NCBI GenBank assembly: GCA_020881915.1
Contig: JAJFPB010000010.1
Location: 1,488,001 to 1,552,000, forward strand
Direction of reading: 5' to 3'
Length of the DNA stretch: 64,000 bases
DNA from: Paramyrothecium sp. XJ0827
Lineage: Eukaryota; Ascomycota; Sordariomycetes; Hypocreales; Stachybotryaceae
Of the stretch, positions 1-64,000 are shown in pieces; the first letter of the stretch is position 1; each line of letters opens with the position of its first letter. The position numbers and the translations under genes were made by a program. The notes beneath the pieces were generated by a model that ran no database searches, was not told where the DNA came from, and was given only the letters and a program-made list of their open reading frames with translations.

Positions 1-1898
1 GTGGGATGTCGCAAGGCATGGCCTCGCCTTTTTATGATGCCTCAACTGGTGCAGGCATTGATCGCATCGAAAACAAGGATATTGTAGCACTTATGCAACA
101 TGTGAGTTTATCTCTTTCCAAATTGAGTTACGTGTGGTTGCTTACAAGACACAGTTGATGGTTCGTGATGCTCAAAGGAGTGCGCGTGACACCGAAATCG
201 TGGCGCTGCTTATGAACGCGGCGCTGGAGATGCGTAACTCGTTCCGCGAAATGAAAGACCTCATGCAAGACACTGGTGATGATATTATCTTTGCCAATGC
301 TGAAAACACAGAGAAGCTGCAAAAGGCAATCAACGGCCCTCGCCCGTACCCCGGCACTGCGACCCGATCCATTCAAAGCGGCTCACGCCCTGGCACAATC
401 GACGATCTCAGTGCCAAGAAGAAGAACCTCTGGAGGCGAGCTCTGGAAGGTCTCAGCGCCAAGGGAACAAACGACCTCAGCCGCATAGAGGATATGCTGA
501 TTCAGCTTCTTGGAGAGGTCGACACCCTGAAAACACAGACTGCACCGGCGATTTCAGTTAGCGGCCAGAATCATTCCTTCGAAAACTTGCAGCCAGAGGG
601 GCATTATGAGCAGGATAAGGGTTATGAACCTGAAGGCGTTTCGACTGCCAGTCACGCCAGCCAGTCTGGACATCTTTCACTCAACCAGACTCGAGGGCCT
701 TCATCAAGGCTTGCCAACGAACGGAAGTTTTCCGACCACAGGATCAGCACAGTGCCAGAGAACGAGGAGGAGTACGCTTATGAGAACAACACAGTTGGTG
801 AACACGTGGAACCGGCATTGCCCAGCCCCGTGACGGACTCCATGCAGCGCGCTGGCTCAGTTCCACTAAACACCCCGCCCCATCCCAGCACCTCGCAGCA
901 ACAGCCATTGAGCGCGGAGAACACCCCTCGAACCGAGAAGGGCAGAAAGCACAAATCAAGCAGCTCATCTGGATGGCTTCCCAAGATTTCGCGCTGGTCC
1001 GAGACTACCGCGTCGAGCGTTGGCAAGGCTTTCCGATCCAAGAAGGACACCCGATACGACGACTTCCAAGCTCCTTCAAGATCTGCTTCCAGCCTTGCTT
1101 CGTATGATGAGAACTACAGGCACGACGCCTACGGCGATGACAAGCTTCACTCCGGATTCTCGGAGCCAAATCTGCCCCAAGGGCAAGAGCAGGCGAACAC
1201 GTCCGGGCCTCCACCCACGCAATTCATGACACCAGAGGATCCCAAGTACAAGGCTCACCGCAACTCGCTGAACCTCCAGCATCCCCAACCTAGGCCTGGC
1301 CAGACAGAACGTTTTCGAACGGCTCTCGAATACTCGGCGCAAGAATATGATACTCCCATGACGCCCAAGTCTACCGATTGGGCTGGTTCTGCTACAAGCT
1401 TGAACCGTCTCCCAGCGAACACCAACCGCTACAGCAATGCGTCTTCTGCTGCTGCCCGCGAGGGCGAGTACTGGGGATCATCCCCAACTCAGCAGCCGTC
1501 GGGCCCACCGCGTCCACCTAAGGAGCCCCTTGATAGCCCTACGGCCCAAACACCCCCCAAATCCAACCGCATTTCGAAGCTGGCCAAGAGTAGCCCCAAC
1601 CCCCATCACAGCTACGAGAGCGGATATGGCACGCTGACTGGCACGCATGCCAGCCATTATACCAGCAGCCCCAAGCTCGAGAACCGCAACCTAAGTGGAG
1701 CTCTGGGTGTTCCCACACGACGGCCTAGCGGGCCAAGGGCGATGACTCCCAAGAGTGCTGAGGAGGAGGCGGCGAGGGAAGAACGCCGAAGGAAGCGAGG
1801 TATGAATTGATAGGTTGACCATGGGTCCATGCCACAACGACTAACTGATTTCAGATACTTTCGGCACTACAACTAGCCAAGAGTCGGAGACATTCTAG
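1..1898 (+). CDS. Conserved fungal low-complexity protein, 5' end at or near window edge
   Basis: Three exons are supported: 6 (or earlier)-101, 155-1799 and 1855-1898. Intron 1 (102-154) has a GTGAGT donor and ACAG acceptor. Intron 2 (1800-1854) has GTATGA, a CTAAC branch site and TTTCAG. The first usable Met in the window is at position 6, giving 594 residues, but an upstream exon cannot be excluded. The first ~160 residues are helical and charged (motifs DIVALMQH, MRNSFREMKDLMQD, LWRRALEGLSAKG, LIQLLGEVDTLK). The rest is Ser/Pro/Gln-rich and probably disordered, with a basic stretch (EERRRKR) near the end. Splicing intron 2 replaces a premature stop with the terminal residues DTFGTTTSQESETF. 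I do not recognise a named family. The helical head with a disordered tail suggests a scaffold-type protein, which is inference only. Confidence 0.75.
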
Positions 1899-3081
1899 AC
1901 GCGACGCAGCTACGCATCGAACGAGTTCCTGCTAGTTTGGGACTCTTAAACACTTAAACCCTCCTATGCGCATCACCCCTTTTTGCATTACGAATTGTTT
2001 AATCGGCGAGAATGATGAAACGAGTTCATCTACATGGACAATGTATTAATTTGAGAGATGGGTACCCTATCCTGGCAACAGGGCTTCATGGATTGAAAGA
2101 AAGAAAAAAAGGGCATCATGGCCTGCAGCACGAAAGGGAGGAGAGGCTGCCTTGAGAAACAAGGCGTTTGAAAGGAGACTATGGCATTCTCGCTAGTCAA
2201 GGTCGAGATGACACTGCGCTCGGACAACAGGGATCAAGATCAACTTTTCCGTGGTCTTTTGCATTGATTTCTTGACTTTGCTGTTCATACATTGGTTCTA
2301 CCGATCATTACGACGACACGATTTGGCTATTTGTTACTAGAGCGGAGCGTTGGATCTACACAGCAAAGGCACGAGAGACAGCGACTTGCGTATTTTCGAA
2401 CAAGGAGCTTGTTGTATTTGGTTCAACGACGGCCATTCCGGGGAATTTGGTGATACCAGAGCAGTAGCGTATTGGCGGCCGTCGGCATATATTGAAGGAG
2501 TATGAACAAATAATCAATGAAACGAAGTTGCTTGCACATTAAATATTGAGTTGATTTGACGTGTGATATATTGTGATAGTAAAGGTGCTTCAATATTTGG
2601 TGTGATGTCAGAGTGACCAGGGTATGATGGTCGAGTACAGCAAGTTTAGGTCGACACAAAACATACCATGCAAAACTGTAGCTGCTGCTTAAAAGCATAA
2701 TCAATCTTTCCTGCGGCATAGTTCCGATAAAGTCACTCAATTGAACTAAGTCGAGGCAGTTTTCGTCATTTCCCAACTACCTTACCTGAGCTGACACCAG
2801 AGCCAATCCCGAGCTCCCACATTGTAGTTGTAAGCCGCTCCGATTGTCGCACCGACCGCCGAGGAGCCCCACCCTGGAGCTCCCCCAGCAGCAACCCTTC
2901 CGGGGCTCGGCCAGCTTCGGTGTGGTCTTGAACTTGCCACCTACCCTGCCCCGAGCGCATCTGTGAAGGAATTGCGTATGCTAGCCCTCGGTACCGCGGC
3001 ACCGCGAGCTTCTTAAATCCCTCCGGTCGTACTCGGGAGCGACTACCTTGGGTGGTGGGTGCAAGCTGGGCAGACAGAGAA
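1899..3081. other. Intergenic region upstream of the carrier gene
   Basis: It holds the 3' UTR of the preceding gene and the promoter and leader of the SLC25 gene. Short open frames on both strands (for example 2423-2776 and 2766-3155 on the minus strand) have no coding-like composition or splice support. I see no RNA gene or mobile element. Confidence 0.6.
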
Positions 3082-4103
3082 ATGTCGACGGGCTCTCTCG
3101 CCAGCGCGGCGGCGTCGGAGGTGGATGCACCGGTGCGTGATGCTGCGCCCAGCAAGAAGCACGGCTCCGACTACAGAGGGTTCGTGGCCGGCGTCTTCAG
3201 CGGCATCGCCAAGCTCTCAGGTATGCGGCACACGCACTGCCTCTGCGTCCGTGTTGCTCGTCATCGCTAATCTCGTCTTGTCCAGTCGGCCACCCTTTCG
3301 ATACGATCAAGGTCCGCCTCCAGACGACCGACTCGGCACGCTTCAGCGGGCCACTGCAGTGCGTGGCGCAGACGATCCGGAACGAGGGCGTCCGCGGGCT
3401 CTACAAGGGCGCGACGCCGCCGCTCGTGGGCTGGATGATCATGGACTCGACCATGCTCGGCTCCTTGACCGTCTACCGCCGCCTGATGGCCCAGCACGTC
3501 TTCAAGGTCGATCGCGACAAGCTGCCCGCGGCCGGCCACGGCCTGGCGGGCATCGGCGCCGGCTGGACTGTCAGCTTCATCGCCGCGCCCGTCGAGCACG
3601 TCAAGGCGCGCCTGCAGATCCAGTACTCGGCGCTCAAGTCCGACCGCCTGTACAGCGGCCCGCTGGACTGCGTCGCCAAGATCTACCGCCACCACGGCGT
3701 CCGCGGCCTCTTCCACGGCCTGCAGGCCACGCTGCTGTTCCGGACCTGCTTCTTCTTCTGGTGGAGCAGCTACGACGTGCTGTCGAGGTGGATGCGCGAC
3801 AACACGCGCATGAGCGCGCCCGCCATCAACTTCTGGGCCGGCGGCCTGAGCGCCCAGGTCTTCTGGCTAACGAGCTACCCGGCCGACCTCGTCAAGCAGC
3901 GCATCATGACGGACCCGCTGGGCGGCGGCCTGGGCGACGGGCAGAGGCGGTTCTTCCGGTGGAGGGACGCGGCAGCGACGGTCTATCGGGAGTCGGGACC
4001 GGCGGGATACTGGCGAGGATTCCTGCCCTGTTTCCTGAGGGCTTTCCCGGCCAACGCTACGGCGTTGTTGGTGTTCGAGGGCGTTATGCGGGCATTGCCC
4101 TGA
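3082..4103 (+). CDS. SLC25-family mitochondrial carrier
   Basis: Two exons, 3082-3220 and 3286-4103, are joined across a 65-bp phase-1 intron (GTATGC donor, TCCAG acceptor), giving 318 residues, the usual carrier length. The ATG at 3082 has a purine at -3 and precedes a short hydrophilic N-terminus. The three tandem repeats each begin with the carrier signature PX[D/E]XX[K/R]: GHPFDTIKVRLQ (from residue 48), AAPVEHVKARLQ and SYPADLVKQRIM. Repeats 1 and 2 also show the linking helix pattern (GVRGLYKGATPP, GVRGLFHGLQAT). Such proteins exchange metabolites across the inner mitochondrial membrane. The sequence resembles the YMC1/carnitine-acylcarnitine/amino-acid branch, but the substrate cannot be assigned by eye. 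Third-position GC is markedly high compared with neighbouring genes. Confidence 0.92.
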
Positions 4104-4384
4104 ACAAGGTAAACTGTTAGGAGCAAACACATCAATTGTATTCGGCGCAGGAGCATCATTAGAATTACGGCAGAGCAGCACAGTCTTCACAGAGGCATAG
4201 AATGGCACAAGATATCCAGTTTCCCTTTTTTTACGCCGATCGGAACTTGGCGTGCGTTCAATTGGCACTATATCTGGGGAGGACGAGACAAAACTTCGGT
4301 CCCGTCGCTCGGCCTATGTGTCGCAATTGCGCTCTAACCCATCCTTTCTACACCGACGATCCGGGGTGCTCTCACACCACCACT

Positions 4385-5077
4385 TTAGTCCTCATCCTCA
4401 TCGGCCTCGTCGTTGACGACGTTGAAGAACTTGAGCTCGTAGACGCCACGGGAGGTGGAGACGACGCGGAGCCAGTCACGGAGCTGCTGCTTCTTGAGGA
4501 ACTTCTTGGTCCTGTTGGTAGAATTTGTGTTAGTTCAACGAAATTTGTACCGGGAAGAATCGCTTGGCGTTATTCCAAGAGTGAAGGGCGAAACGTACAG
4601 GTACTTGAGGTAACGGCCGGACAGGTCGTTGTGGGCGAGGACCTCGATCTTGCCCTCACCAGCCTGGCGGATGACAACGTTGTCGCCGAGGTTGTTGGTG
4701 CGGCCGTCGACCTTGATGCGGTCCTGGAGGAACTTCTCGAAGGCGGCGACGTCGAAGATCTTGTCGCTGGCGGGCTGCGAAGCGTTGATAACGAACTGGA
4801 GAGACCAACGGTTAGCATGGCTGCTCTGTCCGACGCCGGGACGAGGGGTTCGGTTTGTCCGTACCTTCTTGGTCTGCTTCTGGGCCTTGCCCGACTTCTT
4901 CTGAGCCTACATCACAAATGACCTTAGCCTACTGCATGTTTCTCGGCGCCTCCCTTCCGTCGGAAGACGACGTCCTTTGCTCGCTCTTTCGAGAGAGTCA
5001 AAGCAACGCCGGCTCGCGGAGAAGGAGGGGCGCCTACAGCAAAGCGCACGTCATGTACATACTGTCTGAGGAGCCAT
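4385..5077 (-). CDS. rpl22: 60S ribosomal protein eL22 (L22e)
   Basis: Four exons on the minus strand: 5063-5077, 4865-4906, 4599-4795 and 4385-4511. They are separated by introns of 156, 69 and 87 bp with GTATGT, GTACGG and GTACGT donors. They encode 126 residues, the usual size for fungal eL22. Family signatures are clear: [52 protein letters not shown] and an acidic C-terminus ending in DEADEDED. eL22 sits near the peptide exit tunnel of the large subunit and binds rRNA. A first exon of only five codons (MAPQT), followed by a long first intron, is typical of fungal ribosomal protein genes. The long plus-strand open frame across this locus is its antisense shadow. Confidence 0.96.
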
Positions 5078-5271
5078 TGTGCCTGGGGAGGTGAGGAGTT
5101 TGTGGGTTTGGTTGGTGGTGGTAAGAACGCAAAGAGGTGATATCCTGCGCCTAGCGGTTTGGGTTGGTGGGAATTTTTTGGGGATGTGGTCGCTCACGAG
5201 ATTGGCGGGCTGCGAAATTTCTCGGCTCGATTAATCGAAACTCGTTGTGATGGGGCAGATTGGGGCCGAAA

Positions 5272-5280
5272 ATTAGGGCT
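5272..5280. promoter_or_regulatory. Candidate AGCCCTAAT element upstream of rpl22
   Basis: About 200 bp upstream of the eL22 start, the minus strand reads AGCCCTAATT, a telo-box-like CCCTAA motif of the kind often seen near ascomycete ribosomal protein promoters. A second CCCTAG-like copy lies at about 5328 on the plus strand. This is motif resemblance only. Confidence 0.25.
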
Positions 5281-6029
5281 GTGGCGGATCAACCAATCTC
5301 CGGGTGCCGGGCTTCGAGTCCGCCCTAGTCATGCTGGCTGAGGTAATACTGGTGGCATGAGTCGAACGGCCTTAGCTTGGCAGCGCAACGCCACTCTCTC
5401 GTCTCGCCTGTTCGTCTTTATGATTTGCCAGCCATGTCGCGAACCGCAGCCAGTGGAGAGTCCACGCATTCATCAATTGATTTGGCTTTGCTATTGACAA
5501 ACTGGACTGCCAAGGTTCAGCTTGGCTCGGCTGTAGTCGTCGGGTCTAGGCCGATACGTTTGTGAGCCTACGCGGAGGCGTTCTAGGCGAGCACAGCTTA
5601 TACCTTCAACCGAGCGCTCTAATGCACCTCTTGAGCGCCATTTCTCATTTCACTTAAAGGTTTTGCCCTGCTTATCGATCATTCGAGACTTTGACGACCC
5701 AGCCATTGCATGTGACGCTCTCCGTCAATGAATCACCACGACTTTGGAAAGCATAACCAACACGTACCATAGCTTGGTGTAAGGGCCGATCTTGAGAAGA
5801 CAAAGAATTCGGATTATCAACTACACTCTCCATTGTACGCGATTCTCGTCTATTCGCAGTGTCGGTTCCTTGCTTTACTCTTGTGCCCATCCATGTCCGG
5901 CCTGATCATTTTGTAAGTGATGTATAATGTGCTGGCCTTCGAGCAAAGAGCAACCCGCTTCCCCGACAATACTCCTATTATCAGCCCTCCCACTCCCCGG
6001 CTAGTCCCCATTGTTTCCCGCTTCCACGT
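5281..6029. other. Intergenic region between rpl22 and the Kex2-repeat gene
   Basis: It contains the promoter side of rpl22 and the 3' side of the minus-strand secreted peptide gene. I see no convincing coding frame, tRNA or repeat. Confidence 0.5.
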
Positions 6030-6593
6030 TCACCAATCTTCTTCGTCTTCGTCCACGTACTTTCGGTAGTCCTTGGGGAGTTGCGGTATGTACTTTGGCT
6101 TCTGCCCTTCACTGCCGTTGCCACAGTCAGTTCCCTCATCCTCGTCCTCGTCCTCTCCCTCGTTCTTGTCGTCATCTTCATCGTCATCGTCCTTGGGATG
6201 CCATTCTGGGTCCCAAGGCTTCGAATCTGGCTTCTTCTTGGGGTGGTACTCCGTGCCGGGGTAGACTGCAGTTCTGCGCTTGACCAACGGCTCGATTGGA
6301 GTGGGCTGTGCCGGGGCAGCATCGTTCGTCGCGTTGAAGTCGGCGCCGGGATACGCTGGCAGCCGTCGCTTCTCAAGCGGGGCGGCATCACTCTCGTTGA
6401 AGCTGACCCCCGGATACGCGGGGAGACGTCGCTTCTCCACCGGAGCTGTGTCATTCGAGAAGACCAGCCCGGTGCCGGGATACACCGGCGCACGTCGGGG
6501 CCCGAGGAACCTCCCCCGCGGTGCACGGTCGGCCGGGGCGGCCCATGCCGTGCTCACGAGCAGGACGTGCAGCAAAGAGAAAGATGGCTGCAT
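6030..6593 (-). CDS. Secreted Kex2-processed repeat peptide precursor (KEP / RiPP-like)
   Basis: A single exon encodes 187 residues. Residues 1-19 form a classical signal peptide (hydrophobic core LLHVLLVSTAWAA, cleavage near Ala19). The mature part carries imperfect repeats, each starting at a dibasic or tribasic site and sharing a YPG core: RRAPVYPGTG, KRRLPAYPGVSF, KRRLPAYPGADF and KRRTAVYPGTEY. The first three repeats each carry an N-glycosylation sequon (NDT, NES, NAT) before the next KR. The C-terminal ~75 residues are Pro/Lys-rich, then strongly acidic (runs of D and E), ending in DEDEEDW. KR sites between repeats are the hallmark of Kex2 maturation, as in mating pheromones and dikaritin-type precursors. 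It lacks the WC...GQ.C pheromone core. No UstYa/DUF3328 or tyrosinase partner is visible in this window, so the peptide's fate is unknown. Confidence 0.82.
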   Translation of the reverse strand: MQPSFSLLHVLLVSTAWAAPADRAPRGRFLGPRRAPVYPGTGLVFSNDTAPVEKRRLPAYPGVSFNESDAAPLEKRRLPAYPGADFNATNDAAPAQPTPIEPLVKRRTAVYPGTEYHPKKKPDSKPWDPEWHPKDDDDEDDDKNEGEDEDEDEGTDCGNGSEGQKPKYIPQLPKDYRKYVDEDEEDW

Positions 6594-7171
6594 AATGTAC
6601 GGGTAGCGATGTGAGTTGGAAGGATGAAAGAGAATGCCCTCCAGTCGGGGATGGCGGATGGCGTTTTATGACATCCTTTTATCATGATTTCGACGCAAGG
6701 TCAAGACCTCTTCGACTGCTGCTCTGGCAACTGAAAAGCTTCCAAGCTACAAATCAAGCTTCCGCGCCGGGCGAGATACCTGCATGTTAAGCTGCATTCC
6801 TACATATCGGCTAATGTCGTTTCCCGAGCTTCGTATGCGGCCAATGCTTGTTTACATGTTATACGTACGAAAGCCAGCTTGTGACAGAGTGATCTACCAG
6901 TGGGCTCGTTTCCCACAACAATGTCACTGATCGCGATATTGTCATGCCGGTGTAAGGTCAAATGATTTGAATAAAAAGCATATTTCATTTGAAAGCGTAA
7001 TCCATTGAACATCGTTCCGTAATCCGTTCAATCGTGGACAAGCCGTTGATCCGTCTCAGAAACCAAAAGAGCTATCGTAACACATGATACATATTTCGTT
7101 AACACATTACACCATATTCCTCCTAAAGCGTAGTCTTGTGGACCAAATTCGTAGCCCAAATCGCCTTCCTC
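6594..7171. other. Intergenic region between Kex2-repeat gene and giant gene
   Basis: This is the promoter of the Kex2-repeat gene and the 3' UTR of the giant minus-strand gene. No coding frame or repeat is supported. Confidence 0.5.
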
Positions 7172-10100
7172 TTAGCTGAACAATTTCTTGAATGCAGCCT
7201 TGATACCACCAGCCTTCTTGTCAGATTCTCTCTTGCTTCGCTCCAACTGTCTCGCTCTACGCGCTGCATCCTCGGGCGGATGCTTTGTTGCTGATGAAGG
7301 TCTCGACCGCTCGGCTGCAACCTCTTCGCGGGCTTTGTCAAGCTTTGCACGGGACTCCTCGTGAGAGCGACGGGCCGATTTGTGCTTGGATCGCGAGGTG
7401 CTTGTTCGCTTAGGCGTTTCTTGTCGCGGCGAGTCGCGTGATCGGCGTCGAGGGGAGTCACGAGGGTCACTCCGGGGAGATTCTCGACGGCCCTCAGGGG
7501 GGGTTGCTTCTTCTCGTGGTGGCGTAGGCGGGCTACCTCGAAGAATTCCCTCCGAATTCTTGACATCGAAAAACTTCTTTTCAGGAAGCACAACGTCCTC
7601 TTGATCTGTCCGCTCCGCCGCTTGAGGCTCCTTGGGGGGCTCCGGCCGGGATTGGCTAGAGTGACTGTGGCGGCGGGATGACCGACGTTGCGCACGGTCA
7701 GTCTCGAACTGGACTTCTTTGCTGCGTCTATCTCTAGTGGGAGCTTCTCTACTGGCAGCTTCCTGGCGCTCTGTCTCTCTTTCTCTTGCACGTCGCTCGG
7801 CCTTGCGCCTTTCATGGGCTGCTTGCTCCTCAGGAGTCCTGTGCCTCCTTCCCGAGCTACCTGCACTATCTGCAGAAAACCCACTGTCGCGTCTTGGAGT
7901 TCTGGGCGGCGTCTTGAGTCCCCCGGAACCAGTGCTGTCGGCGCGATGACGGAGATGCTCTCTGTGGGATGGATGCTCACGGTCACGAGTACCGTCGTGT
8001 TCACGATGAGAGCGGTATTCACGACTTGAGCTCTCGCGATGAGATCCATGTTCTCTGGCTGCCTCGCGCTCGCGGAACGAGCGGTGTGAATGATGCGAGC
8101 CATTGGTGTCGCGGGATCCGTTGGAGGCCTGGGAAGATTGAGACGTCCTACGTCTTCTTTCTCTGCCTTCTTCGTCACCATGGCTTCTGCTTGAATGGCT
8201 TGAATGCCGATGCCTGCGATGCCTCTCTCTGTCTCTGTCGCCTCGTGACGATTCAGGGTCTCGAATTTTATCGTCTGTAAATACGTCAGCAAAGAACTCG
8301 CCGTCATCCTTGAAATCATCTCCAAATATCAACAATGCAGGCGGGATGACAGGAGACTCGGCATTCTTTGGATCCAACGACATCTCATCATCCAATACTG
8401 CCAAATCAGTTCCACTGGCATAGGCTTTTGCAGACGGGCTTCCTTGAGGACTCAGGACTTCGGCTGTTGCGTAAATGATGACGGCTGCTGCAACGGTGTC
8501 CTCAGCCTGCCTCAGTAGGATTTTTTCCTTGCGGCGGAGGGTGCGCCTGCGCTGCAGGCTGATCATCTCAGCGTCAGGAAGAACGATAGCAGGAGTCGCG
8601 ATTCTTGCATCCCCGACCTCAGAATCTGCCAGCGGTGTACAAGGCAGGCTCCCATAGCTCTTTCTGGAAAAGTAATCATCCGTTTGAGTTGATGAATGTG
8701 TTAGAGCTGGTCTCCTTGGAGTGGCTGGCTTAGTTTGGTCTTCCTCCCAAATAGCCGCTTCAAGGAAACGCTCGTTATCGGGCACTAGCAAAGGATTGGA
8801 AGATGATGAGCCAGAAGACTCTAGCATAGACATCTGGCGGTCGACAGAATCGAGAGGCCGTGCCTGTGGTGACATATCTTGCAATGACTCAGTTGATACA
8901 CGCTGTTTGACGCCCTGCTCTAGTTCTGGTTCCAGAGGCGTATCTTCGGAGGATAAGCTGGCCGCTGTAGACAGCCTTGTCAATGAATCAACCGTCCCAG
9001 GTAGACGAGCATCATCACTGAAGGGCGCGTCCTTCACAGACGAATCAACTAAGAGGTCCAGTTGTTGGCTGTGCAGTTCAGACCCAATAGCAGGTCCTTC
9101 AGCAAGTTGTCTCGTATCAGCCATTAGCCCTGCGGCAGCCAAATCGGCGGATCCTGGCAGCTCGGATGGTACGAGGTCCTCATTCTCTTGGCCTGATGAA
9201 CTATCTTCCTCCTTTGATTGCACTATCATGGCCACCTCAGCGGGATTGTGGGTCTTGACTTGGTTCGTGGTGGAAGTGTCATTCTCTAGGAACTGGCGCT
9301 CAACAACATCCTCGACCGTGACATCGTCAATCTTTTGCCCCTCGAGAAATCTGCCGACGTCGATGGGCTCGATTGCTTGGTCCTGATGCATTGCAAAATG
9401 CTTCTTCTCGTCTGGAAGGTCGACGTCGCTGGAGGGACTCGTGAGAGATCCATCATCAACGGGAACAACCTCATTCGGGGGAAGTATTGCCATCGAGGGA
9501 GTTTCAACAGGGACATTCTGGCTTTGAGAGCTTACATCGGCAGAGATCTCTTTGCACTCCCCAGGATACTCCAGTTCGGGTTCCTGAGCCGTGATCTCGG
9601 ACTCCGTTTCTTGGTTCATTGGCAATTCCAAGGTTTGGGTGTCTGCTGTAAACGCCGCTGTAGGATTTTGAGGCAAAGAGGAAGCATTCTCTTCGACATC
9701 TGCTAGGATGCATTGCGTAGATGTCGCGGCATTTGATTGCTCATTTTTCTCCTGTGGGACGAAGTTTTCGTTTAAAGGTGGCTTGTCCTGCGTAGGCGTT
9801 TCCAATGGTGAGGCAACGAGAGCTTGCAGTACACTTTCCGTGAATTGGGGCTCGAGTGATCCGATAAAAGGCGTTGATAGAGCGTTCCCGTCTTCTTGTG
9901 ACTGTGCCTTGACTGCGTGCATGACTTCATTGTCAGGCTCGACTTGAAGAGGATGGCTTTCTTCATCTCGCACAGGATATTCCTCTGTCATTTTTGTTTC
10001 ATGACAATACTGGTCGCTTTCTGGAATGGGGAAAAGAGTATCCTCGATTTCCTGGGACTCCATGGACTGAGCCACGGGTCTTTGTTGGCCTTCAAGATAG

Positions 10101-13100
10101 TTTGTTTTGTCAATGACGTCCCCCAGCTCAAGGCCATCGACAGTCCGATCCCGACCCTGAGCATTCTCAAGTTCAAGTTGACCTTCATCGCAATCCCCAT
10201 CAACATCTGTAGTGTTTGTTTGAAGTGCTGGGGAACATTGGCCACCTTCCCTGGGTAGTATCTGGTCCTTGCCTTGAGTTCCTGTCCTGTCATTGGGACC
10301 CTGTAATGCAAAGCTCGAAATATCTGTATGCTCAGGTCCAATCGTCTCCATGAGGCCATTGTCCAGAACTGTTGGCTCCTGTATGCGTACCTGTTCGGCC
10401 GTAACAAATGGTAGCCCTTCCTTGTTGGTGCTCACCACCTCATGCTGGAAGACCTCGGGGATAGGCTCCTGCAGCCCAGTATCATCTGCAGCCAGTAACA
10501 GCCCATCATCAAGGGCCTGGGATTCGCCGACCTCCTGTTTCCTGGGTATATCCTGCAAATTCAAAACCTCATGTACTTCTAAAGCCGCAACGCCAGTGTT
10601 ATTCTGTTCCAGTTCCAAAGGAGAATCCAGGTCTCCTTGATGATCCCATAAACCAAGAGAAGAAGTAGAAAATGAATCATTTTCCTCACCTTTCTTTGCC
10701 TGCTCAGCCTGCTTCGCTTCAGTGGGAATCGGTCCCACCGTATCCTTGCTCTCTTCTTCCTCCAACGCACGGGTCACCTCGGCGGCTTGTGCTGCCTCAA
10801 TGCCAACATCGGCTGAAATCTCAGGAGCCATTTCCGCCTCTCTGGGTGCTTCAGGCGCTGGCGCGGGCTCTACTTCCGTGTCAATAGCCCTGCTTGTTGA
10901 GTCGGCTGCTTCTGTTGCCACTTCTGCCGACGGTTGCGCCGCATCTACATCAATGGATCTTTCTGCTTCCGGCGTTTCACTGGCCTCGATAACAGGCTCA
11001 GAATTATCCCCTGGGTCAGCTGCGGGCGTTGGTGCTAGATCTGGCTCGGCAATTTTCTCAGCTTCAACCTCTGGCGTGACTTGAGCTTCCGCCTCGGGGG
11101 TGGCATTTTCTTCTGATGCAAGCACTCCGTCTTCCTGCTTAAGCCCAGCATCAGCCACCTCATCGGCTTCTTGCGCACCTGATGCAGTAGAAGCTTCTGC
11201 AAGCGGTGCATCCTCTGACGGGAGGTTTGTTTCTGGTGCAGCTCCTTCTGGTGACTTATCTGCAGCCTCGCTCGAGGCAGGAGGCTCCTCAAGCTCTGGG
11301 TTGGTTGCCTGTTCTTCAATTTCTGCCTTGATTTCGGTCGCTTCGCCTTGGTTCTCAGGCTCTGTCGCAGCCACTTCGGTAGGCTTGGCCTCCTCAGCAG
11401 CCGCCTCGAGTGCATCTTTATCATCCGCAGGAGAATGGTCCTCGTTGCCATCTTTCTTATCATTGGTCTCAGCCGCGTCCGGGGCGGCTGGGTCTCCCGC
11501 CTCAGTCACTGGCCCATCATCTACTGATGCTGGAGCCTCCTTGAATCCATCCTCGTCGGGCGTTTTCTGGATCTCAACTAGAGGTTCCTCTCGCACAGGG
11601 GGCTCCGACTTGTCTGCAGCAGGTTCCTCAACAGGGACAGAATCTGCAGTCTGTTCTGACAGTTCCTCTTGGCCAGTCGTCGTTGTCGATGCAGGCGGAT
11701 CTGGGGATGCTTCATTTTCTGCAACTTCAACACCATCAGGAGCACTTGGGGCCTCACTATTGGCCTCGGGCAGTTGATCAACACTGGGAGGTGTGTCAAC
11801 TACCGGAGTCTGCTCTTCGGCTAAAACTTCGGTTGGCTTAGCGACAGGATCCGCGGCCTCAGATTCTGTTGGCTCTGGGGCATCAGCTGGTAGAGGCTCA
11901 GCTACCGCAGCTGCGTGTGCTGCAGGTTCATCCTTGGCCTCTTCGGGCTCATCCTTTGCTACGTGTTCGGCTTCGGCCGCAGCACTCTCATTTTCGCCCA
12001 TCTCCACGATTGATACTGCTGAAGAGGGGTCCGGCTGAGGTGTCACATCTTCTGCAATGTTCACGGCTACTTCTGTAGTAGGAGGAACCTCATCCGCGCT
12101 TGGCTTGTTCTCTTCCACATCTGCTGCTTTATGACTGGATGTATCGTCAGCTTCCGGAGCTGCATCGTCTGCGTTTGAGGACTGGGTAGCGGCGGCCGTG
12201 TCAACCTCCACTTCCTTCTCCGGAAGAGTCTCAACCTCGGCGGCTGTATTAGATACATCGCCAGGGTCTGTGGTTGGCTCCAATGCAGCAACTTCTAATG
12301 CTGCGGTTGTCTCGTCGACAACCTCTGTCTTATTGTCATCTACGACAGATTCTGGAGCGGCCTCTGCTTCCTTTTCCGCATGTGCTTCATTCTTGGGATT
12401 GGCATCCTCTTCAGCTGTGTCAGGCGTAGTAATTTCCTCGGGGGCAAGTGCATCGTCTACAACGATGTCCTCCCCTCCCGTCTGTGCTGGTGTGGCGTCC
12501 TTGACGGCAGAATCATCAGACTTGACCTCTTGAGCTTCCTTCGGTTGAGGCTCTACTATCTCCGCTGATGCTGCCGGTTCTAAGGGTTTCTCTGCTGTAG
12601 TGGTCTCGGCTATGTCTCCAGCTTCAGCGGCTGCAGGTTGCGGCTCACTAGAATCTATATCCTTTTCAATCAAGTTCTCAGCTTGGTCAGCCTTGGTATC
12701 CTCAGTTGCCTCGGTGTCCTCCTTAGGAGGAGAGAGGCTGGCTGGTGATACATCGTCCACATCCTCGGCAGCGTCAATCTTGTCTTTCGGTGGCGGATCA
12801 AGCTCCGGGGTACCAGTAGGCTCGACGGCCGCTTCGCCCTCACTCTTTGCAGGATCTCCCGGGTTTGTAGTCGAGTCTTGAGGGCTCATAGCAGGTTCTT
12901 CAGGGCCAGGGTTTCCAGCGTCAGCTTTGATATCCTCGGCAAGCTCGTCTTTGCCCTTTTCCGCCACATCAGGGGCATTCTCTTCGATCAGAGACTTGGC
13001 GTCCTCAGCACTCTCTTGTTTGGAATCTTGAAACATTTCAGATTGGCCTGCTTCTGCTATCGTGCTGGGGGGTGTTTCGGGTTCCGCTAGAGCAGATATT

Positions 13101-16100
13101 TGGGCAACCGAAATAGCTTGGTTCTCATCTGATTCAGTAGGCTGCAAAGAAGCTTCCGTAACGGCATCATCGATAACCGTGGCATCGCCCTTTTCGCCTG
13201 TATCATCGCCATCATTCGCTGGCACAGAGGGTTCCGCTTCTTCCGAATGCAACTTGGTCTCGACTCCTGGCTCTGATGCTGATACCGTCTCTGCCGTTTC
13301 TGCTTTGTCTCCTTGTGGAGGCTCTTCACTTGCAATGTTGGTGGGTGCTTCTGCCAGTGTATCTTCCAGTGCGTCTGGCAAGTCAGTCTGGGCGGGAGAT
13401 GCTTCAACAGCCGTAGAGGGTTGGTTCTTCTCCGTCTCAATTTCTGTTGCTTCGAGTGCTGCTTCTGTTGCCACGTCTTGTTTTCCCTCGAGTTCCGCTT
13501 TCTCATCTGCGTCTACAGGAGCTGGAGCTGCATCTTCGGCTTTCTGGTCAACATCAGCCTCTTTCGCCAAGTCATCGCCACCGCTTGCCATGACTTCAGG
13601 CTCTTCACCCGTTTCAACAAGGTTTGGTGTTTGTTCTGGCGTGGGAGTGTCCGACGACTCGGCTTTATCTTGCGACTTCTCAGCATCCGCCCCGGTTGTG
13701 GCACCACTGACTTCAACAGCAGCCTCATCCTCGGCATTTTGTTCGGAAGTGGCTTTCTCCTCGTTGCCTGGGTCAGATTCAGCAGGTGGTTCGATCGTTG
13801 CTGGAGGCTCGATAGGTGCGCCAGGGTTCTCAGCGGCGATAGGTTCCTCAGCCTCGCCGGCTTCTGCAGGCACGTCTGGCTTCGTATGTTCATCCTCTTG
13901 AGAAGACTCAGCTAGTTGAACAGGTTCAGATAGTTGCGCAAGCTGAGTGGGTTCGCTGTCTGTACCAGTTTCGGCAGTTTCAGAAGGCTCCCTAGGTTGG
14001 TCTGCAACCTCGGTTGACTCGGCAGGTTCTATACTTGCCGTAGACTCCGGCTGTTTCGGATCTTCACTGATTTCACCAGAGTCAGGTGCCTCTGCAGTTT
14101 CAGTAATTTCAGCAGTTTCGGTAGGTTCCCCAGGTTTCGCAGATTCAGTAGGGTCCTCTGGTTTTGCCGGCTCAGTAGTCTCAGTAGGTTCCTCTGGTTT
14201 TGTAGGTTCAGTAGGCTCCTCTGCTTTCGCAGGCTCGGTCGTCTCAGTAGGTTGAGTAGACTCCTCTACTTTCGCAGGCTCGGTCGTCTCAGTAGGTTGA
14301 GTAGACTCCTCTACTTTCGCAGGCTCGGTAGGCTCCTCTGGCTTCGTAGGCTCAGTGGGTTCCTCAGCTTTTGCAGGCTCGGTAGGCTCCTCTGCTTTCG
14401 CAGGCTCGGTCGTCTCAGTAGGTTGAGTAGACTCCTCTACTTTCGCAGGCTCGGTAGGCTCCTCTAGCTTCGTAGGTTCAGTGGGTTCCTCTGCTTTTGC
14501 AGGCTCCTCTGGCTCGCTGGGTTGAGTAGGCTCCTCTGGCTTCGTATGTTCCGCTGGTTCAGCAGGCTCCTCTGCTTCCGCAGGCTCGCCGGGTTCAGCA
14601 GGCCCAGCAGGCCCAGCAGTCTCAGTAGGCTCAGTAGACTCAGCAACTCCAGTCGTCTCAGCAGGTTGAGCAGGTTCAGCAGGCTCGACAAGTTCAGCAG
14701 GTTCAGTGGGTTCGGCAGCTTCAGTGGGTACAACACCATCCACTGGTTGGGTAGGTTCCGCAGCTTCGGTAGCGACAGAAGGTTCAGGAGGTCCTTCCAC
14801 GGGTTCAGAAGCCTCAGTAGCTTTAGCAGGTTCGATAGGCTCAGTGGGTGCCACGGGTTCCGCAGGCCTGGTTTCTTCGATAGTCCTGTCAGACTCGGCA
14901 GTCTCAGCGCTCTCCTTGGGTTCGGCTAGATCAGTGACCTCAACGGTTTCCTTGGGCTCAGCTGGCTCAACGGCCTCAGCAGCTTCAGAGAGCTCCTTGG
15001 ACTCGGCTGGCTCAACGGCTTCAGAGGGCTCCTTGGACTCGGCTGGCTCAACGGCTTCAGAGGGCTCAGCGGCCTCGGCGGCCTCGGCGGTCTCCTTGGG
15101 CTCGGCTGGCTCGGGGGTCTCCTTGGGCTCGGCTGTATCGGCGGGCTCAGCGGGCTCAGCAGCTTCTAGGGTTTTCTCATCCACAGCCTCCGCAGGCGGT
15201 GCTTCAGCTGCAGCTGCAGCATCAGGAGCAGGCGCCTCTGCTGTGGGGTCGTCACACTTCTGCCCCGATTCACTCTCCTTTCCTTCGCTAGAATCTACGG
15301 GGGCATCTGGTTCTTGGACTGCGGCTGTGGGAGTTTGGGTCTCAGTCTCGGCCTGTGCGTCAGCCTGGGTGTCGGTCTCGGTAGGCTTCTCTAACACAGT
15401 TCCCTCCGCAGCTGTTGGTGCAAGCTCTTGGTTGGCTTCTGCGGTAGGTTCTTTCGTGGCTTCAACTGGAGCCTCATCCGCGGGGACCTCTGGCTTCGCA
15501 TCGTCCTGGGCTTCGGAAGCCTCAGGCGCAGTACCCTCAGCTGCCTCGGGCGTTGCCTCGGGTTCCTTCGTGGCTTCGACTGGGGCCTCTTCCGCGGGGA
15601 CCTCTGGCTTCGCATCGTCCTTGGCTTCAGAAGCCTCGGGCGCGGCACCTTCAACTACCTCCGGCGTTGCCTCCGGTTCCTTCGTGGGCTCAATTGGAAC
15701 CTCTGGCTTCGCATCGTCCTTGACTTCGGGAGCCTCGGGCGCAGCACCCTCAACTACCTCAGGCTTTGTTTCTGCGTCCACCTTGGCTGACGCATCTTCG
15801 GCAGGGGCTGTTGAACTGTCGACAGCTTCATCCACCTTGACATCGTCAACTTTGCCATCGTCTGCTTTGACTTCGTCGACCAGTGGGCTGGCTTCAGCTG
15901 CTTCGTCCTTGGCAGCCTCAGCTTGGGCTTCTGGCTCTGGCGCTGGCGCCTCGACTGGTGGCGACTCATCCTGTTGCTCAGGTGCGGGCGCTTCGTCGGT
16001 GATTTGAGGAGCATCGCCGGCTTCACCTCCTTCGACAGCCGGGGTCGAAGCTTCCGCTTCTTCAGGCTTGTCTTCGTGTGCTTTGACCTCCTCTTTCGTC

Positions 16101-17334
16101 TCTTCCGAGGATGGAGCAGCCTCCGCTGTCCCTTCCGTAGACTCTTCTACCGTCTTGATCTCTTCGGCAGGTTGGGCCTCATCGGCAGGCGGCGCAGCTG
16201 CTTCTGTTTCCGAGACGGCGGTCGTCTCAGCCTCTGGAGGGGGTGCCTCCACTGGCGCCGGCGAGCCCTCGACGGGAGGTTCGGTCGAAGCTGCATCGGG
16301 TGCGTCTTCTGAAGGGGAGGATTCACCATCGGCAGACAAGACGGCCGCCCCAACTGCGGCTGCCGCGGCCGCTGTTGCGGCAGCAGGGGATGAGTCAGCT
16401 GCATTCTTGTCCGGCTTCGATGTTTTCTTGGATTTCTTCTTCTCTTTGTCTTTCTCCTTCTTCTTGGCGTTTTTGCTCTTCTTCTTAGGCGCGGTCCGAT
16501 CGTCTTCGGGTGGTTCCTCCTTCGGGGGGTCTTCTGAAGGGGGCTCTTCTTTCAGCGATTCCTCTTTCGGGGGCTCTTCTGAAGGCGGCTCTTCTTTCAA
16601 TGTTTCCTCTTTAGGCGCTTCCTGTTTCGAAGATTCCTCCTTAGGAGATTCCTCTTTTTGGGGTTCCTCCTTGAGTTGCTCTTCTGGGGAAGTGTCTACT
16701 GCCGCAGGCTCGTCCTTTGCCGCGTCGGCCGAAGGGGCATCCGTATTTGAAGCATCATCTTTCTTCTCGCCTTCTTTGGGTGCTTCAGCCACAGGAGTCT
16801 GTGGTACAGAGGCTGCTGCTGGTTCCGATGACTGCTTGTTGCCTTTCTTCTTCTTGTCCTTTTTCTTCTTGTCGTTCTTTAGTGCTTCGGACCATTCGTC
16901 GTCCGCAGCTGCTGACGGAGCTTCTGGTGGTGGCGGCGGCGTTGATGGTAGAGGGGCTGGTTCTGTGGTCTCCTTGTCCTTCTTGACCACCTTTGGCTCC
17001 TCCACTACGACACCGGCATTCTTCTTATCCTTTTTCTTTTTGTTCTTCTTCTGGTTTTTTGATAATGGGGCCGGCGTGAATTGTGGGACGTCTTGTTGTC
17101 GGGCGCCAGGCTCGCCACTTAGCTCGTCGTTGACTATCAAATATCAGCCGGCGAGTTCTTTCAACGTTGATTGAACGTAACAATGGCCTGTAACTCACCT
17201 TGCTCCTGTGCCTGGTCGTCGTCGGAGTCTGAGATCTGCAAGTATTGAATGTTAGAGAAATCGGAGTATTGTACATTGGACAAGTCGAAATTCGACCGGT
17301 ATTGGCAATACTCGACGCCTGGGCCGGGATCCAT
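7172..17334 (-). CDS. Giant PEVK-like low-complexity protein (~3,365 aa)
   Basis: Exon 1 (17199-17334) begins MDPGPGVEYCQYRSNFDLSN and is joined by a 65-bp phase-1 intron (GTGAGT...ATAG) to one huge exon, 7172-17133. The predicted product is 3,365 residues. Order: short aromatic/acidic head; Lys-rich blocks (KKNKKKKDKK, KKKKDKKKKGNK, KKKEKDKEKKKSKK) within the first ~300 residues; a poly-Ala patch; about 600 residues of Pro/Glu/Ala/Thr/Lys triplet repeats (EEPTEPTKPEEPTEPAK type); a long acidic disordered middle; then an Arg/Ser/His-rich segment. It ends in a charged helical tail (EESRAKLDKAREEVAAER) and a basic terminus (GGIKAAFKKLFS). Fungal proteins of this look are often labelled involucrin-repeat or titin-like, and leashin-type septal tethers are one such class. 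I see no diagnostic leashin motif, so the role is unassigned. A large cytoplasmic tether or scaffold is inference. Confidence 0.85.
13900..15190 (-). repeat. Degenerate PEVK-like coding repeat array, with exact 45-nt copies
   Basis: The coding strand repeats a 3-codon theme (EPT/EPA/KPE). At nucleotide level a 45-nt unit is exact in tandem at 14236-14280 and 14281-14325 and recurs at 14407-14451, indicating recent unequal exchange or slippage. All copies keep the frame because the unit is a multiple of three. Confidence 0.85.
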
Positions 17335-19743
17335 ACTTTCTCTGCCCTCTCTGCGTCTGGCGCCATGGAGTAAGAAGGAGCAGTAGAGTGAAGGGTCTTG
17401 GAAGTCGGTTATATTGGCGTCGCCTATGCAAATGCACTGGATCGGGAAGTCGGGTAGATGCGGTAGGGCGCCAATGAGGGTTCGTCAATGTGCTCAGGTG
17501 TCAAGCACTCACACACACAGACACCTGCAAATGAGACGCTGGCTTGGTTGTTCAATTACTCGGTCGAATTAGGTGACCTCAGGTGTGATAATGCAATGCA
17601 GCAAAGCAGGTAATGGTATCAATAACGTCGTGATGTGTAATGTGTGAAGATGCAAGTCTTGGAACTACGAAACGGCGAACGAGTAGGAAGCCTGACACAT
17701 CATTGAGCGAAGCAAAAGACCACTAGATTGATTGACCCCATGGAAACCAAGATGGGACCCTCCCGGCGAGAGGTATCCCGGGCGAATGCTCACAGGAGGG
17801 TACCTTGTCGACTGAATTTTCTGGCCCTGATCAGAGCCAAGGCAGGGAGCCCTTGGGAATGAGGGCATAAGGGCCCAAGTGCGAGCGGCCCAGAGGCGTC
17901 CATGCCGCGGGTCGTCCCTCGATGCAAAGGCCTCACTCACTCCCCCATCGGGTTCCGGAGACGGACACCCACGCGGCGGCGCAGATGGGTTCGAAAGAAC
18001 ATTCGTGCCTGCGTCCCATTGGCCCACGCAATCAGGGCGAACGCCACGTCGCGGGTCGATTGGGCTCGGAGTCCATGGGAAGGGGTGGTCCCGCTGCGGT
18101 CGATAAGTTGCATGGCAATAGCTTTGCATGGAGAAACTTGGGGGGTTGGAGTGGGTGGGATGGGATGGATAGCGGCCCAACGGCGCAATGGGACCGTCCT
18201 GCATGAGCGGCCAACAAGGCCTGCAGCTAAGGACTGCGGGTACCGAATTAGAGGAAGCCGTCAAGAGACAAAGTTGGGCGGCGACGGGACGCGCTGCGTT
18301 GGCGGGTCTAGCTGCCCGTCCCTGGCTGGACATCATGTTCGGGCTCCGGTTACGTGCAGGTGCTAATGCATGGTATTGTCAAGGAAGCTCCCGGTCTGGG
18401 ATGGAACCTGAACGCACAGTGAAGAAATATTCCATACTGTCGAGCGAAATAAGTAGTAACTTGTGGTAAGCCAAGGTATGGTACGGCAAGGTGAGGTGAG
18501 GTACTCTGTAACATATGGTAAGGTGGGAGCAGTCAGGCAAGGTAGGGTACCGTAATACTGCATGATATGGATGTATCCAACTCACAGTTGCGGCCAGGGT
18601 TCCATTCCACAATGGAATCCTACAGTACGTCTCGAATGCCTATTCTGAGGTGAACATTTCTCCCTCACCGGGGATTGGCTCGCCTCGCATGCCTTATGCA
18701 ACGTGGCTCGTCCCAATGGCTTCGTCCTCGGACAGATGATCCACGGCGCTGCAACATAATAACCGAATCACCAAAAGGAAAGGGGGGAGGAGAAGCATTG
18801 GACCATGGGCCATGGGCCACCGTGGGGTAGAATCTGCAGCAGGATTCACCAAGAACGGAAGAACAGAATGAGGAGGGTTGGATACGTTGGACCAGGGTCA
18901 ACCGTTCAGTTCACATGCCACCGGCATCGAGACAATCAGCCACTGCCGAGTTGCCTTCGGCAACGGCGAGTCAATCCGCGAAGATCCCACTCTCAATTGT
19001 GAGGCTGGGTGAGGCGGGCTCTTTGGGATGAGGCTGGTACATGAAATGATCATCAGCGTATCGTCAATGCAATCAGTGGGTCAACCTTTGCTTAGCATCT
19101 GGTTGTACCGCTCCGTCCCACTAGCAAGCAATCCCTGGCTTCGGCCAATGGCCGCTCCAACAGAACCACATCGTGTCTCTGTTTTGTCTTCACCTTCGTT
19201 GCGTCACCGCATCTTCTAATCGCCCCGCCAAACAATTGGTTTCCTAGGTGAATCATCTACCACTATCTGACTGGCTAAGCTATTGATGTTATGGGCGGTG
19301 AAGCTACAGTGGAGCGAATAGGCCTCATAGTATTCCCAGCATGGCCAGTATCATTTGAGTGACTGTCTGTCCTTGTTGCAAACGCAGGGCTTTGTCTGTT
19401 TCCAATCTTTGCACGCAGTGCAGTGCCTTCTTCACTTTGGAACGTCGAAGACATCTGTACATGTCGGCGGTCACGGCTAGTAATGTCAGAGATCATAGCA
19501 TATGGGGCCTTGAAACGGTCGAGGAGTGTGTCTGTCGTATGTTGCATTCGCAGCCACGTCTTGAAATTTTATCAGTTCTAACACAGCAAACTCCGAGCAA
19601 TGATCATTCGAGGGGCTGATGAGCCCCCGATTTTGTTCCTGGTATCTTCCATCGTTTCTTCCCTCACCATGATCCGCGGTGCATTCTCCGCCTAGCCGTA
19701 TCCCCAACCATCTGCGTGATGTTGCCTAGCAGGTGTCCACCAG
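17335..19743. other. 2.4-kb intergenic region upstream of the giant gene
   Basis: It contains the promoter of the giant gene and the 3' flank of dbp5. A GGTA/AGGT-rich low-complexity patch lies at about 18470-18560. Short open frames here are on both strands and not coding-like. No tRNA or transposon signature was found. Confidence 0.55.
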
Positions 19744-19962
19744 CTACCAGAACCCCGAGCGTTGAGTTGTCTGAAGAGCCTGCGGAGCCATAGCCTGACG
19801 CGCCTGCTGAATCACTGGCTGAGTAGGCTGCCCAAAGCCTTGAAACCCGGTAGAGTTAAGCTGTGGCATTGCTGGAGAACTCTGGAACCCAAATTGAAAT
19901 GTCGGTGGTGAACTGAGAGGATATGCTGACTGCGGTGCCGTATGTGTGCTCGGTGCCCCCTA
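19744..19962 (-). other. In-frame 71-codon extension after the dbp5 UAG stop
   Basis: Immediately after the dbp5 TAG (19960-19962) the same frame stays open for 71 codons to a second TAG at 19744-19746. The encoded stretch is Ser/Pro/Gln-rich with FG-like motifs (TFQFGFQSSPAMPQLN, GFQGFGQPTQP), unlike random 3' UTR. It could be reached by stop-codon readthrough or by A-to-I recoding of UAG to UGG. A 4-bp stem (UGCC/GGCA) can place the UAG in a 5-nt loop. It may also be a decayed C-terminus or chance. Confidence 0.4.
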
Positions 19963-21577
19963 GGCAGCCGCCGCAGGTCGCGCATCCGTGGCACTTGGTG
20001 CATAGCTCGCCTGAGCACGGTTCTTCTTGATGACCTCTTTCACCTTCTCCTCTGCCTCATCCCAATCCTCGGTGTCAAGGTGGACCAGATCGATGCCGAA
20101 ACTTTCCGCAATGGTGCTCAGAGCATGGTAGCTCGCCTTGTCATGAACGAAACTGATGGAAACACCGATACGTCCAAAACGACCAGTTCGTCCGATACGG
20201 TGAAGGTATGTCTCGGCATCCGGCTCGGCATCGCCTCTTCCCTTCATCGGGATGTCGTAGTTGATGACCATAGACACACTCGAAACATCGATACCACGGG
20301 CAAGCACGTTCGTAGTAATCAAGACCTTGTTCTCGCCGCTTCGGAACTTGCTGAGCAGCTCATCACGTTCGTTACCGTCGAATGCAGCATGCAGAGCAGA
20401 GACCTTGTGGCCATCGGCAGTCATGCGGCGCTGAATCTCGTTGGCACTCTCCCTGGTCTATCAAATTGTTAGTGTTTTCTTGAGTTACTGAGTCTTATAT
20501 CGGAAATCTCACCTTCACGAAAATGACCGATTGGCCAATGGTCATGAGTCCATAAAGTTTGCACAAAGTTTCATATTTGGCGTTTCCGTCAGGGCAGTCG
20601 ATAAACATTTGCGAAATACCCTTAACTGTGAGCTCGCTCTTCGCAAGCTTGAGCACGTGCGCGTTAGGTGCGAATTTGCTGGCATAGTTGTTGACCTTGT
20701 CTGGGAAGGTGGCGGAGAAAAGCAGAATCTGAATGCTCTTTGGCAGCATGCTACACAACAGCATTAGAATTGAGAGCCTGGTAAATCGCAATGACGTTCA
20801 TATACGTACCCCTTGACTCTCATGCACTGGTCACCAAGACCTTGCTGGTCCAGCATGTTGTCGGCTTCGTCGAGCACCAGGAGTTTCAGCTTTGATACGT
20901 CAAGCTGCCTGCGTCTAACAGAATCCATGACTGTACCAGGAGTTCCAACGATGACGCTAGCTCTGACAGGCTCACCACGAGGCAGCGCACCAGGAATAGC
21001 GGCGGCTATCTTGAGGTTCTCAATGAACCGTCCGATAGATCTAATGACTCCCTCGATTTGACGAGCAAGCTCTCGACTCGGTGCAAGTGCCAGTGCCTGA
21101 GGCTGATCCGGCTGGCTGAAGTCTACACGACTCAGAATGGTGGTGACGAAGGCAGCTGTCTTGCCGGTTCCAGACTGCGACTGGGCGAGCATATTCCTCG
21201 GAGGGTCGCTGAGCATCAGGGGAAGAGACTTGCCCTGGACTTTGGATGGCTTCAAGAAGTTCAGAGCAAGGAGGGCTTTGAGAATTGGCTCTGGGCTGGT
21301 GGAAATGTCAGCATCCGACTCGGACTTGGGGCAAACGGCAAACTCACAGGCCAAGGTCTTCCCATTTGGTAGCCGAGTAAAATGGTGTCGCCTCGTTGGC
21401 CTGGAGGTCGCTCAAAGAAACCTCGACATCCCATTCAGGCTCCTGCAGTCCAGATCCGCCCAGCTGCTCGACAGTGCCGTCGACTTGGGCATCGGCAACG
21501 CTGGGTTCCTCTGCTGGAGCGGGGGCCTCGACGGGCTGCTCCTTCGGATCAGTGATGCGGCTGGCGAGATCCGACAT
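19960..21577 (-). CDS. dbp5: ATP-dependent RNA helicase Dbp5 (DEAD-box, mRNA export)
   Basis: Four exons: 21348-21577, 20810-21295, 20513-20750 and 19960-20457, with introns of 52, 59 and 55 bp that all keep frame. They encode 483 residues, the normal Dbp5 length. N-terminal hallmark: [18 protein letters not shown] followed by the Q-motif region ([16 protein letters not shown]). Helicase motifs in order: [10 protein letters not shown] (I), PSRELARQ (Ia), GTPGTVMD (Ib), DEAD (II), SAT (III), VIFVK (IV), [10 protein letters not shown] (V), [10 protein letters not shown] (VI). Dbp5/DDX19 remodels mRNPs at the cytoplasmic face of the nuclear pore, stimulated by Gle1-InsP6. The ATG at 21577 gives MSDLASRI; an upstream in-frame ATG at 21697 is less likely. 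The stop is TAG and is followed by 71 open codons in the same frame (see separate feature). Confidence 0.95.
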
Positions 21578-22321
21578 TGTTAAAATGATCTTGGATGGCC
21601 CGTTCTCTTGATCGTAGGTTGTGCTCGTTGCTGCGACAAGCGCACGCTGAAGGATGGCCGGAAGGTGGTATTTGACGGCGTTGAAAGGCTGCAACAAAGC
21701 GGGCGTGACAAGAGGGAACCGATGGAAAAGTTTTCGCGCCGGTGTGTGCTGAGCGAGGAAACGTTAAGCTTTACAACGACCTCGTGAAGCTTTAGGGATG
21801 CTCCAACTCGCTGCAATGCAGAAAGGTAGATGTGTGAGGGTGATGCGCCTGGGTAGCGCAGTGTAGATGTGAGGTGCAAACGAGAGCGGGTCGCCCCGTG
21901 CTTGCTGCTTGAGCTTGACGATTTTTGGCGGGGTCAATTTGCATGGAGGGGTCTCCAGCTGTAGCAGCAGTGTTAAAGGTACAGTAGCCGTAGGCACCTC
22001 TTAGTGATGACTGTAACTGTGAAGGCAGCAATGGTTCCTTGCGGCGGGCCCGCGGTTTACCCGCTCAGGCACATTTCTTAGGTAGGTGCGACGAGTCGCC
22101 TGCTAGTGTTCGATAAGGTCACTGCGACAAGCTGCTAGGGATGATCTCATCGGATTGGGAGCTACTGATCTGGTAACCATCTCAGGGAAGATATTCGGAT
22201 CCCTAGACTAACCAATACGCAGCACTCGCAGTCAATCAGGCATCCGAATTGCCATTGAGCCGTGCTCAGATCTCGGTGCTTGAAGCTGCAGCTGCAGCTG
22301 CAGACTTGGCGACTGTTTACA
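21578..22321. promoter_or_regulatory. Divergent promoter region between dbp5 and the SPF45-like gene
   Basis: These 744 bp separate two head-to-head RNA-processing genes. Close to the plus-strand start lies a (GCTGCA)3 palindromic repeat at 22285-22302. I see no TATA box that I would defend. Confidence 0.5.
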
Positions 22322-23981
22322 ATGGCGGCTCCTCCAAGGGGAGGACTCTCCCTATACGACGATCTCCCAGACCCGAGCGATTCGTCGAAAGCTGCAACGA
22401 TCTCATCCGCCCCTGTACTATATAACCAGGGCGAAATATCAGCTGATCAAGGGCCTAAGAAACCAGTCGATCCTGCGCTTCGCTTCCAACCAATCCGCCG
22501 CCCGCAGGTTAAGCAAGCCAAGCCGAAGCCGTCTGCATTTCCCAAGGCAGTCCCCAAACCTCCCGCAGCCCCAGCGGTTGCAGCCGTCTCTGCCGCTGCG
22601 CCTGCTAAGAGCACTCTCGCCGACTGGGCCGCTACGGAAGACGATGAGTGGCGGTACGGCCTCGGCGAGAAACGCCAGCGCGGCGGGCGCAAGAACAAAA
22701 GGAAGAAGCAGCAGATGCAGGTTGAGACAGACTGGGACGAAATGTACGATCCGGCGCGGCCAACAAACGTGGAAGAATACATGCGAAGCGACGAGAAGAT
22801 AGACGAAGTGAGAGAGTGGCGGTCTCTCCTCTACAGACACAGGAGGAAGAAGCCCGACGAGAGCGACTTGTCAGATGAGGACGAGCAACCGAGACACGCG
22901 CCTTCCAGTAAGCGAGAGAACTAAATCCTTCAGATACTTGAGCTAACCGTCTTTCTGTAGATCAATTTGCTCCTCCACCTTCGCATGCCTTCGCACCGCC
23001 TCCTCAATCTCCGCCTCCTGCTCCTCCTACGGCTCTCCCTGATGAGGAGAGCGCCGACGACGCATACGCCCGTCGCCTTGCCATGTCGACCGGGCAATCA
23101 TCCACACCCATATCACCAGCAGCGAATCCTCCGCCTCCATCTGCACCTCCTCCAGCTGGTGACAGACCTCCTCCGCCGCCACCGTCCGATCCTGCAGTCA
23201 TATCACAAGCTCCAATAAGATACACTCAACCACCGCAAGCGGAGACCGCAGACGACGACGGCGCATACTCTCCTTCCCCGGCCTTTGGCGGCGGTGACGA
23301 TGTGGATGAAGACCAACCCCGCTCCAGCCGTCCTGGGCAGGCCGGCTTCGCCCAGCGCCTGATGAGCAAGTACGGTTGGACCAAGGGCACAGGCCTGGGA
23401 GCCGACGAATCTGGCATCGTCAATCCTCTCCGCGTGCAAGTCGAGAAGCGGCGCAGGAAGGCTGATGCTGACGGCGGTGGCTGGGCTGAGCCTGGCGGAA
23501 AGGGCAAGATCATTGGCGGCAAGCGAAAGGAGGAGGAGGGCAGATTCGGCACCATGAGCGATGTCATCGTCCTCAGGAACATGTTGGAGAACATGCCCGA
23601 CCTACAAGCAGAGATTGAGCATGGTCTGGGGCAGGAAATCGGCGAAGAATGCGGTGAAAAGGTAAGCCTGGACAGCCAATCCGCCAGATATGCTTTGAGA
23701 CGCTAATGGAAGCAGTACGGACGAGTCGAACGGCTCTACATCGATCAAGTCAAGCGCCAGGTCTTCATCAAATTCACCAACCAAGTCTCTGCACTGCGCG
23801 TAAGTCTACTTGTCCCGTTCCCATGCCTGCTCATAAGTCAAGCACCTCGAGGGGGTTTCGCATTGCTAATCCTGGCGGCGCGCAGGCGGTTAATGAGTTA
23901 GATGGGCGTGTCTTCAATGGAAACGCCATCAGCTCGAAGTTCTACGACACCGAAACGTTCGACAAAGGTATATACTCGTAG
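22322..23981 (+). CDS. SPF45/RBM17-like splicing factor (G-patch plus UHM)
   Basis: Four exons: 22322-22907, 22961-23661, 23716-23799 and 23886-23981, giving 488 residues. The start MAAPPRGGLSLYDDLP matches the SPF45 pattern; an in-frame ATG 20 codons upstream is possible but gives an atypical leader. The middle is Pro-rich (PPPSAPPPAGDRPPPPPPS). A G-patch follows (GFAQRLMSKYGWTKGTGLG). The C-terminal RRM is of U2AF-homology-motif type: VIVLRNMLENM, then CGEKYGRVERLYID, RQVFIKFTNQVSALRAV and the R-x-F loop GRVF. Human SPF45 binds SF3b155, SF1 and U2AF65 through this UHM and affects 3' splice-site choice. The two small 3' exons (84 and 96 bp) lie inside the UHM. Confidence 0.92.
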
Positions 23982-24506
23982 TGCGGGTGGTGTACTGTGA
24001 TGTACCATGGTGCATTATGGAATGGCAGGTTTATGGAGGATGTAACATGTATAAAGATCTCTCTATACCCCACAAACAACATGAGATCTGCAAGTCCGCA
24101 AATGTATGATAAGAGACGAACAAGTTATGCTCCTGTGGCCGCCTGTGCATTGTGTTAGTTTATCGCAGTGCTCATGAAGTACGGCTGTTTAGTTGAGAAA
24201 CTTTCGGCTTCCTGCTAGACATCATAGATGGCCAGTTACAGCTAATGACTCGGGCGGCTCTATTTCTTGCATCACAAGCCAAGATGCAGTGGCTTCCGCA
24301 GTAAAGACAAAGTAGAAGATGCTCCAGAGTTTTGAAGAATGCAGTCGATTATTAAGTTCTAGCTTTTGCCCCTCAGGCGCAAGCACTACCTGAAGGACAC
24401 CAATATGCCACACCAAGCTTTGCGGCCCTCGTTATGTTGGGCATGAAAAACAAGAGATGGACAAAATGAATGACGCCGAGTCCGTACCAGAAAATTTCTC
24501 ATCACC
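23982..24506. other. Convergent 3' flanks of SPF45-like and ecm33 genes
   Basis: These 525 bp hold the two 3' UTRs, with no supported coding frame. After the SPF45-like TAG, 57 codons remain open by chance, but their composition is not coding-like. Confidence 0.5.
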
Positions 24507-25822
24507 TTACAGCAGCTGAGCAATACCAGCGAAGACAGCAAGGCCGAGCATAGCCATGCTAACACCGACAGTGCCAGCAGCATTGCCACCATCCTCGTCG
24601 TTGCTGCCGCTGCCGCCACCGCTGCCGCCGCTCTCCTGACCGCCTTCGCCACCAGAGTTGGCCTCGGGGTTGTTCCAAGAGCAAGTCTCGTCACCATCAA
24701 TCTTGTTTTCCGACTTAGCATCGTCGAAGAACTTGCAGAAAGCCTCGATATCAGTGGTGGAGGAGACAGTAACACCGCCAATCACACTCTCAAGCTCAGG
24801 AAGTTCAACCCTGTTCACATTGGTTAGCTTGTTCAGTTATGCAGGCAAATAATGTAAGGTTAGACTCACTTGTCGAAGTTACCACGAAGGATAACACCAC
24901 CAGTGACAGACTCGAGCTTGGGGAAGCCAGAAACCTCACCAAGAGCAGTGTTGTTCTGGATGGTCATATCACCAAGCTTGGTGAGCTGGGGGAAGGAGAT
25001 GTTGGCGAGCTTGTTGTTGTCGATGAAAGTCAGAGACTCCTTGATGCTGGTGATGTTGGGGGCCCTGAACGACGTAAGCTCAGGGTTGCCCTCGAACTTG
25101 AGCGAATTGTTGACAGTCTCGAGCGCGGGAGCTGCGAAGCTCTTGACATTACGGAGCTGGATTTCACCGGCCGACTCCAGCCTGTTCAGGGTAATCTCCA
25201 TGTCCTGGCCATTCTCGACGATGCTGAGCATGCTGCCGACGGTTTCGATCTCAGAAATGAAGGAGGTCAATCGCAGGTTGTTGTCAATAGTCAGACTCTC
25301 GACAGACTTGAGCTTGAGGGAGCTCAAATCATTGAGACGGGTGTCGCTGATCCTAATGGAGTTGGCCTTGGTCACACTGGTGGAACCCAAGGTCAGCGTT
25401 GCCAGGCGAGCGAGGGTGATGGCCTCAACGCTGTCCAATTCCTCCAGAGCAGAAAAATCGACGGTAACGAGCTCCCTCGCGTCGTTGAGCTCCAGCTTGC
25501 CCTTGAGGATCGTGATGGTACTGCTGGTGATGGACGTGATTGCACTGGCATTGACAACCTTGATACCCTTCCTGATTTCCTCGGGGCCGTCCAGGACTAG
25601 GGCACCGGCGAGGCCTGAGTTGACGGTAATCTCGGCATCGATGATGTCGCAACCGTCGAAGGTCGGGTTAAGAGTTGTGATCTCAATTTCCTCTCGGCAT
25701 GTCTTGGCTATAAACCTGTCAATACCAGGCTACAATTCTCTGTGACGGATGGGATAACTCGTACCAGAGACAAGGGTAGAAGCGAGCGCCAAAACGGCGG
25801 GAACCAGCTTGGAGGTGTACAT
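24507..25822 (-). CDS. ecm33: GPI-anchored cell wall protein of the Ecm33/Sps2 family
   Basis: Three exons: 25765-25822, 24870-25707 and 24507-24810, encoding 399 residues (family typical ~400). Signal peptide: MYTSKLVPAVLALASTLVS. The body is a receptor-L-like solenoid with recurring hydrophobic strands (SLKLKSVESLTIDNN, GDMTIQNNTALGEVSGFP, LESVTGGVILRGNFDK) and N-glycosylation sites (NNTA, NASA, NIS). Near the end is FCKFFDD...CSW, then a Ser/Gly linker (GGEGGQESGGSGGGSGS) and a hydrophobic tail (TVGVSMAMLGLAVFAGIAQLL), consistent with GPI attachment near the Gly/Asn residues before it. Ecm33 proteins are needed for wall mannoprotein organisation, and their loss alters wall integrity and morphogenesis. 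The large 5' intergenic region suggests complex regulation. Confidence 0.95.
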
Positions 25823-28800
25823 TTTGATCTGTGACGAGAAGCTGTCAGTAAAAGTGACGTGCTGAGTTAACAAGTTTGCTGGCGCGGCGTGTGTCGTTGC
25901 AGAATAGTTCTAGTTAGTCGTCTAAGCGAATATGTTCGTATAGAATAGTCGTGTGTTGGTAAGATGGTATGGCAGTAGGCAACCGTGGCGAAATCGTCCG
26001 CGTTTGGTATACGGATTTCTCGAATTAAAGGTGCTTTGTCAATTGCCGCCTCGTGGGTGAAGGAAATTGTCGTCGACCGGTCCGATGAGCTGTTGGGGGC
26101 AGGCAAGATGGAGGATGTTGTGGAGTTGGTGTTCGCAGGCAGGCAGACAGCTGGCCGATGTGCGGCAGCTGGCAGAACAATCGAGCAGAGCTGGCAACTG
26201 AGATTGTTGAAGTCCTCGCAACCGCAAGGCAACGCGCGCGCCAGTAACCGAGACAAAGATTGAGAATTGGACCTACTAATTGATGTGATGTTTTTTCGTG
26301 CCTGAACGGGTACCTCGGCAACGACAGAAAACACAGAAGGGTCAAAAAGCTACAACCTTAAGAAAGAAGGAAGAATTACAAGAACGAGAGCGTGTTCTCG
26401 GCCTTAAAACGAATGGCGCGAATTGAAAGAAGCTGCGGGATGCAACAACGATGGATAGGACACGAGAGGGAAAGGAGGAAGAGAACAGAAAGGGAGAGGA
26501 AGCGAGATTCTTGTCACGGCAAGCAGGACGAGGGTAAGGTTAGGTACGGACTCCGATGCCTTGCTTTGGTTGGTAGGCCATGGGCCCCCTTGGCTATTTT
26601 TTGGGGGGTGCAGGCACTGTGCTGGGGGGGGAGACGGCATACTGTACGCTCGTAGGTACCGTACAGGATGGGTGGATTGATGGATGGATGTACGTACGCT
26701 TGTGCCTGACTCCATCGAACCAGGAGTTGGCTGCGAGGTCGCGAGGTGTGCTGCTTGGGTGGGGACGATTTCGGCTTGGAGACGAGAGGAGGTAGCTGTA
26801 CTATGGGAGCGGCACGCGCCGGGGGCACCTGTGGTGTATCACTACAAGCCGCCGGCCCATTAGTGATGAGACCGATTCCTCCCTGGGCCTGGCGAGATTG
26901 GCTAATGGAGCTTTGTCCACACTAACCCCTGCCTAAACCGCTCCTAGTCTCCCTTGATGGAGGCTTTGCGGTCATTGCAAACAGGGGCCTGTCTTTGATA
27001 TCCCATGGCCAATGTTAATCTTGGACAGCTTCGGTCTTACCGTGCACACCGTGGTCCGGACGTGTGCTCCCCTTGATCTTGGTGCCGCTGGCCAGCAGAA
27101 TAAAAACCTGCTTGTATGGACGATGATGGACTGTTATCAGGCCCCCCGGCGACCCAGCCAATCTGCCGTCGTCTCATATCTCCGTCTGGAAGAGGCCTCT
27201 TCTCATCCTTTCAGACGGGGCCACTGTTTCAGCTATCAACAGACGGTGACGCATCCATTCCGCTTTTGTTTTCTTTTTCTTTTCTTCTGTACTGTAGACG
27301 CCGAGCCATAGGTGGGGAGGCAGACGGTGCAGAATGCAAAAGGGCGTTGCTATATGCATTGTAACCAAACCTTTGACAGCAAAGACGGCGATTTCGCCAA
27401 CCACAGAGCCAAGCCGCGTAAGGTCTGGATGGGTTCTTGATAGCACGGATGCAGGCAAAAATGAACATGAGCGATTCGATAGCGCCGTTTCTCCAGCGCA
27501 TCCGGCATCCACCGTTCCCAATAAAATACGAGTGGCCATTGCCCAACAGCGTGGCCTTCCCACCCACCTACTTGGACTGGACTGAACTGAAAAGCGGCCT
27601 CAAGCCTAGCCAAGACTTGCAACTGCACCAACGAAGCACGAAAATAGTTGGTCCCGGGACTAAAACGTAGTTGCAGACCCCATCCCAACAACAACACGCA
27701 CACTGCGTGGTACTGGTGCCGCTACAGGTTCACGTCTGCCCAGTCCGTCGGCCACCCAACGGCAAATGTTCTTTGCTGGGGGTGCCGCTCGTCATGGTTG
27801 CAAAGCCAAGATGGCGATTGACAATCGTCGATGTAGAGTCTCCACTACCCGGCCACGGTGGCAGCATAATATTTTGATACTGTGCCAATGTGGAATGAGA
27901 TTGGACGAATCTCGTGTTTTTATTTAGCATTACAATGTTACATTTCGGTATCTCCCATCCTTACCCCTTTTGCCAGAACCGGCTTAATCCCGATGAGTAA
28001 GAAGGTTCAGCCACCCGTGCTTCACCCCTTTGTTCTGACCAGAATCCTACTTGTGGCCATAACGCCCGTTCCTGGGGAGGTCGATGGTGGAAAAGGATCC
28101 CCTTCGAGCGCCTTCTCTACGTTCTGGATATGCTGATACAAAACCTGCAACCAGAGACGCTCTGGGCATTTCACATTCGCCCCGTCATCAGCGCAGCGCC
28201 CGCATGTCTTGACACGAGATCAAACAGCTTGGCATCTGCACCTGCTCCCCCCAATTTGCGTGGCGTTACGTGGGTCTTTGTCGCCATCCTACCACTGAAG
28301 GCGGCTGTGCTCGTTCTGCGGTGCGGCAAACATTTCTTGGATCGAAAATTTTATTCTTTACTGTGACGCGTCCTGGGATCCCGTTGATTCATCCAAGCCC
28401 TGGCGTCGGTAGCGCAGTGTAGCGAACCGGGGCCCGGTAAACAGTGTCGTCATGAACCACAAAAACCTCGATTCACTGGGACCATTCGCCCGGATCTGGA
28501 CTTTTTGATCCGCTAGGTTGTGCATTGTTGCCCGTGATACCGGTAGATCTGGTGCAACTTCCGGAACCTAAGCATGTTGCTTTTGTCTCACAAAACTGCC
28601 CCATCGCCTGTGATCCAGAGACCATTTCCTGTTTGCAAATCTGGGATCAACATTGCACTATCCCTGAAACATGTATTGTACCACCGCTGCTGTTGCCTGT
28701 TGCCTGTCAATTGGTCTGTTCATAATGTTTGCGACGTCCAAATTATGATATTCGCGCAAACCATCCTATGGTGGCTAAAACAGCGTCTGGCTTGTTTCAC

Positions 28801-29899
28801 TGTCCAGATGATGACGAACCGCTTTTTCATCCTTCCGAACAGCCCTTGCATTAAACATTGATAGCGTTGAAGGCATGCGTCGCTCTATTTCAATTGGGGA
28901 AAACGATGTATCTGCAAGCTCTTACAACGTATGGCCTAGGAGAACCAGGCACTTATTAAACATGTAGTCCTGCAATCGAGGTGTGGACGATGAGGCACTA
29001 AGCACCTCGAGAGGGTGTATATCGCGGCCGAAGTCAATAGCCGGGAATCATCACAACGCCGGCACATCTGTCCCGCTGCAACAAACCACATCGCATCTTA
29101 GCACAAAGTTGTCTGCTTTCATCCCAAATTTTTAATCGTCGCCTCGCGTGTCCACCTAGTTGCTTACATCACGATGCTCTAGTTGGCTAGGGCAGGTAAA
29201 CGCAGGCATCAGGCAAAACACAGCTGTCTTTGAGAATCTATGTCCCAGAGGATGGTTAACAATATACTATTTAAAGAAATTTGGAAACTTTATTTTGTTT
29301 CCTGTTCTATTCTCATCTTTCTTTTAGGAGAAACCGCCTTTAGGCACACAATTTTGATGAACGTCTTCATAGTCAGTCGATTCTTCTAACGGCACATCTG
29401 ACATGATTTCTTCTCTCATTCAAACCTCCCAGGCTTTCTAAATTATGATTGATGCGCTCTGGGTTGGCCTGTTAGGGGGTTCGAAGCGTGGGGAGGAGTC
29501 TCTTTGCTTCCACGTCCGGACCATCGACTTTGGGCCGTGCATCGTCGGCAGTCTCACTACACACACCTGAGCGTACGAAGCAGAGTCCATTGTACCATTA
29601 CTTACTTACATAAACGCTTTTGTCTCTACTCTCCCTAATTCAGCAGGTCCTCGGCTTCAATTTCAGCCTTTAGGTTGCACAAATTTACCATTCTGGCGCC
29701 ATCATACCCCTACAGTGGAAATGTAAACGTTGCAAAACTTCGTCGTGAGATGACAGTTATTTTCCTGAGACTTAGCTTCACTGGACCCCAAATTTCTTTA
29801 GTATTTGTCGGCCACTGCTGATAGCCAGGAGTGAATTGCAAATCGCAAATCGCCCTCTTGTCACAGCAGCCTCGTTGCTTTGGCGTCTGTCTGCTTATT
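25823..29899. other. 4.1-kb gene-poor interval upstream of ecm33
   Basis: This holds the ecm33 promoter and leader and the 3' flank of the glycosylase gene. Frames such as 25985-26263 (+) and 27174-27563 (-) overlap antisense alternatives and lack coding-like composition. A D-arm-like string near 28413 does not extend into a tRNA. I see no transposon remnants. Confidence 0.5.
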
Positions 29900-31081
29900 C
29901 TACTCCAATGTACTGACATCGGTCTCCTCTACTCGCCACATATACCACATGAAAATGCTCCGGTAAGGAGAGAATTGGGCAGCCATCTCTTCCATCTCTT
30001 TCTCTGCCATGTATTTCCACTTGCCTCCTTTGTTCTTCAGCTTGTTGACGTCCTTTCCGATGAGTGCTGCCATGCCCCGGGCCACTCCTAGGTCGCCAGT
30101 GCTGAAAACATCGGGAATCTTCAAGGCAAAACATGCAAACATTTCGACGGACCATTTGCCGAGTCCACGGACAGCTATCAGGCGTTCGAAGACTTTTTCG
30201 TACGAGGCATCGTGCAGCATTTGTGCACTGAGCTCGCCGCTGGCAAATTTTTCGGCAAGGCCTTTGATGTACTCAGCCTTGCGCTGCGACAAGCCAGCCG
30301 TCCTGAGATGCTCGATCGAACAAGCAGCTACCTCGGAAGGTCGGGGGAATTGACGCTCCTCGTTCGCCTCAAACAACCCGACGAACTTGGCCTTGATGGA
30401 TTTCGCAGCGGCACCAGACACCTGCTGTGAGATTATGCTACTGGCCAAGCTTTCGAAAGGATCAATCTTCTCTGCGAGTCCTTCTGGGGAGAATATGCGG
30501 CAGTGGTGCTTCTCAATCAGCGGTCGCATGCGCTCATCTACCTTTATCAAGTGAGCGCATGCTTCCTCCAAGAGGTTAGCTGTGGTTGTCCTCTTCCTTG
30601 GAGGCTTGGACGGCGACGTTGAGTCCACTTCGCTTGATGCCACCAGTCGTGAGGTCTCTGGGGACAGGAGGGTCGCATTAGTAGACCTTGGTTCCGCGAG
30701 GCGGGTAACTGCATTGATGAGCGGCCTCTTCGCCTGCTCGGCAGGCTCAGCGATGAGCTTGATCCGGCTGGGCGTAGGTGTTAGCGGCGGTGGTCCATCG
30801 CTAGCTTTTGCCTTTTTTTTTATTGGCGTCACGGAATCCTGGGATTTCTTGTTTGGAGAGGCTTTCCGCTTCCTTTCCGCCGGCGGGAGCGACGGGGGAG
30901 GCATTTGGGTGGGCTGTGGCTTCACCTCGGGCTTGCTGCTCAGGCGAGATGATCTCCTTGTTGTGGCCATGGCTGACAGATTGCGGGAGCACGCACGATG
31001 CAACGTAGCCGTAGCGCTTCCTATAACTGAGTTTTGTCGAAATACAATGCTGGAAATTCTGCGCAGGGACCAATGGCGCAT
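29900..31081 (-). CDS. mag1: DNA-3-methyladenine glycosylase (Mag1/AlkA, HhH-GPD)
   Basis: A single exon of 393 residues. Residues ~160-393 form the HhH-GPD fold: FESLASSIISQQVSGAAA, RTAGLSQRKAEYIKGLA, the helix-hairpin-helix VRGLGKWSVEMF, and PDVFSTGDLGV with the catalytic Asp (residue 330). It excises alkylated purines to start base excision repair. The N-terminal third is basic and disordered (AERKRKASPNKKS, PIKKKAKAS) and could hold nuclear signals. The first Met (31081) precedes an Arg-rich leader without acidic residues (MRHWSLRRISSIVFRQN), which looks like a mitochondrial presequence. A second in-frame Met (30970, MATTRRSSRL) has a stronger context (GCCATGG). Dual targeting by alternative starts is inferred. 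Confidence 0.93.
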   Translation of the reverse strand: MRHWSLRRISSIVFRQNSVIGSATATLHRACSRNLSAMATTRRSSRLSSKPEVKPQPTQMPPPSLPPAERKRKASPNKKSQDSVTPIKKKAKASDGPPPLTPTPSRIKLIAEPAEQAKRPLINAVTRLAEPRSTNATLLSPETSRLVASSEVDSTSPSKPPRKRTTTANLLEEACAHLIKVDERMRPLIEKHHCRIFSPEGLAEKIDPFESLASSIISQQVSGAAAKSIKAKFVGLFEANEERQFPRPSEVAACSIEHLRTAGLSQRKAEYIKGLAEKFASGELSAQMLHDASYEKVFERLIAVRGLGKWSVEMFACFALKIPDVFSTGDLGVARGMAALIGKDVNKLKNKGGKWKYMAEKEMEEMAAQFSPYRSIFMWYMWRVEETDVSTLE

Positions 31082-32199
31082 ATGACCTGGGTATTGGACT
31101 ATGGCTCGATATCAATGACGTTGATCAGTTCTCTCAAGCGCCCTGTTGACTCTTGCAACTTGGGGTGCCTTCTACCGAGATGAGTAGACCTTTATGTACT
31201 CGTAAATCTGTCGACTTGAATTGCCAGGTCCTTTGCGCTGAATCCGTGTAGCATGTATGGTGTGAGCATGGATGTTTTTGTGATGCCGTGCAGAAAGAGA
31301 CACTCCTCACTGAATGGTGGTTTGCCACGCCCTTCCGGTGTCAGCAATTCAGGCTACAAGGCAAACGGTGACTATCAATCGGTCGTCGCGAATAACCCGC
31401 TAGCATGTTCGCTGCAATTGACCAAAAAACACGGATTAGGAACTTGTCATAACGATGAAAACAAGCCATGTTCTTGTTATATTCATAACTTCTTTGTCTG
31501 TAGGTACTGTCCCTCGACATCCCATTGCTTCAGTCGAGTCCAAGCGTCTAGGGTAGGCAGCGCTGGGCGCCTAGACAGGCCGCGAACGTCCAAGAGCGTT
31601 GCGTCAACAAGTGGGTTCCATTCGGCCCAAGAACCACAAGGAGCCACATTGACTAGGTCCCCCCTTGACGCCGGAACCTGGTTGGAGCGACCCAAAGGGA
31701 ACCAAGGCACCCGGTGCCGGGATGCTAAGGGCTAGTGCGTGACCTCGGGTATACCTCGCTACCCAGCATTGTCCCCGCTTAAATCGAGCGAAACACTGGT
31801 ACTCTGACGGTATTGCATGTCAGTTAAGCTTTTGGCAGACGTCCTGATTTGCTCATCGGGTTATCTGGTTGCAGCATTTCCTCTTTTCTTCCATCGAACC
31901 CTTTATCTGGTCAATCCACCTCGATCTCCAATAATTCTAGCTTCACTGTCTTCTCGTGACGGGAGCTCCATCCAGTTGATCCGGTGCGGCAGTCCTTCGC
32001 TTCTTTCCGCCAACACCAACAGCGTGGTTCCTCTCACCTGCCGCGACACCACAGGACACCTTACTGTACGCGCTTCACACCATCCACGTGCCCAACGACG
32101 GACTAGGTGAACCGTGAGCCCCCAGCAGCAACAGCCCACTCCGCAGCAGCGAGCGCACACCCTTGTGTCACCAAGCGCATCTTACACCGAGGTCCGGCC
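31082..32199. promoter_or_regulatory. Divergent intergenic region between mag1 and the GT62 gene
   Basis: 1.1 kb between head-to-head genes, serving as promoter for both. No coding frame is supported; the open stretch 31253-31735 (+) is not coding-like. Confidence 0.45.
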
Positions 32200-33692
<1,493 letters not shown>

Positions 33693-34966
33693 TCCCTTGC
33701 ACATGCTCATCAAACCTTTACTTCATCTGTTTTATATTCATTATTTTGGTTAGATTGGCGTGTTTTTGGTTGTTATCTTGGACGAGTTGCACCCGACGAA
33801 GATTTACGAAACTGCACTCAGGCGGATGCTGTCAGGGCTTCATCCAGCCACAACGCGCCTTGTTGCATCTTGCGGAGGAATGTTCCGCTGCTTGGTTGAC
33901 GCACGTTTTTTTATAACTTGCAGCGAGTCGATGAACTGATGGTTGTACGTGGGATTAGGGGGCGAACTGGATGTGCCTTGTAATACTAGATTTTTGGTTG
34001 CTTGATTGGCAGAGCAGAAAACGAATGGAGGCCAGGACCGTTTCATAACACTAGACGGGGCAGGAGAAGGATGACAGGACTGAGAGAAGCAGTCGGTTGC
34101 CATTTGGAGTTCAGAGCCTACCTTGGTACATAACATGACATTGGATACCTTTACGCCATCGTGATAAACAAGTGGGCACGTCAAACCTGATTTTACCGGG
34201 ATTTGAATTACCAAATCACACTACGCTGAGCCATTTTTACTTAAAACACGTAGAACCGGGCCTTTGCACCCTGGGAGGAGGCTGTCGGGCTATATTTCAG
34301 TATACGGCAGGCTGCAGCATTTCACGATTAGGCTCCGCCATGAACACACTAGCAGAGTAATATTTGAGTAGTCGAGAAACGACTTGTTAGCATATCATCC
34401 TTTTGAACATTAAATTAAGGCTATCGCGAAATTGCTAGCAGTGTAAATTGTCACGGCGCGATTGGACCAGCTCCTGTAGGAATCACCCCTCTGCAGGTTG
34501 GACGGCACGAGGGGTGCGGTGAGAAGTTGGCAAGGTAAGGTAACCATCACATGACGACGGATAATCCGCGGCTAAATCATGCCCTTGCTGTGTGCCGTCA
34601 TCGCCCGCTATCTTGCTCGGCTGAGAGACGACATGACCTGCAACTTTACCGGGAGCCTAGACGTCTACGACAGCACTGACCTCGTGACAAACCACGACAA
34701 CTACAAATTACGGTCAGTCCTCTCCTTTCTGTGCGCCTGAAATCCTTTGAATCGCGGAATCAACATCGATGCTATCCAAGGAACTTGTTCCTAACGTGCA
34801 GTTCTAGACTCGACCCCACCATACGACGACCCTGTCGGGGCAATCTTAGCAACACAGATACTACCGCATCGCCACAGGATCGTCTGTCGCATCAACGACT
34901 ACCCAAAGTCTTCGAACTTTGCAAACCGCTTCCGACGCTCAACGTGCACTTCTACGACTGATAACT
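33693..34966. other. Intergenic region between GT62 gene and snf7
   Basis: This contains the 3' UTR of the GT62 gene and the snf7 promoter. A short GGTAAGGTAA patch lies near 34530. No gene is supported. Confidence 0.5.
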
Positions 34967-35829
34967 ATGTGGGGTTGGTTTGGTGGCGCTGCCGCGCAGA
35001 AGCGGAAGGACAGCCCGAAGAATGCCATCCTTGGTTTGCGCTCGCAGCTTGATATGCTGCAGAAGCGGGAGAAGCATCTGCAAAACCAGATCGACGAACA
35101 AGACGCAATCGCTCGCAAGAATGTGAGCACAAACAAGAACGGTAGGTTTTCACCGGCCGGGGCGAGGAGGGCCCTCACAACGTAGGGGTTGGGGGCTGAC
35201 GGAGATTAAATGACAGCGGCGAAGGCGGCCCTGAAGCGTAAGAAGACGCACGAGCACTCACTCGAGCAAACGATCGCGCAAATCGGAACCTTGGAGCAGC
35301 AGATCAACTCTATCGAATCCGCCAACATCAACCGAGAAACACTGGCAGCGATGGAGAAGGCCGGAGCCGCCATGAAAGACATTTACAAGAACCTCACGCC
35401 AGAAAAGGTCGACGAGACTATGTACGTTTTGCTGATGAGGGGGACCTGCCACTTCTGGACTAGAAGACTAACGCTCGTGGCAGGGACGTGCTTCGCGACC
35501 AGAATGCGCTTAGCGAAGAGATCAACAATGCCATCACTGGAACTCAGCTTGGCAACCAGATCGACGATGCAGAGCTGGAGGACGATCTGGATCAGTTGTT
35601 ACAGGAGCAGTTGGACGAGCAAATCCTGAAGACGGGCAACGTTCCCGTGACGGATGCCGTCCACAAATTGCCTACGCCTGCCAATACCGAACGTAAGACC
35701 ATGCGAACCATCAAACCTGTCCGTATGCATGCTAATTCCTGTACAGCGGTATCGAGCAAGAAACAGGCAGTCGAAGAGGACGACGAGGAGGCGGAGCTCA
35801 GGAAGTTGCAAGCAGAGATGGCTATCTGA
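34967..35829 (+). CDS. snf7: ESCRT-III subunit Snf7/Vps32 (CHMP4)
   Basis: Four exons: 34967-35141, 35217-35421, 35484-35692 and 35747-35829, encoding 223 residues (normal for Snf7). It starts MWGWFGGAAAQKRKDSPKNA, the membrane-inserting amphipathic N-terminus of Snf7. Basic helices follow (GLRSQLDMLQKREKHLQNQIDEQD region, then AAKAALKRKKTHEHSL). The acidic C-terminal half has DDAELEDDLDQLLQEQLDEQ. The last residues (AELRKLQAEMAI) form the MIM1-like/Bro1-binding end. Snf7 polymerises into membrane-remodelling filaments on endosomes for multivesicular-body sorting and, in filamentous fungi, also supports ambient-pH (Pal/Rim) signalling. It differs from Vps2/Vps24 by the GWFGG start. Confidence 0.95.
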
Positions 35830-38423
35830 AAGTATTTTCGTCAATCGGCGGTTTGTGCGAGCGATCCCTTTATGGTTTGAGTGACTCTAGTTGGAGAGAA
35901 GCGTCCAGTAGCCTGTCTTTAATAACAAGCTACTGCATGCTTGCGAATTTCATCCATCGGGAGGAGACTGGGCGAGGATGAGTTTCACACGACACCCCTC
36001 TACCGCCTCCTATTTTTTCTTTATCGGTGTTCCCCCTGAGATAGGGCGCTGGCGTCTTCTGGTCCGAGTCTGATTGGTGAGGAGCGGCATGCGCGCCCAT
36101 GGAGCGGCTGGAATCAGATGACGATCTGTCCCTCTGGGGGGTCGGGGACTGGTGTTTAGCCCATGGGCATGGGAAGCGGGCCTACTGATTTGTGCGTATG
36201 AGCTGTTTAGGCGCTTGATTATGACGGGTTTCTCATTGGGACATGGCATATAATTTAGAGATCTTAAGAGAGCAAGAAATATAGCATGCAAGCCCCCCAC
36301 GTTGGTAGCGCCGGCCCGTGTTTTACATCTCATGGTGTTGCCCGAGAGACCGGTAGCCACTTGGGGTTACAATCTGCAAAAGGTGATTGGCGGGCATTCT
36401 GAAAGGTCACGGACTTCTAGACGCCCGAGTCCTGACGTGTAAGAAGCATGAGAAGATCTTACAGAAACATGTTGGTGGACCAATGGGACAGGTGCCCAAT
36501 CCGCGCGAATATGGGCGAACATGGGTCGTAGCTTCACCAAGCGCCCATGGGCTGTTTGTCCAGAACCTTTACTAGATATACCTTAGGGAGGGTGAGCAGT
36601 GAAGAGAAGGGAGGGCGGTTGGCTGCGGCCAGACTCCTCCTTTTGCAAGCAAAGCTATTCTGGTGATTAAAGATTATTTGGAAAAAAGGGGGGGGGGGAA
36701 ATAACAGGAAAACTCGAGAGCCCGACAAGAATGATGCCTTGGGAGGGTTCAGCCGCCCGCTATTTCTAGCGATGTGCTATTTTATCCTTGCTGGGGCTGT
36801 TGGCAGAATGTAACTTATGGCTGACCATGTACCACACCACGCCCAGGCAGAGCCCAATCTGGTGGCTATCCCCCGCTGACCTTTAACTACCTTAGTACCT
36901 ACCTACCGCTTCACTGGGTACCTACCTACCTTAACTGGAGGTGACGTACGAGGGAAAGGTGAAAGCACAGGCCGCCCTTACTTATACTCCGATCAAGTGG
37001 CCTGAACTTTGGGAACCGGATCGCGTCGAAACGTGCCTCACCGCCGTGCAGTTCGTCCCATCACATCCAGTAACTTCTCGTCTGAAACGATCGCGACCCT
37101 TGCGAGCAGGCCGATACAACATGGGTTTGCCGCCGTGAGGGAGCGTATTGACGATTCGCCATTGGGTGACGGGCGGCATCCTCAGACGTCGTCACGTGCA
37201 TTCACACAAGACCGAACATGTCACTCCTTTCCTCTCACTGCCCGTCCCTCCAACTACCCAATCCCTGTCCAGCCGTGGTCGGCCTAGGCGCTGACCATCC
37301 CCGCCCCCCCAAACTGCGCGGCTAACCCACGGGAGGATGTGGTTGCAGAATGCATGCCTCGGGAGGGGGAGCGGGGAGCGGCTATGCCTGCAAACGCGCA
37401 ATTCACAGCCACTCGATGCGACCGCTAGGCAGGTTCTTGCAGAAAGACAAATGGCCTAGGGCCACTGGACGAGTGGCTGTCCGCCCATCGTTCGACAGCG
37501 GTCTCCGAAGGGCACCCCGAAATAGACAACCGATTTGCTGTCGAAAAACTAACCGCACGCGGCGCATGGTCGCCCTGCATGCACTCTCTATGGCCCCCCG
37601 CTGTGCCGCCGCTCGCCTGCGACCTCCCCCGGGATAGCTGCGCTCTCTATGGGAGAGTTGGGCGCCAAGCGGACGACCGGGACAAGGTTGGTTCTGGGAC
37701 GATGAACATCATCATGGGTATACCCGTATCGGGGAAGCGAATGGATTGGTGCAAGGGGGGGGAGGGGACAGCCGCCTTCAGAGTCATCGATGGGCGGCTC
37801 GGATGTGGCATTCACCATTTGCTGAGCCCCCCTCAAATCGACGATGTTCACGCTTCGTCTGTCCATCTTTAGAACGCGGCTCCTGCAAGAAAATGTTTCC
37901 GCTTACACCTGCTCCCCGGGCGAGCGGGTTGTTCTATCTTCATCCTTAATCCTGCTTCATTTCTTCCACACTTTTTTTTAATCTTTCTTCAGCGTGCGCC
38001 TCGCGGCATGCATGTTTGTGCCGTCTAATTCATCCAAGCAGAGCCTATGCTGCGCCTAGACGAACGCCTTTCCTATTCGTTTCCTTTGTTTGCTTTCCTA
38101 GCCTTGTGAGCCATGATGGGATGCTGGTCATCTCGAATACTCGGTTAGCCCTCTCCCATCCCTCCCCCTCCCAAGTGTATATATGGAAAAGCCCCCAACA
38201 CGTTGGCCACATCTTGCTGCTCGTGCCGCTGCTGCATGATACGTCCTACTATTTTCTGCTGGGAGATAATATGCGGTCCGGAAACAGAAGCAGATGGACC
38301 GGCTACTCCTGAAAACGTGCAACCTATCTACTCGACTTACCGTCCTGAAAAGCTGGAGCAGGCAGGAAACGGTTTCAGACTCATGGATACTGACCTCTGG
38401 CTCCTCAGATGCTTCACCATAGG
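35830..38423. other. 2.6-kb intergenic region before the CFEM gene
   Basis: It contains a G10 homopolymer near 36688 and a TACCTACC-rich patch at about 36886-36942, and otherwise promoter sequence for the CFEM gene. Open frames are short and overlap in several phases. No coding region is supported. Confidence 0.5.
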
Positions 38424-40942
38424 ATGGCCACGAACTGGTCCATCTTCGTCCTAATATGGTTCATCACACTTGTATGCGGTCAAGACATCGTACTGCCCGC
38501 CCTAAGGCGCGAGTTCACAGAGTTCATTCCCGGCTGCGCTCAGCAGTGCTTTCGTTCCTTCCTCGCGGTCAACTACGGGCTGAATCCCTGTGGCCGGCTA
38601 CCATCTCTGGAATGTCTGTGTCGACGATCGGGGGCTTCAGGCTTCACTGTAAGCGAAGGAGCCCTGCAGTGCATTGCTGCTGAGAGGACCCTCGGATCTT
38701 GCTCAATAGTGGAGGCCAGTGGTAAGCTTATGAGAATAGAAGCCTTCGTAAACTTTCAGACTGACCTGTGAGCAGATTCGGTTATTCGGCAAGCACTACA
38801 AATATGTGACAGTGTCGAAGATGCTGTTCAGCCTACACATACCGTCATCACGGCGACGGTCGTGCTGCCTCCTTCTGGTAGCGGCCCTGTCACCGTCCCC
38901 CCTCTTGAGACCAGCACCCGGACGCCGAGATCAAGCGCTTTCACTTCGACCAGCAGCACTCCTTTGACCTCTTCTACTTCTGCTACGTCTTCAACCGTCA
39001 CTTCTCGCTCTCAGACGTCCCGCGTTACTTCGAGTTTTACCACGGCTATCCGGTCTTCTTCGACCGCCACACAGTCAACGACCGAAGCACCCCCTTTGCC
39101 GCCTCCAGCCGGGGGAGATAGCGACAATGCCGAGAGCAAGCCATCGCTGAACACACCGCAAGTGGTGGGAATTGCACTTGGTGTGGCTGCGGCTGTTGCC
39201 TTTGCCATTGGGGCCATCTTTTTGGCGCGGTACTACCGGAAGAAGAGGTATCCCGATTTAAAGACTGGATTCTTTCCGCCACGGGACACCTGGGGCTACA
39301 ATGTCGAGAAGGGCCCGGGCAATAGTTCGCAAACCTGGCTCGCTCGACAGACAGCGACAGAGTCATCTCCGGACCCAGTTCCTCAAATTCCTCCCGCATA
39401 TATGCGCCAAACATGGAGGCCGAGCGGCCCCCACACTTCGAGCCCTGCATCGTCGCAGCGGCGCACCACGAACCAAACTCCACCTACGAGGCGCACATCT
39501 AGGCTGCTTCCCGCGAAGCCTGTCCTTGCGCTGGCCGTCCCCAAGCAGAGCCCCTCGACATCCAGCCCAGGAAGCCAGCCAAAGACTTCGCCCCCCCGAA
39601 AATCTCCGGGCCGACAGACGCCCGGAAAGCCATCGCCCGCAAGATACTCACCCGCCAGACCATCGCCACCATCAAAAGAACCCCTACCGACAAAGCCTCC
39701 ACCTGCTGCGGTCTCCAGCAGATCTCGACCTCCCGGCCAGCTCAAACTAAAAATCCCGAAACTGGATAACCCTCTGCCACCACTTCCACTTGCTCAAAAT
39801 CGGCCCGAGAGCACAATGACTGAATTTGAGGAGGATGGCCGCACATCCATGTCGCCCAATGGTCAAATTTGGAGACCGCCCTCCGTAGGACCGTTGTCCG
39901 CAACGACGTACTATGTCGCCGACAAGAACGGCAATTGGGTCCTCGGCGGACCAAAAAGTGCCTCTCACGTAGCTGAGCTGGACGGATCTCCTGCAGAGCA
40001 GCCCAAGTCTGGGACTAGCTTTACAAGACCACATCTCCCTCGATCTAAATCCAGCCAGCAAACCTCCGGGACGTCTGAAACATCGTCTAAGTCGGTGGCA
40101 CAACAATCATTGGCCCCAGCTGCGGAAATCAAGTCGGCAGTGGAGATGGCTCGCCCACCCTTAAACCCTATTCCTGCCAACACCAATGCCCGCCGTCCAT
40201 CAATATCGACAAAACAGGACCCGTGGCGCCTGTCTCGCCGGCAGTCATCATCGCGGACGTTTGGCAGACCAAGGGCGGCCTCTACTGACAGTGGGGTTAC
40301 CACCATCTGCACATCGCCAGATGACTCCAACAGCATGGAGCTCCCAATGCCTACACCCCTGGTTCCTCCCCTGCCCAAACAGCCTGTCTATCTCTCTCCT
40401 GTCGTCGAGTCGCCAAAGTCAACAGCCCAGAACAAGGCTCCCGAGACCAACCCAAGCGACGCAGTGCGCCATAAAGACGTCGCAGCCGGCAGGAACTTGA
40501 ACATCCTACCTCCGAACAAACGTAACCTTTTGTACTCCCCCCCTGGCCAGCCGAGCCCTACGCTCGGTATAATGCAGCCGGGCCGGAATACCAGCACATC
40601 CTCTGGCCCTTGGAGGCCAGGAAGACCTCCCATGCCGAATCCAGGCTTGGTTAGGACGGGTTCTCCGACTATGAGGGTTGTAAGAGCATCTCCCGAGGTT
40701 GATGACCGTACGCAGCTCCCGTCCGTCAGACCGAGCCGTGCCCAGCAGCAACATCCTCAACAAGAACCACAGCGACAGCAGCAGCGGCAAAATCAACCGC
40801 AACAGCCCTTGCCTTATCGAGGACAGCCTTCCAACCGAGGGCCTCACCCCCTCAGCAAGGCATCTGGCGTCCCATCACCTCTTCGCATTGGCTATCAGCC
40901 ACGCCCATCGCAGCGACGAGAAGCTCCCACTTCAAACCCCCT

Positions 40943-40985
<43 letters not shown>

Positions 40986-41288
40986 CAACGAGTTCAGCCA
41001 CCGCCGCCGACCGCCGAGCTTCGCTCACCTACATCTGAGCGAACAGCTTCCACAGGCTCCTCTCTCCTCGCCAAACGGGTGGGCTCGGACCGCGCGGCCG
41101 ACATGGCCATGCCCACCTTTACTCACCCCTCCGCGGCTCACCACTGGCACCGTGATGCCGTTAACCCTCCGCCCGGTGTTATTCCTATGACGCCAAAGCT
41201 CCCTGGCGATCTACCTGCCACGCCGACGTGGGTGCCGCGGCTGACGCCCTCGCGGCGTGGAGATGACTTATTCCTCAACGTACAATGA
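38424..41288 (+). CDS. CFEM-domain single-pass membrane protein with long cytoplasmic tail
   Basis: Two exons, 38424-38721 and 38776-41288, across a 54-bp phase-1 intron, giving 936 residues. A Met five codons upstream (38409) is possible, but MATNWSIFVLIWFITLVCGQ is a clean signal peptide. The CFEM domain (~25-112) has eight cysteines in the expected order (PGCAQQC, NPCG, LECLC, ALQC, GSC, then ICD encoded just after the intron). A Ser/Thr-rich, probably O-glycosylated stalk follows, then one membrane helix (VVGIALGVAAAVAFAIGAIF) with a basic stop-transfer (RYYRKKR). The ~680-residue tail is Pro/Ser-rich with a 13-Gln tract. CFEM proteins serve in haem/iron capture, adhesion or surface sensing (Pth11-like receptors also use CFEM). 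The single-pass topology with a large tail suggests a wall sensor rather than a haemophore. Confidence 0.88.
40944..40982 (+). repeat. (CAG)13 microsatellite coding poly-Gln
   Basis: Thirteen uninterrupted CAG codons lie within the cytoplasmic tail of the CFEM protein. A pure trinucleotide tract is prone to length change while keeping frame. Confidence 0.97.
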
Positions 41289-41597
41289 ATGACAGGACGA
41301 ATATAATGGATATGGCTTTTATAGCACGGATTTGCAGCATTACGGGGATCACATTCTTTGGATATACCATTTTCTTTTACTCATGTATCATTACATTACA
41401 CGGTCGTAGACTACCTGTAGACTACTTGCATAGCTGAGCAGGAGACCTACGGGCAAAACGGAGTTCGGTGATTAGGTAGCGGTTCAAGATGCAATTAATC
41501 GGCAATTCTAGGTTTATATGCCCTCCACCTCTGTGTCATGTGCATACTTCCTCCCCCTCCCTCGTCCTTCAACTTGTATGATGATGCAGAACCCCCG

Positions 41598-44500
41598 TCA
41601 TGTAGTGTTACGTGCAGAATATACCCCCGTTGTTCCGTCTTCATTGACTTCAGCAACGGTCTGACCCATGAAGCATTCCCGCTCAACAAATTGTGATGAC
41701 GGTGGCGATGGGGCACTCGATGCACCTGGACCCAGATTTTCCATTTCAATATCTTGTGTCGAGTCACTGTCCCGCGTACTTCGATGGGAGTGCCTTGAAG
41801 CCTTGTTCCGTCCACTTGCTTTGCGGAGCAACTCATGGGCATCTCTGCGAATCTCACTCATGTGATCATCAAGTGCCTCCAAGCCCTGATCCAAAGCTGC
41901 ACGATTTAGATGTGCGCTCTCATCTATCAGTTCATTCTGCTTCCGTATCTCCTGCCATCGGGTCATGCTACCTAGCTCTAGAAAATTCATGCGACGGAAT
42001 TTTCCCACAGGATGGCCGATCATGACAGGACGCCATGCCTTCTCCTCGTCAAGAATCGCCTGGGGATCGTCAGGCATAGACGCTCGTCTTGCCGCAGACG
42101 CGCGACGCGCTTCCACAATCTCATCCATTACGGCCGATCGCGATCTAGGTATAATTTGCACGTCCTTGAAGCGGACTAGAATGAGAAGTAACAGTGCTGT
42201 AAGGAAAAGAAAAATACCAGCAACTACACCAGTTGTGACCTGTTGGCCCAGTGTTCGACTGATCTGGCCACCGAGAGCTGTCGATCCAGCAGCCAGAATG
42301 AAAGCCAAGGAATGGGTGACGGCAAAACCTGCGGTCACTCGCGGATATGCCGAGTAATTCGTTCTCTTTTGATGCTTGCCAGTTGCGTCTCGAACCTTTC
42401 CAGTCATTCCTGGCAAAAGGTCTGACGTGTCAAACGTCTCCATGATCAAGCCATTGCATTCGGAAATTGCCAGACATGACAGAAAACCCATGCAGATTGC
42501 GAATAAAGTGGGAAGACCAACACTGAGGGGAGGGCCCGAGGAGACCGCAGTATAACATATGCCCGCCACCGGCAATAATGTTGTAAATATTGCGCGGCGT
42601 ACCAGGTGCGAGGACCATGTTGTTTTCCCTTCCAGTGTTAACCTGCTTGACTCCAGTTTTGCCTTCCGGTACCTGGAGAAAATATTGGCTTTCTGAAATG
42701 GAATTGCCAAGACAGCACCTAATGCAATACTTGCAACGTGAAGTCCGACATATGGAGATCGAAGACGGTAGAATCGGCTTGTTAGGGATCCAAGTAAGAC
42801 AATGATCAAGACAATTTGTGCATAAATCCAAGCCGTGTATAAGCCCATGACTGCGAAGCCTGGTTGGTGCAGCATCTCGCAAGAGAGACAGATGCCATGA
42901 TACATCTCCTGTCCCCACCATTTGGGACCAGTCTTGACCCGATGCATCATAACTTCACCCCGGGCAACTCTGCGAGAGACATCGGGGCCGGTCCTTACTT
43001 CCGCAAGTGACCGCCTGAAAGGGGATCGTCGAACCTCCGGTGATATGATGTTCAAGACAAGTATAGCAGCAATGAGTAAAATGCTGACATAGAATCCCCA
43101 AACGGGGGGTTGCTTGTCGATGATAGAAGCACCGACGAGGAAACCAACGCTGAGGGATCCAATCCAACACCATGTCCATATCCCAAGCCAAACTCCCATA
43201 CCGCCACCGTGCCGTCTCGCATCGAACTCATCGACAATCTCCTGATGAGGGTTCCTACTCATCAGAGAGGCTCCAAATAAGTCGGTTAGCGTAGAGTGGA
43301 AATTCATGCTCGCAACACCTAGTGATACGCCCATCAAGCCCCGCGACACAAGCAAAAGAGCTCTCCACCATTCAGTGTTGGTCAGACGTTGAGAATTGAT
43401 CGAGATAGCCTGGAGAAATAGCAAAGGCATCGCTAAACCCAGGCCAGACAATACGTATGGCTTTTGGCCATGAAGTAGTGGTAATGGCCACAGGAAAAAC
43501 GCAGGCAGTGCTAGGCCTGCAAAGCAGCCAGTATTTCCATGAATGGCGATTCGATGGGTGTCAATGATGTAGTATTGAATAGAAGGCACCAATCCAGCAT
43601 AAATTCCGAGTACGATTCCCACAGCAGCTGTGCTGATACAGGCGACGGAAGCAACGAATCTTTTGCGATGGGAAGACTAGTCCCTTGCAATCGGCTGCCT
43701 TTTATGAGACCTTGCAAGGCTAAACCCCGAGACATCTCTTAGACTGACATGAGATCTTCCTCGAAGACTGATGCCATGCTCATGACGTGAAGGCCGTCCT
43801 GAGATATCTTGGGCTGGGAGGCCACCATCTCGGATGCCGCGAGCTCTCAACTGTGAATGCTGACCAATAGCACCAAGAGAGCTTGGAGTTTTCGCGTGCT
43901 GGGTAGCAGGGTAAGAACTGAAATCTACGAATTCAGTTGTACTGGAGGTCAAGTTCCGCAGATGAGTGCTTCTATACTTGCCAAGGGCCGCATCCTTTGC
44001 GTTTGCTAAGTCCATGCAATCTGGTTGTCTACCAAGAAGCGGACCAGTATACTGAGATTTGGCCTTGCTCGAATGCCTCTCAGGAATTTGAATAGCAAGA
44101 CGGGCTGGGACTTGCATAACCTCATGCCTGTGTTTAATCCAAGTTTCTTGGCCTCTATGTTGCCCACTTGCATTGCTTCTGAAGGCTTCATCAACTTCGC
44201 CAAAGATATGAGCTTCTGGATGGCGAGGTAGAGGCCCCTCGCAGACTTGGTGATAGCACCCTTCCTCCAAGCACTCATTTCTCAAGTGCAAATCGAGTAG
44301 TTCATCCGAGGACTCCAAACAGCGATGTACCTCTGGGGGTTCGTCTTGCCACCTGTTGAGGCTGATATCCCTAGCTTTCTGAGGGCCGTGATCAGCAAAT
44401 GTGCGATCGTTATCTACCGGAGAGGAAGGGTAGGAAGCATCAATAACCTCGGCTGCAAGATCAAGAACCTCATTAAAAAGGGATTCCAAATCGCAAACTG

Positions 44501-47192
44501 CTCGCTTGAAGGTTTGATTATCTAACTCAGGATTCGATCTGGTAGACAGTGGAGGATTTTGGACGGGTTGCTTGGCCAATTTTGTATTTGAGAAAATAGG
44601 TTCAGATGGCCTTCTTGGATACTGTTGGTGCGGAAACTCAGCTTTTCCCTTAGTTGGCAACCTGGTGAGGCTACATTTGTAGCCATTACGTCTGCTAAAG
44701 AAATTCCGAAGCCATTTCGCTGTACTCTTGTAGTCGTTGAACGACCGATCTGGTGTTGACGAGTATTCAGAAGAGGTACTCCTCCGGGTTGCTCCCCAGC
44801 CATGCTCCAGGGCTTGTATTGGTTCGGCATTGCTTTGAGTCGAGTGGTCTAGAAGTAGGGCACACTCATCGATGATGCGATGGTCATGGCATCTAGGGTT
44901 GGGCATCTTTGAATGATCAGAGCTGTCTGGCGTTCTCTGCGATGGCTGGTGCGACATTTGCTTAGGTATGGGGTCTGAGATCGCAACGGAAGGCACTTGT
45001 AGCCGTAAACTTGTTGACTGTTGACCTTGTTTCCTAGGCAAAACTTCATAGCCTCGTCCATTATTATGCGGAATCGTGCTTGAATCCGGCGCTGTTGGTG
45101 TATCGGGACCAAGCTTAGGGCCGCTGAAAAAAGCAAGAGAAGGTTTGCCTGCGCATAGTTTGTGTGAACATCTGCTGCACTGTTCTATCTCATGCTGAGA
45201 ATTTCCGGTATAACTAGGATACTGGACGCAGCTTGATTGTTCATGGAAACCAGGACAAGGTAATACTGGGTATACCGCGTCGCGATTCAAGCGATGCTCC
45301 TGAGCATTGGCATAGACTGGAACAACGGCGCATCCCGACATTGAGTGTTTGTTTGCTAAGCCTTGAATTGATAGCATTTGGCAGTCTCGAATATCATGCC
45401 GGAAAGGGCCGGAATGAATTGGATACATCGAACACTGAGTAGTTTCGTGTTGTATACCTGTGCGGGCCACAGGTGTAATCGTATAATTTGGGAAGCCATG
45501 CTGGTCTGGGCCAGCGTAAACTGGATGGTTCGCGCACTGTGAATCGGGGTGTTTCACAGGTTGGGTTGGTTCAATGGGTGTGGAACAGTTCTCAATCCGA
45601 TGTTCTCTTAACCTTGTATAGGTAGGATCATTCATAGGTCGAGTGACTCCGCGCTGGCTGTTAGGATTGAGCAAAGAGCTGTTGACCTCTTGCGCAACAT
45701 GGTGCAGTCCAGGTGACTGGTATGTCATCGTACTATCAAATCCCCTTGGATGTCGTTCTAGGCTTCCAATAGTGTCAGGTTTGGCTTCTTGCGTTTGCTT
45801 GCCAGAAAACACTTTGCCGCTCTCCTGGTGCCTATAATGGGTGGGACCACTGAACCCGGCTTGAGCTGTTTGTCGAGCCCATTCGTTTGGGTTAGGCACT
45901 GCAGGATCACCACTCCGAGTTCCTCGTATCGAGATGTCGCCCATATAACCCTCTGGCAACTTTCTCCCCACCACAGAATGAGGGTTATCAACTGTTGGCC
46001 AAGGTCTCCGGCTCGCTTCTGCCAATTCGTCGAGGTATGGGGCGTGGAAGTTATCTGGTTGCATAATATCTCGAGTGTGTTCCCTGCCGTGCTCATAAAA
46101 CCAAGAGAAGCTTGATTGATCCCTGATTTCATTACTATTGTTTCCTTTCGCAAAATCTGGAAGGGCCGCATGCGGATAGCCCCTCAAGTTTTGTAGTTCA
46201 TGCAGCGACGTTGCGTAGTGACTGCTACCTCGAAGGAGGCCTTCTTGAAACGGGAGCATTGTCTCTGCCATCTGGGAAGTGCCATCGGATGGGGTCAAGG
46301 GCCTGGTGACATTGCTTCCAAAGTCCTCATTGTCCTGTGTATGGCCATTTTGAGCCGCCGAGTTATGCTTACCTGTGGAGGATTCATCCTCCTCATCGTC
46401 CACAACATTCAGATGTTGCTCTGCTAACATGAATTCAAGGTTGGGGTCAAATGGGGATACTTTTGGCCGGTACTAGCGAGGGTTGGACTGCGAAGACTGC
46501 GAAAGTTCATCTTGCATGCCTAGAGGCGACAAAGACTCCGCAATAGCTTTGTCATCGCTAGGAACTGCCTTTTCACTGGCATTGTGAGACTCCCACTTCA
46601 TGGTATCGATCCGTACTAGCGTATTGTCCTTTTGAAGCGGCGGAGCAGATCTCTTTGAAATCGGCCACATGAGTTGGTCTTCGGAAGACTCCACAGGTGT
46701 GTGTAAGCTTAAAGTAGAAACAGCAGGGTTCTTGCTCGTAGACATGAAAGCGCTCGTTGAGCTGCGTTCGATTAGAGGGGCAATGAGGCCTGTTCCATTT
46801 CTCTCCACCAATAGCACAGGCGGAGGAGTTTGAGGAAGTGCCAATGACTGTCTAGACGAAGCGGATTGTCGGTTTTCATCTTCGGAGACGGGCTTGGGGT
46901 CTGCAGCTGCATGGGTACGTGGTAAGGACGAGCGGCTCAGTACTGGAGGGATCGGTGAAGTCCGATCAACGATGATCGGGCCACTGGCAGACGTCTTGAG
47001 GAGATGGTGATGACGAACGTTGTTGTTTGGTTCCGAAGAAAATGGGTAAGGCTTCATATCTTCGTCGTCTCGTAATTTAGCAAAGGATGGCCGAGTACTC
47101 GGCGCCGGTGTTCGATCAAAGTCCCCAACATCCATGTTATCGCAGTCTACAGGCTCTAGGGCTTGCGTGTAGCTATGTAATGTTGCAAACAT
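41598..47192 (-). CDS. Giant MFS transporter gene, one frame interrupted by two in-frame UAG codons
   Basis: From the ATG at 47192 (first AUG of the transcript side, GCCATG context) to TGA at 41598-41600 the same minus-strand frame runs 1,865 codons with only two interruptions, UAG at codon 240 (46473-46475) and codon 1172 (43677-43679). Codons 1-1171 are Ser/Pro/His-rich and disordered, with Cys/His-containing degenerate repeats (CSMYPIHSGPFRHDIRDC style). From ~1177 comes a polytopic MFS domain of about 12 helices: RKRFVASVACISTAAVGIV, RHGGGMGVWLGIWTWCWIG, SPEVRRSPFRRSLAEVRTG, FDTSDLLPGMTGKVRD. A cytoplasmic acidic/basic tail ends it. Fungal relatives, often labelled polyamine or multidrug MFS, have the same disordered head fused to the MFS core, so both sides belong together. 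Without recoding only a 239-residue fragment would be made. No frameshift or UAA/UGA occurs. A 5'-UTR intron (about 47281-47330) is plausible. Confidence 0.72.
43677..43679 (-). other. In-frame UAG (codon 1172), candidate recoded Trp
   Basis: The frame reads PIARD-UAG-SSHRKRFVAS. From memory, relatives have Trp at this place (PIARDW before the first helix). The transcript can fold as UUGC/GCAA outer stem, AA/AUC internal loop, GGGA/UCCC inner stem and a 7-nt loop CUAGUCU, so the A lies in the loop with U before and G after it. Confidence 0.6.
46473..46475 (-). other. In-frame UAG (codon 240), candidate recoded Trp
   Basis: The frame reads SQSNPR-UAG-YRPKVSPFDPNLEF and continues open on both sides. 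The local sequence CUAGU is shared with the other site. Only a weak 3-bp stem (UCG/CGG) flanks a 7-nt loop CUAGUAC here. Confidence 0.5.
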
Positions 47193-50100
47193 GGCCACTT
47201 CAGTGGGATATTGCCTTCCAACCACGGTCAACGAAAGGCCGGGGGAGAACGTAAAGATGTCGAGAAAAGGATAGTTGCCCTTCAGAACAATGAATCAGTC
47301 ACTGATCGAAGCTAGGATATCTGCTCTTACCTGGCTCGAAGCTGAGACTCGAGACGTGGCGATTGTGAACGTATATCAAGTGTAGTGCGAGCTAGGATGC
47401 GTGGGTCAGGAGAACAGGAGAAGGAATTACGTAGATGAATATGGTTAGGATGCGTTAAGCATACTTTGTACGCGATAAGGGATTGAATGGTGTTGAGAGA
47501 TTGGGGACAAGAGAGTGGTAGAGTAAATGGTGGTGCAAGTTAACAAGAACTGGACATGGGGGATACACCCGATGTAGGGCACATTGTTTACTTGAGGAGG
47601 CAGGAGCTTCCCACACTCGCCAACTGACAAGCTTCTGTCAACATTTGGTCCATGTGAGTAACAGCTACCTCGTTCTATCTACTTTATTGGAGGGATTTTG
47701 AGAACTCATCCGTCTAGAGCAAGATCCAAGGTAAGATAGTATTACTCCCATATCACACTCTCCAGTCAGCGCCCTCCAAACGAGCGTGTAGGTCATTGCA
47801 TGTCCACAGGCTCTCAACTTCTTACCAACCAACTCTCCCTAGCGAGTTCCAATAACCCCGATCATGGCTTTCCTTAGCAAATCATCCCTATCAGTGGCAC
47901 GTCGCAGTTGTGCCACTTCGGTTTTGGTCCCCCCACGTCAAGGATCGGTTGCACCCTTGGAATCGTCTGGCCATGACCAAGCGAAGAGCTGCCATGTTCG
48001 TTCTGCACGCCTTCATCGCCTTACTGATGGCACTCGGGTAGTAACTGGGGTGCACAGCCCGCCACAGGTGTTCGGGCCATATCAGAGTGGTCCGGATGGC
48101 GTGTGTATAGAGAGAAGAGAGTTACCTGCACCCTTCATGTGCGCTTATCATAGATAGCCGAGTGTAGCACACGCGAGGTCTCGTGATCTATGATTCACCG
48201 CCGCAACTACCATGTTGAGCCACTGTGCTCCCGCAATGCCGAACCTCACGAGCCACTTGCTGGCGTTGCTGGCAGCCCAGGTTTCTCATCCCAATGTGCC
48301 GCGCCACGTCGGGCCCACACACTGTCTTTCTCCTTCAGGATGTGGAGGCCAAAAAAGAAAACCTTTGATACATGAAAGGCTCCAAAAACGGGTGGGAAAT
48401 CCTTCGCGCCGTCACGCCTAGAGGGCGCAAGGGCAGGCTTGGCACGTGGCACATGTATCTTCATCTGCCGACCCTATCAGAAGACGAGAAAAGCAGCTGG
48501 CTGATTGATTCACCAGGGAAGCCACTGAGGCAGAGGCAGAGGCTGGCCAACAAGAGACAACTGCTCCCATGCACCCCACAATTGGCATCATACCTAGTCC
48601 GGAAACAGAGCCGACGGAAGTCGTTCGACATGAATAACACGACTACATATTGTGAGACCCATGAGTAGAGAAGAACGTTTCGCATCGTCTCATCTCCAGG
48701 AGAGCCTCGTCCTTGGCAAAAATCGTTTGGGCGCGAACACATGATTGGGTTTGCACGATCGAATATGCCTTTCCTCGTCTTGGGGGTGGCACAAAGGCTT
48801 AGGTTGCTCATTGAAACCATGTTCCATGTCGGCTAAATTCTGCCGTCTTCACCACGGAAATCCCTGACAGTTCGCGCACCGCTCTACAGAGTACCTACGT
48901 AGGACTACGCCCTGCATGTTGGTCCTAGTTGTCCTGTACGGCATATTGCAAAATCGCCAATCGACGTGCCCAGGCTACGCCCGTTTTGGGATAGTTCATG
49001 ATCCTTTGCTTCCTCCATTCCATTTTACGGCTCTTTGTGTTTTCTCTGCCTTCTCAGGTTACGCAGTCGGTGCTCCAAGGCAGATTACCTCGGGTAAAAC
49101 ATGCTGACTGTATATCCGTAGCAAAACCGCGACGCACCACAAAGCTTGTCCAGCACAGAATGGCATGCAGTTTCTGGGTTCCAAAATCAAGGGCCGTTTT
49201 GGCCAATGTCTTGTCTGCTTCTGAGTCCTGTGGTGAGATCGATCGACCATTCCTTGCACTTGTGCCGATCTTCCCTTCGCCAATACACAGTCCTAGTACG
49301 ACTCGGAGATCCTGCAAGACATCCGAACCGGCTAGTGAAGGCGACCACTGCCTCGGCTCCGTGCCTAGAGCAGATTCGAGGCGGGGCGGTGTGAAGGATA
49401 GAGGGATGACATGCGACCTGTTGCGGTCATCAGGAGCAGGATCAATACAAACGGACACTGGCCATGTTGCAATGTGCGATCCTCGAAGCAGCACCGCCCA
49501 TCCCACCGCGTCCTCTACCCAATTCTACCTCTAGGCTGCTCTAACCCCAAGCGCGCCTGGGCCGATCGCATCCGCGCACACCAAGCCTAGTCGCACCGGG
49601 CCGCCAATTAAACCATCCTCCCGTACACCATCTTGGAACCGCGACTTCAGATGAACCGTGCGGGACCCGTTATAGGCTGACTAGCCGGGCACGCACCGTC
49701 CACAAGTACTGCACCTCTTGGCCCCCACCGTTCCCTAAACAGGCAACTTTCTATTTTTGCATCTGCTAGTCCCGGAAAGTCTTAATCTTCCATCGGATCG
49801 CCTAACTCCAACCTCCTCGATGCTCCGAGATAATGCCCGGGTCACCGTCCCTATTCGCATAGAGACTCCAGCAAAGGACAGGGTTCCTCCAATAGTGCGC
49901 TATTTTCCAATCACCACAGAAGCCTTCATACACTCGTTGTGCTGTAAATCCGAACCTTTCGCTCCCACTCGGCCGCCGCCCTTACATGAACTAAGGTAGG
50001 CTCTCGCAAACCTCCGGGGCCGTTAAACGATTCCATGCCAGGTACGTGATCGCACCCTGTGGAGCTACCGTCATAGCTGCTTCCCGTACCTGCTCTATGG

Positions 50101-51664
50101 CAACACCAAATCCTTGTTCCGTTGTCCAGTTTTTATTTTCCCCTCCCTCTTCTTCCAAGGATTTCGTTTTCCGCAAATCCCACACGGGCGTCTCTGCAAA
50201 GACCTTGGCGCCCGAGCGGGAGTCTGCCGAGCCGATGAGGATGCACAGCATGCGGGGACAGGTTTATTTGGCTGGCGGAAGGGCTTCAATGTAACTAAGG
50301 GATCCCAAATGAGCAAGAATAACCATCATTTTTAAGATTGTTTTCATTTCGCTTGGAGCAGCCAGTGTTCCATTGATCTTGTTCTATTCTATTTCGTCAA
50401 TGGTACCGGCCATTGACGGAGTTTGACAGGAGCCTGCGCATTCAATGCGAGGGATAATGGTACAATGTCTTGCATGGTACTTCAGAGACAAACAAAAATA
50501 GGATGATCCACTTGGGGTCAAACGGGAGAAACAGCTCTGCAGTGTAACAAGTGCGTGAAACAAAAGACAAAAGAACCAAAAACAGCAACCAGAGAGAAAA
50601 AGGGTGGCCAGATCCAGCAGACCAGTCCTCGCAAATCCCAATCCATTCCCAACGCCAGGTATTTCCCGCCTTTCCCAATTCCAATTCCCTTTGCCCAGTG
50701 GTGTTGATGTCCTGGATAGACGAAAAATGACAGATGAAAATAACAGAAACATAGTCGGCCAAGATTCATGAGATGTGTCGTTGGTATCCCCTCCTCCAAA
50801 AGTCTATGTCGAAACCCTGAACCCGAGTCGTTCAGCCAAGCCACTAGATTAGAAGCGCAACCGGGGCGTAAATCGTTCTTGCGCGTCTCAAGCAAGCGGT
50901 TAGGCAATCAACCGAGATGAATAGAAAATGTAGTGACGTCGCTCCACAGCGCAGCTGCTTCAGCTTGCTGCAATGCTCTCCCACCAAACAAAACCCATCG
51001 TAGCTGACAAGAGAATTGGAGAAAAGCATTGTCGCTGCGCACCACTGCCTCAATGGTAGATTAAAAAGGAAGAATGAAGAGAAGAAGAGAAGAGTAAGAA
51101 GAGAAGAGTAAGAAGAGAAGAGTAAGAAGAGAAGAGTAAGAAGAGAAGAGTAAGAAGAGATCGAAGGAAAAGGCGGCGCAGAAGTGAAAGCGTCATCAAG
51201 CAGACACGACCTCGGGTCATGCTGTCTGCTTGTTGAGCTGAGAGAAGAAAGAGCAAAGTGACTGCCGTCGTTTCGTCATCAACTAGCTCTTCCCATGTAC
51301 GGAACAAGCTATTTCATGACTGCCTGCAAAAGGCATTGAAACACAAAACACACATCGGTCGACGTCGACACTCGTGATATCATACTCATGTCTTCGGTAC
51401 ATTCGTTGCAAATCTCATGGCGAATAGAGTGGTGAGGGGCGTGAGGTAGTAGTGGTAAAGAAGACGGTGCAGTATGCCGCCATTTCCCGTTCAGTGTATG
51501 GCGGCGGGAGCCGAGGAGGCTAGCTGACGGCTGTGGCGCACGAGAAGAGAGGAGAGGCGCGAAGGGTTTCTCGAGTAAAGGTAGGCAACCCAGTCGTCGA
51601 ACTCGAAAGGGACCAATCGCAGGGGAGGCCATGACTGGCAAGCAAGGACCGAAGACAACACGTT
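47193..51664. other. 4.5-kb gene-poor interval upstream of the MFS gene
   Basis: It contains the MFS gene leader and promoter and the 3' flank of the microprotein gene. Open frames (for example 47864-48157 + and 48998-49534 +) show no splice support or coding-like composition. A 14-bp tandem repeat lies at 51093-51160. Confidence 0.5.
51093..51160. repeat. 14-bp tandem repeat (AGTAAGAAGAGAAG)x~5
   Basis: Nearly five perfect head-to-tail copies of a purine-only 14-mer (except one T), preceded by a related AGAAGAG-rich stretch from 51069. It lies about 0.5 kb 3' of the microprotein stop, so it may be in the 3' UTR or downstream spacer. Confidence 0.95.
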
Positions 51665-51895
51665 TCACCTGTAGCTCTTGGTTGAGTGGCCGCTGTGATA
51701 ACCTGAGTCGGAGTAGGAGTATTGCGAGGCATGCTGGGCGCCATGTGCCGAGTGAGCGCTGCAAGCATAACCAACATAGATGTGTCGCTGCTTGATGTGA
51801 TGGCCCTGGCTGCCATATGCCACGCAGCGGTCGACAGCGTGTTGATAGTAGAGGCAGCGGCAAGCCGAGTAGAGTTCCAGTAATTGGTAGCACAT
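51665..51895 (-). CDS. 76-residue Cys/His-rich conserved microprotein
   Basis: A single exon with Cys at MCYQLLELYSACRC, DRCVAYG and VGYACS, plus His at HAV, GHHIKQRHIYVG and a Ser/His/Tyr-rich tail ending STKSYR. There is no signal peptide or membrane segment. The head (ELYSACRCLYYQHAVDRC) resembles, as I remember them, short uncharacterised proteins shared by Sordariomycetes; this is recollection, not a search. The spaced cysteines and histidines could bind a metal such as zinc. It stands alone in a gene-poor interval with ample flanking sequence, which fits a tightly regulated small gene. The overlapping 194-codon open frame 51309-51893 in another phase has Arg/Leu/Pro-biased composition and is judged a shadow. 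Confidence 0.7.
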   Translation of the reverse strand: MCYQLLELYSACRCLYYQHAVDRCVAYGSQGHHIKQRHIYVGYACSAHSAHGAQHASQYSYSDSGYHSGHSTKSYR

Positions 51896-54800
51896 TTTGG
51901 CGACGTTGATATCGTTATTGGTCCGATATGTTGGAAGAGATGGTGGAGAAGGCAGGGCAGAGGGTAGGTCGCAGAAGAGGCCGCAGAAGAAACTTGCTGG
52001 GTCAAGGGCAAAGGGCGGGATGGGAACAGTGGTTGGACAAGAGGAGAAAGCGAGAGATGGGCAGGACAGCTGGACTGTATGCAGTTGGTGATGCTGCTGG
52101 TAGTGGCGACTCGGAGTTGACGGCAGTTCAGACAGCTAGGCAGGCCTTGTTTATATGTCGAGAATGTCCGCGGCGGGGCGTGGTGTGTTTTTCTACAAGA
52201 AAAACGGAAAGGCGTTGACGATGGCGGGCAAGAAAATGCAACTCAACGAAGGAAGACGATACAAAAGAGAATGGTTACAGAGGAGCTGGAAAGGCTGGAG
52301 GATTAGGCAAGCAACATTGGAGTCGGAGGACGAGGCATCGCAGCCTTATAGGACTTGAGATCTGGGTTCGTAGCCTGGAAGAGGAAGAGAGACGACGGCC
52401 GCGCAGGAACGAGGTGTGGTTACCGGCACTCCCCCCCCGGGAGGAGCGTGGAGCGTCGAGGGTCAAGGGCACGCCCGTTTCTGTGGGCTGGCTCGTCCGT
52501 CCATGCCATGGGCAGGTAGGGTACTTGGTACCTGCCTACCTTACCTTACCTCAACCCAGCAGCAGGAAACGAAGGTGAGCAGAGGTGTCCAAGGCACCAG
52601 TGACGCCAGCAAGATGCAGAGAGTCTGACTGTCCTGACAGGTGACTAAGGCTACAACGCGGCTAATGCAAGGCGTGGACTATGATGGCGCAGGGCCCGCA
52701 CGATTAGCACGGCGAGCCAAAATTGGGGGGAGGGCCAAGGGAACGATACCTGGGGACCATGTAAGGAAATAGAGGCCAAGCCAGGGTTTGGCGGGGGCCG
52801 AAAAGCGACATGAGGAGGCCCGCTGCGAAACCGCAAGCAGCCAGGTACCAGCCATCGGCAGACAATGGCGCAGCGCGAAGAGGTGTGAGAAAGAATAATA
52901 GAGTAAAATAAAAAGGTGGTGAGCGCGAGAGAGCTAGAGATTCTGGTGGGTGTGCGGTGGCCGACTGGGGGTCGGGGGGGTGTGAAGCGAAGATGGGAGT
53001 CAACCGCGAGGGTACCGTAGACAGACTACCTTGCCTAGTTCGGAGCTACTGTGGGCACGGCTGGGGGAGGGGGGGGGCACGTCAAGGATGGGATGGTTGG
53101 CGGGGGCTGCTGCTCACTGCGCAGTAGTCTATGTAGTAATGAACTGTCCGTAATAAGAAGGGCCACTTTTGCAAATCGCCCATCAGGTACCTCGTTATGC
53201 AGTGCGATGTGAAGCAGCCTACAATTAGCGGCCAATGGGTAAGATTGACGTGGCGGCGATGAGTTGATCATTGATGAAAGGGGAAAAGAATCTGGAAGAA
53301 AGGCAACATCGCACGCCTCTTCAGATGCGGCGCCGTTCATTATACTGAAGGTGAACGCAGCAAGAATTCCCGACAGAAGGGCCCCTATTTGCGTGCCTGG
53401 GCCAGGCTATTCATTGGTTGTAAGGTGATCCAAACAAGCCAGAGCAAAAATAATAAAAGCACATATATTAATAAACCCCCCGAGCGAGAGTAGGTACTAC
53501 TACCTACGTTGCCTGGGATAAGAGTAAGGTACCTAATAGGTAAGATATCAAGCGGAAGAACCACTGCTGCTTTGACCTCGTCTCCAACAATAACGGGTAA
53601 TACGGTCAACTACAATCGAACTGGGAACCGAATCGGGCGAGCCCGCATTGGTGATACAGCAGAAACAGGCACTGTCACCCACCCATCCGTCTGATTGTGG
53701 TGGGAGAGGCTAGAGATGGAATCTTCCATGCAGCAATGCAACGTCAGGGCCCAGATGGGAGCCCTTTGCTTACTGTGTAGACGTAGCCGTCTGCCCTACC
53801 GTACCTTTATGCCTGTGGGGGCTTTACATAGCGTCATCGTCCTACCTTACCCTGTATCATAGATTCCCCCCCAACTGAGGTACCTGTTCGTTGGGTGAAG
53901 CAAATGCGGCAGCGTTCTGTAATCAACCACTGTTTCAATGGAGTCATCCGCTGCAGGTCGGCAGATTGAAGAGGTCCTGCTTCAGACCCAAGGTCCCTAC
54001 CATAGCTAAGATTAGTGCATTGCCTCCTCGCTGTAGTTGCGTCGATAATGGAGATGACGGGTCGGTACGCCGTTGGATTGTACCCTAGCTTCAGATGCTT
54101 CGATGATTTGAGTGTAGTGCCATTTCCACACCTGCTCAAAGATAAGACAGTGGTACAAGATTACATCTCGTGCAGTACCTTGCCTCCACCGTACCTGCCT
54201 TACCTTAGCACTTTAGTACCTTGGTACACCCCCGACTTGCCTTCAGTCTCAATTGACCCCAACATAAACATAGCAACATGTGTCATTCTATTTCTGATGG
54301 CTTCTTCATTTGACTTTTTGCTTCCGCGGTGGAATAATGCTACATTCCATGCCTAACATCGCGATGCCTGCAGACCCGCAATGGAGTACGTGCATAGAGG
54401 GCCGCCTGCAGCGTCCAGCGCCCGGTAGCTGCAGGAGACAGATGGGCCCGTCAGATCAGGTTGCACGAGGTTTCCCGCAAGGCATATTGAGGCCACGGAA
54501 ACTCGCTTCCTGCACATACTCCAGATCAGAGCGCGACGCTGACACTCAACCCTCTCGTGGCAGTATCCTTGTTCCCGACCCCTGCCCAGCGCAAAGCTAG
54601 GATCGAATCCATGCCCTCGTCACCGGATGTTCCACTCGAACCTGCTGCCAATGGAACCACCCATCGAGCGTGGGACCCCATTTGTCCTTGCGCCTCGGCA
54701 CTTGGAGCATGCCGAATGTACTTCTTCGCGGGTTGCCAGCACGAGACATCAGGATGCTATGTCATAACCGTCTACCCGCACGCTCTAGACCGCAACCGGT

Positions 54801-57800
54801 GCATTCCGTCATCTAACATCGACTTTCTCGTCTGCAGACAACGTTCAGGGCCGACACCGAAGTTGTGCTTGTTGGACACCTCTGGCGTTGGCAGGCGGGC
54901 AGTATCCTCCTCCTCCTCCCCCAAATCCTTCATCACGACAATTCCCCACGCAAAGCCCTCTAACTGCTCGTATATGTCTGATTTGCGTCCTCCAATCTGC
55001 CTCGCCATGCCTCACCAAATTCTATCGGAGGCTCGCACACGGCCAAGCTTGCAGCATGCATCATTTGGACTTTGCTCGTTGTAATGAACACCTGTCCATG
55101 GTTGGAGTTTGACAAGTGGTCCTTCAATGGCTAACGGACCATTTCCGTACGGTTCTTCTGTTTCACTGGAAATAGAGCAGCAACCAGGAGAGGAAGCCGC
55201 ACTTTTCCGGAAAGCGTTTCTGGTCTAAACATCACCCATGAACCTGAGCAGGGGGCTGTAAGGCTGTGCCTGCACCCACTCCCCCCTCCATTCATCAATT
55301 TGACTATGCTGCAGGCGGGGACCCTAGACACCCACTTGTTTTGAGCATCTTTCCGAAAAGCAGTCTTGGTAGTGGACTAAGGCCACATACCTTACCAGTG
55401 TTGTACATGTGCCTCCACGTTTACTTTCGACGGTCAGCGTCGCGACTAGCCAGGCAGCAATTATTCAATTCGAGTGCCAAGCTAGTCTGATGGGTGATTC
55501 GGCAAACAGTGGACAGCGTCATAGCAATGCTAATACGGGACATTGCTGATTCATCTTTGTGGCTGACGTCGAATCACGAGGCCTGCCGACGGAAGGCTTG
55601 GGAACTGTCTGCCTTCTTGCAATTGTTTCGACTTGGTTGTCAGCGTTACGACTTGCGATCATGCTTTGCACGACGACTCATAGCACGTGTGTCTAAAACA
55701 TGCATCTCTTTCGCAATGCATGTCTCGATCCAAGTGGCGTCATTCGACCTATCTGAGACCATGATCGCCATGCCTGCCCTCCAACACCACTGCATCGGTA
55801 AGGCAACTAACCTTCTTGCAGAGTAGCCAGGGCCAGACTGACGGGGCCCCTCAGCAAGGGTGCTTCCGACGGAAGTGCGCCAACAAACGCCTCTGCTGGT
55901 TGAATACAAGGGTAGCGGCCAGTGCACACCACTACAGCCACATTTGGGCCTCTCGGACACAAAGCACAATATGCACACGCCCTCCTCGAGTGTGCTGAAC
56001 AGCAAGTAATCGGACCCACGGGCTACGACGTAACAAGCAATGCTGTATCTACTGCCATGTCAGTTTGATGATGTCGTCTGCAGGCCAGTGCTAAGGCAAT
56101 TAAGAATGGCTCGGTGGACATAGTCATCGCTCACCACCACCGTTACCTTGAAAAGCATCAATACTTCATTGATTGTTCAATGTTAGCAAAGACATGCATG
56201 CCAATAACCCTGCTGAACTCGTCTGAGGGGGGTGAGCGTTGCCTATCCTCGAAATAGGTAGTTGGCGGTCCGCATGGCACACTGGATGCGGTGAAATGAC
56301 CGTCACACTACTTCGTCTATACCACATACCTTATGATGTTGCTAGTTCCATACGAGCCAAGCGCACATGATCACCAAAAGAGTCATACAGACATGCATTT
56401 GAGTTGTGCCTCGACGTCCCAAACAGCAATCCTGGAGCAGTCCGGGCATCAAATCGAACCGTGCCCGGCCCTTACTTGATTAGGTCTAAGCGTTCCGGCC
56501 CGTTCGGTAGCCCCCGGATGGATTGAAGACACATTCGCTGTCAAGACAAATGCTGGCTTGAGAAATTATTCTGAGATGGACCATCACATCACTTTGCTAC
56601 GAGGCAGAATCTTTAACATGGCTAATGCTATCGCGAACGAATTGTTTCGTGAAGAGCCGGGAGCTGCAACACCGATATGGTCGTATTTTCCGAGCTTGTG
56701 GGAGAAGCTCAGGAACTCGCAGGCATGCTTGCCTGCGGCCATTGATGCGGAATGTAGTTGCCTAGAGTTTGCCCAGGCCATGGAACAGCGAAGCGCTCAT
56801 GAATCCATCAGACAATGACCTCATGCTCACGGCGAAGCCAATACTACTACTAGGGCGCTTTTGCTGTCTTCAGCCTCGCACTCCCCACAAATACCCTGGT
56901 CAATGCATCGGAGGACTGCGGATGCGCCGCGATGGTACTGGAGCAGCATCAATTCACATTGTGCAAAGCTACGAAAGAGTGAGCGAAGCGTCTGGACAAC
57001 AACTTGTGACCATTGCCATTGCCAGCTTGGCGTGGTGATTCTTGGTTATCTGACAAAGATGGAATCTTGTCCCCCAAAATGTGGACGTGGAACGACAAAC
57101 AGACGGGGCATCTCCCCCCATCTCGCTGCACAGTGGACGAGATGCCTGCCCCACGCATCTTATGCAGCCATGACCAGCCCCACAGACTGCGCCTCTCCCC
57201 GTGGCTTGCTGGACCCGCTCCGAATGCCTCCGCCTCCGGAGTCCCCGGTGCATCGGCAGGTCTAACGAATCTGACGATGATCTGAATATTTGGGGATGGG
57301 GACCTTTGCTTAACGTCTGCTTGACAGCAAACGGCGCTCCGTCATCCTGATCCTCACGTCAACTCACCGCACACCAGATGATACAGCTAAGCGTCCCCAC
57401 AATGCCTGGTTCACGGTAGGCGCTTGCTTCGGGCACCTTCGAACTTCTCGTGTTCAGTTCGTCCCATGTCGAGAAGCTCGAACGGCTATCTGCAGCTTTG
57501 CATCCGGCCCGCACGGCCTACAGGCCAAGCTTTTCAGGCAACCACTTCGAAAAGCAACACGGATTGTTGGCCGATTATCCTGCGGCCGGGTCTGCCGGTA
57601 TACTCTCTATTTGTGATTGATCTTCGACTTGCCACCACATCGCTCCTTTGTCAATGCCGAGCCCCGCTGGAATCGTCGCTCCATCTTGATCGTCTTGATC
57701 GGCTCATGAAGGATTGCTGGTGTTGTGTGTTGTGCAGTGCCATTGTTCCGGGCAAACTCCACCCCTCCCTGCTCATGGCCCAGTCCCCGAAGCTCGCCGT

Positions 57801-59263
57801 TCCCTCTTCCTGTCAGATGTGCAAAGATCCACGATCAGACAAGCGCCGCCCGCTCGCCCGGCGTCCCACGCTATAACTCTCCACCACCGAAACATATCTC
57901 CCCTTGTGGCTGGTAAGATATCGTTCTCCTCCGAACGCTCGCGCTTCGCACTCCAGCCGCACAGCAACCCCCCTCCTTGTTAGCCACAGCAGACAATGCC
58001 TGCCACACGCCCCCTCCCTTCTCTTTGTCAATCACGTACCGGTTTTTGCCCGCCCTGTCTCACACGGTTCCGTCATTTTGGCTCCTGGGGCTGATATCCC
58101 CGAACGCTGGGACGCGGCCGGGGCCTACGTCCCTGGCGTTGTCCACGATCCCATACTAGTTGATCACCCCATGTCAATTTTCGGCGCCATGCTGCAGAGA
58201 AGCCTGTCCAACTTCCGTTAGTAGCGGCCGCCGGGGCCTCATCCTGTTCCTCCCCCCTGTACTCACCACCAAAACCCAACGGTTTCCGTGGCTTTTCCCT
58301 TCCCGTTCTTTTTTTTCTTTCTTTTGTGTGCTTATTGTGCACCGGCACACTTCTCGCTAAATCGCCCGGGACCCGAACCCTACTCTATTACCCTTCTGGC
58401 TCTCCCGCATGCGCCTAATATGGAGTTGTCCGCGGCTACTGCATGGCTCTCCAGCTGTTCAGGGATACCTTTGTGCGTCTACACTAAAAGGAAGGGGAGG
58501 CCTCAAGGAGAAATAAGCGCACCGGCCTCACACGTGAATGCTATCGTAACGACAAGTGTTGAACGCCTTGCATTGCAGGGTCGCAATTAAACTGCTTTCG
58601 TTGCATTAGGGTGGTCCTTCCTTTTCCAAAGAGGATTGTCTATGAGAGCTCCCTATCAGAAAAACTAAAGTCCTTTTCCACATCGTCGTCTAGGTAGGCA
58701 AACACCTCATTATGCCTGACCGCCGCCCCCAAATAACTCCTCTGCTCGATTCCTCCGAAAGCCACCGCTCAGCCTCCCCGCGGTCCGAATGATATACATG
58801 TCCCTTCAATATGATATGTGTCCGATTCCTTGGTGTAGTTTTCAACATTACCCAAGGTACTTTGTGCTTTGAAACAGCATGAGTCAACAGAAATCAGACC
58901 CCCCTTCGCTTGCCTCGTGACACCACACAACTGCGCCTTGTGTAGGTGCTTCCCGGAGCCGTCGTGTGACGCATAGATACACAGGCCGTCCTCTTGGTGT
59001 GCAGGCAGCAGGAATGAAATGAAAGATCTCCAGAAGGGGGGGGTTCAACGCCCGAATGATGCGTCCGGTAAGGCTATCTCCTAAACATCCACGCGTACGA
59101 TTCGAAAGGCAGCATTCTTGTTTGTGTTTTGCGAAAAATCCATCATGCGCACGCAATGCTTGCTAAGCAAATGTCCGACAGTCCCATCATCATGCCAAGA
59201 AGAATGCTAAACCACCCCCAACTCCTAAGGCTGTTTATGCCATGCCGTGTATATTAACGGGAT
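51896..59263. other. 7.4-kb gene-poor interval with TACCT-rich islands
   Basis: No multi-exon gene could be built here. TACCT/AGGTA-rich patches lie at about 52510-52560, 53490-53545, 53840-53885 and 54176-54232. One open stretch, ~56480-56818 (+), has a somewhat protein-like composition (see findings). No tRNA, 5S rRNA or transposase signature was seen. Confidence 0.5.
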
Positions 59264-62200
59264 TTAAGCTCGCCGGCTCATGGCTGCCGTTGCACCAGCT
59301 GCGGCAAGATCCTGCTTCCCGCTCGCGCTTCGCCCCGCGGCTCGAGGCAAGCCGCTCGTCCCCACCGGGATGCCGCCTAGTCCGCCATTGCCTCCCGTGC
59401 CGCCACTTGTTCGCTTGTTGACGCTGGAGGCAGTAGCTGCCGTTGCACCAGATACCCTCCTAGTGGCACCAGAGAATGGCTTGTGCGGGCTTGGTCCAGT
59501 ACGTGCCGACGGCCCCCCCCTGGCGCCGGCTGCTGGGGGCTCTGGTAATGGCCGGGGAGCTGACACAGTGTTTGCGCGTCTCACGGGTGACGGGTCGCGG
59601 ACTGGTATCCTCGCGAGTGGCGCAACGGTCTTGTGACCCGTGATGAACTCGTGGCGTATCGCGTCTTCAGGCTTCAATCGCCTGTCTGGATCCCACCGCA
59701 GGCAGCGGGCCACGAAGTCGAGGAATGCCTCATCATCACACTTGAGCACCTGCTGCAGTGTCTTCGAGGACGGCCGTCGCCGGCGTCCCTTGGATGAAAC
59801 TGTCAGTCTAGGCTTGCCGTTGGAATCGAAAAACAGCTTCTTCCGTGTGCTCTTCTCAATCAAATGCTTCTCAGGTGGCCCAAAGACCTCCATGATGCAT
59901 GCAAGCTGCTCCTGCTCGTTCTCGCCCGGGAATATTGGCACACCAGTGTATAGTTCTGCAAGAATGCACCCGACACTCCACATATCGATGGGTAGGCCGT
60001 ACGTCATACCAAGAATGACTTCTGGTGAACGGTAAAATCTAGACTGGATATACGTGTATACCTTCTCTGATTCAAAACAGCTTGAACCAAAGTCAATGAC
60101 CTTGATCTCCGCATGCAGAGGATGACGCAGAAGGATATTTTCCGGCTTGAGATCGCAGTGAATGACCTTGTGCTGCTTAAGAAGATTCAGTGAGCTCAAC
60201 ATCTGCTTCGTGAAGCGCCTGATGATACGCAGAGAAAAGCCTCGGAAGGCGTGTGCCTTGATCAGCTCGTACAGATTCATGTCGAGCAATTCCGTTGAGA
60301 TGCAAAGATGACCACGGAAGTAAAAGCTTTGAGTAAAGCTGACCATGCTGTGTTTGTTCTTGGAATCCTAATCGTTGTTAGCAGTAGGCTTTGAACACCA
60401 AGACTCTTCAATTTACCCATTCGCGAAGCTTCTGTAGGATGTTGACCTCAACAAGAGCTTGCTGGTGGAATCTCTTTTTGTTCCTGATAATTTTGATAGC
60501 AACAAGCACACCAAGCTTGTGGTCGATACACCTGACAACCTGTCCAAAACTACCTTTTCCAAGAACATCAATAATTTCATATCTGTAGGCAAGGTGATCG
60601 CCAGGTACGATGGTGTAGTCTCCTCGCTCGTCATCATAACCAAAGTTTGGTGCGTCAGATTGGAGATCCCCAACGACCTTTTCGGCGTTTTGAGTGCCAC
60701 AAAAGTAAACGTCGTTGTAGTCGATGATCTCGCCGCGTTCGTATAGATTGAGCTTCGCAATGCGAATGGCTTCTTGTGCACCGACTCGCTCTTTGGGAGT
60801 GGCACGCTTTCGTAGAGCATCTAAAGTTCTTGCTGCAATGTCTGTCTCTTTTCGCCGGGAACCCAACTTGCGCATTTCATCCTCAGCGCTTACATCGTCT
60901 TTGTCAAGCTCGGCGGTCCAAGCATCAAGGCCACGCATTGTAGCCGCGGACGCTTTTGGCTTCAGGATTCTTTGCATGACCGACGGATTGCGAGCCGTTG
61001 GCATTGCGGGGGATTGATTCGCCTCTTTAGCACTCCAAGTATCGCTGCGCACCCTGTCGTGACTACCCAATGTGGTGAGGCTCCCCGCCGAGCTTTTCCT
61101 CCTCCTTGACTCCAAATAGCCGCCGCCAGGAGCTGGCTTGTGCGAGATGCCCGAGCTCGATTGTTCAGTAGTAAAGACTTTAGATGCGGTAGCGGATGCT
61201 GGAAGTTGAGGTGGCGGCATGTCTGAAGAATAGTGTTGCGCCGGAATCTTCTCCGTAACATCAGATGCACCCTGGCCAACTTTCGGGTTGCTTCGTTTCC
61301 AAGACAGACTTAGTTTCCTCCTCAAGGAAGTGATAGAAGACGGCGTTGAAGGCTCGTCGTTATTCTGATCCAATGGTGGCGATTTATCCTTTGGCTTTTC
61401 GAGTGTTGGCGCTCGGGGCCCAGCAGGTTTGTGCAAAGTGTAATCCTCAAACACGTTCCCAGTCGCGTTGGTCCCGTCAGCGCCTGTCCTTGACCGTTTC
61501 AGAAATCCGGGATCGGGACCGCTTTTCGGCGCCGAAGACGACAAGAAGGGAGAGAAGCTGGGTTTTTGAGGAAGCTCTTTCGTTCCAGCGGACGATTCTG
61601 AGGAGCTGATATCTGGAGTCGGAGAAGTATGAGGGTTGGGGTTAATAGAACTGCTGCTCCTGAGAGGGGGAAGGTCAATAAGCTCGTCATGGCGACTCTT
61701 GGAGAAGAATGAGCTTTTGGACGCTGTCATGGGTGTTGTAGGCGTTTTGGGAATCATTCGAGACGCCGGCGGGCTCGATGGTCGGGCGGCGACACCATGG
61801 TCCTGCAGGGCAGCTACTTTCTCAGCCGTCGGAATGCTCAATGGACCAAGGTTGAGGGGTGGTAATGCAAGAGGCTGAAGGCTCTTCCTGCTCACGAAGG
61901 CTGCTGATGCAGCTCCCTTCTTCTCCGTCTCCAGAGCAGTTAGTGGCACATGTGTACTTTTCCTGGTACTCGGCTTCCGCTGCACTTTGGTAGGCTCAGG
62001 GAACACTGCCATGGAAATGCTACCCGTGGAGTTGCTATGAATGCTCATAGCATCAAATCCGCTCAACGCAGTTCGTTTCTTCTCGGAAAAGTAAGCATCC
62101 GCGGGCGAATCTTTCGGCGATTCATATGCCTTGGGTATGGCGGGAACTGGTGGGACATATTCGTCATCATCATGTGGCATTGGAATGTGCACTGTCGTAA

Positions 62201-63618
62201 GCTTGGGAGCAGGAAGTCGTGACGATACCGCTGGGTGTAACCCTCGCGGCTGCAAGGATCCGGTTGAAGTCCTTACAGTGTTGGCGCTCGTGGTCGACCC
62301 GATCGAGAGCCCGGAACTGTATGACTTCCTGCTAATATCCGGGGTTGTTCGTGCGGATGAGGGTGTGGCTGATGCCTTTCTCGGTATCATGGACGGCGAC
62401 CTGGAATCTGGACGTATGTCCCCTGGCGCCGGGAGTGGGACGTTCGAAACGTGGTTCAGGCTTTGAGATTGGGGCAGAGTGGACATCCGCCTCATGCGCC
62501 TAGTGTCTGTTGGGCTAATCGTCCTCGCCCCAAGTCCAGTCGCATGCGAGCCATGGCTTCCAGGCACCATAGAGGCTCTTCTTCCCGATGAAGAAGGGGT
62601 GTGTGTCTTACCGCCAGCCTTGGGTGAGCGAGGTACGAGAGCGGACAATCTATTGTGGTCGGGAGTGAGAGTGCTGCCAGCTACTTGACTAGGTCGCGGA
62701 GGAGGTTGTACAGATTTGGCCTTGGCCGCTCTTGAGCTAGACAGAATTCTTGTTGTATCCGATCCAGTGGCAGACGAGCTGTCTATGGATGTAGTCGTTA
62801 GATCGGCGGCGGATCTATCTGCCTGAAGGCTAGGGCGTCTCTTCTGAGGAATTCGGACTCCTCCATCAACGTCTCCCACTACACCAGGACCCATGGACTT
62901 CCGTGGAGGCTGTTTCATGTTGGAACTGGAGACTGGGGGATAATGGCTCTGCCGCCGACTTCGGATGGCCATTGAAGCAACCTGTGCATCGATAGGCCCG
63001 GTAGCATTAGACGTGGCGGAGGTAGCGCTGGGCTGCCTGCTCGAAGTGCTAGGTCTGCGTAGGATGGAGCCTGAGCGGCCTGGCCGATTGGATATAGGGG
63101 GATGGGATCCATCAGTGATGGTGCCATTATGGACTGGTCTCGATCTGTCCGTCATCTTGTGCTCGCCAGCCCCTTGAGTGTGAGCGCCCATGACGCCGCG
63201 AGCCTCGGTTGGCGAGGGTGACCCGTTCAGTTTCAACTCGCTCGAGGCTGATTCTATACTGGTCTGAAGATCATCGAAACTGACGGATGGGAGAAAGTCG
63301 TAAGTTGTCGTGGAGTGAGCAGGCTGAGTCGTGTCCCCATTTCGACCGAACGAAAACAGAGAGTGATTGTTGGTAGAAGAGGCGCTGAGCATTGGAGCAT
63401 TGGCAACGAGGCCCGAGTTCGTGAATTGCGAAGAAGGTAGTGGGAGATTCGACGCGTTGTTCTTGGTGCTAGAGTCCAAAGTCAGCGGGTTCAGGGTCAA
63501 GAGCTCGGTGCAAAGGTGTATCGGGTTCTGGCTGGGTAAGACGGGCAAAAGCGTACAAGTGAGTAGGGGATTGATTTGCTGGTCGCGACCAAGCCGAATT
63601 TCTTTGCTCCAAAACCAT
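59264..63618 (-). CDS. pom1: DYRK-family dual-specificity kinase, Pom1-like
   Basis: Three exons: 63557-63618 (MVLEQRNSAWSRPANQSPTH), 60417-63468 and 59264-60367, with introns of 88 and 49 bp. The product is 1,405 residues. Exon 1 rests on a clean donor (GTACGC), branch (CTGAC) and acceptor (CTCTAG) that restore frame; an ATG at 63392 is the single-exon alternative. Residues 1-~980 are disordered and Ser/Pro-rich. The kinase domain (~983-1281) has GKGSFGQV, VAIK (Lys ~1013), HCDLKPEN (Asp ~1110), DFGSSC and the DYRK activation loop YTYIQSRFYRSPE with the autophosphorylated second Tyr. LREWDSKNKHSMVSF and LLDMNLYELIK are typical of Pom1. In fission yeast Pom1 forms polar gradients that link cell size and polarity to mitosis and septum placement; filamentous homologues likely act in polarity and septation. 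Confidence 0.93.
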
Positions 63619-64000
63619 GGAGCCAGCACCCGGAGACGCAATGAAGGACTGGGTATCCGGACGTCACACAAGGGATGGGTGTCACACGGAAAGCAGCCTC
63701 TCAGTCCGGTCAGGGAGCTGAGTGCAGTCGGACGGCTACCTCATTCCGGGACAAAGGTACGCGATCGGGGCAGCTGCGGGCCTGAGGGAGGGTGGGCGTG
63801 CGTCGAAAAGGCCAGCGGGAGCCTGCCTCGTTGAGATTGCCTTGGACGAGACGATGGGCCGTCAGGTAAGGTACTGGAGGGAAAAGTAGATGTCGGGGCC
63901 CAAGCCGGTTGCAATCCAGGAGTAATGTAGGTTGTTTTTTTAACGAAAGGAGGGATGGGATGCAGCCAGTCGAATTGGCGGCTGGCACGGACGGTGGAGG
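63619..64000. other. 5' leader and promoter of the pom1-like gene
   Basis: Upstream of the proposed ATG only non-coding sequence is seen to the window end, with an AGGTAAGGTA patch near 63866. No further exon is supported. Confidence 0.45.

What the first reader, a model, noticed from the sequence alone, without database searches (positions are those of the whole stretch)
43650..43710. Premature UAG at a conserved Trp position of a giant MFS transporter: candidate A-to-I stop recoding site
Seen: the minus-strand frame reads PIARD, UAG, SSHRKRFVAS and continues through a complete 12-helix MFS domain in the same frame. A single A-to-G change makes UGG (Trp). The site folds as UUGC/GCAA plus GGGA/UCCC stems with UAG in a 7-nt loop. 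Established: in Fusarium graminearum and Neurospora crassa sexual tissue, A-to-I mRNA editing recodes UAG to UGG, prefers U at -1 and hairpin loops, and restores genes with premature UAGs. Inference: this transporter's full-length form may be made only during sexual development. My recollection that relatives carry PIARDW here was not checked by alignment.
Basis: partly seen in the sequence, partly recalled or inferred. Interest (0 to 1): 0.92.

Follow-up and report, generated by a model that had tools for sequence, protein, structure and literature searches.

The report
Edited-stop candidate in AMD1-family transporter
A fungal gene for a large membrane transporter, related to a gene needed to shoot out sexual spores, is interrupted by two in-frame stop codons, one of them exactly where relatives carry a nearly invariant tryptophan, so its full-length protein is probably made only when the messenger RNA is edited during sexual development.

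Summary
One minus-strand frame (47192-41598, 1,864 codons) is interrupted by two UAGs (46475-46473, 43679-43677); the other five frames hold 61-104 stops each. It encodes a long N-terminus plus an MFS transporter of the Amd1 family. Fusarium graminearum AMD1 is a published gene whose premature UAG is edited A-to-I in perithecia, at another, N-terminal codon. Eleven of the 13 imply a codon ending in AG (two imply TAG), scattered over the tree (at least 9 state changes). The genome also holds a PUK1-like kinase with tandem TAGTAG and an Ame1-like gene with the MV signature. Best explanation: sexual-stage A-to-I editing (0.73), a new site of a known kind. Open or against: no RNA; local hairpin not robust; the first UAG is neither at a conserved Trp nor in a hairpin; an in-frame 72-nt intron whose acceptor is the UAG itself is not excluded.

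The parts
41598..47192 (-). Whole frame of the Amd1-family gene: ATG at 47192, two internal TAG, final TGA at 41600-41598 (1,864 codons plus stop)
   Evidence: one match each for the MFS and the middle piece in the genome
46476..47192 (-). N-terminal piece, 239 codons; 153 of 237 aligned residues identical to Paramyrothecium foliicola P0090
46473..46475 (-). First in-frame UAG (codon 240); not a conserved Trp in relatives; A paired in the +/-30-nt fold
43680..46472 (-). Middle piece, 931 codons, poorly conserved except near its end, no Pfam family
43677..43748 (-). 72-nt in-frame stretch; nine homologous gene models lack exactly the matching 24 residues: GTCAGT donor, CTCAT 29 nt before the end, acceptor = the UAG itself
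43670..43684 (-). Local hairpin GGGA-(CUAGUCU)-UCCC with the UAG in the 7-nt loop (not robust in longer contexts)
43677..43679 (-). Second in-frame UAG (codon 1172), at the nearly invariant Trp of the A-R-D/N-W motif, directly before TM1
41598..43676 (-). MFS transporter part, 692 codons plus TGA; 93% identical to P. foliicola over the 73% of the query region that its gene model covers

Best explanation
This is the Amd1-family transporter gene of a fungus close to Paramyrothecium. The UAG at 43679-43677 stands at the Trp codon of a conserved A-R-D/N-W motif just before the first membrane helix. Unedited mRNA yields only soluble N-terminal fragments without the transporter. In sexual tissue the Tad2-Tad3 tRNA deaminase, redirected to mRNA by Ame1, deaminates the middle A; the codon is then read as Trp and the ribosome goes on into the MFS domain. 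Shown here: the frame, the two UAGs, the Trp conservation, the recurrent absence of this codon from gene models of relatives, and in the same genome a PUK1-like kinase with TAGTAG and an Ame1-like gene with MV. Inferred: that editing happens, that it is stage-specific, that the first UAG is edited too, and that the transporter acts at the ascus membrane as Amd1 does in F. graminearum.
For: Frame: 2 stops against 61-104 in each other frame, both UAG, no frameshift. Of 175 listed homologues covering the site: 161 Trp, 11 gap, 2 Tyr, 1 Lys. In the first list of 120 the column has 10 gaps; over residues 1200-1740 the mean is 0.70 and the highest 8, at 1267. Nine of the 11 gaps are exactly the 24 residues H|V...W|S, i.e. 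a model intron ending at the third base of this codon, so it ends in AG; the two Tyr are split codons (TA + C), so the codon was TAG there (deduction assuming GT-AG introns). Published practice: annotation invents introns, or starts at a later Met, to avoid edited UAGs (PMC4817773 passages; PMC11169179 passages). Scattered on the tree: at least 9 state changes on 135 rows. The MFS part, downstream of both UAGs, is still 92.5% identical to P. foliicola (531 of 574 aligned residues from 1263 on). PUK1-like kinase in the same genome with TAGTAG where NDR kinases have WW, as in F. graminearum PUK1. DUF726 gene at C8:2186795-2187879 with M500 V501 S531 D589 H629 at the published spacing. C at -2, U at -1, G at +1 are preferred letters.
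Against: No RNA, no resequencing. +3 and +4 (C, U) are depleted at F. graminearum sites. The hairpin is not stable in longer contexts. The first UAG is not at a conserved Trp and is paired in the local fold, so a full-length product needs a second, less convincing, editing event; P. foliicola's model runs past that place with only a 2-residue gap, so that stop is probably young. Individual editing sites are reported as rarely conserved between F. graminearum and Sordaria macrospora (PMC5381528 passages). None of three DNA-methylase matches (which of them is RID was not determined) and not the one SPO22 match holds a stop in its matched part, though both genes have edited stops in F. graminearum. 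Whether this fungus forms perithecia is unknown; a MAT1-1 alpha-box gene was looked for and found, MAT1-2 was not searched. Tad2 and Tad3 were not searched; orthology of the PUK1-like kinase was not tested by a tree.
Confidence: 0.73

Rival explanations
1. The UAG is removed by splicing: 43748-43677 is a real 72-nt in-frame intron whose acceptor is the UAG, and the mature protein lacks 24 residues including the ARDW motif.
For: Donor GTCAGT (5 of 6 to GTAAGT), CTAG acceptor, CTCAT 29 nt before the end, length a multiple of 3; nine homologous gene models remove exactly these residues. FgBUD14 shows both editing and splicing at one such site (review PMC11156358).
Against: In the window the 24 codons still spell the family sequence (HVSL...RQPIARD); in the first list R and D before the site are 110 of 110 where covered. 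An old intron should have decayed. The only branch-like site is CTCAT. False introns over edited UAGs are the published annotation error.
Confidence: 0.12
2. Pseudogene or decaying gene in a lineage that gave up sexual spore discharge; the stops are ordinary loss of function.
For: Two stops, one probably young and at a non-conserved place; sexual state unknown.
Against: No frameshift or other stop in 1,864 codons; MFS part 92.5% identical to P. foliicola with no indel from 1293 on; the P. foliicola model skips the stretch with the site, so the second UAG is probably older than the split (inference); PUK1-like and Ame1-like genes kept.
Confidence: 0.1
3. Programmed or leaky translational readthrough of UAG without RNA editing.
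For: Would equally keep the downstream frame under selection.
Against: Does not explain why the stop recurs at a nearly invariant Trp, one base from TGG, beside Trp-bearing relatives.
Confidence: 0.03
4. Assembly or sequencing error.
For: One genome only, no reads held.
Against: A codon ending in AG at the same place is inferred in 11 other homologous models.
Confidence: 0.02

Closest known systems
AMD1 (FGRRES_10094) of Fusarium graminearum, edited premature UAG 631-633
   Same: Same protein family (long N-terminus, C-terminal MFS domain); premature UAG in a frame that annotation broke with a false intron; UAG edited in 97.6% of transcripts in 8-dpf perithecia (paper)
   Different: There one UAG, at codon 211; the F. 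pseudograminearum relative P0029 has Trp at the present site (residue 613). Here two UAGs, one at that Trp. Whether the present first UAG corresponds to the F. graminearum one could not be decided.
PUK1 / STK-21 tandem UAGUAG
   Same: UAG at conserved Trp codons of a domain, TAG or TGG varying between species; a PUK1-like kinase with TAGTAG is in this genome too
   Different: Kinase domain, not a transporter
FgBUD14 UA1334G
   Same: UAG inside a stretch that can also be removed as an intron (review)
   Different: Alternative splicing is reported there, only conceivable here
CHE1 premature UAG of Fusarium
   Same: Conserved UAG causing annotation errors; two of its three kinds (false small intron, start at a later Met) are seen here
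   Different: Edited in hyphae; zinc-finger factor. The third kind (model ending at the stop) was not looked for here

Membership tests
Amd1 family | Long N-terminal part followed by an MFS domain with about 11-12 TM helices | tested here: met
   homologues over 100% of the query region
Amd1 family | Orthology to FGRRES_10094 itself | tested here: inconclusive
   No record of that name in the lists. P0029 (F. pseudograminearum, 1,314 aa) has TM1 from 618, where the paper puts the MFS start, and is 72 residues shorter than the published 1,386; one match in this genome
PUK1-like / restorative UAG editing site | In-frame UAG inside a coding frame that continues | tested here: met
PUK1-like / restorative UAG editing site | UGG at the position gives the residue conserved in relatives | tested here: met
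   second UAG: Trp in 161 of 175 listed homologues
PUK1-like / restorative UAG editing site | The same for the first UAG (codon 240) | tested here: not met
   no Trp in relatives at that place, in a poorly aligned region
PUK1-like / restorative UAG editing site | U at -1 and A in a predicted hairpin loop (+/-30 nt) | tested here: met
   second UAG; not robust in longer contexts. First UAG: A paired
PUK1-like / restorative UAG editing site | Editing machinery: Ame1 with MV500-501 | tested here: met
   one of three DUF726 genes; residue numbers from PMC11087585. Tad2/Tad3 not searched
PUK1-like / restorative UAG editing site | A-to-G mismatches in sexual-stage RNA, absent from DNA and hyphal RNA | not testable with these tools
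   no RNA data

The most novel reading that the evidence does not exclude
The UAG is a three-way switch. Its AG can serve as the acceptor of a 72-nt in-frame exitron; deaminating its A destroys that acceptor and at the same time turns the stop into Trp. Unedited pre-mRNA would give a truncated protein or a 24-residue-shorter transporter without the ARDW motif in vegetative cells, edited mRNA the full transporter in asci, and this arrangement has arisen repeatedly at one codon across Hypocreales.
Probability: 0.1. Interest if true: 0.8.

Novelty: new member of a known kind. Interest (0 to 1): 0.55.

Why it matters
It adds a further edited-stop candidate, at a nearly invariant residue, to a gene family already known to need such editing. 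No paper in the held library contains 'A-to-I', 'RNA editing' and 'Stachybotry' together (other names of the group were not searched with editing). Because the inferred TAG state appears in several genera beside Trp-bearing relatives, the site is a natural series for asking whether restorative editing sites are selected or drift in and out. It also suggests that exact gaps and split codons in public gene models can point to candidate edited stops without RNA.

Tried and rejected
Pfam on the three pieces: no family at E<=10, so the MFS assignment rests on homologues, model and fold search. A second copy: none found. Hairpin as strong evidence: rejected, context-dependent. First UAG as the counterpart of the F. 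graminearum UAG: undecided, the region is too divergent. Models starting after the site as evidence: 79 of 254 homologues do, some 3-11 codons after it, but 34 start at the Met equivalent to 1287 for an unknown reason, so this class was not counted. Exception: P0212 (Alternaria) has Lys in the column. The 254 are best-first lists capped at 120 of 580, 501 and 483 matches, clustered at 90% identity, not a random sample; searches also scored only the candidates sharing most words. Rows left out of the tree: P0123 and P0131 for gaps, and P0147-P0255 except P0149; 8 models that start after the site were in it without a state. The tree is a quick LG+G4 search without bootstrap; 9 changes cannot tell gain from loss. 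Other kinase matches with single TAGs were not followed and may be introns. Fetching large parts of the genome to count UAG against UAA/UGA interruptions was considered and not done, because the genome gives no file.

Full report
What is there. The minus-strand frame from the ATG at 47192 to the TGA at 41600-41598 has 1,864 codons and two internal stops, both TAG: 46475-46473 (codon 240) and 43679-43677 (codon 1172). The other five frames over the same stretch hold 77, 71, 90, 61 and 104 stops. Of those 403, 114 (28%) are TAG, so two TAGs out of two is not striking alone; the absence of anything else is. The MFS piece and the middle piece each have one match in the 51.8-Mb genome, this gene.

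What it encodes. No Pfam family is hit, but 580 proteins match the MFS part and its junction (120 listed), many named polyamine transport or MFS transporter. The closest named one is Paramyrothecium foliicola P0090 (93% over 73% of the query region), so the window probably comes from a fungus close to that genus; its species was not determined. The AlphaFold2 model of the 692-residue part starts a helix at its second residue and matches amine and choline MFS carriers. The second UAG therefore lies at the border of the soluble and the membrane part.

Family. F. graminearum AMD1 is an MFS-domain protein needed for ascus wall integrity and ascospore discharge, localised to the ascus membrane, with a premature UAG at nt 631-633 edited in 97.6% of transcripts in 8-dpf perithecia; its annotated intron was false (PMC5496914: outline with abstract, first of five parts, and discussion read). 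The F. pseudograminearum member P0029 has 1,314 aa, TM1 from 618, and Trp at the present site (residue 613). So the gene kind is known; the present codon is not the published one.

The Trp test. Over 254 homologues from three capped lists, 175 cover residue 1172: 161 Trp, 11 gap, 2 Tyr, 1 Lys. The Trp is kept in lichen fungi and Dothideomycetes at 51-58% identity, where the residue before it is often Asn instead of Asp. In the first 120, the column has 10 gaps; the mean over 1200-1740 is 0.70, the highest 8 at residue 1267, and the columns with 10 or more gaps (1155 and 1162-1172) all lie in the 24-residue block before and at the site. Nine models lack exactly H|VSL...RDW|S: a model intron that ends with the third base of the codon, hence AG there. 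Two read ARDY followed by TAL: the codon is split after two bases, TA joined to C, hence TAG with its G and the next T as donor. These deductions assume GT-AG introns. Two more, Trichoderma ceciliae P0084 and P. foliicola P0090, skip the site with other boundaries. The eleven are named Fusarium fujikuroi, F. oxysporum (two records), F. kuroshium, F. albosuccineum, F. zealandicum, F. sarcochroum, Trichoderma virens, T. chlorosporum, Metarhizium album and Dactylonectria estremocensis; Trp-bearing neighbours on the tree include F. bulbicola and D. macrodidyma. On a quick tree of 145 rows (12 TAG including the window, 123 W, 2 uncertain, 8 without state) the state changes at least 9 times, or 10 with the uncertain two. 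Two of the three kinds of annotation error described for an edited stop are seen (PMC11169179 passages; also PMC4817773 passages).

Can this fungus edit? Two checks in the genome. First, a kinase on C7 reads GRCD-TAG-TAG-SIG where CBK1 and STK38 have CDWWSLG: the tandem UAGUAG with which editing was discovered in PUK1; N. crassa and F. verticillioides have only one of the two. That it is the PUK1 orthologue is inferred from this, not from a tree. Second, of three DUF726 genes one (C8:2186795-2187879) has M, V, S, D, H at the spacing of Ame1 500, 501, 531, 589, 629. A second gene has the S, D, H spacing too but not MV, so MV is the telling part; the third shows no MV in the alignment. MV500-501 is reported essential for mRNA editing and typical of Sordariomycetes (PMC11087585, section 17 and passages read). 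Against this: the matched parts of three DNA-methylase matches and of SPO22 hold no stop, individual sites are reported as rarely conserved in Sordaria macrospora (PMC5381528 passages), and Tad2/Tad3 were not searched.

Local signals. Around 43678: C at -2, U at -1, G at +1 preferred; U at +2 neutral; C at +3 and U at +4 depleted (PMC9600606, section 6 read). The +/-30-nt fold, the published way, puts the A third in a 7-nt loop, like position 34 of an anticodon loop (the comparison is mine); 5 of 1,162 UAGs do so. But 16 of 200 shuffles fold as well, and longer contexts disfavour the hairpin. The same paper says that hairpins matter more where neighbours are less preferred (passages). The first UAG is the reverse: A at +3, no hairpin, no conserved Trp.

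Mechanism and rivals. Editing by Tad2-Tad3-Ame1 in sexual tissue explains this best (0.73 for the second UAG; about even odds for the first). The main rival is splicing of 43748-43677, since the change that makes TAG also makes an AG acceptor. FgBUD14 shows that editing and splicing can meet at one site (review PMC11156358, parts 1 and 2 of 3 read). That the 24 codons keep the family sequence argues against old, constant splicing. A combined editing-splicing switch is the boldest reading not excluded; a search with exitron, RNA editing, stop codon, Fusarium and ascomycete (609 papers with three of five terms, ten listed) showed no use of the word exitron in the ten.

Verdict. The finding is real, correctly read, and understated (two stops). 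It is a new candidate site, in a lineage for which I found no editing report, of a published phenomenon in a published gene family; RNA evidence is missing.

Noticed in passing
   Followed up: yes
L006:3073-3078 (G000:C7): PUK1-like kinase with tandem TAGTAG at the WW that NDR kinases have there.
   Followed up: yes
G000:C8:2186795-2187879 (L009, L011): DUF726 gene with the Ame1 MV signature; two further DUF726 genes on C7 without it.
   Followed up: partly
P0184-P0254: 34 homologous gene models start at the Met equivalent to residue 1287; cause unknown, perhaps another upstream stop or an intron in some clades.
   Followed up: no
P0212: Alternaria model with Lys at the Trp column, perhaps a wrong gene model.
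   Followed up: no
7172-17143 (-): 3,323-codon open frame, largely Pro/Glu-rich low-complexity repeats.
   Followed up: no
38772-41288 (+): 838-codon open frame with a hydrophobic segment and a poly-Gln run, convergent with the Amd1-family gene.
   Followed up: no
G000: Several other kinase matches contain a single TAG and no other stop; introns or further edited stops.
   Followed up: no
G000:C9:2591643-2592074: MAT1-1 alpha-box gene, so a sexual cycle is at least genetically possible.
   Followed up: partly
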